A stretch of 42,955 nucleotides of DNA from Nitrospirota bacterium. Its GTDB lineage: Bacteria > Nitrospirota > Leptospirillia > Leptospirillales > Leptospirillaceae. This document shows, piece after piece, positions 1-42,955 of this stretch. Numbering within the stretch: position 1 is the stretch's first letter; each line of letters starts with the position of its first letter. Under the pieces are notes generated by a model. It saw only the letters and a list, made by a program, of their open reading frames with translations, made no database searches and had not been told where the DNA came from. Made by a program: the position numbers and the translations under genes. Location of the stretch: the NCBI GenBank assembly GCA_021828375.1, contig JAKARS010000003.1, positions 1 to 42,955 on the forward strand, in the 5' to 3' direction.

Positions 1-430
1 TCCAAGAAGCACATTCCTCATGCCATGTCCAGGGAGACCGGGAGAGGCGGGCAGACGCCCGACACACCTTCCGGATCTGGGCTGGTCCAGGCCTTGATCT
101 GATCTGTGATCAGGCGGGTTTATGGCCAGTTCAAGAGTGGTGAAGGTCCGGAGAGAGCGGGGGACCGCCGGATTCCGGGAGGGCAGGGCTCAAGACGGAA
201 CGGTCAGGAACTCCACAATGCCCGAAATATCTTAGCAGAGCCCCGTCGTTGGTTCAAGGAACGCCGTGGCGGCAGTTTGAGACATCCTCCCGGGATGATT
301 TTGCTTTAAGTTGTTCTTTGGAAGGAGATTACAAGAAAGTCAAGGGAGTATTTCCGGCAGGGACCTTCAGAAACGATGGGGGGCGGCAGGAGGGGGCCCC
401 CCGCACCCCGGAGGTATCGCGGTCGATGGG
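1..430. other. Left-edge stretch with no supported gene
   Basis: I find no convincing complete gene here. Frame 1 on the plus strand is open from the window edge to a TGA at 100-102 and could be the last 33 codons of a gene that begins outside, but its composition is not persuasive. On the minus strand an ATG at 21 opens a frame that leaves the window after seven codons (MRNVLLG), so a divergent gene could start there; it has no clear Shine-Dalgarno. The G/C-rich run near 378-402 could fold into a hairpin downstream of the DUF2892 gene but lacks a T-tract. Confidence 0.4.
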
Positions 431-631
431 TCAGGAGTCGTGGCGCTTCGTGGGACAGGTGTTGATTCCCAAAAGGGCATAGAGACCGCAGAACCCAAAG
501 ATCCCTGTGGCCAACGGGAGAAGCCCTATCCAGCCCCACGGTGTCTTGGGGCCCACATAGACGAGCGAGATGAGCACCACTCCCAGCAGAACCCGGACCA
601 CCCGGTCAAGGGTTCCTTCATTGACTTTCAT
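431..631 (-). CDS. DUF2892 (YgaP-like) small inner membrane protein
   Basis: A 66-residue protein with two hydrophobic segments (about 10-27 and 34-55). It opens with the family's pattern NEGTLDRVVRVLLG and ends with the signature GFCGLYALLGINTC, in which the two Cys flank the short second segment. This is the DUF2892 transmembrane module also found at the C-terminus of E. coli YgaP. Its function is unknown; it often sits beside rhodanese or sulfur genes, but no such neighbour is visible here. I chose the ATG at 631 because AAGGAGGA lies about 5 bases upstream; the longer in-frame reading has no support. The gene lies 109 bases downstream of nth on the same strand and may be read from its own promoter. 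Confidence 0.85.
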   Translation of the reverse strand: MKVNEGTLDRVVRVLLGVVLISLVYVGPKTPWGWIGLLPLATGIFGFCGLYALLGINTCPTKRHDS

Positions 632-740
632 GGATTCCTCCTTAATTTGTCCGGAGACAGAGAACGCTCTCCGAAAGACTCCCTGAAAAGGGGAGAAGCA
701 AGGGGACGAGAGATCCTCTCCCGCCTTCTTCTCTCTTTGA

Positions 741-1427
741 TTATACTCCCCCGGCCTCCCTCCGCAAGGGAGCGGGAGAGAAGGTGGGAAAAGCGGGGCA
801 GAGATCTGTGCAGGGGCATTTCCCGCAGAGGGGCCGACGGGCCAGGCAGACCCGTCGCCCGTGCAGGAGAAGACGGGACGCGGCGATGCCCCAGTCCTTC
901 TCCGGAATGAGTTTGGAAAGATCCCGCTCAACTCTCTCCGGATCATCGGACTCGGTCAGCCCAAGCCTCTTTGAGACTCTCCCCACATGGGTGTCAACGA
1001 AGATGGCCGGCCGGGAAAAGCCGTGGAAGAGAACGACACTGGCTGTCTTTCGTCCGACGCCGGGAAGGGTCACGAGCTCTTCCATGGTTCCGGGGACGAC
1101 CCCCTGGTATCGGGTGGCGAGAACCCGGGCGAGCTCCTTCACATGTTGGGCCTTCCTGCGGAAAAATCCGGTGGGGCGGAGAAGTGTTTCGAGCTCGGAA
1201 AGGCTGGCCTCTGCCAGTGCGGCCGGGGTGGAAAATCGTGCAAAGAGCTTGGGAGTGACACGATTGACCGTCAGGTCGGTGGTCTGGGCGGAAAGAACCG
1301 TGGCGACAAGGAGTTCGAAGGGGTTGCGGAAGGCGAGCTCGATCCGGGGGTCCGGGATCGTCGACTCCAGCCGGGAGAGGATGTTTTTGAGACGGTCTTT
1401 TTTTTGTGTCAGGGATTCTTCTTTCAA
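741..1427 (-). CDS. nth: Endonuclease III (DNA glycosylase/AP lyase)
   Basis: Base-excision-repair glycosylase/AP lyase for oxidised pyrimidines. With the start used here (228 aa) the helix-hairpin-helix LPGVGRKTA is at 121-129 with catalytic Lys127. The catalytic Asp is D145 in FVDTHVGR. The C-terminal [4Fe-4S] loop is C194-x6-C201-x2-C204-x5-C210. All key residues of the Nth family are present and the length is normal (E. coli Nth is 211 aa). The start is taken as TTG at 1427, which overlaps the TGA of the upstream glucoamylase gene as TTGA, giving the N-terminus MKEESLTQKKDRL. An ATG at 1493 would add 22 residues that only mirror the other gene. The overlap implies translational coupling with the GH15 gene. 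Confidence 0.93.
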   Translation of the reverse strand: MKEESLTQKKDRLKNILSRLESTIPDPRIELAFRNPFELLVATVLSAQTTDLTVNRVTPKLFARFSTPAALAEASLSELETLLRPTGFFRRKAQHVKELARVLATRYQGVVPGTMEELVTLPGVGRKTASVVLFHGFSRPAIFVDTHVGRVSKRLGLTESDDPERVERDLSKLIPEKDWGIAASRLLLHGRRVCLARRPLCGKCPCTDLCPAFPTFSPAPLRREAGGV

Positions 1428-3388
1428 TGTCCGTCGTCCCAGGGGTGTTTTTCCGGGGAGGACTGGCAGAGCTCCACCATGGTGAGAACCCATTCAGCAT
1501 GGCTCCAGGTCAGGGGGGAGGCCGAACGGACCTCCAGTGTCCGGGGGTGATACTGCTCCGCCAGCATCCCCGAGCCCGCGGCCCTTTCCACGACCCAGTC
1601 GAGGAGGGCGCGGACAGTCTCCGAGTGCAGAGGATCGGGAACGGTCCGAATCAGCCATCGCGCCTTCCAGAGGGTCGCGATAATCCAGGGATTTCCTGGA
1701 TGCGCGGGATTTTCCCGATAGTAGGAGTCGTTGGCATACCGGATGACCCCTCCTTCGGGAAGGGTGAGTCGGCGAAAGAGATGCTCCATGGCCGGCGCCA
1801 GCCGGGTGTCCTGGGGAGAGAAGATGTCGAGCCAGAAGAGCGCCGACAGGCTGGAGTCCGGGACGGGGTCAGGGCTGAGGGAGCCGTTGGCTTCGAGCTT
1901 GAGCCCCCGAAGGAATGTTTGGGGCCCGGGATCGAAGAGCCGTTCGGCCAGAGACTCTTTCATGGATCCGGCAATTTTCTCGAACTCCTGGGCAAAGGAG
2001 GTGTCTCCGAATCTTCGGGCCATGCGGGAGGCCGAAAAAAGTCCCGCAATGACCGTGGCCACGGTGAAGGTCCAGATTCCCGCCCGTTCCTCCCACAAGT
2101 CGTAGGAGGGGCAAGGAAGGCCGCTGGCGGAGCTCCGGAAGCCTGCAAGAAAGTGGGCGGAGGGGAGGACGAAGGAGCGGTAGAGCCCGTAGAGGGAGTC
2201 GATGTCGCGGTATCGTTCGATATGGCGCTCGAAGGCCCAGATGGACAAGGCTGTCTCGTCCTCCTGAATCGGGAACTCAGGGGTCCCGGGAACCCCTGAC
2301 GGATGCCAGGAGGAGCCGGGAGAGAGGGAGGGGTGATATTTGTGGAGCAGGAAGCCCTCCCGGGAGAGAAGCCCCGGGAGAAGATCGTAGAAGCGACGGG
2401 TCAGATCGCCGAATCCGGCCATGTCGAGGGCGTGGGCGATGATGGCTCCGTCCCGGGGCCAGAGGTAGGAGTAGGTGTCCCGGGACAGGGAGAGGGAGTC
2501 CGAGTCCACGGCGGCCACGATCGCCCCGTTGGCGCTCATGTGGTTTTTCAGGATGAAGAGGCTGTGCCGCATCAGTTTGAGATAGCTTTCCGGAAGACGG
2601 TTGGCACAGGTCACCGGAGTGTCGAGCCAGAAGTCATAGAAGCTTCGGCATCGGGAGAGGGAGAGGGACGGGGGGGAGGCGACCACCCGGGACAGCAAAT
2701 CGGTGGCCCGCCCATAAGAGGAGGCGGCCACAAGAACGGAGGTCCTTTCCACGACGCCTCCCGGAGGCACGTTCAGCCAAATGGCATAGACCGAGTCCAC
2801 CGCTCCCTGGGCGATGGGGTTGCCTCCCAGCTCTCCGTCCTCGGCATCGCGCCAGGTCCCTTCGCGATGGGCATGGCGGGTTCCGCAGGCGTAGCCATCG
2901 ATCCGGGGCCTGTCGCCGTCAAGGGTCGTCATGAGGAAGTAAAAGTGGTCCTTGTAGTGAAGCATCGCGCCATGGTCCGAAAGGAACGAAGCCGTATTCC
3001 CGATGTCGGAGTTGGCAATGTCCATGTCGAAGTGAAAAAAGACCCGGAGCGGGATTTCCGTCTCCGAGGCGTTCTCGACCCGGAGATGGCGATAGAGAAT
3101 GTCGTCGTTGGTGTCGACCCAGTCTGTCAGAAGAAACGAGAGGGAGGGCAGGGAGCGGAGCACAATCCGGGTGCGGACAACGGGCGCCCGGGATTCGTAT
3201 TCCCGCGAGAGAACATGTTCGGGGGTGATCCACTCGAATCCGGCAACCGAGGAGAGGCCGATTCGGCAGATGCGGCCCCCCACATGGCTCTCCTTTCCGA
3301 CATGGGGATAGGTCAGCTCCCGGATGGAGCCCGAGGGATCGAAGGAGACAAAGAGTCGTCCGTTTGTAAGGGGATGTTCCCTGGCCAA
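1424..3388 (-). CDS. Glucoamylase-type glycoside hydrolase family 15 protein
   Basis: A 654-residue GH15 enzyme, the glucoamylase / trehalase / glucodextranase family, which removes glucose from the ends of alpha-glucans or splits trehalose by inversion. It has the N-terminal beta-sandwich typical of prokaryotic members (1 to about 250) and a C-terminal (alpha/alpha)6 barrel. Landmarks are YLWPRDG (about 308-314), the acid Glu region YDLWEER (E433/E434) and the base Glu in LAEQYHP (E611). No signal peptide is seen, so it is probably cytosolic and may act on stored glycogen or trehalose. I chose TTG at 3388: AGGAG lies 5 bases before it and the resulting MAREHPLTNGRLFVSFD start resembles the family's conserved opening. 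A TTG at 3469 would add 27 unlike residues. It is coupled to nth by a TTGA overlap. Substrate cannot be told from sequence alone. Confidence 0.9.
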   Translation of the reverse strand: MAREHPLTNGRLFVSFDPSGSIRELTYPHVGKESHVGGRICRIGLSSVAGFEWITPEHVLSREYESRAPVVRTRIVLRSLPSLSFLLTDWVDTNDDILYRHLRVENASETEIPLRVFFHFDMDIANSDIGNTASFLSDHGAMLHYKDHFYFLMTTLDGDRPRIDGYACGTRHAHREGTWRDAEDGELGGNPIAQGAVDSVYAIWLNVPPGGVVERTSVLVAASSYGRATDLLSRVVASPPSLSLSRCRSFYDFWLDTPVTCANRLPESYLKLMRHSLFILKNHMSANGAIVAAVDSDSLSLSRDTYSYLWPRDGAIIAHALDMAGFGDLTRRFYDLLPGLLSREGFLLHKYHPSLSPGSSWHPSGVPGTPEFPIQEDETALSIWAFERHIERYRDIDSLYGLYRSFVLPSAHFLAGFRSSASGLPCPSYDLWEERAGIWTFTVATVIAGLFSASRMARRFGDTSFAQEFEKIAGSMKESLAERLFDPGPQTFLRGLKLEANGSLSPDPVPDSSLSALFWLDIFSPQDTRLAPAMEHLFRRLTLPEGGVIRYANDSYYRENPAHPGNPWIIATLWKARWLIRTVPDPLHSETVRALLDWVVERAAGSGMLAEQYHPRTLEVRSASPLTWSHAEWVLTMVELCQSSPEKHPWDDGH

Positions 3389-3621
3389 TGGTTCTCCTGA
3401 TTGGAGGTGGAGGGAGAGAATGTGACTGCAGGATCTGATCCTACCTGACGGGAGACCGGCACGCAACAATGAACATCAGGAGTGCCTCCCGGAAGAAGAG
3501 TCTGATAGAATGACAAAGGGGAGGCATTCTCCCTGTGTGGCATGACCGGAACACTTTGGATCCGCTCATCCGTTCATCCGTCCTGAAAAAGACGCAAACT
3601 TATAGAAAGAGAGGTTTCTTC

Positions 3622-3870
3622 ATGGCCATTGTCCATTGCGCCCGATGCGGAGCTGATGCTGAAGGTCTTCCTGAACCCCCCTTCCCGTCCCCCTTCGGCA
3701 AGGAGGTTCAGGAAAAGATCTGCGGTGCCTGCTGGGCGGCATGGGAGGATATGCGAGTCAAGGTGATCAACGAGTACCGGATCAACCTGGGACTGGCGGA
3801 ACACCGGACGATGCTTGTCAATATCACCCGGGAATTCCTCAACCTTCCGGCCCCCGAAAAGAAGGCCTGA
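3622..3870 (+). CDS. Fe(II)-trafficking (YggX-like) protein with two CxxC pairs
   Basis: An 82-residue protein matching the YggX / Iron_traffic fold over the core: GKEVQEKICGACWAAW, then KVINEYRINLGLAEHR and a terminal FLNLP. These parallel E. coli YggX 'GELGKRIYNEISKEAWAQW', 'INEKKLNMMNAEHR' and 'NFLFEG'. YggX-type proteins protect Fe-S enzymes and are linked to labile iron. Unlike the E. coli protein, this one has C6-x2-C9 and C34-x2-C37, which could form a zinc-ribbon or rubredoxin-like metal site. Start ATG at 3622 with GAGAGG upstream; the longer GTG reading from 3535 adds 29 unlike residues. It stands alone, divergent from the GH15 gene (233-bp gap) and convergent with the proline dehydrogenase-like gene. 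Confidence 0.75.
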   Translation: MAIVHCARCGADAEGLPEPPFPSPFGKEVQEKICGACWAAWEDMRVKVINEYRINLGLAEHRTMLVNITREFLNLPAPEKKA

Positions 3871-3895
3871 AGGCAGTCCTTCGTCCCGTCCCGGT

Positions 3896-4717
3896 CTATC
3901 CGGTGGAGGCGATTCGGCCGCCGCGAGCAAGCCGGTCCATGTGGCGGCCGGCGCCCTCTCCATAAGGAAGATAAATGGTCGTGGGGTGGCCTCTCTCATA
4001 GACAAGTCGGCGCGCCAGCGCATCGGAGACTCCCATGTAAAGCTGGAACTCAAACATCCGGGACTGGATCTCCGAAAGCCGGTGGGCCTCCTCGATCAGC
4101 TCCGGGTCGTGGGTCGCAATGGCGAAGAAGTTCGAGTCACGGAAGAGGATCTCCAGGAGGAGACGGTAGCGTCCGTTGAGATCATCCATCCCCTCTGGCC
4201 CCTCTGGCGCGTTTTCCGATCCGCCTTCCCCTTCGGGCAGCCCCTTGACGAGGCGGACCCTGCCTCGGGAAGCCGTGACGGTCGCGAGGTCCGAGAGCGC
4301 CCGGGGGAGCCGGGCCGAGAGGGTGATCCCCAGGTGGGGAAAGCGGGGGCGCAGCCCCAGGTAGAGGTCGAGAGCGGCTCCGGCCGTCTCGGGATCTTCC
4401 GCCTCGAGCCAGACGCCGTAGCCATATTCTTCGGCTCGCACCACGAGGGGAGAGAGCCGTTCCATGGCTCGGGCCCACCCTGACTCGATGTCAAAATCCT
4501 TCGGGTCGAGGGAAAGTCCCCCACGAATCAGCTTCATCCCCATGGCCTTGATCAGCCCTTCGACCTCTTCCGTGGCCAGATCGGCCCGTTGCGACTCGGA
4601 GAGGTTTCCTTCCCGAGGGAAGTGGGGAGCCAGCAGTGTTCCCAGCCCCTCCTTGTTCAGATGCCGGGCACGTTCGAGAGCCTCATCCCGAGTTTTGCCT
4701 GCCAGATAGTTTTCCAT
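3896..4717 (-). CDS. Diverged proline dehydrogenase-like (PRODH) protein
   Basis: A 273-residue TIM-barrel protein of the monofunctional PRODH family (FAD enzymes oxidising proline to pyrroline-5-carboxylate). Landmarks in order: GMKLIRGGL (60-68), VWLEAED (102-108), VRLVKG (154-159), ATHDPELI (201-208), FEFQLYMG (222-229), IYLPYG (248-253) and HMDRLARG (259-266). The order and spacing are those of the family, yet several positions known as functional are changed. Compared from memory with Thermus PRODH and E. coli PutA: the Asp after strand 3 is Glu; the flavin-contacting QxY region reads TLSARLP; and the Arg-Arg pair binding the proline carboxylate is Asp261-Arg262. A GEGGSENAPEGPEG stretch follows VKG. 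ATG at 4717 is preceded by AGGGGA. No P5C dehydrogenase gene is nearby. Activity on proline is therefore doubtful. Confidence 0.72.
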   Translation of the reverse strand: MENYLAGKTRDEALERARHLNKEGLGTLLAPHFPREGNLSESQRADLATEEVEGLIKAMGMKLIRGGLSLDPKDFDIESGWARAMERLSPLVVRAEEYGYGVWLEAEDPETAGAALDLYLGLRPRFPHLGITLSARLPRALSDLATVTASRGRVRLVKGLPEGEGGSENAPEGPEGMDDLNGRYRLLLEILFRDSNFFAIATHDPELIEEAHRLSEIQSRMFEFQLYMGVSDALARRLVYERGHPTTIYLPYGEGAGRHMDRLARGGRIASTG

Positions 4718-4808
4718 GACGTCCCCTTTCGGTCTCGAAATTCGTCGGCGTGTGGTCCGATTCCATTCGGCGAACTGCAATCGTCCTCTGCCTCTATTGT
4801 GCCTGTGC

Positions 4809-7800
4809 TCATTGTCCGAAGTCGATGAGCGCGCGCATCTCCTCAAGAGACAATGCGTCGCCTCCCCCGGTCAGGGACTCCTCCCCGTCGAGAAGACGGG
4901 AAAAGATATCCCGCTTGACCTTTTTCAAATCCTGGACCCTCTCCTCGACCGTCCCTCGGACAAGAAATCGATAAATGAAGACCGATCGGGTTTGGCCGAT
5001 CCGATGGGAGCGGTCGGAGGCCTGGGCCTCGACCTGGGGATTCCACCAGGGGTCATAGTGAAAGACGTAGTCGGCCTTTGTGAGAGTGAGCCCCACCCCT
5101 CCGGCCTTGAGGCTTGAAAGGAAGACCCGGGGGGAGTCGGGGGCATCGCTCTGGAAGAGGGCCACTCTCGTCTGTCGTTCGGGGATGGGGGTCGAGCCGT
5201 CGAGGCGGACCGTCGAAATCCCCAGAGAGGGAAGGGCCTCCTCGAAGAGGTCGAGCATGCCGGTGAACTGGCTGAAGAGGAGGATCTTGTGTCCCTCCTC
5301 GACGCCTTCGGCAATCTTGTCGAGGGCCAGAAGGAACTTGGAGGAGTGCCCCCTTTTTCCCCGAAGCTCGGGGGGGAGGAGCCCCGGATGGCAGGCCTGC
5401 TGTCTGAGGCGCAGAAGGAGCGTGAGATAGGCCATCCGCAGGGGGGCTCCCTCGACCTCACCCATCTGTTCGATCTGACGGCGAGCCTCGCTCTTGATCT
5501 CGTGGACATGGAGGAGTTCGTCCTCGGTGGGATCGACCCAGATCTCCACCTCCATCTTGGGGGGGAGATCTCTCAGAACCATCTCCTTGGTTCGACGGAG
5601 AATCAGGGGAGAGACGAGATTCCGGAGGAGGGTGATTCTCCTGTTTCGCTCCTCTCCCGAGGTCTCCTCCCTCAGGAATCGCCGTTCAAACTGGCTCCGG
5701 GAGCCAAGAAGACCTGGCATAAGAAGGGCAAAGAGACCCCAAAGGTCGGTCAGATGGTTTTCGACCGGTGTTCCGGTGACGGCTATCCTGATGCGCGCCG
5801 GGATCTGCGACAGGGACTTGTGGATCAGTGAGTCCGGGTTTTTGACCTGGTGGGCTTCGTCCATGACAAGCGAGGCAAAGGGGGGGCCTTGGGCAAGCTG
5901 GGGATCGTTTCTGAGGGTCCCGTAAGTCGTCAGGATGAGGTCGGGGGGGGAGGCCAGGGCCTGGAATCGCTTCCAGCGATCGGGACCGGCATGAAGGTGA
6001 AGGAGAGTCCCGGGGCAAAAACGCTGGGCCTCGTGGGCCCAGTTATAAAGGAGCGAGGCCGGAAGTGCCACAAGCGGAGGCCGATCTTCGGGAGAAAAAC
6101 GGCCCGTCAGCTTTTGCATCAGAAGAAAACCCAGGACGCTGATGGTCTTCCCCAGCCCCATCTCGTCGGCCAGGATCCCCGAGAGATTCTCCCGGGCGAG
6201 AGAGTGAAGAAAGGAAACCGCCTCCTTCTGATAGGGGCGGAGAGAGGCGGAAAAGATCTGGGAGAGGCGTTCGAAGTCGTCCCCGGGCACCGGCGTCGGC
6301 GCAAAGGGGGAGAGATCCATCGTCGGCGACGGGGCAAAGGGAAGGTCCGGTCGGAGAAGGTGGAGCATTGACACATAATAGCGGGAGGCTTGGGTCTGGC
6401 CGTTCCCGTCGAGGGGGAAAAGTTGTCGGATCTCCTCCTCCTGCCGGCGCTCCGGACCTTCGAGGTAGACCGAGGGGCCGTGGGGGAGAGGGAGGAGGGG
6501 GGAGTCCTCCTCCCCCTTTTTGCGTCCGGGCAGGGGATAGGCTCCCGTTGTTGTCAGGAGTCGGGCTGTGACACGTATCTGGTCGTCCCCTTCCGCGAAA
6601 AGGTCCAGAGTCAGGGAGACGGGGCCTCCGATGATCTCGTCCCCGAAGAGCTCGCCCCGGTCGATCGTGAATCCCGCCGCCTCCAGCGCCGGAAGCGTTC
6701 GATCGAGGACCGGGGCCACATCGGCCCGCTGCACCGGAATTCTCTCTCCGCTGTGGGAGAGCCGGGCGATCTTTTCAAAGACATTCCGGAAGTACAGTTC
6801 CCTCTCCCGATCCCGGGAGATCAGCCGGACCCTGTTGCCGTCGCTGTCTGAAAGATAGTCCCCCAGGCGATGCCGATCGGGGCCGAAAAGGGGCAGGGAG
6901 ATCCGGTCGGAGTACCGAATTTCCGGACGCAGGGAAAGCCCTCCCTCGCTCAACCCTTCGATGCGAACGACGGGGGGGGCCGTCTTTCCGGAGCGATAGT
7001 CCGGTGCCATCTCGGGAGGATTGAAGGCGAGGAGGGCCGAGATGTCCGCTCCCTGACGTTCCGGATCGAGAAGGGGCATCCATTCGGCCGGGGTCAGGGA
7101 GTCTCCCCTCAAGGCGCGATCCACAAGACGCATGGTGGGTGCGGAAAGGGGAGGATCGGGAACAAAAAACCGGATCTTCCCTTCTCCGCAGACGATGGCG
7201 GTCTCCCCGAAGGAGAAAAAAAGATGGCTTTTGAGGGAAAGCGGTCCTTCTGGGGAGTCGATGGCCGCATGAAGACGAAGTCGGTCTCCCGGATCTCCGG
7301 CCCACTCCCCTGTCATTCGAAGGTGGGGAGGAGGCGAGGGGGGAAGGACCCGGTAAGGGGAGCGGGTGCGGGCCGAGAGAACCGGGAGGCCGTCCCTGAG
7401 AAGGGCCAAAAGGGCGTCCGCCCCCCCCCTTCGGGGGCGAAATCCCCGGAGCGTGTGTTCCGGCCTCTGGGCAGTGAACGGGACGAATGCGGCGGCAAAG
7501 AGGGCCGTGACGGGCGGAAGGGACTCCCCCTCCCTGACCTGTTGGGTCAGCTGTGCGAACTCCTCCGGCGAGAGGAGGTCTCCGCTGTCCTTGAGGGCCA
7601 CAAAAAGGGGGGCCTCCCGATGTCCCGTCAGGACAAGGGCCGTGATCCGTGGGGAGGAGCGTCGGGAGGGCCGGACAAGTCGGGACGGCGATGGGGGGGA
7701 GGGAGGCCCCGATTCTCCGGGAGTCCCGGTGGCTCGGGGAGCTTTTTCTCTCAGGATTTCGAGGGTGGCAATCGCGTGGGGACAGGGGAGATCCGCCTCG

Positions 7801-8015
7801 ATTCCGCACAGGGGACAGGTGCAAAGAAGATCCTTCGGCGACTGCCAAAGGATGATCTTTGCAGGAGCCGATCCGTCGGAGAGGGTGAAGATGACGGCGA
7901 TCCGGTCGGAGCTCATTCCTTCGGGGGGAATCTCGACGGTGGCCCGGGGGATCAGTCGGCGGGCCGCCGAAAGCTCAAGAGGGGAGAATCTCCGGGATAA
8001 AAGGGGGTGATTCAT
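4809..8015 (-). CDS. SNF2/SWI2-family ATPase with N-terminal SWIM zinc finger
   Basis: A 1068-residue superfamily 2 DNA translocase of the bacterial SNF2 type. A SWIM zinc finger lies near the N-terminus (C65-x-C67-x10-C78-x-H80), followed by a roughly 500-residue region of unclear fold, then the two RecA-like lobes. Walker A is ADEMGLGKT (about 610-620) and the DEAH box is MDEAHQVKNP (about 718). Motif III is VTGTPVEN. The C-terminal lobe has LFSQFTGMLD, GGVGLTLTKAD and QASDRSHRIGQTR (about 970-1010). Such proteins move on double-stranded DNA and are thought to remodel protein-DNA or transcription complexes; the exact role of SWIM-SNF2 bacterial members is unknown. It starts at ATG 8015, 15 bases after the small membrane protein gene, so both are probably on the transcript that begins at or above cheZ. 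Confidence 0.93.
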   Translation of the reverse strand: MNHPLLSRRFSPLELSAARRLIPRATVEIPPEGMSSDRIAVIFTLSDGSAPAKIILWQSPKDLLCTCPLCGIEADLPCPHAIATLEILREKAPRATGTPGESGPPSPPSPSRLVRPSRRSSPRITALVLTGHREAPLFVALKDSGDLLSPEEFAQLTQQVREGESLPPVTALFAAAFVPFTAQRPEHTLRGFRPRRGGADALLALLRDGLPVLSARTRSPYRVLPPSPPPHLRMTGEWAGDPGDRLRLHAAIDSPEGPLSLKSHLFFSFGETAIVCGEGKIRFFVPDPPLSAPTMRLVDRALRGDSLTPAEWMPLLDPERQGADISALLAFNPPEMAPDYRSGKTAPPVVRIEGLSEGGLSLRPEIRYSDRISLPLFGPDRHRLGDYLSDSDGNRVRLISRDRERELYFRNVFEKIARLSHSGERIPVQRADVAPVLDRTLPALEAAGFTIDRGELFGDEIIGGPVSLTLDLFAEGDDQIRVTARLLTTTGAYPLPGRKKGEEDSPLLPLPHGPSVYLEGPERRQEEEIRQLFPLDGNGQTQASRYYVSMLHLLRPDLPFAPSPTMDLSPFAPTPVPGDDFERLSQIFSASLRPYQKEAVSFLHSLARENLSGILADEMGLGKTISVLGFLLMQKLTGRFSPEDRPPLVALPASLLYNWAHEAQRFCPGTLLHLHAGPDRWKRFQALASPPDLILTTYGTLRNDPQLAQGPPFASLVMDEAHQVKNPDSLIHKSLSQIPARIRIAVTGTPVENHLTDLWGLFALLMPGLLGSRSQFERRFLREETSGEERNRRITLLRNLVSPLILRRTKEMVLRDLPPKMEVEIWVDPTEDELLHVHEIKSEARRQIEQMGEVEGAPLRMAYLTLLLRLRQQACHPGLLPPELRGKRGHSSKFLLALDKIAEGVEEGHKILLFSQFTGMLDLFEEALPSLGISTVRLDGSTPIPERQTRVALFQSDAPDSPRVFLSSLKAGGVGLTLTKADYVFHYDPWWNPQVEAQASDRSHRIGQTRSVFIYRFLVRGTVEERVQDLKKVKRDIFSRLLDGEESLTGGGDALSLEEMRALIDFGQ

Positions 8016-8030
8016 GGGGGCCGACGTTCC

Positions 8031-8474
8031 CTAGCGGGAGGCGTTGATCTCCGAGATCAGGAGAACCGCAGAAAAGAGGAATCCCACAACAAAGGCTCCC
8101 CCGATCAGGAGAAGGGCCCGTGTCGTATCCTTCTTGCGGGATTCGGGGCTTCTGACCGAGGCCGTGAGGTGGTCGGCAGAAATGAGGGTCCGCCCGAGAA
8201 GGCCGTCGACCACGCAAAAGGAGGCCATGGCCTGGATCAGGGAGAGGGCCGTCCCCGTGGCGAGGAGGACCATTCCGGCGGCATAGAGGGCCGGATGGGA
8301 AAAGACAAGTCGCCACTTTTCGTTGTAGATGACGACGAAGACAAGTCCTGCGAAGGCCCCGGCTCCCCGGATCCATCGCCCTTTCCGGTCGATGTTGCAG
8401 ACCCCGGGAATGTAGGTGTCGGTGCTCTGGGCGGGTCTTTCGGAAGATCTCTGTCCAAACTCTTCATCTTTCAT
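8031..8474 (-). CDS. Small multi-pass membrane protein (VCNI/FC family), function unknown
   Basis: A 147-residue protein with a polar N-terminus, then YIPGVCNIDRKGR (21-33), hydrophobic segments at about 38-52, 62-84 and 119-141, and SFCVVDGLLG (85-94). The pairing of an N-terminal 'VCNI' motif with a later 'FC...G' motif recalls a widespread, unnamed family of small bacterial membrane proteins related in style to DUF2892; I do not know a function for it. Both Cys (26 and 87) lie beside membrane segments and could bind metal or form a thiol pair. The ATG at 8474 overlaps the LexA-like gene's stop by 11 bases and the SNF2 gene follows after 15 bases, so it is in their operon. Confidence 0.7.
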   Translation of the reverse strand: MKDEEFGQRSSERPAQSTDTYIPGVCNIDRKGRWIRGAGAFAGLVFVVIYNEKWRLVFSHPALYAAGMVLLATGTALSLIQAMASFCVVDGLLGRTLISADHLTASVRSPESRKKDTTRALLLIGGAFVVGFLFSAVLLISEINASR

Positions 8475-9150
8475 CGAGGGGGTCCTTTCCCGGAAGGCAG
8501 GGGGCGGTATCGTCCGGAAGAAGAGGGCGAATGAGGCCGACGACGCGTCCCCGGATCCGCTGGATCAAGTCCTTTTTTCTCAGTTCATGGCGATTGGCCG
8601 TCTCTCCGGGGAGAGTCAGGGCAAAGAGTCCATACTTTTTGGAGACAATTCCCAAGGTCAGTGTCCCCTGAAGGGGGTCTTCGACAACAACGATGTCTCC
8701 CGCGGCAGGCGCCCATTCCGGAGATTGTTCGACAAAGAGGATGTCCCGGCGGTCAATTTTCTTGTCGGGGAAGCGGACATCGGTGTCGAGGCGAAAGGCA
8801 AAATCGGGAGAGGCCCCCAAAAGGGTGCATGAAACAGGCACGGTTGTCTCCGGAAGCTCCCCGGAGTTCTTCCCCCTGATCAGGGGAATCTCTCTTGCGG
8901 GTGAAGGGATCCCCTTTTCCAGAAGATCCTCGGCGGCCCGGGTGAGGCGGATGGATCGTGCCTGGCCCGGCTCTCTTGTAATGTACCCCTTCCGGACGAG
9001 CGCTTCAATGTGCCCCAGCCCTCGCCGGCTGCTTCCGCGAGATCCCATGTGGAGGGAGAGTTCCATGATGGTGGGGGGGCGGTGCGTATGCCGGATCGTT
9101 GCGGCAATAAACTCGAGGGCTTCTCGTTGTTTTTCCGTGAGCGGGCGCAC
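8464..9150 (-). CDS. LexA-like repressor lacking the self-cleavage Ser-Lys dyad
   Basis: A 228-residue LexA homologue. The N-terminal winged helix (1-70) is well kept: PLTEKQREALEFI, then HRPPTIMELSLHMGSRG and ALVRKGYITRE. The C-terminal half follows the S24/LexA fold (ILFVEQ, AGDIVVVED, GRVVGLIRP). The catalytic features are missing: where LexA has G-M-S-M this protein reads T-D-V-R (123-126). The Lys of VTVKR is replaced in TLTLGIV (163-169), and the Ala-Gly cleavage site is replaced by GKNSGEL (93-99). It should bind DNA and dimerise but not self-cleave on RecA activation. The GTG at 9150 gives the canonical LexA start; no clear Shine-Dalgarno is visible, but the cheZ stop lies only 9 bases upstream, suggesting coupling. 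Another, cleavable LexA may exist elsewhere in the genome. Confidence 0.85.
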   Translation of the reverse strand: MRPLTEKQREALEFIAATIRHTHRPPTIMELSLHMGSRGSSRRGLGHIEALVRKGYITREPGQARSIRLTRAAEDLLEKGIPSPAREIPLIRGKNSGELPETTVPVSCTLLGASPDFAFRLDTDVRFPDKKIDRRDILFVEQSPEWAPAAGDIVVVEDPLQGTLTLGIVSKKYGLFALTLPGETANRHELRKKDLIQRIRGRVVGLIRPLLPDDTAPCLPGKDPLDER

Positions 9151-9159
9151 GGGGGGAGC

Positions 9160-10182
9160 CTAGAAGCCGAATTCGGAGAGGAGCTGGTCCACCGCACCCT
9201 GATCAATATCTCCGGTTGCTCCGACCCCTTTCAATGTCTCTGTCGGGGAGGCGGCCGATTTTGTGTCGGAGCCCTTTGGCGAAGCCCCTTCGACGGGTGT
9301 CGCGACGGGTTCGTCGGGGGACTCTTTCGGGGAAGCCTGGTTAGTCTCGATAAGAATCTGGACGAGACGGGACTCCAGGTCCCGAAGATGTCCCCCGATG
9401 AGCTTGATGTTTTGCCCCACGAGATCCTGAAAGGCCATGGCTTCGAATCCATGCATGATCCTCTCGTCGGCAGAGGAGAGGATCTCTTCGATTTTTGCCT
9501 TCTGGTCGGACTTCTTTGACTGGCCGTCGGCAAGAATCTTCCGGATCGCCTCGTGTTCCTCCAGGAGGGACTCCAGGGTATTCATCAGCTTATGGGCGGC
9601 ATCTTCCGTCATCTGGCTGATGATCTCGAGACCGTGGGAGGTCTCCGGGAGCTTGCCTTCCATGAATCGAAGGGAGTCCACCAGAGAGGCGGAAAGGGAG
9701 AGGACGCGCTGAATGTCTCTGGCTGTTTGTCCCACTTGCTGAATCAGTGTCGCGGAGGAGTCTCGTCCATCGCCCGGGTTCTGTGGGGGGACGCTTGCGG
9801 GGGCTGATGGGGAGGCTGTCCAGCCATGGGCTTCCCGAAAGACGGGGACATCAAGAACCCATGCGTCAGTCCCTTCGATTGTTCGAAGACGGGAGAGAAA
9901 GGAGAGCTCGGGGTGTGGGGATCCTTCCCCGGTGCTGTCGAAGATGCGGAGGATCCGTCCAACCCGAGGAACGGCTATGATCGCTTCCCGGCAGGAAGAG
10001 AGGGAGATTCCCTTCAGATGGCCAAGGTGTTCAGGGATCGGAAGATCGAACCATTCCTGCGGATGGCAGAGCATGGCCATCTTCTCCGCAGGAAAGTCTT
10101 TAATGGACTCGATCTTCCTGATTTCCGTCATGCGGATTCCCAGGTCGATGCCCTTGGCCAGGGGAAATGTCATGATCTGCAT
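9160..10182 (-). CDS. cheZ: CheZ-type CheY-P phosphatase with N-terminal extension
   Basis: A 340-residue protein whose residues from about 140 on are CheZ: a long helical hairpin with the catalytic motif AFQDLVGQNIKLI (D253, Q257), followed by an acidic/Pro linker and the terminal CheY-binding peptide VDQLLSEFGF, much like E. coli CheZ 'VDDLLDSLGF'. CheZ removes the phosphate from CheY and so resets flagellar rotation. The first 120 residues are an additional region unlike E. coli CheZ (214 aa), with alternating hydrophobic segments (GISLSSCREAIIAVPRVGRILRI) that look like a small beta-containing domain; I do not recognise it. ATG at 10182 is preceded by GGAAGGAAG. It heads the run cheZ, lexA-like, membrane protein, SNF2 and is the only CheZ in view; the chemoreceptor gene lies just upstream. 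Confidence 0.85.
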   Translation of the reverse strand: MQIMTFPLAKGIDLGIRMTEIRKIESIKDFPAEKMAMLCHPQEWFDLPIPEHLGHLKGISLSSCREAIIAVPRVGRILRIFDSTGEGSPHPELSFLSRLRTIEGTDAWVLDVPVFREAHGWTASPSAPASVPPQNPGDGRDSSATLIQQVGQTARDIQRVLSLSASLVDSLRFMEGKLPETSHGLEIISQMTEDAAHKLMNTLESLLEEHEAIRKILADGQSKKSDQKAKIEEILSSADERIMHGFEAMAFQDLVGQNIKLIGGHLRDLESRLVQILIETNQASPKESPDEPVATPVEGASPKGSDTKSAASPTETLKGVGATGDIDQGAVDQLLSEFGF

Positions 10183-10269
10183 CGAATTCTTCCTTCCCCC
10201 GTTTGAATGGTTGGTGATGGGAGATCCTTTGCGCTGGTCCGCCCTGCGGAACCTGATCCTTTCTGCGAC

Positions 10270-10310
10270 GAACCCGGGAGGGCTCCTTATTAAGGGCCCT
10301 CTTCGGGTTC
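10270..10310 (-). repeat. Imperfect long inverted repeat between chemoreceptor and cheZ
   Basis: The two arms run from GAACCCGGGAGGGCTCCTTA to TAAGGGCCCTCTTCGGGTTC and pair over roughly 17 bp with small bulges around an almost absent loop. It lies 47 bases after the chemoreceptor stop and 88 bases before the cheZ start. No T-tract follows on either strand, so it is not a standard intrinsic terminator. It may still pause or protect the mRNA 3' end of the receptor transcript. Confidence 0.45.
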
Positions 10311-10356
10311 GGTGAACATTTCCCGTTAGGTTAGCATATTTTGGGGGGAGACTTCA

Positions 10357-11454
10357 TCAGGGTTTGCCAAGGCGGTCGAGCTGCATGAGAACCTCCATGC
10401 TGGCCTTGTCCATGGCCTGGAGCGACTCCACGGCACGGTCGAGGTTCCCAGAAACGAAATGGGTGAGCGCCTCGAGGCCGTATTTGTGGACCGCTTCATG
10501 AGGGGCTTCAAGCTCACGGAACCCGGACTTTCCCGAAAGCTTCCGCCCGTCTCCGTCATAGTACCACTTGCCGAGACGGCAGTTGCGATGGCTGGCAAAG
10601 CTTTCGGGCTTCTTGTCGGAAAGTCCGAAGAGGACGAGGTAGACCTCGAACTTGAATACAAGGTGGTCCATCTTGACGACTTCAATGAATCCGCCGAGAG
10701 CCGAGCTTTCGATCGTGCTTTCCATGTGGCGGAAGGAGGAGACCATTCCCTCCATGCTCTGAGAGGCTCCGGCTCCCGCTGCGGAAAGGATTCCGGACTG
10801 TTCGGAGAGGGCGTCCATCGCGACCTTGGCGGATTGGGTGGCGTTCTGGATGGCGGTGACCAGAGAGGAGATCTCCTGTGTGGCCGTGGAGGTGCGGGAG
10901 GCCAGCTTCCTGACTTCGTCGGCGACGACGGCAAAGCCGCGACCCTGCTCCCCGGCCCGGGCAGACTCGATGGCGGCATTGAGGGCCAGAAGGTTGGTCT
11001 GATCGGCAATCTCCCGGATGGCGTTGACGATGGCTCCGATCTGCCCGGCCCGCTCCGAGAGCCCCTCGACCTCCCGGGCCGCCGTCTGGGAGGCCTGGGA
11101 GAGTCGGGTCATGTTTTCCGAGATCCCGTTCACCGTTTGGGAGGCCTGAAGGGCCACACGGTCCGTTTCCGCCATGGTGGCCTTTTCCGTGGACAGAACC
11201 TCGGAAAGGGAGACAAGCGAGCTTCGAACGCTGAAGATCGACTCTCCGAAGTCTTTGACGTGGGAGAGAATCCGTCGGGTGAACTCCACCGTCGCCCGTG
11301 TCCGCTCCACCTCCTGGCGGGCCATCTCGGCCTCGCGCTCGGCCTGGGAGGCGCGAGCGGCCAGCTCGGAATTCATGGGGCTGTCTCCGGAGCGTATCAG
11401 CGGTTCAGAAGACTGTTCCCGAGCCGGTGCCGGATGTCTGTTGAAGAGACCCAT
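10357..11454 (-). CDS. Soluble methyl-accepting chemotaxis protein with CZB zinc domain
   Basis: A 365-residue cytoplasmic chemoreceptor: there is no transmembrane segment. A short N-terminal tail and coiled coil (about 30-100) lead into the MCP signalling hairpin, whose tip is [21 protein letters not shown] (about 148-168). At the C-terminus is a chemoreceptor zinc-binding (CZB) domain: DHLVFK (H264), [11 protein letters not shown] (H289, C292) and PHEAVH (H319/H323), the 3His/1Cys pattern. CZB receptors have been linked to zinc, hypochlorite and energy-related taxis in other bacteria. I prefer ATG at 11454 (AAGGA with 8-base spacing); the in-frame ATG at 11463 has AAAGG directly abutting it. 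Probably monocistronic, with cheZ next downstream after a hairpin. Confidence 0.92.
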
Positions 11455-11533
11455 TGTCTTCATCCTTTCTCGATGGTTTTTTTCTGGACAACGCCATGAA
11501 ATCCGCCTTGCCAGCGATAGAGTCTTGCCAAAA

Positions 11534-11547
11534 AACCTGATCAGGTT
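11534..11547. repeat. Perfect 14-bp palindrome upstream of the chemoreceptor gene
   Basis: AACCTGATCAGGTT is fully self-complementary and is flanked on the minus strand by TTTT. It lies between the lipoprotein stop (11612) and the chemoreceptor start (11454). Read as RNA it could be a weak terminator (5-bp stem AACCT/AGGTT, loop GATC, then Us) for the lipoprotein transcript; read as DNA it could be a regulator site for the receptor gene. Confidence 0.4.
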
Positions 11548-11611
11548 GAGCGTGGGACGGCACGCTCTCCCCTTGGAATCTCTTCGGTGTCCGGGCCGAT
11601 CCTCTTGAGCT

Positions 11612-12034
11612 CTAGTGCGGGGACAATCTCTGGATTGTCCCCTTTTGGCAGGAGAGGAAGGAGAGGGAGTGAACCTTGATCATATAGGAGTTTTCTCCCG
11701 CCTTCAGTCGGACCTCTCCCTCGATCGGGCACATGGTGGTCGGAGCTGACCTCAGGTGGTAGGCTCCGGGGGAAAGGTCGTAGGAAAACCGACCGTCGGT
11801 GCGTGTCAGAAACTCAATCTCGGTTCCCGGGCGACTCTTGTCCGAGAGAAAAAGGGCGGCCCGGGAGACCGGGTGGCCTTTCCAGAGCATGACTCCCTCA
11901 AAGCGGGCTTTCGAGGGGGGAGGAGAGGGAGTGTGGGAGACTGATTGACAGGAGAGGGGCAAGAGAAGAAGGGCTCCTGCAAGCATTCGGAAAAGGGACG
12001 GGGAGGGTCGAAGGGAGTGTCGGTTCGTCAGCAT
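11612..12034 (-). CDS. Predicted lipoprotein with carboxypeptidase-regulatory-like domain
   Basis: A 140-residue exported lipoprotein. Residues 1-29 form a signal peptide with basic start, hydrophobic core and lipobox LPLSC (C29). A Ser/Pro linker (30-41) precedes a small beta-sandwich of the kind seen in carboxypeptidase regulatory-like / transthyretin-like domains: [56 protein letters not shown]. Two more Cys are at 102 and 129. The ATG overlaps the MNIO gene's stop by one base (TGATG), so the two are translated together; the pair may act in one process. I do not know what it binds; substrate or anchoring partner of the MNIO enzyme is only a guess. Confidence 0.75.
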
Positions 12035-13413
12035 CAGGGATCTCCATTGTAAAGGTGTTGGGCATGAAGGAGCGACTGGGCCTCCCGATGCCGGGTCTCC
12101 CGCAGCGAGAGGGGAATCTCAGGGTGTGTTTTCGCCAGATGGTCGATCCAGTTTCCCGCCCTTCGGATCTTGATCTCGAGAAAGTCTTCGCCGGGCCGGT
12201 TTTCATGGGGTGCCCGGTTGAAATAGTCCACAAAGGAGGCGCGGACATCGACTCCGGATCCCCTGAGAAGCGCGAGTGTTTCCGGGAAGAGTTCTTCCAT
12301 GTTGCCGCCAAACTCCCAGATTTCCTGGCGATACAGATGTTGGCTATAGGGAGAGGGGCGTTCTCCGGAAAGATCCCGGGCGAGATCGCGGTAGCCTTCA
12401 CGGACCCGATCCCGGTCGGCGGATGAGAGGGGGGGGCCGGAAGGGAGTGCCGGGGGAAGGGGAAAGCCTCCCGGCTTGGCATGATGTCTGACAATGTCAC
12501 GAAAACGGGCGAATTCCTTTGCGGCCTGTCGGCTCCCCTTGTTGTCGACCTCGAGGGCCACTCCCTGAAGTGCGGGAAGGGGAAGCCGGGAGAGTGCCGC
12601 CTCGAGAAGGTCAAAAAGGGCCTCCGGCAATGGGCTGGAGTGATCATCGACGGGCCAGGAGTGGCCGTCGAGAGAAAGGAATTGCAGGCCTCCGGCATGG
12701 ATCTCGACGACCCTTTCCAGGGGAAATCCTCGAAGCCAGGCAAGAATGGAGGGAGTGTCGACGGGGCACCCTGAAGCGGCAAGATAGGTCAGGCAATGTC
12801 CGAGGTCAAGACCGATGGCAAGTGGCGTTCCCTGGGTGAGGGTCCTGAAAAAATCTCCGAGATCCATCTCTCCCGGAGGATGGGGGGGAAAGGGGGGAGT
12901 CTCGACCAGAAGAAGTCGTCCCTCCATGGCCTGTGAGAGAGTCAGTGCCCCCTCCCGGGCGACCCGGGCCCCTTCGGGGGTCAGAAGGGGGGGGGCATAG
13001 AGACCAAAGTCAAACCCTTCCATGGATTTCTGGGCACATTCGTGGATCATCCAGGGGGACCGGAGAGCCTCCATGTGGCGACAGGCCCGCCGCTCCTCCT
13101 CCCTGAAATCCGGATCGGTCGAATAGCTTGGCTGGGTATACCACAGGCAATCCCCATGATAGGTCAGGGGAAGGGTCGGAGGAAGCTGCCCCCGGAGCTC
13201 CCGAAGGTCGACGGTCCTCCCCCGGAAGATCTCGAGATAGTCCGGGGGCGATTCTTCCAGATGCGCGATGAGCTCGGCAACGGGAGGAAAGTAGAGATCG
13301 GTGGAGAGTCCTGCAAGGGGCCGGTCGCCGGGGGCGATCAAGGGCACGACATCAGTCTCCGGAGTCAGGGGCATGACGGAGGTCTCATCCTGGGGAGGTG
13401 CCGGGGGGCCCAT
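12034..13413 (-). CDS. MNIO (DUF692) family multinuclear iron oxidase with C-terminal partner-like domain
   Basis: A 459-residue protein. Residues about 30-315 form the DUF692 TIM barrel, the family of MbnB, TglH and BufB that modify Cys in ribosomal peptides with multi-iron sites. Likely ligands seen: YHGDCLW (H86), IHE (H124, E125), VET (E171), GLDLGHCLTY (D203, H206), VEIHAGG (H239), WPVDDHSS (D257, H258) and LEVDN (E288). Residues 330-459 form an additional segment, SQHLYRQEIWEFGGNMEELFP, then VDYFNRAP and AGNWIDHL, then LRETRHREAQSLLHA. This resembles the usually separate DUF2063/BufC-type partner ('YRNNV..L...FP', 'YF..HP', 'G..F..FL', 'L.R.EWA'). No precursor peptide gene was recognised next to it. 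The start at ATG 13413 has only GGGGGA close by and is less sure. It is divergent from the TetR operon and coupled to the lipoprotein. Confidence 0.8.
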   Translation of the reverse strand: MGPPAPPQDETSVMPLTPETDVVPLIAPGDRPLAGLSTDLYFPPVAELIAHLEESPPDYLEIFRGRTVDLRELRGQLPPTLPLTYHGDCLWYTQPSYSTDPDFREEERRACRHMEALRSPWMIHECAQKSMEGFDFGLYAPPLLTPEGARVAREGALTLSQAMEGRLLLVETPPFPPHPPGEMDLGDFFRTLTQGTPLAIGLDLGHCLTYLAASGCPVDTPSILAWLRGFPLERVVEIHAGGLQFLSLDGHSWPVDDHSSPLPEALFDLLEAALSRLPLPALQGVALEVDNKGSRQAAKEFARFRDIVRHHAKPGGFPLPPALPSGPPLSSADRDRVREGYRDLARDLSGERPSPYSQHLYRQEIWEFGGNMEELFPETLALLRGSGVDVRASFVDYFNRAPHENRPGEDFLEIKIRRAGNWIDHLAKTHPEIPLSLRETRHREAQSLLHAQHLYNGDP

Positions 13414-13512
13414 AAATCCCCCGGGCTTCTCCCCAGTGACCCCGCTTTCCTGACCATGATATCAGATCACTGGAACAAGTGTCGCGGGGGAGGGATTCTT
13501 GCGAGCCCTCCC

Positions 13513-13541
13513 TTGACGCCTCCGGGGCGGCTTCGTATACT
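13513..13541 (+). promoter_or_regulatory. Sigma-70-like promoter of the tetR-cytochrome-efflux operon
   Basis: TTGACG (13513-13518), a 17-base spacer, then TATACT (13536-13541): five of six matches to each consensus hexamer at ideal spacing. The predicted start point falls at about 13547-13549, inside the palindrome that follows. Confidence 0.75.
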
Positions 13542-13542
13542 T

Positions 13543-13566
13543 TTAATTAATTGGTCAATTAATTAA
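13543..13566. promoter_or_regulatory. Perfect palindromic operator, likely TetR binding site
   Basis: The arms TTAATTAATTG and CAATTAATTAA are exact reverse complements around a GT centre (24 bases). The A/T-only arms stand out in a G+C-rich genome. It begins one base after the -10 box, covers the expected transcription start and ends next to the Shine-Dalgarno AAGGGG, so a bound repressor would block the promoter. Autoregulation by the adjacent TetR protein is the natural reading. Confidence 0.75.
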
Positions 13567-13575
13567 GGGGTGAAT

Positions 13576-14313
13576 ATGGCGAGTCCAGCCGATGGGAAAA
13601 AAGAGGGGAAGGTGATCCATGAGGGAAGCTCCGACCCTCTGGAAAAGTCATCCCAACGAAAGCGGGAGATCCTCGAGGCCGCCATGGTGTGTTTTTCCGA
13701 GGAGGGTTATTTTCAGACCACCAACCGGAAGATTGCCCGCAAGGCGGGAATTACGGAGGGGCTGATCTACCATTACTTCCCCTGCAAGAAGGCCCTTCTT
13801 CAGGAAATCATCGAGGAGAAGTTCCGCCATGACCGCTCCCCGGCGCAGCGGTGCTACACCCGCTGGGAGGCGAGATTCGAGATCTCCCCCCCGACCCGGG
13901 AGACCTTCCGGGACTTTCTTTTCGATCTCGGCCGGGCCACCTTTGAAGGCCTGGACAAGGATCGGGATGTCCTTCGCATCCTCCTGTCGGAATATCGACT
14001 CCTCGATGAAGGCCAGGAGCCCCTGTTCCCCCGCCTTGTGATGGAACGTTCGATGAACCGCTTTTCCCGCCTTCTCGCGCTGTATCTTGCGGCAGAAAGC
14101 CTTCCGGACTCCTCCACGGCGATGAAGGACTCGTTTTTCATCGGTCCGATCGTCTCCATCTTCCTTTTTCAGGATCTCCTTCAGGGCAACAAGGTCCGCA
14201 CTCTCGACCGGGAGCTTTTTCTGTCGACTCTCGTCGATCACTTCATGGCCGGGATCGCTGCGATGCCGGTGGGAAAACAGGATAAAAAATCAGGGAAGGA
14301 TTCTTCAAGATGA
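13576..14313 (+). CDS. TetR-family transcriptional regulator of the efflux operon
   Basis: A 245-residue TetR/AcrR repressor. The DNA-binding helix-turn-helix is at about 28-75: REILEAAMVCFSEEGYFQTTNRKIARKAGITEGLIYHYFPCKKALL (shown here in pieces as REILEAAMVCF, TTNRKIARKAGI and GLIYHYF). The rest is a helical ligand-binding domain too variable to name a ligand. ATG at 13576 has AAGGGG five bases upstream; a GTG at 13570 is possible but its spacing is poor. It is the first gene of the operon, and its TGA overlaps the cytochrome start (ATGA). A perfect palindrome covering its own promoter implies self-repression relieved by a compound that the pump probably exports. Confidence 0.92.
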   Translation: MASPADGKKEGKVIHEGSSDPLEKSSQRKREILEAAMVCFSEEGYFQTTNRKIARKAGITEGLIYHYFPCKKALLQEIIEEKFRHDRSPAQRCYTRWEARFEISPPTRETFRDFLFDLGRATFEGLDKDRDVLRILLSEYRLLDEGQEPLFPRLVMERSMNRFSRLLALYLAAESLPDSSTAMKDSFFIGPIVSIFLFQDLLQGNKVRTLDRELFLSTLVDHFMAGIAAMPVGKQDKKSGKDSSR

Positions 14314-14906
14314 GAAAAATGCGTCAGGCGCTCGTGGGGATCCTGCTTCTTCTCCTGGCAGGGGGAGGGGTTGTTCTCGAGGCGGTCCATGCCCGGGCCG
14401 ACTCCGTCATGCACCGGTATGTCGGAGTGGAGACCTGCGAGGTTTGCCACTCGGCCAAGAGAATCGGCGACCAGTTCGATGCCTGGGCCGGAAGTCCCCA
14501 TGCCCGCGCCTATGCCGACCTGACGACCTCCCAGGCTCGCGCCATTGCCGATCGCCTTCATGTGGCCGATCCCACCCGCGATGGACGCTGCCTCTCCTGC
14601 CATGTGACCGCGTATGGCAAACCTCTTCCGGAAGTTCTCTCGACCTTCCGAAGAACAGATGGGGTCCAGTGCGAATCCTGTCACGGTCCCGGCGAGGATT
14701 ATGCCCACTTTTCGGTCATGATTTCCCCGAAAAAATCAAAAAGGGCAGGAGTCGTCATTCCTGACGAGGCGACCTGCAAGACCTGTCACAACCCGAGTTC
14801 TCCCACCTATAAAGGGTTCGACTACCATGCGGCCCTACGGATGATTGCCCATCCTGTTCCAGAAGAAACAAAGCGGGAAACTCTTGAAATGGGAGACGAA
14901 AAATGA
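14310..14906 (+). CDS. Tetrahaem c-type cytochrome (c554 family), exported
   Basis: A 198-residue protein with an N-terminal signal or anchor (hydrophobic 8-25, AHARADS near 27-32 as possible cleavage zone) and four CxxCH haem sites: CEVCH 43-47, CLSCH 94-98, CESCH 121-125 and CKTCH 156-160. The opening YVGVETCEVCH followed by WAGSPHARAYADL is typical of the cytochrome c554 family; extra His such as H64, H133 and H173 can serve as distal ligands. It would work in the periplasm as an electron carrier. It is locked into the efflux operon: ATGA overlaps with tetR before it and the HlyD gene after it. A redox role in handling the exported compound, or in sensing damage, is inference; c554 proteins otherwise serve respiratory electron transfer. 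Confidence 0.9.
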   Translation: MRKMRQALVGILLLLLAGGGVVLEAVHARADSVMHRYVGVETCEVCHSAKRIGDQFDAWAGSPHARAYADLTTSQARAIADRLHVADPTRDGRCLSCHVTAYGKPLPEVLSTFRRTDGVQCESCHGPGEDYAHFSVMISPKKSKRAGVVIPDEATCKTCHNPSSPTYKGFDYHAALRMIAHPVPEETKRETLEMGDEK

Positions 14907-15868
14907 GCGGTGTTCAGGCAGGGAAGCCCCCTGAGGCCGATTCAGGCCGAAGCAGGAAGCGAGGGATCCTCATCGGCGTGGCGGGGCTTCTGGCTACGGC
15001 CGTCATCGCCCTTCTCTACATGAGATACAACGAGTTTTATGTCTCGACCGAGGACTCCATGGTGGACGGGGACATTGTCATGGTCTCCGCGAATGCCCGA
15101 GGGAGGGTCATGACCCTCCCCGTCAATATGGGCGATCCCGTTCACAAGGGAGATCTTCTGGCCCGTATCGATACCACGGGTTTCGGGGCCCTTGAGTCCA
15201 TCGGGCAGCGCAATGTCTCTGCCTTTGGCGACCTGGCCCGGACAAAGGCCCAGGAGGTCTCGCTCTCGGTGCGTCTGGCGAATGCCCGAAGGGATCTGGC
15301 CCGGGGGGAGGCCCTGAGAAAGGGCGGCTTCATTACGGATTCCGATCTCGACCATCTCCGGACGGTGGTGGACGATCTCAATGCCCAGCTTGCGGAGATC
15401 CGGAAGCTGGCCTTCGTCAACCGCACCGCGTTGGAGACCACCGAGTCCCACCCCCTCAACTACACCATCCATTCCCCCCTCGACGGACAGGTGGCGGAAC
15501 GTATCGTCCAGGTGGGACAGGTCGTCTCCCGGGGGCAGGCCGTCGTCTCTCTAGTCGACCCGAAGGACACCTGGGTGACGGCCAAGGTCAAGGAGACCCG
15601 GATGGGCCATGTGCGGGTGGGGCAGAAGGTCGACATCACCATCGACGCCTATCCCGGACGGAAGTTCCATGGACATGTCTTCCAGATCCTTCCGACCTCG
15701 GCGGCGGCCATCTCCCTTCTCCCCCCGGAGAATGCCTCCGGCACCTTCGTCAAGGTGACCCAGCGGGTTCCGGTGAGGATCTCCATTGACGATGCCAAGG
15801 ATGTCGTCCTGCGTCCGGGGCTTTCAACGGAAATCCGTATCCACATCCGGGACGGTTCTCCGTGGTGA
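14903..15868 (+). CDS. HlyD/EmrA-type membrane fusion protein of tripartite efflux pump
   Basis: A 321-residue periplasmic adaptor. One N-terminal transmembrane helix (21-41) is followed by a biotinyl-lipoyl-like half (MVSANARGRVMTLPVNMGDPVHKGDLLARID), a helical hairpin with Ala/Arg-rich heptads (about 95-160), the second lipoyl half (SPLDGQVAERIVQVGQVV) and a beta-barrel domain near KETRMGHVRVGQKV. This is the EmrA class, which links an MFS transporter to a TolC channel; the partner genes follow at once. It starts at ATG 14903 overlapping the cytochrome stop (ATGA) and ends overlapping the transporter start. Confidence 0.94.
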   Translation: MSGVQAGKPPEADSGRSRKRGILIGVAGLLATAVIALLYMRYNEFYVSTEDSMVDGDIVMVSANARGRVMTLPVNMGDPVHKGDLLARIDTTGFGALESIGQRNVSAFGDLARTKAQEVSLSVRLANARRDLARGEALRKGGFITDSDLDHLRTVVDDLNAQLAEIRKLAFVNRTALETTESHPLNYTIHSPLDGQVAERIVQVGQVVSRGQAVVSLVDPKDTWVTAKVKETRMGHVRVGQKVDITIDAYPGRKFHGHVFQILPTSAAAISLLPPENASGTFVKVTQRVPVRISIDDAKDVVLRPGLSTEIRIHIRDGSPW

Positions 15869-17472
15869 CCCCCGAGTCCGGAAGCCTGATGGGGCACTCC
15901 CCCCACTATCGCTGGTGGGCCCTGGGAGTGGTCATGCTCTCTCTCTTCCTTCCGGTTCTCGATACGACCATTGTGAATGTGGCCCTCCCCTACATGATCG
16001 GGAGCCTCGATACCAACCAGGACGAAGTCCGGTGGGTCATCACCGCCTATTCCATGGCCTTTGCGGTGAGTACGCTGGCGAGTGCCTGGCTGCGGACCGT
16101 CTTCGGGATCAAGAACCTCTACCTTGGCTCCATCGTGCTCTTTGTGGCGTCCTCCTTTTTTGCCGGGATCTCGCCCAACCTGAACCTGATGATTGTTTTC
16201 CGGGTCCTTCAGGCGGTGGGGGGAGGGATCATGATGCCCTTGGGCTTCACGATCATCACGGAGGCCTTCCCGGCTCCGGAGCGCCCCAAGGCCTTTGGCT
16301 TCTTCGGCATCGTGGTGGTGCTGGCTCCCACCATCGGTCCGATCCTGGGGGGCTGGCTCGTCGACAACATGAACTGGCGGGATGTCTTTTTCATCAACGT
16401 TCCCTTTGGATTTCTGAGCTTCTTCTTTACGGTGTTCATTCTGAAGAAGGACCGCAGCCACACGGTCGTTCCCTTCGATTATGCGGGATTCATCTCCCTG
16501 GGGACGGCCCTTTCCTTCCTGCTTGTCGGACTCACCGAAGGGGAGCGCTGGGGCTGGACGGCCTTTTTTGTCTACGAATGCTGGGCCGTGACCTCCGTCG
16601 CCTTCTGGATCTATGTCATCACCGCCTTTACGGTGAAGCATCCCCTGATCGATCTTTCCATCTTCCGGGATCTGGACTTTGTGCTCATCATGGTGGCCAA
16701 CTTCTTTCGGGCCATCGGCCTTTTCGGTCGAATGTTCCTGCTCCCCCTCTTTGTCCAGACCTTCAATGCCTTCACGGCCACCGATGCCGGTCTCGTTCTC
16801 CTTCCCTCCTCCCTCATGGCCGGGATTGCCATGCCGGTTCTTGGAGCCGTCTCCGCCAAGGGGTCCGACAGCTTCAAGAGGGGGCTCCTGGTGGCAGGAT
16901 TTCTGATGCTGGCCTTCTCCCAGTTTCTGTACGCCTTTCTCATGGGAGTTCCGTCGATAGGCCAGATTATCGTGGCGCAGCTTGTCTTCGGTCTCTCGAT
17001 GGGGATGCTCAACGCGCTTCTCTCCTCAATCCCCCAGACCCTGGTGGCTCCCCGCCACATCGGTCTGGCCTCGAGCCTCCAGAGCAACATGCTTCAGATC
17101 GGAGGGGCGCTGGGGGTGGCGGTCCTGGGAAATATCCTCGACCATCAGGAGGCGGATTTCTACTCCCAGTACCAGTCGAATGTGACCCACCACGCCTATT
17201 TTTACCAGAAGGTCGTCGCGTTTCTCTCCCAGTCGGCTCAGCATGGCCTTCCCACGGCCGATCCGGCCGCACGGACCGGGGCCATGGTGATCGGCCTTGC
17301 CCAGACGCAGGCGGCCATCTCTGCCTACAATGAGACCTTTATCGTTGCGGGCCTCATGGCCCTTCTGGGGATTCCGATGATCCTTCTCATGAAGAAGCTA
17401 TCTCATCGCCACGATCCGTCCCAGGGATCCCTTTCCGGAAAACCCGAAGTTGTGCATGGAGGATTCGAGTGA
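15862..17472 (+). CDS. DHA2-family (EmrB-like) MFS drug/proton antiporter
   Basis: A 536-residue, 14-helix major facilitator of the DHA2 group. The first helix ends in LDTTIVNVALPYM, the group's motif D1, and helix 5 carries GPILGGWLVD (motif C of drug-proton antiporters). EmrB-type pumps push hydrophobic toxins or uncouplers out through EmrA and TolC; the actual substrate cannot be read from the sequence. Two adjacent GTG codons (15862 and 15865) precede the mature part; 15865 gives a GTGA overlap with the adaptor stop and either could be the start, and an ATG ten codons on is less likely. Overlaps the TolC gene by GTGA at the end. Confidence 0.94.
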   Translation: MVTPESGSLMGHSPHYRWWALGVVMLSLFLPVLDTTIVNVALPYMIGSLDTNQDEVRWVITAYSMAFAVSTLASAWLRTVFGIKNLYLGSIVLFVASSFFAGISPNLNLMIVFRVLQAVGGGIMMPLGFTIITEAFPAPERPKAFGFFGIVVVLAPTIGPILGGWLVDNMNWRDVFFINVPFGFLSFFFTVFILKKDRSHTVVPFDYAGFISLGTALSFLLVGLTEGERWGWTAFFVYECWAVTSVAFWIYVITAFTVKHPLIDLSIFRDLDFVLIMVANFFRAIGLFGRMFLLPLFVQTFNAFTATDAGLVLLPSSLMAGIAMPVLGAVSAKGSDSFKRGLLVAGFLMLAFSQFLYAFLMGVPSIGQIIVAQLVFGLSMGMLNALLSSIPQTLVAPRHIGLASSLQSNMLQIGGALGVAVLGNILDHQEADFYSQYQSNVTHHAYFYQKVVAFLSQSAQHGLPTADPAARTGAMVIGLAQTQAAISAYNETFIVAGLMALLGIPMILLMKKLSHRHDPSQGSLSGKPEVVHGGFE

Positions 17473-18839
17473 GACGTTCGTTTGTGTCTGCCCCCTGTGT
17501 CATCGCCTTTTTGGCCCTGTTGCTCCCGTCGGCCCATGCCGGTCAGTTTTCCGATCCGGAAACGGCCACGGATATGACGGTCATCGCCCCCGGCGGACAG
17601 TCCATCACCTTGGGCAATGCCGTCAGAGAGGCCCTTCTTCGTCGCCCGACCCTCAAGGCGGCGGAACAGAGCGTCCTTCTCTCCAAGGCCCAGATGGGGG
17701 CCTCCCGTTCGGGGTACTTGCCCACTCTTCAAGCCTCCTATTCCGACACGGTGGGAAACAGCATCTTCGGGTACTTTCTCATCCCGGGGTATGAATATGC
17801 GAACTACAACCTTCTGACGGTGGCCCTGACCCAGACCGTCTGGGACTTCGGCCGGGTCCATTCCCAGATGCGGCAGAGCCGGCATCAGCTGGGCGCGGCC
17901 GAGGCCCTGAACCGCCGGGAGGCCCAGACGGTGATCCGGGACGTGGAAGCGGCCTATTACGATCTTCTGAAGGCCCAGCATCGGGTTCTTTCGGCCCGCC
18001 AGAGCGTCGTGGATGCCTCGTCCCACCTGGCCGAGGCCCGGGCCCGACTCTCGGCCGGGGTGGGGCTCAGGCTCGATGTGACCCAGGCCAAGGTCAATCT
18101 CGAATCGGCCCGCCTCGACCTCATTCACGAGGAGACCCTCCGCCGGAAGGCCCAGGTGGATCTTGGGCGGGCGATCGGGTTTCGAAAAAAACGTCCCTTC
18201 GTGGCCGTCTCTCCCGCAGAGCCGGAAAGGATTCCTTCCTTTCCCGATGGCCCGGCTCTCGACCGCCTGATCACCTCCCATCCCGAGATCCTGGCCGATA
18301 CCGAAAATGTCCGACAGAAGAAGGCGGCCCTCGATGCGGCCAAGGATCAGAACTATCCGACGATCACCGGCAATGCCCAGTATTACCTGGCCCAGATCTC
18401 CGTTCCCCTCTTCGGCTCCCCCACCACCCCCTTTTCGACTGTCAACGTGGGAGGGGTCCTGAATATCCCGATTTTCTCGGGGGGATTGATGACAAGCCAG
18501 ATTCATGAAGCCCGGGCCGACATGCGGCGGACGATGCACCAGGCGGAAGACGACCGCCTTCGGATCCTGGCTCTGATCCGGGATGCGGCCCTCGATGTGC
18601 AGGAAAATCAGGAACGCCTTCGGGAGTCGGAGACGGCCCTGGAAAATGCCGAAGAAAACGACCGCCAGGTCGAGGCGGCCTACCGGGCCGGAACGGCCCA
18701 TTCCGTCGATGCCATCGACGCGGAGACGGCCCTTCGCCGGGCGCGGGTCGACGTGGATTCCGCCCGTTTCGACCTGATGAGCTCCATTGTGGCCTATCGC
18801 TACGCGCTGGGCACGCTCACCTCACCGGGCGCTCCCTGA
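17469..18839 (+). CDS. TolC-type outer membrane efflux channel
   Basis: A 456-residue outer membrane factor. The signal peptide covers 1-24 (ending PSAHA). Two repeats follow, each with long alpha-helical tunnel segments and a beta-strand pair, for example LGNAVREALLRRPTLKAAEQ, AALDAAKDQNYPTITGNAQYY and the closing VDAIDAETALRRARVDVDSARFD region. It completes a three-part pump with the EmrA-like adaptor and EmrB-like transporter. It starts at GTG 17469 within the transporter stop (GTGA) and ends with TGATG shared with rnhA. Confidence 0.93.
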   Translation: MRRSFVSAPCVIAFLALLLPSAHAGQFSDPETATDMTVIAPGGQSITLGNAVREALLRRPTLKAAEQSVLLSKAQMGASRSGYLPTLQASYSDTVGNSIFGYFLIPGYEYANYNLLTVALTQTVWDFGRVHSQMRQSRHQLGAAEALNRREAQTVIRDVEAAYYDLLKAQHRVLSARQSVVDASSHLAEARARLSAGVGLRLDVTQAKVNLESARLDLIHEETLRRKAQVDLGRAIGFRKKRPFVAVSPAEPERIPSFPDGPALDRLITSHPEILADTENVRQKKAALDAAKDQNYPTITGNAQYYLAQISVPLFGSPTTPFSTVNVGGVLNIPIFSGGLMTSQIHEARADMRRTMHQAEDDRLRILALIRDAALDVQENQERLRESETALENAEENDRQVEAAYRAGTAHSVDAIDAETALRRARVDVDSARFDLMSSIVAYRYALGTLTSPGAP

Positions 18840-19303
18840 TGGAGTCCGATGCGGTTGAACTCTTTGCCGACGGGGCCTGCTCCGGAAATCCCGGGCCGGG
18901 AGGATGGGGCGTCCTTCTTCGCTGTCGCGGCCATGTTCGGGAGATCTCCGGAGGGGAACCCCAGACGACGAACAATCGCATGGAGCTTTCCGGGGTCATC
19001 GCCGGTCTTTCGGCCTTAAAAAAACCCTGCCGGGTCATGGTGACCACCGACAGCCAGTATGTGAAGAACGGGATGACGACCTGGATCCGGTCCTGGAAGA
19101 AGAATGGTTTCCGGACCTCGTCGGGACAGCCGGTCAAGAATGAGGATCTCTGGAGGGAGCTCGATCGCCTGGCGGCCCTTCACGAGATCACCTGGCACTG
19201 GGTGCGGGGCCATGACGGACATCCCGAGAACGAGAGGGTGGATCTTCTGGCCCGGGAGGCCATTTCGTCGGTCAGAAAGGGGAATCCCTCGAAAGGGTCA
19301 TGA
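18839..19303 (+). CDS. rnhA: Ribonuclease HI
   Basis: A 154-residue RNase HI, which cuts the RNA strand of RNA-DNA hybrids in replication and R-loop removal. Catalytic residues are all present: D11 in ADGACSGNPGPGGWG, E49 in NNRMEL, D71 in TDSQYV, H125 in GHDGHPEN and D135 in RVDLLA. The basic handle region around WIRSWKKNGFRT is also typical of the E. coli type. Its ATG shares one base with the TolC stop, so it is translated with the efflux operon although its job is unrelated. A strong terminator follows 116 bases downstream. Confidence 0.96.
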   Translation: MESDAVELFADGACSGNPGPGGWGVLLRCRGHVREISGGEPQTTNNRMELSGVIAGLSALKKPCRVMVTTDSQYVKNGMTTWIRSWKKNGFRTSSGQPVKNEDLWRELDRLAALHEITWHWVRGHDGHPENERVDLLAREAISSVRKGNPSKGS

Positions 19304-19410
19304 TGAATGCCGAGAGGGTGAGACGATCGCCTGGAGGGATCGTGAGGAAGGAACGAATGGGCCGGAAATGACGGTCTGGAGGGCCGTTCTGAGGATCGTC
19401 CGTTTGAGGA

Positions 19411-19454
19411 AAGAAAAAGAGGGCCAAGGTCATCGACCTTGGCCCTCTTTTTTT
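19411..19454. terminator. Bidirectional intrinsic terminator
   Basis: A perfect 13-bp stem (GAGGGCCAAGGTC, 19419-19431, with its complement 19435-19447) and a tiny ATC loop are followed by TTTTTTT on the plus strand and by TTTTTC on the minus strand. It ends the tetR-to-rnhA operon and also the convergent histidine-rich gene, whose stop codon lies in its T-tract. Confidence 0.93.
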
Positions 19455-19767
19455 AGTTCTTCTTGTCGTGGTGCTTTTTGTGGTGCTTCATGTGGTGGTG
19501 CCGCTTGTGGTGCTTCATGTGGTGAGGATAGCAACGATGGTGGCGCTTCCAGTAGCGGGTGTGGTGATTGCAGCGATGGTGCTTCCAGTGGCGCTTGTGG
19601 TGGGCCTTCTTGTGGGCCTTGTGCTTGGCCGGTGCCGGGGTTGTTGCCGGAGCCGTTGCCGCCGCGGGGGCTGACGCATCGGCCGCAAAGGAGACGGGAG
19701 CCGCGACCAGGGAAAGGGAAAAGACCACGGCTGCGAGAGAGCCGACAATGGATGCCAGTTTTTTCAT
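19453..19767 (-). CDS. Secreted histidine-rich protein, probable metal binder
   Basis: A 104-residue protein with a clear Sec signal peptide (1 to about 29, KKLASIVGSLAAVVFSLSLVAAP then SFAAD), an Ala/Pro/Thr linker (30-47) and a tail of 56 residues containing 22 His plus many Lys and Arg, with two Cys (66 and 79). HH pairs recur every three to five residues. No enzyme domain is present. Such tails bind Ni, Cu, Zn or Co in other bacteria; buffering of periplasmic metal or protons is inference. ATG at 19767 has AAGGAG five bases upstream; the in-frame start at 19803 would spoil the signal peptide. It is a single-gene unit with its own promoter candidate and terminator. Confidence 0.85.
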   Translation of the reverse strand: MKKLASIVGSLAAVVFSLSLVAAPVSFAADASAPAAATAPATTPAPAKHKAHKKAHHKRHWKHHRCNHHTRYWKRHHRCYPHHMKHHKRHHHMKHHKKHHDKKN

Positions 19768-19815
19768 TGAAACTCCTTGAAAAGGGGTGGGGTATGAGAT
19801 CACACGGCTAGCAAT

Positions 19816-19844
19816 AAGCTACCAAAGCTTGCGAGGATTCGCAA
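19816..19844 (-). promoter_or_regulatory. Candidate promoter of the histidine-rich protein gene
   Basis: On the minus strand TTGCGA (19844-19839), a 17-base spacer and TAGCTT (19821-19816) make a plausible sigma-70 promoter 48 bases before the ATG. The -35 box lies inside the palindrome CTTGCGA-GGAT-TCGCAAG (19828-19845), which could be an operator. Confidence 0.5.
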
Positions 19845-19845
19845 G
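19828..19845. repeat. 18-bp perfect inverted repeat over the -35 box
   Basis: The arms CTTGCGA and TCGCAAG are exact complements with a four-base centre, matching the size of a dimeric repressor site. It overlaps the -35 element of the histidine-rich gene's candidate promoter. The regulator is unknown. Confidence 0.5.
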
Positions 19846-19940
19846 GGGCGAAGAATGCGGTCAGCATTTTTTATCGAAACCGTGGATTTGGTTCGGTGGA
19901 AGGGATGTTGGGAGAGTGTCCGCCTCCTCTCCTGAAAACG

Positions 19941-19969
19941 AAAAAAGGGAGGTCTTGAACCTCCCTTTT
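19941..19969 (-). terminator. Intrinsic terminator of the small outer membrane protein gene
   Basis: On the minus strand the stem AAAAGGGAGGT / ACCTCCCTTTT (11 bp, five-base loop) is followed by TTTTTTCG. It lies 25 bases beyond the stop of the outer membrane protein gene. Confidence 0.85.
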
Positions 19970-19993
19970 GAAGAGATCCCGAACGGGGAGAGC

Positions 19994-20629
19994 TTAAAAG
20001 TTGAACCCCGCCGTGATGGGAATGTACCAGAGGCCATTTTGTGAGGCAGTGTGGGGAAGTGCGTCCATGAGATAGGCGAACTTGGCCTCCACGAAGACAT
20101 AGTCAAAGTTCATCCCGAGGCCCACATCTCCATAGCCGGACCAGGCGTTGCTTTGCCCCTTGGCGGAGAGGGCGGGCCCGTTCGTGTTGGGGAGGGAGAG
20201 TTCGTAGGCGGCCCCGGCATCGACCACGGCGTAGAGATAGTAGTCGGCACTCCCGTAAAGCTTCGCCTCGAATCCCCCGGTAAGCGGGGCCGATTCCAGG
20301 GCGCTCGTGTTTGCCCCCGCGCCCTGGAAGAAGTTTCCCTGGACCTCAAGCCGGAAGGCGATGGTGTCGTTGAACCAGTAGGCCACTCCCAAACCGGCTC
20401 CGTAGCCGTTGTCCATGAGGTTGTTCCACGTGGGGGTGGAGGTGTTGGAGTAGATGCTGCCCGTATTGGGGCTCACCAGGTCGTAGTTTCCGAAGACCAT
20501 GAGGTCCCAGACGCCGGGGCCCGAGGTGACGGCCCAGGACCGGGCCGGGAAAAGGGCTCCGGCGAAGACAAGCACCGCCGTCAGAAGTAGGGCCGAAAGG
20601 CCTCCGACCAATTTTTTTGCGGGAACCAT
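19994..20629 (-). CDS. Small outer membrane beta-barrel protein
   Basis: A 211-residue protein with a signal peptide (about 1-32, ending ARSWA) and a body of alternating short strands rich in Tyr, Gly and Asn (YGAGLGVAYWFNDTIAFRLEVQG, YYLYAVVDAGAAYEL, GYGDVGLGMNFDYVFVEAKFAYL), ending in a terminal Phe (ITAGFNF) as needed for BAM insertion. The length suggests an eight-strand barrel of the OmpW/OmpA-opacity type. What passes through or binds it cannot be told. ATG at 20629 has AGGAGG just upstream; the reading from 20656 adds nine residues before the signal. Monocistronic, with its own terminator. Confidence 0.8.
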   Translation of the reverse strand: MVPAKKLVGGLSALLLTAVLVFAGALFPARSWAVTSGPGVWDLMVFGNYDLVSPNTGSIYSNTSTPTWNNLMDNGYGAGLGVAYWFNDTIAFRLEVQGNFFQGAGANTSALESAPLTGGFEAKLYGSADYYLYAVVDAGAAYELSLPNTNGPALSAKGQSNAWSGYGDVGLGMNFDYVFVEAKFAYLMDALPHTASQNGLWYIPITAGFNF

Positions 20630-20786
20630 TGTCCCCTCCTTGTATTGAGTTGTCATTTTGATCCCATGAAACCTGCCGACGAATCACTCTTCGGTCATCC
20701 GGAAAAAAAGTTTAGCTGGAGACCACTCCATTCAGACGGTGAGCATACGAGCCCCCCGCAGGGGATCCTTCGACTTCGTCAAGCGG

Positions 20787-21815
20787 CTACCTTGGGGCGT
20801 GACGATCGACGATGCTCTGGGCAAGGCGAAGGGCCTCCACAAGGGAGCCGGGCTGGGCCAGACCCTTGCCGACGATGTTGTAGGCGGTTCCATGGTCCAC
20901 CGAGGTCCGGAGGATGGGAAGGCCGATGGTGACGTTGACCGCCTTCCCGAATCCCATGAGCTTGAGGGGGATCAGCCCCTGGTCGTGATACTGGGCGACC
21001 ACGATGGCAAAATCCCCGCGGGAGGTCCGATGGAAAAGCGTGTCGGCCGGAATGGGACCTTCCACGTCGAGCCCTTCGGCCCGCGCCTCCATGACCGCCG
21101 GGAAGATGATCCGTTCTTCCTCGTCGCCAAAGAGAGAGGATTCTCCGGCATGGGGGTTCAGGGCGGCCACGGCGATCTTCGTCTCGGCGACGCCCAGAAG
21201 CCGGAGGGCCTCCGCGGCCAGGCGGATGGTGTCGAGCTCCCGTTCTTTCGTGAGCTGTCCGGCCACCTCCCGAAGGGCGATGTGGATCGTCACCAGGATC
21301 ACCCGAAGAGGTCCTCCCACCAGCATCATTCCTACCCGGGGGCTCCCGCAGAGGTCGGCGATCAGCTCGGTGTGGCCGGGGTAGTTGTACCCCGCGGCCC
21401 GAAGGGCGACCTTCGTCAGCGGAGCCGTGGTCATGGCGGCGATTCGCCGCTCCCGGGCCAGGTCGACGGCCATCTTGACGCAGGCATAGGCCCATCGTCC
21501 CGAGGCGACGGAGGGCTGTCCGGGCGTGACGGGATCGATGGTTCCCGTTCCCGGAGGGACGAGGACGGAGAGGATGTTGGGATCCCCCGAGACCTCTTCG
21601 GGGGAGGAGACCCCCGAGACGATCAGGCCGGGATTGTAGGTGTGGGCCGTCGATGAAATCAGGTCAAGGTCTCCGATGACCATCTTGCGGGTATGGGCGA
21701 TGTCCTTGGCGGTCCATCCTTTTACGATGATTTCAGGGCCGATGCCGGCCGGATCTCCCATGGTGATGGCGAAGGGGGCCTCGGGGTTGATCCTGTCAAG
21801 GGATACGGGACGCAT
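20787..21815 (-). CDS. pdxA: 4-hydroxythreonine-4-phosphate dehydrogenase
   Basis: A 342-residue PdxA, the NAD- and metal-dependent enzyme that oxidises 4-phosphohydroxy-L-threonine on the way to pyridoxal phosphate. Typical marks: ITMGDPAGIGPEI (17-29), TAPLTK, YPGHTELIADL (metal His), ALNPHAGE (metal His), FAIVVAQYHDQGLIPLK (metal His) and TSVDHGTAYNI. Start ATG 21815 has AAGGAGG eight bases before it; the longer reading from 21911 only mirrors the upstream gene. It overlaps the CDF gene by 20 bases and is the last gene of the rsmA-led minus-strand operon. Confidence 0.96.
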   Translation of the reverse strand: MRPVSLDRINPEAPFAITMGDPAGIGPEIIVKGWTAKDIAHTRKMVIGDLDLISSTAHTYNPGLIVSGVSSPEEVSGDPNILSVLVPPGTGTIDPVTPGQPSVASGRWAYACVKMAVDLARERRIAAMTTAPLTKVALRAAGYNYPGHTELIADLCGSPRVGMMLVGGPLRVILVTIHIALREVAGQLTKERELDTIRLAAEALRLLGVAETKIAVAALNPHAGESSLFGDEEERIIFPAVMEARAEGLDVEGPIPADTLFHRTSRGDFAIVVAQYHDQGLIPLKLMGFGKAVNVTIGLPILRTSVDHGTAYNIVGKGLAQPGSLVEALRLAQSIVDRHAPR

Positions 21816-22707
21816 GCAAATCCTCCTTCTCGGGTTCGATGTGAACGACGACGTCGACGACGGCCGGATAGCTCTTTCGGATGGCCAGCTCGATCCGGTC
21901 CGCAATCTCATGAGATTCCCGAACGGTCATCTCCCCCGGGACATCGACGGTCAGATCCATTGTAATACGATTTTTCGATCCGCGCGCACGGATGGTGTGG
22001 CATCGTGTGACTCCCGTCACCTTTCCGACGAGGTCGAGAATGTCATCGGGGGGAAGCGGAGAGGTGTCGGACAGGACGAGGGCCCCTTCCCGGAGAAGGT
22101 GATATCCGGCATAGCCGATAAAGCCGGCGATCAGGACCCCCACGAGGGGATCGGCTTCGGAGAGTCCCCGGGAGGAGAGAAAAAGACCCACAAGGACCGA
22201 TCCGGAGGCGAGAAGGTCGGATTTGATGTGAGCGGCATCGGCGCCGACGATTCCGTCCCCGGTAAGTCGGAGAACGCGCCTTTCTCCCAGGTAGAGGAGT
22301 GTCTGGAGAAGGATCGAGGCCCCCATGACGAGGCCGGCGGAGAGGGTGGCATGGGGGTGAAGATGGAGGACGAACTCCTCGTAGCTGTGGGTGAGGACCT
22401 CATAACCCGTGAAGAAGAGGAGAAGCCCGACGGCCGCCTGGGTGAGGGATTCGTATTTGAAGTGGCCATAGGGGTGGTCGCTGTCCGGAGGGCGGTTCGC
22501 GGCAAAGGAGCCCAAAAGACAGAGGAGATCGGAGGCCGAGTCGAGGAGGGCATGGTAGCCGTCGGCCAGCATGCCCACCGAGTGGATCCGGTGCCCCCAG
22601 AGAATCTTCAGGAGGGCCAGGGACATGTTGACCCCGAAGGCCACAAGGAGAATCCCGAGGGGGGTGGTGGGAAGAATGCGGGCTGCGAGCCCGGGGGAGG
22701 GGCTCAT
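21796..22707 (-). CDS. Cation diffusion facilitator (CDF) metal/proton antiporter
   Basis: A 303-residue CDF transporter: six transmembrane helices in the first 200 residues and a cytosolic C-terminal metal-sensing domain. The helix 2 site is MLADGYHALLDSASD and the helix 5 site HIKSD, and the HPYGHFKYE loop after helix 2 is characteristic. The C-terminal part shows the usual DLTVDVPGEMTVRESHEIADRIE fold (in part DLTVDVPGEMTV). These pumps export Zn, Fe, Mn, Co or Ni; the metal is not clear here. It starts within the uvrA stop (ATGA) and overlaps pdxA by 20 bases. Confidence 0.93.
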   Translation of the reverse strand: MSPSPGLAARILPTTPLGILLVAFGVNMSLALLKILWGHRIHSVGMLADGYHALLDSASDLLCLLGSFAANRPPDSDHPYGHFKYESLTQAAVGLLLFFTGYEVLTHSYEEFVLHLHPHATLSAGLVMGASILLQTLLYLGERRVLRLTGDGIVGADAAHIKSDLLASGSVLVGLFLSSRGLSEADPLVGVLIAGFIGYAGYHLLREGALVLSDTSPLPPDDILDLVGKVTGVTRCHTIRARGSKNRITMDLTVDVPGEMTVRESHEIADRIELAIRKSYPAVVDVVVHIEPEKEDLHASRIP

Positions 22708-25604
22708 TTCTTGCGGGACCGGGAGGGCTTGGCCGGGGGACGGCGGGCCAGATGTTCCCGAAGAGCCTGGCCGGTATAGGAGGTCGGATGGTCCATGACC
22801 TCCTTGGGGGAGCCGCAGACGATCACCTGCCCTCCCCGGTCACCCCCTTCGGGCCCCAGATCGATGAGGTGATCGGCATTGGCGATGACATCGATGTTGT
22901 GTTCGATCACGACCACGGTGTTGCCGGCATCGACGAGGGCGTCGAGGGTGTCGAGGAGTTTCTGGATGTCGGCGAAATGGAGGCCCGTGGTCGGCTCGTC
23001 GAGGATGTAGAGGGTGCTTCCGGTGGCTCTCCGGGAGAGCTCCCGGGAGAGCTTGACCCTCTGGGCCTCCCCTCCCGAGAGGGTCGTCGCCGATTGGCCC
23101 AGATGGATGTAGCCCAACCCCACCTCCTTCAGCGTGTCGAGCTTGCCGGCGATCGACGGGATGGCCGCAAAAAAGTCCCGGGCCTCGTCAACCGACATTT
23201 CCAGGACCTCCGCGATGTTTTTTCCGCGGTAGCGGATCTCCAGGGTCTCCCGGTTGTAGCGGGCTCCGTGGCAGAGGTCGCACACCACATAGACATCCGG
23301 AAGGAAGTGCATCTCGATCTTGAGCACCCCATCTCCCTGGCAGGCTTCGCAGCGCCCCCCCTTCACATTGAAGCTGAAGCGTCCGGGATCGTATCCCCGG
23401 GCCCGGGACTCCGGAACCTGGGAGTAGAGCTCCCGGACCGGAGTGAAGAGACCCGTGTAGGTGGCGGGGTTGGAGCGGGGGGTCCGACCGATGGGGGTCT
23501 GGTCGATATGGACGACCTTGTCGATCCGGTCCACGCCCCGGATCTCCCGGCATTGTCCCGGCCGCTCCCGGCTCCCGTAGAAGAGCCGGGCCAGGCGGTT
23601 GTAAAGGACATCGAGGACGAGAGTGCTCTTTCCCGACCCGGAGACCCCGGTCACCACGGTCAGGAGTCCCAGGGGGATCTCCACATCCCCCCCCTTCAGG
23701 TTGTGCTCGGTGGCCCCGACCACCGTGAGGGATCCCCTGGCGGAGCGGGGAGGGGACCTTCGGACAATCCTTTTTTCTCCGGAGAGGTAGTGTCCGGTGA
23801 TCGAGGCCGGATTTTCCGTAATCTCCCGAGGGGTTCCCTGGGCCAGGATCTCTCCGCCATAGCGTCCGGCGCCCGGGCCCATATCGATCACATGGTCGGC
23901 GCGGGAGATGGTCTCTTCGTCGTGTTCGACGACGATCACCGAATTTCCCAGGTCGCGAAGGTGAAAGAGCGTTTCGAGGAGCTTCTTGTTGTCCCGGGGA
24001 TGGAGGCCGATGGAAGGTTCGTCGAGGATGTAGAGGACTCCTGTGAGCCCGGCTCCGATCTGGGTGGCCAGCCGGATCCGTTGGGACTCCCCCCCCGACA
24101 GGGTCTGGGCGGAGCGAGAGAGGGTCAGGTAGTCCACGCCCACTTCGGCAAGGAAGTTCAGGCGGCTGCGGATCTCCCTCAGGACCTTTTTGGCGATCTG
24201 CTCCTCTTTGGGGGTGAGGTGCAGGGTTTCGATGGTTCGAAGGGACTCCCGGACCGACAGCTCCGAAAACTGATGGATGTTGAGGCCTCCGACCGTCACG
24301 GCAAGGCTCTCGGGCTTGAGCCGGGCTCCATGGCAGGAGGGGCAGGGTTTTTCGGAGAGCACGGATTCGAGCTCGGCCCGGGCCCAGGCCCCCATCTGCC
24401 CTCGCTTGTGGATCTCTCCCAAGAGGGGAACAAGCCCGTCGAAGCGGGTCTTCTTTGCCGTCCGGACAGAGGTGTGGGGCTCTTCTCCCGGGGGTGTTCC
24501 GTGGAGAAGCTCGTCGAAAAATGTCGGCTCCATCCGGGCGAAGGGCGTGACGGGGGAGACTCCCCGCTCCTCCATGAAGCGGAGAACCCGGGTGCGGAGG
24601 GCTCCCATATTCCGGCTTTCCAGAAGTTTGATGCCCCCTTCGGAGAGGGAGAGGTCGGCATGGGGGATCAGGAGCGCCGGGTCCACCTCCATGAGCGCTC
24701 CGATCCCCAGGCATTCGGGGCAGGCCCCGTAGGGGGAGTTGAAGCTGAAGAGCTTGGGGGCGAGCTCCGGGAGGCTGATGTTGCAGACGGTGCAGGCCTC
24801 GGCCTCCGACAGGATGATTTCCTCGGGAGTGCCCCCTCCTTTCTCCCGTCGGCCTTCCGGCAAGTAGAGGATGACGCGTCCCTGCCCTTCCCGAAGGCCC
24901 GTTTCAAGGCTGTCGGCCAGCCTCTGGCCCAGGTCGGGGCGGACCGAGAGACGGTCGATGACGATCTCAAGGGTGTGGGCTCGTTTCTTGTCGACCTCGG
25001 GAACCTCCTCGAGGTCGTAGATCTCCTGGTCGAGCCGGACGCGGGTAAACCCCTCCCGGGCGATCCGGGCCAGCTCCTTTCGGAACTCCCCCTTCCGCCC
25101 GCTGATGGTGGGGGCCAGAATCATGAACCGGGTCCCTTCCGGCAGGGACTGGATCTGATCCACCATCTGCGACACGGTCTGCGGCGTGACGGGCCGCCCG
25201 CAGACGGGACAGTGGGGGTGGCCGGCCCGGGCGTAAAGAAGGCGGAGATAATCGTGGATTTCCGTGACCGTCCCGACGGTGGAGCGGGGATTCCGGGAGG
25301 TGACCTTCTGGTCGATGGCGATTGCCGGAGAGAGACCGTCGATGGAGTCCACGTCCGGTTTGTCCATCATCTCCAGAAATTGCCGGACGTAGGCGGAGAG
25401 AGATTCCACATAGCGGCGCTGGCCTTCCGCATAGAGGGTGTCGAAGGCCAGCGAGCTTTTTCCCGAGCCGGAGAGGCCCGTGATGACCACCAGGCAGTGC
25501 CGTGGAATGTCGAGGTCGAGGTTCTTGAGATTGTGCTGTCGGACGCCTCTCAGGGAGATGACTCCCTCGGCCGGAGGAGGGCTTTCCTTTGCCTTGCGGA
25601 CCAT
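22704..25604 (-). CDS. uvrA: Excinuclease ABC subunit A
   Basis: A 966-residue UvrA, the damage-recognising ATPase of nucleotide excision repair. Two ABC ATPase modules are present, with Walker A GLSGSGKSSLAFDTLYAEGQ near 45 and GVSGSGKSTLVLDVLYN near 670, and signatures TLSGGESQRIRLATQIG and TLSGGEAQRVKLSREL. Zinc fingers include CPVCG and the CEACQGDG / CDLCHGARY pair; the UvrB-binding SAYVRQFLEMM region is also seen. ATG at 25604 shares one base with the lolA stop (TGATG). The 94-residue longer reading mirrors lolA and is rejected. Confidence 0.97.
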   Translation of the reverse strand: MVRKAKESPPPAEGVISLRGVRQHNLKNLDLDIPRHCLVVITGLSGSGKSSLAFDTLYAEGQRRYVESLSAYVRQFLEMMDKPDVDSIDGLSPAIAIDQKVTSRNPRSTVGTVTEIHDYLRLLYARAGHPHCPVCGRPVTPQTVSQMVDQIQSLPEGTRFMILAPTISGRKGEFRKELARIAREGFTRVRLDQEIYDLEEVPEVDKKRAHTLEIVIDRLSVRPDLGQRLADSLETGLREGQGRVILYLPEGRREKGGGTPEEIILSEAEACTVCNISLPELAPKLFSFNSPYGACPECLGIGALMEVDPALLIPHADLSLSEGGIKLLESRNMGALRTRVLRFMEERGVSPVTPFARMEPTFFDELLHGTPPGEEPHTSVRTAKKTRFDGLVPLLGEIHKRGQMGAWARAELESVLSEKPCPSCHGARLKPESLAVTVGGLNIHQFSELSVRESLRTIETLHLTPKEEQIAKKVLREIRSRLNFLAEVGVDYLTLSRSAQTLSGGESQRIRLATQIGAGLTGVLYILDEPSIGLHPRDNKKLLETLFHLRDLGNSVIVVEHDEETISRADHVIDMGPGAGRYGGEILAQGTPREITENPASITGHYLSGEKRIVRRSPPRSARGSLTVVGATEHNLKGGDVEIPLGLLTVVTGVSGSGKSTLVLDVLYNRLARLFYGSRERPGQCREIRGVDRIDKVVHIDQTPIGRTPRSNPATYTGLFTPVRELYSQVPESRARGYDPGRFSFNVKGGRCEACQGDGVLKIEMHFLPDVYVVCDLCHGARYNRETLEIRYRGKNIAEVLEMSVDEARDFFAAIPSIAGKLDTLKEVGLGYIHLGQSATTLSGGEAQRVKLSRELSRRATGSTLYILDEPTTGLHFADIQKLLDTLDALVDAGNTVVVIEHNIDVIANADHLIDLGPEGGDRGGQVIVCGSPKEVMDHPTSYTGQALREHLARRPPAKPSRSRKK

Positions 25605-26296
25605 CAGAAGGCCCCCGGGATCTTGGCCGCCGTCGTCCCCGGCGGCACCGAGACGTCGAGATCGCGCCGCTTCACGTGAGCCAGAATCCTGAAGCCCTCC
25701 AGTCGAATCGAGAGCCGTGTGCCGTTTTGCTCCATGAAGAGAAGACGGGTCAGGATCCCGGTTCCCTTTTTCAGGGTCAGGGTGGCCTGGGCGAGATGGG
25801 GGTCGGGGTGGCGGGGGATGAGGACCAGGGAGAGCGGCGCGCCCGGAGCCACGTCGCCTCCTTCGATGGGCTTGACGAAAAACCATCGGGTGATCTGGGG
25901 GATCGAGGCCAGCAAAATGGCGGGCGTTTCCGGGATCCGGTGTTTCCTGATGGTGCGCAGGAGAACCTGGCGGTTCTGGGGAACATAAAGGGCCATATGG
26001 TTTCCGTCAAGGCTCAGCCATTGTCCCGGGGGATTGCTGTATCGCAGAAGCATCACCCCCGGGGCCCGATAGACCAGCGTCCCTTCGGACTGCGTCTTCT
26101 TGGCGCCCGGGGCGGCGAGTGTCTGGACAAAACGGGCGCGAAATCCTTCCCCCGACTTGACCCGGTTCACCAGAAGCGAGAGCTCCCCGCCTGAAGAGAG
26201 ACTCTCTCCGGCAGAGGCCGGCGACGGGCACAAAACCCCCAAGGACAGGGAAAGGGTGAGGAGCAGGAACGGAAGCGAACGGAGACATCTATTCAT
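25604..26296 (-). CDS. lolA: Outer-membrane lipoprotein carrier protein LolA
   Basis: A 230-residue periplasmic chaperone that ferries lipoproteins from LolCDE to the outer membrane. The signal peptide covers about 1-30 (ending SPASAGES). The body shows LolA features: FRARFVQTLAAPG, EGTLVYRAPGVMLLRYSNPPGQWLSLDGNHMALYVPQ (in part), the ITRWFF segment, and the strand pair with LLFMEQNGTRLSIRLEGF. The ATG lies inside the last codons of ftsK (8-base overlap) and the stop touches uvrA, so it is within the operon. The lolA-ftsK neighbourhood is common in Gram-negative bacteria. Confidence 0.9.
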   Translation of the reverse strand: MNRCLRSLPFLLLTLSLSLGVLCPSPASAGESLSSGGELSLLVNRVKSGEGFRARFVQTLAAPGAKKTQSEGTLVYRAPGVMLLRYSNPPGQWLSLDGNHMALYVPQNRQVLLRTIRKHRIPETPAILLASIPQITRWFFVKPIEGGDVAPGAPLSLVLIPRHPDPHLAQATLTLKKGTGILTRLLFMEQNGTRLSIRLEGFRILAHVKRRDLDVSVPPGTTAAKIPGAF

Positions 26297-28481
26297 GGGG
26301 GGCGGATCCTTTCAGGAGGGGGCGGGGCCGGCTCGTTCCGTCGGAGGGGCCGATGATCCCCTCCTCTTCCATGCGGTCGATCAGCCGGGCCGCCCTGTTG
26401 TAACCGATTCTCAGGTGGCGCTGGATCAGGGAGGTGGAGGCCTTTTTCTGGCGAACGACCACGGCCAGGGCCTCCTGATAGAGACCTTCTTCTTCGGGGT
26501 CGTTCTCTCCGGCGCTCTCGCCTCCGGATTCTCCGCCGGATCCCCCTCCTCCGGAGAGGATCTTGGCCTCTTCCGGCAGGGGTGGCGGGGGAGGGATTCT
26601 CCGCCAGAAGGCCACAATGCGGCCGACCTCGTCTTCGGAAATGTAGGAGCCATGAAGGCGCCGGACCACATCGGAGCCGGGAGGCTTGATCAGCATGTCT
26701 CCCGCTCCCAGGAGAAACTCCGCTCCCCCGGTGTCCAGGATGACCCGGGAGTCGATCTGGCTCCCCACCTGGAAGGCGATCTTGGTGGGGATGTTGGTCT
26801 TGATGAGGCCGGTGACCACCTGCGCGGACGGCCGTTGCGTGGCGAGGACGAGGTGAATCCCGGCGGCCCGGGCCATCTGGGCCAGGCGAATGATGGGGGG
26901 TTCGACCTCTTTTTTCTGGGCCAGCATGAGATCGGCCAGCTCGTCGATGACCACCACGATATAGGGGAAGATTTTCTCCGGAGGGACGACCTTGCGGTAT
27001 TCGGCAATGTTCTTGACTCCCTCGTCCTTCATGAGGTCATAGCGTCGAAGCATCTCGGTGACCAGGGCCCGCAGACGGCTCACGGCGACCGCCGGCTCGG
27101 TGACCACCGGGCCGAGCAGGTGGGGAATGCCCTCGTAGGGGGCCATCTCCAGGCGCTTGGGATCGATCATGAGAAGACGGACATTCTCCGGGCCGTTTTT
27201 CATGAGAAGACTTGAAATCAGTCCGTTCAGGCAGACGGATTTCCCCGTTCCCGTGGCTCCGGCCACGAGAAGATGCGGCATCCGGGCCAGGTCCGCGGCA
27301 TAGGGCTCTCCGGCGACGGTTTTTCCGATGGCCAGGGCCAGGGGGGAGGGGATGGAGCGAAAGGAGAGGCTTTCATAGATCTCCCGGAAGGAGACCGGAG
27401 AGCGTCTGGGATTGGGGACTTCGATCCCCACCGTGGATTTTTCCGGGACGGGGACCTGGATCCTGACTTGGGGCACCTTGAGGGTCAGCGCCAGCTCGTT
27501 GGCTAGTCCGGTGATCCGATTGACCTTGGTGCCCGGGGCCGGAGAAAACTCGAAAAGGGTGATGACCGGGCCGGTCTGGGCCCCGGCCATCCGTCCGGAA
27601 ACCTGATAGACCCGGAAGAATTCCGCCAGGGTCTTCTGGGTCTCCCGGATGAAGTCGGTGGAATCCTCCCGCTCTTCCCGGGGAGGATCGAGAAAGGAGA
27701 GCGGGGGTGTTGTGGCATCGGGGGGGATGTCGAGAATGATTCCGGCCCGTGGAAGCGGTCGAGGGGGAGCCGGGTCGGAAGGGATCGGCCGGGGTTCGGG
27801 TGCGGCAGGCAGGAGAGGCTCCTGCTCCTCGATCATCCCTTCTTCGGGTGTCGGAGGGGGCGCCGTCTTGGCTCGTTCCTGGGGAAGGGAGCTGTCCCGG
27901 TCGGTCATGGGCCCAGTCCGTCGGATGCGGTGGAGAAGGGCCATGAGCGAGAGGGGAAGATGCCGGAGGAGAAGCGCGCTTCCTGCCAGGGCAAACGTTC
28001 CGAAGAGGAGAAGGACGCCGGCCCGGTTGAGCAAGGGAAGGGCGACCGTCAGGACGGCCTCGCCGGCACTTCCACCGGGGGGATAGGGGGCCGGGAGGGG
28101 GTGGCGGACAAGGAGGGCAAGAAGGGGGCCCAAGGCGACAAACAAAAGGGAGGCGCCCAGGGCAAAGGCGAGGGAGAAGGGCTTCCGCCGGAGTCTTCTG
28201 TAGGCCTCTGCCGCCAAAGGAAGCGGAAGGAGGAGGGATGGAAGCCCCAGAAGGCTATAGGCCAGATCGGCAATGCTCGCTCCCGTCATCCCGAAAAGAT
28301 TGTGGGCGTGAGAGCGGCTGCCTCCGGTGAGGAGTGAGGGATCATCGGGGGAGGCGGTGAGAAGGGCCCCTCCAATAAAAATGGCGAGGGCTCCCAGGAA
28401 AAGGGGGGCCAGGAGAAAATGGCGATCCCTGCCAGAGGGGCCGGAGGCGGCATCCCGGTGGAGGACTGCAGGATCGCTCAC
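26289..28481 (-). CDS. ftsK: DNA translocase FtsK
   Basis: A 730-residue hexameric DNA pump that clears chromosome dimers at the division septum. The N-terminus holds four transmembrane helices (about 20-45, 65-92, 103-125, 145-180), followed by a Pro-rich linker (200-265) shorter than in E. coli FtsK. The motor has Walker A VAGATGTGKS, Walker B VVVIDELADLM, ATQRPS, and the C-terminal gamma winged helix KKASTSLIQRHLRIGYNRAARLID (in part RIGYNRAARLID) that reads KOPS-like sites. A Gly/Ser/Glu-rich insert (about 640-660) sits before gamma. GTG at 28481 lies four bases after the rnj stop; ends in an overlap with lolA. Confidence 0.95.
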   Translation of the reverse strand: MSDPAVLHRDAASGPSGRDRHFLLAPLFLGALAIFIGGALLTASPDDPSLLTGGSRSHAHNLFGMTGASIADLAYSLLGLPSLLLPLPLAAEAYRRLRRKPFSLAFALGASLLFVALGPLLALLVRHPLPAPYPPGGSAGEAVLTVALPLLNRAGVLLLFGTFALAGSALLLRHLPLSLMALLHRIRRTGPMTDRDSSLPQERAKTAPPPTPEEGMIEEQEPLLPAAPEPRPIPSDPAPPRPLPRAGIILDIPPDATTPPLSFLDPPREEREDSTDFIRETQKTLAEFFRVYQVSGRMAGAQTGPVITLFEFSPAPGTKVNRITGLANELALTLKVPQVRIQVPVPEKSTVGIEVPNPRRSPVSFREIYESLSFRSIPSPLALAIGKTVAGEPYAADLARMPHLLVAGATGTGKSVCLNGLISSLLMKNGPENVRLLMIDPKRLEMAPYEGIPHLLGPVVTEPAVAVSRLRALVTEMLRRYDLMKDEGVKNIAEYRKVVPPEKIFPYIVVVIDELADLMLAQKKEVEPPIIRLAQMARAAGIHLVLATQRPSAQVVTGLIKTNIPTKIAFQVGSQIDSRVILDTGGAEFLLGAGDMLIKPPGSDVVRRLHGSYISEDEVGRIVAFWRRIPPPPPLPEEAKILSGGGGSGGESGGESAGENDPEEEGLYQEALAVVVRQKKASTSLIQRHLRIGYNRAARLIDRMEEEGIIGPSDGTSRPRPLLKGSAPHE

Positions 28482-28485
28482 GGGA

Positions 28486-30228
28486 TCAGCTCTCGAGGAT
28501 GACGGGAAGAATCATGGGGTCGCGGTGGAACTGTTTCTTGAAGAACTTCCTGAGGTGGTTATGGATCCGGGTCTTGAGGGCGGGGATTTCGCTTCGGATC
28601 TCCGGCTCTGCCGCATCGAAGGCCAACTGAACCTGGGCGCGAACGAGTCCATCGAGCTCGGCCGATCGTTCCTGGGGGGCAACCCCCCGGGAGAAGACCT
28701 CGGGGCCGACGACAATTTCTCCGTTCTGACGAGAGAGCCCCAGGATGACCGTCACCATCCCGTCGGAGGCGAGGCGCTTCCGGTCCCGAATCACCCCTTC
28801 TCCAATTTCCCCCACATTCTTTCCGTCGATCAGGGTTCGACCCGCCGTCACCCGGCCGCTGACATGGGCTCCCTCCCGGTCGATCTCGAGGACATCCCCA
28901 TTTTCGATCTGGTGGATTCGTTCGAGGGGAATCCCCATTTTTCGGGCGGTTCGGGCATGGGCCGAGAGGTGGCGGAACTCGCCATGAATCGGCACGAAGT
29001 GGCGGGGGCGAAGCATTCGGATCATCAGTTTCTGGTCTTCCGCGCTGGCATGGCCGGAGACGTGAATGTCCGAAATGGCCCGGAAGTGGACCATCGCCCC
29101 TTTTCGAAGAAGAAGGTTGATGATCCGGTCGATGGCCCGCTCGTTCCCCGGAATGACGCGGGAAGAGAGCAGAACCGTATCGCCGGCTCCGATGGAGATA
29201 TGCTTGTGGTCGCTCACGGCCATCCGGAAGAGACCGCTCATGGGCTCGCCCTGGCTTCCGGTCGTCAGGATGGCCACCTTTTCCGGCGGGAGGGAGGAGA
29301 CCGCGTCGATCTTGATCACCTTGTCGGCCGGAACATGGAGGTGGCCAAGCTCCGAGGCCACCCGATAGTTCGTCTCCATGGAGCGGCCGTTAAAGGCGAT
29401 GGAGCGGCCGTGCCGGATGGCCACGTCGGCGACCTGCTGAAGGCGGTGGATGTTGGAGGAGAAGGTCGAGACGATCACCCGCCCGGGGGCATCCCTGATG
29501 AATCGGTCAAGGTTTTCTCCCACGAGCTTTTCCGAGAGGGACAGTCCCTCTTTCTCCGAATTTGTGCTGTCGGAAAGGAGGGCTACAATGCCTTCTTCCC
29601 CGAGGGCGCAGAAGCGATGGATGTCGATATGGAGGTCGTCGATGGGCGTCAGGTCGATCTTGAAATCCCCCGTATGGAGAACCGTTCCGGAGGAGGTCCG
29701 AATGGCGAAGGCGACTCCGTCGGCGATCGAGTGGGTGATCCGGATGGGCTCGACCCCGAACGGCCCCATCAGATACTCCTGGCGAGGTGTCAGGGTGATG
29801 AGCTTCGGCATCTCTTCGGGCTTTCTCGTCTGGCGGAGCTTGGATTCCAGAAGGCCGAGAGTGAGAGGGGTTCCGAGAACGGGAACGTCGAACTCCCTGA
29901 GAAAATAGGGAACGGCTCCGATATGGTCCTCGTGGCCGTGGGTCAGGAAGAGTCCCAGGATCCTGTCCCGGTTTTCCATGAGGTAGGAGAAGTCCGGGAT
30001 GATCAGATCGATTCCCAGAAGATCGTCTTCGGGAAAGAGCACCCCGCAGTCCACCACGATGATGCGTCCCTCGGTCTCATAGACGGTCATGTTCATGCCC
30101 ACCTCTCCCAGACCTCCCAAAGGGATGATCTTGAGCGAGGAGCCCGAAGGGAGGGTCTCCGGGGAGGCCAATGAGGGTGTGGTGTCTGCGGAAGGGAAGC
30201 CCGTCGGTGCGGGGTCGGTCTCAGTCAA
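28486..30228 (-). CDS. rnj: Ribonuclease J
   Basis: A 580-residue metallo-beta-lactamase / beta-CASP RNase with 5'-3' exo- and endonuclease activity, central to mRNA decay. Metal motifs: LTHGHEDHIGAVPYF, GVLFPEDDLLGIDLIIPD, LHTGDFKID and the beta-CASP SGHASAEDQKLMI. A C-terminal domain (about 470-580) closes the protein. TTG at 30228 is preceded by AAAGGAG six bases away and gives an extra, disordered N-terminal 30 residues. RNase Y, the other major decay nuclease, is encoded 6 kb away, so this organism has both. Second gene of the rsmA operon; ftsK follows after four bases. Confidence 0.96.
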   Translation of the reverse strand: MTETDPAPTGFPSADTTPSLASPETLPSGSSLKIIPLGGLGEVGMNMTVYETEGRIIVVDCGVLFPEDDLLGIDLIIPDFSYLMENRDRILGLFLTHGHEDHIGAVPYFLREFDVPVLGTPLTLGLLESKLRQTRKPEEMPKLITLTPRQEYLMGPFGVEPIRITHSIADGVAFAIRTSSGTVLHTGDFKIDLTPIDDLHIDIHRFCALGEEGIVALLSDSTNSEKEGLSLSEKLVGENLDRFIRDAPGRVIVSTFSSNIHRLQQVADVAIRHGRSIAFNGRSMETNYRVASELGHLHVPADKVIKIDAVSSLPPEKVAILTTGSQGEPMSGLFRMAVSDHKHISIGAGDTVLLSSRVIPGNERAIDRIINLLLRKGAMVHFRAISDIHVSGHASAEDQKLMIRMLRPRHFVPIHGEFRHLSAHARTARKMGIPLERIHQIENGDVLEIDREGAHVSGRVTAGRTLIDGKNVGEIGEGVIRDRKRLASDGMVTVILGLSRQNGEIVVGPEVFSRGVAPQERSAELDGLVRAQVQLAFDAAEPEIRSEIPALKTRIHNHLRKFFKKQFHRDPMILPVILES

Positions 30229-30250
30229 AAAAGTCTCCTTTGTCGTAAGG

Positions 30251-31105
30251 TCATCCCTTTATCTTAGCAAAAATTTCCGGGCTGTGTTCCCGGAGGGTGC
30301 GAGCCAGGGAGAGCCAGTCTTCGGGGGAAAGATTTTCAGGACGGCAGTCGGGCCCCGGAGGAAGAGCCTCGATCAGAGGAGCGACCGCCTCCATTATTTC
30401 GGGGGAGAGTCCCTGTTTCAAGGCATTTCTCAGCGTCTTTCGGCGATAGGCGAAGGCGGCCCGGGCCAGGTGAAAGGCGCCCGGAAGAGAGGGGGCGGTG
30501 CGGGTCTCGGCCGGGACGAAGGAGAGGACGCTCGACTGGACCTTGGGGGGAGGGTTGAAGGAGCCGGGACGGATATCGAAGAGGTGTCGCGGGGTGGAGA
30601 GGAGCCGGGCCGCCACAGAGAGGGAGCCGTAGTCCTTGCTCCCGGGCGGAGCCGTGATGCGCTCGGCGACTTCTTTTTGGAACATCAGGACGGCCATCAG
30701 GGGAGGCGGTGTCCCTCCAATGATCTTGAGAAGAAGCGGCACCGAAATGTTGTAGGGAAGGTTGGAGATGACAAGGTAGGGAGATCCTTCCACCACAAGA
30801 GCCTCTTCCAGGGCGTCGCCTCTCCTGATCTCGATCTTTTCTCCAAATTCCCGCAGGGTTTCCTCGAGATGCGGGATCAGTCGTTCATCTTTCTCCACAA
30901 GGATCAGGCGGGGAGAGCGCCGGGCCAGATGGCGCGTCAGGATCATCCGGCCCGGTCCGATCTCAAGGGTCGGAGTCGATCCCAGAAGCTCCGGCGGAAG
31001 GGAATCCACAATGCGCTGGGCGATCCGGTCGTCGGTCAGAAAATGTTGTCCCAGGTATCGAGCGGGGGAGGGAAGGGGCTCCCGGTTCCCTTTGGGTCGG
31101 ATCAT
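30251..31105 (-). CDS. rsmA: 16S rRNA dimethyladenosine transferase (KsgA)
   Basis: A 284-residue enzyme that dimethylates the two adjacent adenosines near the 3' end of 16S rRNA during small-subunit maturation. Family marks: YLGQHFL (16-22), the SAM-binding LEIGPG, VEKDERL, the catalytic NLPYNIS motif and FNPPPKVQSSV. The C-terminal helical domain contains FAYRRKTLRNAL. The ATG at 31105 gives the normal family start; no good Shine-Dalgarno is visible. It leads the minus-strand operon, divergent from the tonB-family gene across a 115-base gap. Confidence 0.95.
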   Translation of the reverse strand: MIRPKGNREPLPSPARYLGQHFLTDDRIAQRIVDSLPPELLGSTPTLEIGPGRMILTRHLARRSPRLILVEKDERLIPHLEETLREFGEKIEIRRGDALEEALVVEGSPYLVISNLPYNISVPLLLKIIGGTPPPLMAVLMFQKEVAERITAPPGSKDYGSLSVAARLLSTPRHLFDIRPGSFNPPPKVQSSVLSFVPAETRTAPSLPGAFHLARAAFAYRRKTLRNALKQGLSPEIMEAVAPLIEALPPGPDCRPENLSPEDWLSLARTLREHSPEIFAKIKG

Positions 31106-31160
31106 GGGGTAAAATGCAACCTCGCAATAGATTATTTCCGGGTGATCGCGGCCGGCCTCT

Positions 31161-31198
31161 TCCTGTCCTGTCACCGGGTCAGGGAAGGTCGGACAGGA
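31161..31198. repeat. Inverted repeat before the tonB-family gene
   Basis: TCCTGTCC (31161-31168) and GGACAGGA (31191-31198) are exact complements 22 bases apart, in the 115-base divergent gap between rsmA and the tonB-family gene. It could be a leader hairpin or a regulator site; I see no consensus promoter beside it. Confidence 0.3.
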
Positions 31199-31220
31199 TT
31201 CTCCAGAGACAGGGAGATTC

Positions 31221-32282
31221 ATGGCCTTTTCGGCACCATACCAGGATGGTCCTGGTTTTTTCGACGAGAGCAGGGAGGGAGACCGGTGGGCGTTCCGGTG
31301 GTTTGTCCTCGTCTCTTTCCTGTTTCACGCCTTGGCCCTGACCATCTTTCTCAAGGATCCGGCCTTCCATCAGGCGGTGGAAAACCTCATCGCCGCCGCC
31401 CCCAAGAAGCTGACGCCGGCGGAGCTCCGCAAGAAAGCCCTTGAGAAAAAGCCGGTCTTCATCGATCTTGTCGACCCGTCGAAGGTGCCGCTGAAGCAGC
31501 AGTCGATGGCCCCGGAGCTTCCCAAGGGCTTCTCGATCAACGGAAAGCCCAAGGGGGTCGAGCACCATACCGAGACGGCCCGCCCGGTTCCTCGCATGGT
31601 TCCCCGTCGCCCTGTCCCCCCGGAGCTGATGGCCCGGACGGAGGCCCCTCGGGAGGCCCCCAAGGCGGACAACTCCCCGGGATTCCGGCAGGTGAAGAAA
31701 TCGGTTCGCCACGAAAAGGAAAACCATGCCAAGGCGCTCCGGGGGAGGGTGACCCCCAAGCCTGACGAGAAGTCTGCCCAGCCGAAGAAAACGGTGCAGA
31801 AGCCGGAGAAGCCGGTGGTGAGCCATCCGCTCACCAAGGAGCAGATCCGGAAGATCCTGGCCCAGGAGTCCCTGGGAAATCCTCTGACCCAGCACCTCGA
31901 CCTTGAAAAGACGGCCCCGGCCTACAGCGACAGGCAGTCGGAGCTCGACAGGATCGCGGCCAATCTCGAGGACGAGACCTATTCGAGCTACATCCGCCGA
32001 ATCCAGGAGCGGTTCGAGACGATCGGAGAGTATCCTCCCGATGCCGCCGCCCGGGGAACGACCGGCCGGGCCCTCGTCACCTTCACGATCAATGCCGACG
32101 GGACACTGGCCGGAGCCGACCTGACCCAGAGTTCGGGAAGTGCGGCCCTCGACGAGGAATCCTTGAGGATTGTGCGCGTTGCGGCCCCCTATATTCCCCT
32201 TCCCGACTCCTTTCACAAAAAGAGTCTGACTCTGACGTGGGCCTTCATCTTCTATAATGGCGGATTTCATGTCGTTCAGTAA
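31221..32282 (+). CDS. TonB-family energy-transducing protein
   Basis: A 353-residue protein with one membrane anchor (about 27-45, WFVLVSFLFHALALTIFL), a long Lys/Pro-rich periplasmic linker and a C-terminal TonB domain (about 258-353: YSSYIRRIQERFETIGEYPPDA..., GRALVTFTINADGTL, SSGSAALDEESLRIVRVAAPYIPLP). TonB proteins carry proton-motive energy to outer membrane receptors with ExbB/ExbD; no exbBD or receptor gene is in the window. GGGAGA lies just before the ATG. The next gene (slt) overlaps its end. Confidence 0.88.
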   Translation: MAFSAPYQDGPGFFDESREGDRWAFRWFVLVSFLFHALALTIFLKDPAFHQAVENLIAAAPKKLTPAELRKKALEKKPVFIDLVDPSKVPLKQQSMAPELPKGFSINGKPKGVEHHTETARPVPRMVPRRPVPPELMARTEAPREAPKADNSPGFRQVKKSVRHEKENHAKALRGRVTPKPDEKSAQPKKTVQKPEKPVVSHPLTKEQIRKILAQESLGNPLTQHLDLEKTAPAYSDRQSELDRIAANLEDETYSSYIRRIQERFETIGEYPPDAAARGTTGRALVTFTINADGTLAGADLTQSSGSAALDEESLRIVRVAAPYIPLPDSFHKKSLTLTWAFIFYNGGFHVVQ

Positions 32283-34350
32283 ATTGGCCCGGAAAACTTT
32301 CCTCCTTCTCTTTTCCTTTCTGATGGTCTTTCTGGGAGTCCGTCCCGTCGTCTCGCTGGCCTCGTCCCACGACAGCCTCGACCGATACATGAGGCTCCTT
32401 GCCTTTCTCTCCTCCGAGCCGCCCTTTCCCTCTCTCTCCCCTCATTTCAAAAAGTCCCGGATCGGCCATCTTGAACTTGCAAAAGTCGATCCGAAGGGTC
32501 TTCCGGAACCGCTTCGGAGGCGGGCCCTCTTTCTCAAGGCGTGGATGATCTCCCCGGACGTTCCTCTGACGGAAAAGGGGTTGGCGCCCGCGATGCGGGC
32601 CTATCCGGATTTGGCCCCGCTTCTTCTGTGGCATCTGGCCCATAGTCGGGATGTGGCCGCTTCCGTCAGGAAGACCCTCCTCCGCCTTGAGGCCTCCCGG
32701 GAAAACACTGTCTTTGCTCCCTTGAGAAGAGGCGAAGTGGGGGGGGACCGGGCCCGGCGTCTTCTCCGGAAGGCGCTTTCGGAACAGGGGGAGCCGCGCC
32801 AGGAGATCCTTCGGCGTCTCATCGCCACCCATCCCCTGAGCCCTGAAAGCGCCCTGGCCCTCCCCCTGATGCGTCCCGAGGTCCCCGGAGGAGAGCTCCT
32901 TCTGCCTCGCTGGGTCACCCTTCAGTCCATGGGGGCCAATGATCTGGTCCTTCGGGAAACCAAAAGCTATCTGGCGACCTCGCCGACCTTTCCCTACCGG
33001 GATCGGGCGCTCTATCTCGAGGCCCGGGCCCGGGCCTTGACCGGAGACTCACAGAAGGCGCGGGCCTTGATCGACAACGCTCTTGCCACCTCCCCCCGGC
33101 TTTCCCTGCGCTCTGAGCTTGCGGTGCTTCGGTGCCGGCTTGAGATCTCCAAGGACCCCGATCAGGGGCTCTCCTGCCTTGACTCCCTGCAGAAGAGGTA
33201 TCCCAAGGCGGCCTTTATCCCCTCCCTGGTCGCCTTGGCCCTTCGCCAGGACATCGTCGCTCCCCGGCGGGAGATTCCGTCTGTCCTCCGTCTTCCTCAA
33301 GATTTCTGGGACGGTCGGGACGGCCAGGATGCCGCCTGGCTCTATGGCCTCGATCAGGCTCTTCGGGGCCACAGGAACGCCGCCCTTGTGCAATGGTCAA
33401 CCCTTTCCTCCTATCTCCGGGTCCATGCTCCGGAAAGGATCGGACTGCTGGCCCGGGCCCGCTACTTCCGGGGGCGTCTGGAGGACTCCCTCGGCCATCC
33501 GGCCCGGGCGAGAGAGCTGTTCCGAAAGACGATCAATGAAGGGGACGGAAGCGCCTATCCCCTTTGGGCGGCCATCGCCTGCCGCAGTGAGTGCGGAGCC
33601 TTTCATCTTCCGGCCCACCACCCCACGCGTCCCCGTCGCTCTCCCCTTCGGGTGAGGAGGGCCATGGAGGATCTCTTTCAGATGGGGCTTTTCGGCCCGG
33701 CGGTGGTCTTGGAGAGGCTCTCCCGGAACTCCTCTCTCGACCGGGACCAGATCCTTCGCTACGGGGACCTCGATATGGCCATTTCCCGGAGACGCCAGCT
33801 CCTGCTGGCCGACCGGATCTTTCCGGCAGGAGGGACCGGAATGCGACTGCCCACGGGGGAGTGGATGACGGCGGCCATTCTGTCCGGGTTCAACCGTTCC
33901 GGTGTCCCGACTCTATGGGCCCTGTCCATCGCCCGACAGGAGAGCCGTTTCCGCGAGCGATCCCTTTCGGTGGACGGCGCCCTTGGGGTGATGCAGCTGA
34001 TGCCGCAGACGGCGCTGACGGTCGTCCGGGGGCAAGGATGGGACTCCTTCCCGGTGAGGATTGATAAAAATCTCGGGGAGGTTCGCCATCCCGGGGTCAA
34101 CAGCCTGATCGGAGGTCTTTATCTCAAGCGGCTCCTGATGTCCGTTCCCGGCCACCCCGAGAGGGCAATTGCCGGATATAATGCCGGGCTCCATGCCGTG
34201 CTTTCCTGGCGTCAGCTCTCCAAGGCTGACTGGGATTTCTTTACCGAGGCGATCCCCTATCAGGAAACCCGGAGATATGTCCGGGAGGTCCTCTGGAACT
34301 ATGCCTACCTCGAGCGCCACCTGAAAGGCGTCCGGAAGGGGGCCCCTTGA
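32269..34350 (+). CDS. Soluble lytic murein transglycosylase (Slt70-like)
   Basis: A 693-residue periplasmic enzyme that cuts the MurNAc-GlcNAc bond of peptidoglycan to leave a 1,6-anhydro end. Signal peptide at about 1-32 (FLLLFSFLMVFLGVRPVVSLASS in part). The middle is an alpha-helical superhelix of TPR-like repeats (about 60-520). The C-terminal SLT domain has catalytic Glu in ALSIARQESRF, the GALGVMQLMPQTA motif, and AIAGYNAG. The start is taken as ATG 32269, overlapping the tonB-family stop by 14 bases with GGCGGA upstream; ATG 32257 would add four residues. It overlaps the next gene by TTGA. Confidence 0.92.
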   Translation: MSFSKLARKTFLLLFSFLMVFLGVRPVVSLASSHDSLDRYMRLLAFLSSEPPFPSLSPHFKKSRIGHLELAKVDPKGLPEPLRRRALFLKAWMISPDVPLTEKGLAPAMRAYPDLAPLLLWHLAHSRDVAASVRKTLLRLEASRENTVFAPLRRGEVGGDRARRLLRKALSEQGEPRQEILRRLIATHPLSPESALALPLMRPEVPGGELLLPRWVTLQSMGANDLVLRETKSYLATSPTFPYRDRALYLEARARALTGDSQKARALIDNALATSPRLSLRSELAVLRCRLEISKDPDQGLSCLDSLQKRYPKAAFIPSLVALALRQDIVAPRREIPSVLRLPQDFWDGRDGQDAAWLYGLDQALRGHRNAALVQWSTLSSYLRVHAPERIGLLARARYFRGRLEDSLGHPARARELFRKTINEGDGSAYPLWAAIACRSECGAFHLPAHHPTRPRRSPLRVRRAMEDLFQMGLFGPAVVLERLSRNSSLDRDQILRYGDLDMAISRRRQLLLADRIFPAGGTGMRLPTGEWMTAAILSGFNRSGVPTLWALSIARQESRFRERSLSVDGALGVMQLMPQTALTVVRGQGWDSFPVRIDKNLGEVRHPGVNSLIGGLYLKRLLMSVPGHPERAIAGYNAGLHAVLSWRQLSKADWDFFTEAIPYQETRRYVREVLWNYAYLERHLKGVRKGAP

Positions 34351-34634
34351 GCGGGAACCGGATCCCGGGACTGCGTCTGGGAAACCCCGAGGACGAGGCG
34401 ATCCGGATCAGGGTCGAGCAGGGGATCCGGCACCTGTCGGATTTGTCGTTGCGCCATGCACAATCGCTCGAAAGGCTTCGCGCCGAACTTCGGGAAAAGA
34501 ACCGCGAGATCTCTGAGCTCAGAAGGTCTGTGGCCACCCTTCGCCGGGAGAGGGAGCGACTTCGCGAGATCTTTCTCTCTCTCGAGAAGAAACTGCTGGC
34601 GCTCACACCTTCCGGGCCAGAGGAAAAAAAATGA
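34347..34634 (+). CDS. Small coiled-coil protein, ZapB-like by position
   Basis: A 95-residue protein, of which about 25-85 is a continuous charged coiled coil (LRHAQSLERLRAELREKNREISELRRSVATLRRE in part, ending LSLEKKLLAL). There are no membrane segments. It starts at TTG 34347 in the slt stop (TTGA). It lies just before zapA, as does or neighbours the ZapB-type coiled coil in division-gene clusters of other bacteria, so a role at the Z ring is plausible by position and shape only; coiled coils alone are poor evidence of homology. Confidence 0.65.
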   Translation: MSGNRIPGLRLGNPEDEAIRIRVEQGIRHLSDLSLRHAQSLERLRAELREKNREISELRRSVATLRRERERLREIFLSLEKKLLALTPSGPEEKK

Positions 34635-34695
34635 GGGGGCCGGAGGAAGGGGATTTTCGCGCTCCCGGCCATGAGGTCTTCTTGTCGGGAGTCAG

Positions 34696-35031
34696 ATGAG
34701 TCAGCCGGGGCCCAAGAAGATCGAGCACATCCAGGTCAAGGTCCTGAACGTCCTTCTCGATGTCCGGGGAAGCTTCGATCCGCGACGGATGGAACGGGCG
34801 GGGAGGCAGCTTGACGCGGAGCTCAGAGGCCGAGTGGCCCACCAGACGGGGGATCTTCCCGACCAGAACGCCCTGTCTCTGGTTCTTCTGGCGGCGATCG
34901 AAAAGATCTATGCCATTGATCAGGCCCGGGAGGAAATCGCAAGGCTCGAGTTCGAGATAGAGGTTTGGCGAAAGTGGGGAGCGGAATGGGCCTCGTCCCC
35001 GCTCTTTACAAAGGGCGAGGGAAAGGAATAG
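34696..35031 (+). CDS. zapA: Cell division protein ZapA
   Basis: A 111-residue ZapA-type protein that bundles FtsZ filaments. The N-terminal strand-helix part IEHIQVKVLNVLLDVRGSFDPRRMERAGRQLDAEL (seen in pieces IQVKVLNVLLDV and RRMERAGRQLDAEL) and the helix NALSLVLLAAIEKIYAIDQA followed by a coiled coil (85-100) fit the family's layout. ATG 34696 follows GGGAG by four bases. The 6S RNA gene begins 11 bases after its stop, the same arrangement as zapA-ssrS in E. coli, which strengthens both calls. Confidence 0.8.
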   Translation: MSQPGPKKIEHIQVKVLNVLLDVRGSFDPRRMERAGRQLDAELRGRVAHQTGDLPDQNALSLVLLAAIEKIYAIDQAREEIARLEFEIEVWRKWGAEWASSPLFTKGEGKE

Positions 35032-35042
35032 GCTATGACCAT

Positions 35043-35226
35043 GGCCTGGGGTGTTCGAGGTCCGGTCAAGTTTGATACCTACAAGCATTTGAGAGGGAGC
35101 GTGAGCAGGATTGTGGTGTGCATGCCGGTCCCGAAAGGATCCGGAAGCCTAAGCATCCTCGAGCGCCAATACGTGGAAAACGGGTATCTCAAATGGCGAT
35201 CGGCACGGCATCCTGGACCTTTTTTT
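35043..35226 (+). ncRNA. ssrS: 6S RNA (RNA polymerase sigma-70 holoenzyme mimic)
   Basis: About 180 bases that fold as a long open-complex mimic. The ends pair: GGCCTGGGGTG (35043-35053) with CATCCTGGACC (35209-35219), and the terminal T-run 35220-35226 acts as the terminator tail. Inner helix: TTTGATACC (35071-35079) with GGGTATCTCAAA (35182-35193). Apical hairpin: CCGGTCC-CGAAA-GGATCCGG (35125-35144). The segment CCGGTCC...GGAAGCCTAAGC parallels E. coli 6S 'CGGTCCGTCCGAGAAGCCTTAAAAC', and the 5' part has the familiar TGTTCG. It lies directly downstream of zapA. 6S RNA sequesters the housekeeping polymerase in stationary phase. Exact 5' and 3' ends would depend on processing. Confidence 0.85.
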
Positions 35227-35345
35227 AACCTTTACCTCTCCTTCGCGTCCCCTTCTCCCTTTGTCTTTTCTTTCCTCTCACGTCGTTCCTTTTCCTTTTT
35301 TGTGCTTATGAAGTTCTTCGGTCTCTCGTTGCAAAAGGTCAAAGG
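35227..35345 (+). other. Pyrimidine-rich, G-poor tract between ssrS and rarA
   Basis: From about 35227 to 35310 the plus strand is roughly 85% C and T, with few G (runs such as CCTTCGCGTCCCCTTCTCCC and TTTTCTTTCCTCTC). No open frame here is convincing. The bias fits a Rho-utilisation site for the zapA-ssrS transcript, or simply an unstructured leader for rarA. Confidence 0.4.
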
Positions 35346-36701
35346 GTGACTCGCTCCCTCTTTGAGCGAGGGCCGGGGCCCGTCCCCCTCCCTTACCGGA
35401 TGCGCCCGTCTTCCCTGGAAGATCTTGTGGGACAGGAGGCTCTTCTGGGTCCCCAGGGACTGTTCCGCCGCTTCCTTGCCGAGGGGCGCTGGCCTTCCAT
35501 GGTTCTCTTCGGTCCGCCGGGGACGGGAAAAAGCGGCTTCGTCGAGCTCCTCCCCCGACTTCTTTCTGACCACACCTTTGCCCAACTCAATGCCACGACG
35601 GCGGGGGTTGCCGACCTCCGGCCGGAGCTTGCGCGGGGAGAGCTCCGGCGTCGGGAAGGGGGACAGCATGTGGTGGTGGTCGACGAGATCCACACCTGGT
35701 CGAAGAGCCAGCAGGAAGTTCTCCTGTCGGGAGTGGAAACCGGGCAGATCATCCTGCTGGGGCTCTCCAATACGACTCCCTATGCGGCACTGATTCCCCC
35801 CCTGGCCTCTCGCCTTCTCCTGTTTCCCTTTCAGCCCCTCGACGAAAACGCCCTGTCGACGCTTCTCGATCGGGGGCTTCACCGTCTTGCCCGGGAGACC
35901 CACGCTCCTCCCCTTCCACTGGATCCGGCGGCCCGGTCCCTGCTTGTCCGCTATTCTGGGGGAGACGGACGACGGCTTCTGCTGGCGCTCGAGTCGGCTG
36001 TCTTGCTGGCATCGGGGCAGGGGAGGGAAGGCTCCCGGGTGCGGGAGGAGGATGTCCTGGCAATCCTGTCCCGGGCCGGACAGGTCTACGGGGACAAGGA
36101 CAGCCATTACGACACCATCTCTGCCTTCATCAAGAGTGTGCGGAACTACGATCCCGATGCGGCCCTGCACTGGCTTGCCCGAATGATCGAGGGGGGGGAG
36201 GATCCCCTCTATATCGCCCGTCGGCTTGTCATCCTCGCCGCGGAGGATGTGGGGTTGGCGGATCCGCAGGCATTGACGCAGGCCGTTTCGTGCTTCCATG
36301 CGGTGCGTGAGGTGGGGCTCCCTGAAGGACGGATCCCGCTGGCGATGACGACGGTCTTTCTTGCGCTCTCGCCCAAGAGCATCTCGGCCTATCAGGCCAT
36401 TGACAGGGCCCTCGCCGATGTCCGGGGGGGCTTTTTGCCTCCGGTCCCTCTCCACCTTCGGGACCGGACCTCCAAAAGGGCCTTTTCCCGTGACGAGGCG
36501 GCAACACCACTCGATTATCTCTACCCTCCGGACCAGCCGGGGGGAGTCTCCCCTCAGAGCCATCTTCCGGAGGGAGAGAGCCGACGTTACTACCTTCCCA
36601 ATGATCGGGGGCGCGAACGGGAGCTCAAGGAGCGATATGAGGCGGCTCGCCGCCTCCGGGAGGGGAGAAGTCCTGACGAGAGCTCGCCGTTGGGCTCTTG
36701 A
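35346..36701 (+). CDS. rarA: Replication-associated recombination protein A (RarA/MgsA)
   Basis: A 451-residue AAA+ clamp-loader-like ATPase that acts at stalled replication forks. Walker A GPPGTGKS (56-63), Walker B VVVVDEIHTWSKSQQE (about 108-123), sensor region LIPPLASRLLLFPFQPL (arginine finger region) and the C-terminal tetramerisation domain with KDSHYDTISAFIKSVRNYDPDAALHWLARMIEGGEDP (seen as HYDTISAFIKSVR and LARMIEGGEDPLYIARR), AAEDVGLADP and the closing YYLPND. GTG at 35346 has AAGG seven bases upstream. In E. coli the rarA gene follows lolA and ftsK; here it follows ssrS. Confidence 0.95.
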   Translation: MTRSLFERGPGPVPLPYRMRPSSLEDLVGQEALLGPQGLFRRFLAEGRWPSMVLFGPPGTGKSGFVELLPRLLSDHTFAQLNATTAGVADLRPELARGELRRREGGQHVVVVDEIHTWSKSQQEVLLSGVETGQIILLGLSNTTPYAALIPPLASRLLLFPFQPLDENALSTLLDRGLHRLARETHAPPLPLDPAARSLLVRYSGGDGRRLLLALESAVLLASGQGREGSRVREEDVLAILSRAGQVYGDKDSHYDTISAFIKSVRNYDPDAALHWLARMIEGGEDPLYIARRLVILAAEDVGLADPQALTQAVSCFHAVREVGLPEGRIPLAMTTVFLALSPKSISAYQAIDRALADVRGGFLPPVPLHLRDRTSKRAFSRDEAATPLDYLYPPDQPGGVSPQSHLPEGESRRYYLPNDRGRERELKERYEAARRLREGRSPDESSPLGS

Positions 36702-36809
36702 GACCGCTCCCACTTTTCGTTCCCCATTTTTCCACGGGAACTCCGATCCTTAAGTTCTTCATATCAAATAACTTGTTTGAATTTTAAAGACTTGGCCCTC
36801 CAGATCGTG

Positions 36810-36815
36810 TATAAT
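36810..36815 (+). promoter_or_regulatory. Candidate -10 box of the rny operon
   Basis: TATAAT lies at 36810-36815, downstream of an unusually A+T-rich stretch (about 36750-36790). No good -35 box sits at the usual spacing, so the call rests on the perfect -10 hexamer and the location in the 244-base gap after rarA. Confidence 0.5.
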
Positions 36816-36849
36816 GAAGTGTTCCACTGCAAGCAGTTTGTTCTTGGTG

Positions 36850-36890
36850 CCCGCGGAGGCCTCTCTTGAATGAACGGAGGCCTCCGCGGG
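36850..36890 (+). repeat. Perfect 14-bp hairpin in the rny leader
   Basis: CCCGCGGAGGCCTC (36850-36863) and its exact complement (36877-36890) enclose a 13-base loop. No T-tract follows, so it is not a terminator. It would be a very stable stem in the 5' untranslated region 55 bases before the rny start. Confidence 0.7.
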
Positions 36891-36945
36891 GAGCCTTCGA
36901 TGGCACCATTCGGGGAATCATCCAACAGGAAAATGCGAGGTTCTT

Positions 36946-38508
36946 ATGGGATATGGACTCTGTCTTTTGTTGGCGGTGGCGGGCGCCGGTGTTGGCCTGT
37001 GGTCCGGCATTCAGATCGGGACGAAACGGCGTACCGCGGCCATGTTGCAAGAAGAGAGCCGGTTGTCCGAAGAGCGGTCCCGAATCGAGGAGCGCAAGCA
37101 AAATGCCCTGAAGGAAGCCGCGATCGAGGCCCGGGAAGAGGCTCTCAGGCTGAGGATCCAGGCCGAAGAGGAAATCTCCCGGAAAAAGGAAACGCTCCTG
37201 TCCGCCGAACAGGCGCTCAAGGTCCGGGAGGGAGAGATTGAGCAGTCCACCCGTCAGATTGCGGAAGCCCGGGAAAAAAATGAGCGGGAAAGACAGCGGC
37301 TTGCCTCCCGGGAACAGGCGCTCTCGGCCCGGGAACATGAACTTCGGACCCTGGAGGCCAGCGAGCTCAAGCGTCTCGAAGAGATCTCCTCCTTGACGGT
37401 TGAAGAGGCCCGGGAGAGACTCCTCCAGAGTGCCGAGTCCTCCATCCGCCAGGAGGTGGGACGGCTGGCCCAGAAACTGGAACAGGAAGTTCGCGACCAG
37501 GCCGTGCGAAAGGCCCGGGAGACGATGACCATGGCCATCCAGCGCTATGCCAACGAACATGTGGCGGAGATCAGCGTCTCCGTGGTTCCCATTCCCTCGG
37601 ATGATGTCAAAGGCCGCGTGATCGGACGGGAAGGACGGAATATCCGGGCCTTTCAGGCGGCAACCGGCGTGGATCTGATCATCGATGATACGCCCGATGC
37701 CATCATCATCTCGGGGTTCGACCCCCTGCGGCGGGAGGTGGCTCGCCTCGCTCTCGAGCAGCTCCTGTCCGATGGCCGGATTCATCCGGCACGGATTGAG
37801 GAAATCGTCGAAAAGGTCAAGCGCGATCTTGACGTCTCTCTCAAGGAAGAGGCCGAGAAGATCGCCTTCGAGCTGGGGATCACCGACATCCACCCCGAAA
37901 TCCTCAAGCTTCTGGGCCGCCTCAAGTTCCGGACAAGCTATGGGCAGAACAACCTGCTCCATGCCCGGGAGGTGGCCTTCCTTTGTCAGATGATGGCTCA
38001 CGACCTGGGTCTTGACGCCAGAATCGCCAAGAGGGCGGGCCTCCTGCACGATATCGGCAAGTCGCTCTCTCACGAGGGGGAGGGTTCCCACCCGTCGTTG
38101 GGGGGCGAGGCCGCAAAAAAATATGGAGAACCGCCCCAGGTGGTCAATGCCATCATGTCCCACCACGGAGATATCGAGCCCTCCTGTCTCGAGTCGGTCC
38201 TCGTGGCCGCGGCCGACGCCATTTCGGCGGCACGGCCAGGAGCCCGGAGAGAGAGCATCGATGTCTATGTGAAGCGTCTCGAGAAGCTTGAAACGATCGC
38301 AACCTCCTTCAGGGGGGTCGAAAAGGCCTATGCCATTCAGGCCGGCCGAGAAATTCGGATTATCGTCAACCAGGATCAGGTCACGGATACGGATCTTCAG
38401 GAAATCTCCCGGGGCATTGCCCAGAAGATCGAGGCCGAGCTGACCTATCCGGGACAGATCAAGGTGACCGTCATCCGGGAGAACCGGATCGTCGAGTATG
38501 CCCGCTGA
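36946..38508 (+). CDS. rny: Ribonuclease Y
   Basis: A 520-residue membrane-anchored endoribonuclease that starts mRNA decay. An N-terminal transmembrane helix (about 3-24) is followed by a long coiled coil (30-190), a KH domain ([24 protein letters not shown], in part [14 protein letters not shown], about 213-280) and an HD domain with [15 protein letters not shown] and [10 protein letters not shown] metal motifs. It ends in [11 protein letters not shown], as in other RNase Y proteins. The ATG is preceded by AGG eight bases upstream. The next gene starts 11 bases before its stop; rny followed by a ymdB-type gene is the conserved order in Firmicutes and other phyla. Confidence 0.97.
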
Positions 38509-39391
38509 CCTTCCTTCCGACCCTTGTCCCGATCTTCCGGTCAACGGTTCGGGTGAGATCCGGCTGCTCTTTGTGGGAGACGTCTTTGGACGTCCCGGGC
38601 GAAAGGCCCTGGAATCGGGACTCTCGCTCCTCTCCCGCGACGCCCCGCTTCAGGGCCTCTTTGTCAACGGAGAAAATCTGGCCGGCGGCCGAGGAATCAC
38701 TCCGCGCAAGGCGGAGGAGTGCTTCCGGATGGGGGTCTCCGCCATCACGACCGGCAACCATCTCTTCGACCAGAAGGAGGCGGTGGCCCTTTTTGCGTCC
38801 GAATCCAGGATCCTGCGGCCGGAAAATTACTCTCCGGGATGTCCCGGAAGCGGACATCGGATCTATACCCTTCCGGGAGGTTTTCGGGTGGGGCTGGGAA
38901 ACTTGGCCGGTCGGGCCTTCATGGGGCCGGCCGATTGTCCCTTTGCGGCTGCGGACCGCATCCTTGAGGACTTTTCCCGTGCCGCCGATCCCCCGCATTT
39001 TATCGCCATCGATATCCATGCCGAGGCGACGGGGGAAAAGCAGGCCTTGGCCTTCCATCTCGACGGGAGGGCCGACCTTCTCTACGGGACCCACACCCAT
39101 GTGCAGACAAACGATCTGACCCGCTACCCCGGGGGGCTCTGGTTCGTGGGTGATGTGGGCATGACCGGCCCCCGCTGGTCGATCGTCGGGGCCGATCCCG
39201 TTCCCGCCCTTTCCCGTTACCGGACCCAGGTCCCTCTGCCCTTTCGCGTCGGGGAGGGAGAGACCCTGTTTTGCGCCCTGCTCCTGACGGTGTCTTTTCC
39301 GGAAGCGGGGCATCGGGCCCAGGTCCTTTCTGCCCGTCTCCTCCGGGAGGTCTGTCCGGGGGCGGGGGCGTCTGACCCGGAGAGGGTCTAG
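38498..39391 (+). CDS. YmdB-type metallophosphoesterase (TIGR00282 family)
   Basis: A 297-residue dinuclear-metal phosphoesterase of the family that includes Bacillus YmdB, a 2',3'-cyclic nucleotide phosphodiesterase affecting RNA turnover and cell fate. Metal ligands visible: [42 protein letters not shown] and [10 protein letters not shown]. An additional N-terminal 20 residues precede the first strand. ATG 38498 lies inside the end of rny (11-base overlap), so dosage is tied to RNase Y. Its stop overlaps the xseA start by one base. Confidence 0.92.
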
Positions 39392-40902
39392 TGGATCGGG
39401 AGATCCTTCCGGACAACGAGGTTGTCTACACTGTGGCCGAGCTTGCCGGTTCTGTCCGTCAAGGGATCGACCGGCTGTTTCCCGGGCCGGTCTCCCTCAC
39501 GGGTGAGCTTTCGAATGTGAAGCTCTCCCAGCCCTCGGGCCATTACTACTTTTCCGTTCGGGATGCCGTGGCCAGCCTCCGGGGCGTGATGTTTCGCTCC
39601 GCCGCCCGGAGCCTTTCCTTTCAGCCGGCGGAGGGGCGCAAGGTTCTTCTTCGGGGTCGCCTCTCCTACTACGAAGCCCGGGGAGAGGTCCAGATCGTTG
39701 TCGACCGGATGGGCCCGGCAGGCCTTGGCCTGTTCTTTCAGGAGTTTGCGAGGGTTCGGGATCTTCTGGCCAAGGAGGGCGCCCTTTCGCCCGAACGGAA
39801 GCGTCCCCTTCCCCTCTTTCCCCGAAAGGTGGCTCTGATCACCTCTCCCCAGGGAGCGGCCGTCTGGGATTTTCTTCGAATCTGCGACCAGCAGAATCGT
39901 CTCGTTCCCGTCGTCGTCATCCCGGCAAGGGTCCAGGGATCCGAGGCGGCGACGGATCTTCTCCGCGCCTTTTCTGAGGTCGCCCATCTGACTGGCGTCG
40001 ATGTCGTGGTCCTGACTCGAGGGGGAGGATCGGCGGAAGATCTGATGGTCTACAATCGGGAGGATGTGGCCCGGGCCATCCTTGGCTGTCCCGTTCCGGT
40101 GGTCACCGCCATCGGCCATGAGGTCGACGTGAGCGTGGCGGATCTCGTGGCCGATCTTCGGGTGGCGACGCCGACGGAGGCGGCCAAGCGCGTCTTCTTC
40201 GATGGTGCGCAGCTTGTGGAAACGGCCATTTTGTCCCGTCGACGGATTCTCGGGGCCTTTTCCTCCCGGCTTAGAGAGGAGCAAGGTCGCCTGCGAGCCT
40301 TTCGGGAAGGGGCCGGCCATCTTTCCCGTCGGATCTCCCGTCTCCATCTCGCCCTTGTCAGGGGGCAGGAGGGGTTGCCCCAGCTGATGCAGGGAAAGGT
40401 GGGGCGCTTTTCAGGAGACCTTCGGGATCTGTCAGGGCGTCTTGTCCACCCCTCCTCCCAGATCATCCGGCAGAGCCGGAGGCTTTCCGAAAAGGCCGGA
40501 CACCTTGTCCGCCTTTTTCTTGCTCGCCTGTCGGCTGACCGGACGGCCCTGCTCGACCTGGGGCACCGTCTCGACAGGCCCGACCGGATAGGTGTGGGGA
40601 TTCTCCGGGAACGGCAGGCCCGCCTGAAAAATGACCTGGCCCTGGCCCTGGGAAATCGCCTGTCCAGGGAGGACCGGACATTGGGCCGCCTCCGGAGCGG
40701 GCTTTTCGCCCATGATCCGGGGCGGCCCCTGGCCAGCGGCTTCTTTTTGCTCTCGCGCCCGGAGAGCGGGACCCTGGTTACGGCCTCCAGTCCTCCATCG
40801 GTCGGTGAGACGCTTTTGGGCAAAACCCGCCACCTCTCGCTCTCCCTGACGGTGGTCGATGTGCGGGCAGAGTCCGAAGAGAACAATGGACGCAACACCT
40901 AA
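39391..40902 (+). CDS. xseA: Exodeoxyribonuclease VII large subunit
   Basis: A 503-residue catalytic subunit of ExoVII, which degrades single-stranded DNA from both ends. It has an N-terminal OB fold (YTVAELAGSVRQGID, VSLTGELSNVKLSQPSGHYYFSVRD in part), the catalytic domain with VALITSPQGAAVWDF, VVVLTRGGGSAEDLM, AIGHEVDVSVADLVADLRVATPTEAA (in part GHEVDVSVADLVAD), and a long helical region binding many small subunits. It starts at GTG 39391 sharing one base with the previous stop (TAGTG). Confidence 0.97.
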   Translation: MDREILPDNEVVYTVAELAGSVRQGIDRLFPGPVSLTGELSNVKLSQPSGHYYFSVRDAVASLRGVMFRSAARSLSFQPAEGRKVLLRGRLSYYEARGEVQIVVDRMGPAGLGLFFQEFARVRDLLAKEGALSPERKRPLPLFPRKVALITSPQGAAVWDFLRICDQQNRLVPVVVIPARVQGSEAATDLLRAFSEVAHLTGVDVVVLTRGGGSAEDLMVYNREDVARAILGCPVPVVTAIGHEVDVSVADLVADLRVATPTEAAKRVFFDGAQLVETAILSRRRILGAFSSRLREEQGRLRAFREGAGHLSRRISRLHLALVRGQEGLPQLMQGKVGRFSGDLRDLSGRLVHPSSQIIRQSRRLSEKAGHLVRLFLARLSADRTALLDLGHRLDRPDRIGVGILRERQARLKNDLALALGNRLSREDRTLGRLRSGLFAHDPGRPLASGFFLLSRPESGTLVTASSPPSVGETLLGKTRHLSLSLTVVDVRAESEENNGRNT

Positions 40903-40922
40903 TATCCCTAAATGGAGAGACG

Positions 40923-41255
40923 ATGTCGTTACCCGGTGAGGAAAATCGGCCAGAAAAGGCCCGCAAGGGCTCTGCGGCCCAGGAGAGGAAGGACACCGGC
41001 AGGGCTCCTTCCGACTCGGAGCCGGTCCGATCTTTCGAGGAGAAGATGAAGCGCCTTGAGGAGATCGTCCGGGTCATGGAGCAGGGGGATCGTCCACTCG
41101 AGGAATCATTGACCCTGTTCGAGGAGGGCGTGGCCCTCTCCGACCAGTGTCAGAAGATTCTAGAGGAAGCCGAGAGAAAGGTATCCATTCTCCTGTCCTC
41201 ATCGAGAGAAAACGGAGGAGGGCCGGTGGAGGCTCCCTTTCGAAGAGAGGGTTAA
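40923..41255 (+). CDS. xseB: Exodeoxyribonuclease VII small subunit
   Basis: A 110-residue XseB. The core SFEEKMKRLEEIVRVMEQGD, then PLEESLTLFEEGVALSDQCQKIL and AERKV matches the family's helical hairpin; the first 35 residues are an additional charged tail and the usual length is about 70-80. The ATG has GGAGAG upstream and lies 20 bases after xseA. Confidence 0.95.
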   Translation: MSLPGEENRPEKARKGSAAQERKDTGRAPSDSEPVRSFEEKMKRLEEIVRVMEQGDRPLEESLTLFEEGVALSDQCQKILEEAERKVSILLSSSRENGGGPVEAPFRREG

Positions 41256-41317
41256 GGGATCCGGGGAGGACGTCCTCCCGGACAAATCATTTTTCGTCAG
41301 TCGAAAGGACCAGTCGG

Positions 41318-42211
41318 TTGGAAATCACGGCCTATCTTGATATGCAGAAGAAACGTGTGGACAAGGCCCTTGAAGCCCTTTTCGAAAGGGAGCTTTCCCG
41401 GGAGTACGGACGCTTGGCCGAAGGGATCCGTTACAGCCTCCTGGCCGGAGGAAAACGGATTCGGCCGGTTCTGGCGCTGGCCGCCATAGACGCCGTGGGA
41501 GGAGACGGAGAATCCCTTCTTCCCCTAACCCTGCCACTTGAGCTTGTCCATACCTATTCCCTAGTTCACGACGATCTTCCCGCGATGGACAACGACGATC
41601 TTCGTCGGGGCCGGCCGACCAATCATGTGGTCTATGGGGAGGCGGCGGCGATTTTGGCGGGAGATGCCCTTCTGACCCATGCGTTTACCCTCCTCTCGGA
41701 TCCTGTGTATGATAGAGTATTGACCGCCTCCCGGAGGATGGAGGTGGTCCATGAGCTCTCCTCTGCCTCCGGGCTCTGCGGAATGGTGGGGGGGCAGTTT
41801 CTCGATATCGTTTCGGAGGGGAAGCACCTGACCCTTCCGGAGCTCGAAAATCTCCATCGTCATAAGACCGGGGCACTCCTCAGAGCCTCGGTGCGAATCG
41901 GAGGGATCCTCGCGGGGGCCTCCTCCGAATGGGTCGAGGCGTTGACGCGATACGGCGAGGCGGTGGGAATTGCCTTCCAGATTGCGGATGATCTTCTCGA
42001 TGTTTTGGGAACGGCCGAGGAATTGGGAAAGGCGGCACAAAAAGACGCCGGAAAAAGCAAGAATACTTATCCCGGACTGGTCGGCGTCGACCGGGCCCGG
42101 ATCCTTGCCGAAGAAAAGTGCAAGGAGGCCCATGAGGCCGTGGCCATCTTCGGATCGAAGGGGGAGCCACTCGCCCGCATTGCCTCCTATATCATAGAAA
42201 GAAGGAATTAA
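41318..42211 (+). CDS. ispA: Farnesyl/geranylgeranyl diphosphate synthase (trans-polyprenyl)
   Basis: A 297-residue trans-prenyltransferase that condenses IPP with allylic diphosphates to give C15 or longer prenyl chains. The first Asp-rich motif is DDLPAMDNDDLRRGRP and the second DDLLD, with LLAGGKRIRPVL before them. TTG at 41318 is chosen because AAAGGA lies 8 bases upstream and the product begins MEITAYLDMQKKRVDKAL as in other IspA proteins; ATG 41342 has no Shine-Dalgarno, and the reading from 41147 overlaps xseB with unlike sequence. The residues just before the first motif (VHTYSLVHDD) fit a C15-type enzyme. Its stop shares one base with dxs, the step that feeds it. Confidence 0.94.
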   Translation: MEITAYLDMQKKRVDKALEALFERELSREYGRLAEGIRYSLLAGGKRIRPVLALAAIDAVGGDGESLLPLTLPLELVHTYSLVHDDLPAMDNDDLRRGRPTNHVVYGEAAAILAGDALLTHAFTLLSDPVYDRVLTASRRMEVVHELSSASGLCGMVGGQFLDIVSEGKHLTLPELENLHRHKTGALLRASVRIGGILAGASSEWVEALTRYGEAVGIAFQIADDLLDVLGTAEELGKAAQKDAGKSKNTYPGLVGVDRARILAEEKCKEAHEAVAIFGSKGEPLARIASYIIERRN

Positions 42212-42955
42212 TGGGGTCCATTCTGGAAAACATTAGCGGTCCGGACGATGTCAAAAGCCTTCCCATGGGGGACCTTCCGGTTCTGGCCAAGGAAATCCGG
42301 GAAGAGATGATCCGGGTCCTGTCGGGAATCGGGGGACACTTTGGGGGGGGGCTGGGGGTTGTTGAGCTGACTCTGGCTCTCCATCGCGTTTTTGATACCA
42401 CGCGGGACAGGATTGTCTGGGATGTGGGACACCAGGCCTACCCTCACAAGATGCTTACGGGCCGACTGGGCGCCCTTCCGACCATCCGGCAGTGGAATGG
42501 TCTCTGCGGATTTCCCAAGCGTGAGGAAAGCCCCCACGATGCCTTTTCGGCAGGGCATGCGGGAACGTCAGTCTCCGCGGCCTTGGGAATGGCGGAGGCC
42601 CGCGATGTGCTGGGAGACTCTTACCATGTGATTGCCGTCATCGGAGACGGCTCCCTGACCGCGGGGATGGCCATGGAGGCTCTTAATCAGGCCGGGGCGA
42701 GAAAGAAAAAGCTTCTGGTGATCCTGAACGACAACAATCTGTCGATCTCGGAAAATGTGGGAGCCCTTTCCTCTTACCTGGCCCGGATCTCGGCGGATCC
42801 GGTGATCGATGAGATGAAGCGAAAGACGGGGGCCATCCTGCGGGATATCCCGGTGATCGGGGATCAGGTGGCCCGGTTTGCCCGGGTGGCCCATGGACAG
42901 ATGGTCGGGATGATCTCTCCTCCGGGCCAGTGGTTCGAAGAGATGGGCCTCTCTT
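42211..42955 (+). CDS. dxs: 1-deoxy-D-xylulose-5-phosphate synthase, partial (runs off window)
   Basis: The first 248 codons of DXS, the thiamine-diphosphate enzyme that starts the MEP isoprenoid pathway. Seen: HFGGGLGVVELTLALHRVF (in part GLGVVELTLALH), IVWDVGHQAYPHKMLTGR, ESPHDAFSAGHAGTSVSAALG (in part), and the TPP-binding VIGDGSLTAGMAMEALNQAG with LNDNNLSISENVGALS. The ATG shares one base with the ispA stop (TAATG). The C-terminal two thirds lie outside the window; no frameshift is seen in the part present. Confidence 0.97.
   Translation, partial: MGSILENISGPDDVKSLPMGDLPVLAKEIREEMIRVLSGIGGHFGGGLGVVELTLALHRVFDTTRDRIVWDVGHQAYPHKMLTGRLGALPTIRQWNGLCGFPKREESPHDAFSAGHAGTSVSAALGMAEARDVLGDSYHVIAVIGDGSLTAGMAMEALNQAGARKKKLLVILNDNNLSISENVGALSSYLARISADPVIDEMKRKTGAILRDIPVIGDQVARFARVAHGQMVGMISPPGQWFEEMGLS

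Follow-up and report, generated by a model that had tools for sequence, protein, structure and literature searches.

Within the window, by which we mean the whole stretch of 42,955 nucleotides that was analysed, lies the gene for a LexA protein that has lost the residues needed for self-cleavage. We introduce the name lexB for this B-type LexA gene and propose that it is the chromosomal B-type LexA of Leptospirillaceae, that self-cleavage was lost in one genus, and that the product would now serve as a constitutive or otherwise tuned repressor outside the SOS response, with the LexA of a PolB cassette sensing damage wherever that cassette is present; we put the probability of this reading at about three in four. 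It is very likely that the lexB product still controls genes, no longer as an alarm for DNA damage.

The lexB product and its lost cleavage residues

On the minus strand at positions 8464–9150, lexB encodes 228 amino acids from a GTG start and was identified as a cleavage-dead LexA orthologue through profile matches and residue alignments. The first-pass annotation had described the DNA-binding domain as intact, and the Pfam profile LexA_DNA_bind (PF01726) bears this out, matching residues 1–65 at 1.4e-13 with 50.8 bits against a cut-off of 23.7. Pfam, structural alignment and omega values together define a winged-helix DNA-binding domain over residues 1–70 (8941–9150, minus strand), and structural alignment, the residue table and omega values define a C-terminal domain over residues 86–212 (8515–8895, minus strand) with a predicted LexA fold that is devoid of the catalytic dyad. 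The Pfam profile Peptidase_S24 found no match in the lexB product, either at E≤1 or at 0.01; it was matched at 0.01 in 10 of the 17 rows of row set A1. The NCBIfam lexA profile (TIGR00498) covers residues 1–208 with 69.1 bits, under its cut-off of 110.95, and gives 168.2 for a sister orthologue (L168) and 180.2 and 197.5 for two canonical copies. The lexB product is a LexA-family protein by common descent with cleavable LexA, and on this synteny and the tree agree.

The predicted structure is consistent with this assignment. An AlphaFold2 model built with 34 sequences reached a mean pLDDT of 82.5 and a pTM of 0.55, with a C-terminal tail of low confidence that begins near residue 210, and its best Foldseek matches were LexA chains. 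Aligned as a whole with VIA-align, the model matched a chain of a LexA–DNA complex with a Z of 13.3 and an rmsd of 12.2 over 190, a large value that probably reflects the placement of the domains; taken singly, the DNA-binding domain matched 1lea (Z 11.7, 1.6 Å over 72 residues) and the C-terminal domain matched 1jhc (Z 11.5, 3.7 Å over 122 residues). Judged from the model, then, the C-terminal domain retains the LexA fold.

The residues on which self-cleavage depends were mapped by alignment, with key residues of E. coli LexA numbered as in the published accounts (PMC3091678, PMC7567884). Arg126 (codon 8773–8775, minus strand) occupies the position of the catalytic Ser119, and Gly167 (codon 8650–8652, minus strand) occupies that of the catalytic Lys156; at the scissile pair, Ser96 stands in place of Ala84 and Gly97 aligns with Gly85 (codons 8860–8865, minus strand). 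Directly behind this site, six residues of the cleavable orthologues are deleted. The mapping was stable across five MAFFT settings on 63 sequences, and it agrees with the family profile aligned to the E. coli and Thermotoga LexA chains of solved structures. It had been claimed from the first reading that Ser, Lys and the Ala-Gly bond are all replaced, and in the window's protein the five alignments uphold this for Ser, Lys and the scissile Ala; the scissile Gly, in the form of Gly97, is still present. We also sought an alignment that would place a Ser and a Lys in the active site, and no alignment placed them there. The sequence evidence supports a loss of cleavage in the lexB product well, and we infer that the protein would not be cleaved.

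Orthologues, gene neighbourhood and selection

LexA types were sought in 60 relatives as well as the genome that holds the window, and in 21 genomes of the family; most of the genomes searched are incomplete drafts, and the genus is represented by 14 genomes of Leptospirillaceae MAGs. Two types occur in the family: the B type, to which lexB belongs, and a canonical A type. The B-type gene is present in 13 of the 14 genus genomes, with no copy found in G010, and all 13 copies can be read as open frames. The A type was found in 11 of the 14 and was not detected in G004, in G011 or in G000, the genome of the window. Among the seven family genomes outside the genus, six carry the B type (all except G016) and two carry the A type (G016 and G018).

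The residue table, from which the genus copies L006 and L011 were left out, shows how far the loss extends. The Lys is gone from all 11 genus B rows (ten Gly, one Tyr), as is the Ala-Gly pair, and the six-residue deletion is likewise found in 11 of 11; the catalytic Ser was not lost throughout the genus, being kept in six of the 11 rows. A motif scan of L006 and L011 found neither GxSM nor the Lys motif. In the B rows of the sister genera, by comparison, Ala-Gly, Ser, Lys and the six residues are intact in six of six. Because all the genus rows lack the Lys, the Ala-Gly pair and the loop, and all the syntenic sister orthologues retain them, these losses can be placed on the stem of the genus; hence the Ser would have drifted later, in some lines of the genus. 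Since the active-site losses recur in all the related genus copies, and in open reading frames, they are more than chance, and the loss of the active site is not a private error of the window's genome.

A tree of 58 LexA rows recovers the genus B rows as one group (support 100/100), and likewise the sister B rows (99/92) and the A rows (100/98). The two B groups are set apart from the remaining 39 rows by a branch supported at 100/99, to be read with the length of the genus B branch, 1.17 changes per column, in mind and with the program's warning that a long-branch join may be false. Synteny independently supports the same reading, and the genus and sister B types are thus orthologues: the order of lexB, a membrane-type protein gene (8031–8474, minus strand) and an SNF2-family helicase gene (4809–8015, minus strand; Pfam) is kept in the genus and sister loci. 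The membrane-type gene adjoins lexB in the genus and the sister genera; its overlap with the lexB end is 11 bp in the window and 4 bp in the sister loci L168 and L169. Its product is strongly conserved, with no confident family match; small proteins encoded beside lexA can be division inhibitors. On the other side, lexB is preceded in the genus by cheZ and in the sisters by nuo-type (NADH-dehydrogenase) genes, the latter labelled by reading the sequences. In the window, the cheZ homologue (9160–10182, minus strand; ORF list and Pfam) lies directly upstream, with nine bases between its stop and the start of lexB.

A fuller history can be sketched tentatively, although we consider it doubtful as a whole: the original chromosomal LexA may have been relieved of its SOS duty by the cassette LexA, lost cleavage in the ancestor of the genus, moved behind cheZ and become a non-SOS regulator whose output depends on the cheZ promoter or on the neighbouring membrane protein, with motility or respiration under its control.

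Selection was estimated as omega from simple pairwise Nei-Gojobori dN/dS values with bootstrap intervals. For the DNA-binding domain of lexB, six of the seven genus pairs fell at 0.02–0.05; the remaining pair, two close copies with few differences, gave 0.11. Omega for the C-terminal domain ranged from 0.18 to 0.68 among genus pairs, with a bootstrap interval below 1 in six of the seven and one that extends above 1 in a single close pair. The most distant pair, the window against L077, stands outside these ranges with 0.19 and 0.46. For the cleavable sister orthologues, the C-terminal domain gave 0.03–0.08 in the three of five pairs with usable dS; saturated dS left two of the five pairs without a value for this domain and three of the five without one for the DNA-binding domain. 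For the DNA-binding domain of the canonical A-type copies of the genus, three pairs gave 0.07–0.16 and a further pair, nearly identical in sequence, gave 0.34; their C-terminal domain gave 0.08–0.17. The DNA-reading half of lexB is fully constrained, and its C-terminal half is relaxed without being free, which is what one would expect of a dimerisation module released from catalysis.

These values bear on the possibility that lexB is a decaying remnant, left functionless when the cassette LexA took over the SOS response and now drifting towards loss. Such decay would agree with a C-terminal domain that evolves, relative to synonymous sites, several times faster than that of the cleavable orthologues, with an omega interval that passes 1 in one close pair and with the absence of a detectable lexB in G010. 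However, a DNA-binding domain held at 0.02–0.05 in six of seven pairs, more tightly than that of the canonical LexA encoded alongside it, and a gene preserved as an open frame in all 13 copies make decay improbable. Purifying selection on the DNA-binding domain together with a relaxed C-terminal domain instead supports the view, put forward in the first-pass annotation, of a DNA-binding regulator that is not an SOS switch.

The canonical LexA and a proposed role outside the SOS response

The first reading had also proposed a search for a second, canonical lexA, and such a gene was found in 11 of the 14 genus genomes, with the rest of its cassette recovered in the window's genome. In the A-type cassette, lexA is followed by a gene whose product has about 220 amino acids and then by the gene of a family-B DNA polymerase (loci L031–L043, and L165 on contig C50 of the window's genome). 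Pfam DNA_pol_B was matched in both of the cassette polymerases scanned, whereas neither Pfam nor NCBIfam matched the scanned copies of the protein of about 220 amino acids. The window's genome is 71.6% complete; its contig C50 takes in the PolB gene and breaks off 364 bases further on, inside the preceding gene, of which the 3' part is present. Because the contig end severs the cassette before lexA, the assembly has probably just missed the canonical lexA of this genome; a recA fragment lies at another contig end. In G004 and G011, the genome search found neither a second lexA nor PolB, and lexB could be the sole LexA of these two, or the draft genomes could miss the canonical copy.

A comparable operon has been described in Leptospirillum ferriphilum, comprising lexA, an inactivated radA, arCOG07300 and an inactivated PolB2 (LFML04_0990–0993; PMC4104785). 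Both arrangements join lexA with a family-B polymerase gene, the operon's lexA corresponds to the canonical paralogue and not to lexB, and the genus cassette looks like the same operon. The Y-family DNA polymerase (PF00817), sought for further SOS promoters, was absent from all 21 family genomes, the control being found in 11 of 14, and the PolB cassette may be what damage tolerance relies on in these bacteria.

The presence of a canonical LexA beside lexB in most genomes, and the C-terminal fold that the lexB model appears to retain, would suit a product still tied to damage by another route, whether as a heterodimer with the canonical LexA, through cleavage in trans or through damage-dependent proteolysis. 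We regard such a tie as unlikely, given that the scissile pair is altered in every aligned copy and the loop is six residues shorter, which argues against a substrate for cleavage in trans, and that the A and B types belong to different clades.

Under our preferred reading, that of a repressor acting outside the SOS response, the lexB product would keep the LexA fold, with its winged helix and C-terminal domain, and would most likely bind its operator as a dimer, as dimerisation and DNA binding in the family suggest. With no catalytic Lys, no normal scissile site and a shortened cleavage loop, it could presumably not be switched off by RecA and would thus work outside the SOS switch. Its presumed repression would be constitutive, or would depend on the level of expression, on turnover, on modification or on a partner, and damage sensing would fall to the canonical LexA in the PolB cassette where the cassette is present.

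Non-cleavable LexA as such is already known. For example, the LexA of Synechocystis sp. PCC 6803, as its published accounts describe it, has Gly-Gly for Ala-Gly and Asp for Ser and regulates genes outside the SOS response, and a tuning role has been proposed for phosphorylation at its Ser173 (PMC3091678, PMC7567884). To the extent that these accounts describe it, the Synechocystis protein shares with the lexB product the absence of Ala-Gly and of the catalytic Ser and the retention of the DNA-binding domain; the losses they name are those of Ser and Ala-Gly, whereas the genus lexB has lost the Lys throughout and has a deleted loop, belongs to another phylum, lies behind cheZ and coexists with a canonical lexA in most genomes. 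The two proteins are alike in outline, but lexB is a case independent of the Synechocystis LexA. In a literature search, which is no proof of absence in print, no described case of a LexA like the lexB product was met outside cyanobacteria. Compared to the canonical LexA of E. coli and Thermotoga maritima, the lexB product has the same domain order and, in its model, appears to share the fold of both domains, but it lacks the Ser-Lys dyad and the Ala-Gly pair and has a shortened cleavage loop. The closest relatives, the B-type LexA proteins of the sister Leptospirillaceae (L014–L019, L168 and L169), share the downstream neighbours and the side of the tree with lexB and differ in their intact cleavage residues and in the position of the gene, behind nuo-type genes instead of cheZ. 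Together, the cleavable sister orthologues, the cleavage-dead genus clade and the canonical LexA that accompanies it in most genomes form a natural before-and-after series. With this series one can study how a repressor that cleaves itself becomes another kind of regulator, and which part of LexA survives without proteolysis.

Upstream regions and operator searches

The operator-like palindrome GTGAACA..TG.TCAC is common to the A-type upstream regions. In its strict form, it occurs in nine of the 14 genus genomes, in one place each, at the cassette, and its backwards control occurs nowhere. These matches weigh on the idea that the lexB product competes with the canonical LexA on the same operators and so dampens the SOS response: it has a strongly constrained DNA-binding domain of the same family, yet its recognition-helix stretch reads SSRRGLGH against the ISAVRKHL type of the canonical copies and the strict canonical operator is found at the canonical cassette only, which renders competition highly improbable. 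Allowing one mismatch in the canonical operator did not yield a usable regulon, as there were many matches among those listed, near the control level in several genus genomes. Another candidate, the motif TTTGTACNACAA from two PolB upstream regions of sister genomes, was rejected after it proved rarer than its backwards control in ten of ten genomes with one mismatch allowed. The recA upstream regions, read at 17 of 18 loci, offered no clear operator.

An operator for the lexB product was sought by aligning the sequences in front of cheZ, mcp and the MNIO gene, and none was identified there. Upstream of cheZ lies a promoter-like element, AAATATGCTAACCTAAC (10325–10341, minus strand), which is conserved in the genus and, in the loci scanned, is present upstream of cheZ only; as a possible cheZ–lexB promoter, it may set the level of the lexB product. 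A palindrome before the MNIO gene was set aside as unrelated to lexB, since it sits where a divergently oriented TetR-family gene begins. Before the TetR-family gene (13570–14313) lies the AT-rich palindrome TTAATTAATTGACCAATTAATTAA (13543–13566), varied but conserved in most of the genus loci aligned, which is likely to be that gene's own operator. Beside the TetR-family gene, a cytochrome-type protein is encoded at 14310–14906, with a match to Cytochrome_C554. An MNIO-type (MbnB/TglH/ChrH) gene followed by an unassigned gene for 140 amino acids spans 11612–13413; the two are kept together in the genus loci compared and possibly represent a RiPP-type modification pair.

What the first reader, a model, noticed from the sequence alone, without database searches (positions are those of the whole stretch)
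12034..13413. MNIO (DUF692) enzyme apparently fused to its partner-like domain
The first about 315 residues show the DUF692 barrel with a full set of candidate iron ligands (H86, H124, E125, E171, D203, H206, H239, D257, H258, E288). The last 130 residues carry the pattern 'LYRQEIWE..G.N.EELFP', 'YFNRAP', 'AGNWIDHL' and 'LRETRHREAQ', which resembles the DUF2063/BufC-type proteins that in bufferin and methanobactin loci are separate genes and bring the precursor to the enzyme. A single-chain version without a recognisable precursor next to it would suggest a different substrate.
Basis: partly seen in the sequence, partly recalled or inferred. Interest (0 to 1): 0.68.

Follow-up and report, generated by a model that had tools for sequence, protein, structure and literature searches.

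The report
Single-chain MNIO enzyme with partner-like domain
This gene encodes an iron enzyme of the MNIO (DUF692) family with an extra helical domain that probably does the job of its usual separate helper protein; the same fusion is kept across leptospirilla and many other Nitrospirota, with two unusual iron-ligand positions and an unknown target.

Summary
In detail: the minus-strand ORF 12034-13413 (459 aa) is a real, conserved gene. Residues about 35-312 are a divergent MNIO barrel; residues 331-459 are a separate all-helical domain. The same architecture is in 140 of 396 Nitrospirota genomes sampled, including all 21 of the window's family; in one genome the two halves are separate overlapping genes. 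Two positions differ from TglH, MbnB and BufB: Glu125 replaces a His and His206 replaces an Asn. Relationship of the C-terminal domain to DUF2063 is only suggestive: an in-register profile alignment, about 1% by shuffles, with no Pfam or Foldseek match. "No recognisable precursor next to it" is doubtful: a gene overlapping the MNIO stop codon encodes a lipoprotein with two invariant cysteines, adjacent in 16 of 19 judgeable genomes of the family. It is absent from other MNIO-bearing families, and its cysteines may simply form a disulfide. Natural single-chain MNIOs (MovX, ChrH) and an engineered HvfB-HvfC fusion are known, so this is a new variant of a known kind.

The parts
12034..13413 (-). 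whole ORF, 459 aa (true start may lie up to about 22 codons further in): divergent MNIO with C-terminal helical domain
12478..13311 (-). residues 35-312: MNIO TIM barrel with invariant H86, E125, E171, D203, H206, H239, D256, H258, E288
   Evidence: Pfam PF05114; Foldseek TglH/MbnB/3bww; conservation; hhalign to BufB 99.3%, E 1.5e-20
13039..13041 (-). codon of Glu125, which occupies the position of His107 of TglH / His105 of the BufB alignment
   Evidence: alignments; invariant in 34 of 34
12796..12798 (-). codon of His206, which occupies the position of Asn187 of TglH / Asn186 of the BufB alignment
   Evidence: alignments; invariant in 34 of 34
12424..12477 (-). poorly conserved linker, residues 313-330; the split in G272 falls in this region
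12037..12423 (-). residues 331-459: C-terminal all-helical partner-like domain
   Evidence: AlphaFold pLDDT 87, pTM 0.77 alone; alignment A2; weak in-register profile match to DUF2063
11612..12034 (-). translationally coupled lipoprotein, 140 aa (lipobox LLPLSC, carboxypeptidase-regulatory/transthyretin-like domain); start codon overlaps the MNIO stop by one base; invariant Cys102 and Cys129; candidate substrate
19453..19803 (-). secreted His-rich protein with invariant CNHH...HHxCYP core (two Cys); second candidate substrate, same strand, about 6 kb upstream; in sister genus g3 it lies about 0.3 kb upstream of the MNIO gene

Best explanation
The gene encodes a catalytically competent, divergent MNIO that carries its helper domain in the same chain. 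The barrel binds a multi-iron cluster and uses O2 to oxidise a residue, most likely a cysteine, in a protein or peptide. The C-terminal helical domain packs on the barrel, helps bind the substrate and holds the cluster in its active state, the role that separate partners such as HvfC play; fusion fixes a 1:1 ratio. In leptospirilla the likeliest target encoded nearby is the translationally coupled lipoprotein, modified on its conserved cysteines before Sec export; elsewhere in the phylum the target must be another protein. Shown here: gene, fold, ligand conservation, separate C-terminal domain, operon layout. Inferred: iron binding, oxidation chemistry, partner role. Speculative: the lipoprotein as substrate (about 0.2).
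For: Pfam, Foldseek and profile-profile evidence for the MNIO fold. Nine ligand positions invariant in 34 homologues. Fusion in all 21 genomes of the window's family and in 140 of 396 Nitrospirota genomes. MNIO and C-terminal domain as two overlapping genes in G272, with an SD-like GGAG before the second ATG. The C-terminal domain aligns in register with DUF2063, about 1% by shuffles. No DUF2063 protein found in the window's genome or in 60 relatives. The lipoprotein gene follows the MNIO gene directly in 16 of 19 judgeable genomes, in 4 of 5 genera, and its two Cys are invariant. Precedents: HvfC is needed for the active mixed-valent state and an engineered HvfB-HvfC fusion is highly active (PMC13419390); lipoproteins can be MNIO substrates (PMC12636315).
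Against: No biochemical evidence. The C-terminal domain has no Pfam match and no significant structural match and does not match TglI above chance. Ligand substitutions could mean altered or lost chemistry. The lipoprotein is confined to the window's family, while the enzyme is also in other families, and its cysteines could be an ordinary periplasmic disulfide. In genus g3 the lipoprotein gene is not next to the MNIO gene. In family f10 the MNIO gene sits before dus and maf housekeeping genes. The G272 split could be a sequencing frameshift.
Confidence: 0.6

Rival explanations
1. The enzyme is a housekeeping oxygenase of Nitrospirota that acts on a core cellular protein or a small molecule rather than on a dedicated RiPP-type precursor. 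The C-terminal domain is a lineage-specific substrate-binding or structural domain unrelated to DUF2063.
For: Present in all 21 sampled genomes of the window's family and in many f10 genomes, in differing gene neighbourhoods: dus/maf in f10, gltBD-like genes in f18, lipoprotein and chemotaxis genes in the window's family. No co-conserved precursor shared across the phylum was found. No DUF2063 match by Pfam or Foldseek. Distinct ligand set.
Against: The characterised MNIOs in the papers read here modify peptides or proteins (PMC12452194, PMC13174530). In the window's family a Cys-bearing lipoprotein is translationally coupled. The weak in-register DUF2063 profile match is unexplained.
Confidence: 0.25
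2. The protein is no longer an oxidative enzyme: the ligand changes (His to Glu, Asn to His) convert the site to another metal or to a binding or regulatory role, like the inactive MNIO homologue PesX.
For: Two positions that bind iron in TglH are substituted in all members. A pseudo-enzyme MNIO homologue is known in the pes cluster (PMC13060819).
Against: All nine positions hold metal-binding residues and are invariant across a deep family, unlike PesX, which lacks the iron-binding residues.
Confidence: 0.1
3. The enzyme is an active fused MNIO, but the His-rich two-Cys secreted protein, not the lipoprotein, is the substrate in leptospirilla.
For: Signal peptide, strictly conserved CNHH...HHxCYP core, same strand upstream of the MNIO gene in four genera, only about 0.3 kb away in g3. 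Exported Cys-bearing metal-binding precursors are typical for MNIOs (PMC12452194).
Against: About 6 kb away in the window with an opposite-strand efflux operon between; weak or absent in genus g5 and in other MNIO-bearing families. Local synteny also covers unrelated genes.
Confidence: 0.1

Closest known systems
BufB/HvfB with BufC/HvfC (bufferin/oxazolin MNIO with separate DUF2063-RRE partner)
   Same: MNIO barrel (hhalign 99.3%, E 1.5e-20 to five BufB); MNIO-then-partner order; exported Cys-bearing proteins as substrates in the known systems
   Different: Here enzyme and helper-like domain are one chain; no Pfam DUF2063 and no room for a full RRE; His to Glu and Asn to His at two ligand positions; no DUF2282-type precursor; 23 bits against the 310-bit BufB cut-off
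MovX and ChrH (MNIOs listed as exceptions to the need for a PME partner)
   Same: Single-chain MNIO with an extra domain; [quoted passage not shown]
   Different: The extra domain here is all-helical, not an RRE winged helix; ChrH's extra domain is described there only as of unknown function and was not compared; the window protein itself has no ChrH-model hit
Engineered HvfB-HvfC fusion (PMC13419390)
   Same: C-terminus of the MNIO joined to its partner in one chain, with high activity
   Different: Man-made; the partner is a DUF2063 plus RRE protein; the present case is natural
PME-type 2 partner proteins (PMC12452194)
   Same: Short helical DUF2063-like proteins after MNIO genes that lack the Pfam DUF2063 signature and often a full RRE; length fits
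   Different: Separate genes; no PME-type 2 sequence was available for direct comparison; membership not shown
ApyH (aminopyruvatide MNIO)
   Same: Best NCBIfam hit of the window protein (46.2 bits, E 3.1e-12)
   Different: Far under the 400-bit equivalog cut-off; ApyH uses a separate partner ApyI

Membership tests
MNIO / DUF692 (PF05114) | curated Pfam score | tested here: met
   27.4 bits, cut-off 25; relatives up to about 69 bits
MNIO / DUF692 (PF05114) | TIM barrel with MNIO fold | tested here: met
   AlphaFold model; nine best PDB matches are MNIOs
MNIO / DUF692 (PF05114) | canonical ligands as in TglH: H71, H107, E151, D184, N187, H216, D229, H231, E258 (PMC10880893) | tested here: inconclusive
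   Seven of nine identical; the H107 position is Glu125 and the N187 position is His206 here, both still metal-binding residues
MNIO / DUF692 (PF05114) | binds 2-3 Fe and oxidises a peptide or protein with O2 | not testable with these tools
   needs purified protein
DUF2063 (PF09836, PME-type 1) | Pfam model match | tested here: not met
   no PF09836 match in 33 members even at E 10
DUF2063 (PF09836, PME-type 1) | profile-profile similarity to true BufC-type partners | tested here: inconclusive
   score 19.0 in register, P 0.04; 2/200 and 3/250 shuffles reach it; HH probability only about 1%
DUF2063 (PF09836, PME-type 1) | full RRE-type domain after DUF2063 | tested here: not met
   only about 129 residues, all helical, no strands
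PME-type 2 | DUF2063-like helical fold by structure, encoded after MNIO | tested here: inconclusive
   all-helical, and a separate gene in G272, but no PDB structural match and no PME-type 2 sequences at hand
MbnC / TglI | sequence or structural similarity | tested here: not met
   not among PDB hits; TglI fragment not above shuffles. MbnC was covered only through the PDB searches
bufferin gene cluster | DUF2282/EGKCG-type precursor and DUF2063 partner beside the MNIO | tested here: not met
   neighbour survey; no DUF2063 in own genome, which is 72% complete

The most novel reading that the evidence does not exclude
A previously undescribed single-chain MNIO clade, conserved across leptospirilla and other Nitrospirota families, with an altered iron site (Glu for His, His for Asn) and a built-in helper domain, that performs a new oxidation on a housekeeping protein target; in leptospirilla on a lipoprotein cysteine.
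Probability: 0.25. Interest if true: 0.75.

Novelty: new variant of a known kind. Interest (0 to 1): 0.52.

Why it matters
How the MNIO iron site and its helper protein divide the work is an open question: HvfC is needed for the active mixed-valent state, but enzyme and partner associate weakly. A natural single chain gives a stoichiometric system to test this. The invariant Glu-for-His and His-for-Asn replacements offer a natural probe of which iron sites matter. None of the papers searched here mentions a Nitrospirota fusion; it would be easy to overlook because it has no obvious RiPP precursor gene.

Tried and rejected
Secreted two-Cys protein of the f10 MNIO-dus-maf-secreted block: rejected as a general substrate because f18 genomes without the fused MNIO (genus g38, e.g. 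G077, G089, G172) also carry it. His-rich protein as class-wide substrate: rejected, convincing only in the window's family. Eyeballed likeness of the C-terminal domain to TglI: not above shuffled sequence. Foldseek of the C-terminal domain alone: best hit E 2.0, unrelated. DUF2063 search in viral contigs to enlarge the comparison: none confirmed. Profile A1 against the PDB gave only chance hits; the wider profile A3 recovered 3bww and TglH. The strongest other PF05114 matches in the phylum are canonical and separate from this family. The split in G272 could not be confirmed in its family: of three genomes one has no match and one has only a canonical BufB-type MNIO.

Full report
What is there. 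It has one close full-length family in other genomes: 14 relatives in the genome collection, 41-88% identical, all Nitrospirae or Leptospirillum metagenome bins. A profile of these finds the protein in 140 of 396 Nitrospirota genomes: all 21 of the window's family (f1) and many genomes of f10, with members in f18, f24 and f39. Nearly all are single copy; the second matches are mostly pieces of broken genes. The C-terminal domain on its own finds the same kind of genomes (104 of 296) and, apart from G272 and gene fragments at contig ends or breaks, only inside this long open frame.

The barrel. PF05114 is matched just above cut-off. The AlphaFold model (pLDDT 86.7) has TglH, MbnB and 3bww as its nine best PDB matches. 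hhalign against five plasmid BufB proteins gives 99.3% and E 1.5e-20. In TglH the irons are bound by His71, His107, Glu151, Asp184, His216 and Glu258, and at the third site by Asp184, Asn187, Asp229 and His231 (PMC10880893). In the alignments the equivalents here are H86, E125, E171, D203, H239, E288, and H206, D256, H258. All are invariant in 34 proteins. Thus the His107 position is Glu and the Asn187 position is His. D257 is variable. Site-3 variation is known elsewhere (PesH, PflD; PMC13060819). I know of no characterised MNIO with Glu at the His107 position, but I could compare only TglH, MbnB, 3bww and BufB; ApyH and others were not tested.

The C-terminal domain. Residues 331-459 fold alone as six or seven helices (pLDDT 87). 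Among 33 members only G40, D80, K85 and E114 (domain numbering) are invariant. The score is 19.0 (P 0.043); shuffled profiles average 12.4, and 2 of 200 reach it. With 51 sequences, 3 of 250 do. This is suggestive, not proof: HH probability is about 1%, Pfam finds no DUF2063, and Foldseek against the PDB has no hit below E 2. TglI, which the DUF2063 profile does find, is not matched by this domain. In G272 the two halves are separate ORFs overlapping by 31 bases, with GGAG four bases before the second ATG, in the MNIO-partner order usual for these systems (PMC12452194). A frameshift error cannot be excluded.

Neighbours and substrate. The MNIO stop and the next start share one base (TGATG). 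That next gene encodes a lipoprotein of 140 aa. Relatives lie directly after the MNIO gene in the window's genus and in g2, g4 and g5; in g3 the gene is elsewhere. Of 21 family genomes, two contigs end too early to judge (G010, G014); of the other 19, 16 have it adjacent and 3 (g3) do not. Two cysteines (C102, C129) are among ten invariant columns; g2-g5 have two tandem domains. A CarboxypepD_reg match in relatives points to a transthyretin-like sandwich, so a disulfide is the plain alternative. Lipoproteins are known MNIO substrates (PMC12636315). The lipoprotein is not found outside the family beyond weak generic hits. A His-rich secreted protein with a strictly kept two-Cys core lies about 6 kb upstream in the window, roughly 1.5-1.8 kb upstream in g2 and g4 and about 0.3 kb in g3. 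In f10 the MNIO gene precedes dus and maf and then a secreted two-Cys protein, but f18 genomes lacking this MNIO also have that protein. So no single substrate shared across the phylum was found.

How it probably works. From HvfBC and MbnBC (PMC13419390): the partner is required for the mixed-valent diiron state; the substrate Cys binds the ferric iron and the ferrous iron activates O2. I infer that this protein does the same with its own C-terminal domain in the role of HvfC. Whether Glu125 changes the redox state, the iron content or the substrate is unknown.

Relation to known systems and novelty. MovX (fused RRE), ChrH (extra domain) and the engineered HvfB-HvfC fusion (PMC13419390), as well as an MNIO-nitroreductase fusion (PMC12452194), show that single-chain MNIOs are not new in kind. 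I found no description of this Nitrospirota family in the papers searched; subscription papers were not covered. Some f10 genomes also carry a canonical MNIO, so this is a separate family. It is best called a new variant of a known kind.

Limits. The window's genome is 72% complete. Other phyla could not be searched with the profile; the one genome-collection scan used peptide patterns from the window protein and reaches close relatives only.

Noticed in passing
window 9160-10182 (-) and 10357-11463 (-): After the lipoprotein come a chemoreceptor with a CZB zinc-binding domain and a protein whose C-terminus carries an FQDLVGQ motif like CheZ (read by eye, not tested); the latter is kept near the MNIO gene in other genera of the family.
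   Followed up: partly
window 13570-18839 (+): Divergent efflux operon: TetR regulator, a multihaem c-type cytochrome (Cytochrome_C554), then what read like HlyD/EmrA-, EmrB- and TolC-type proteins. A cytochrome gene inside an efflux operon is unusual.
   Followed up: partly
window 19453-19803 (-): Secreted His-rich protein with invariant CNHH...HHxCYP core, conserved in the family; looks like a metal-binding protein.
   Followed up: partly
L111 and other plasmid hits: E. coli plasmids, some conjugative, carry bufferin-like operons (DUF2282 - DUF692 - DUF2063-type - DoxX in L111); 59 Escherichia records matched the MNIO query.
   Followed up: no
L047, L049, L052, L053, L056, L061 (family f10): MNIO-dus-maf-secreted protein block: about 220 aa exported protein with no Pfam match and two invariant CG cysteines, adjacent in f10 and present in f18 genomes that lack the fused MNIO.
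   Followed up: yes
L113 (G396) 109-2594 (-): Canonical BufB-type MNIO with DUF2063-like partner, a small secreted Cys-bearing protein and a DoxX-like membrane protein in another Nitrospirota genome (read from ORFs).
   Followed up: partly
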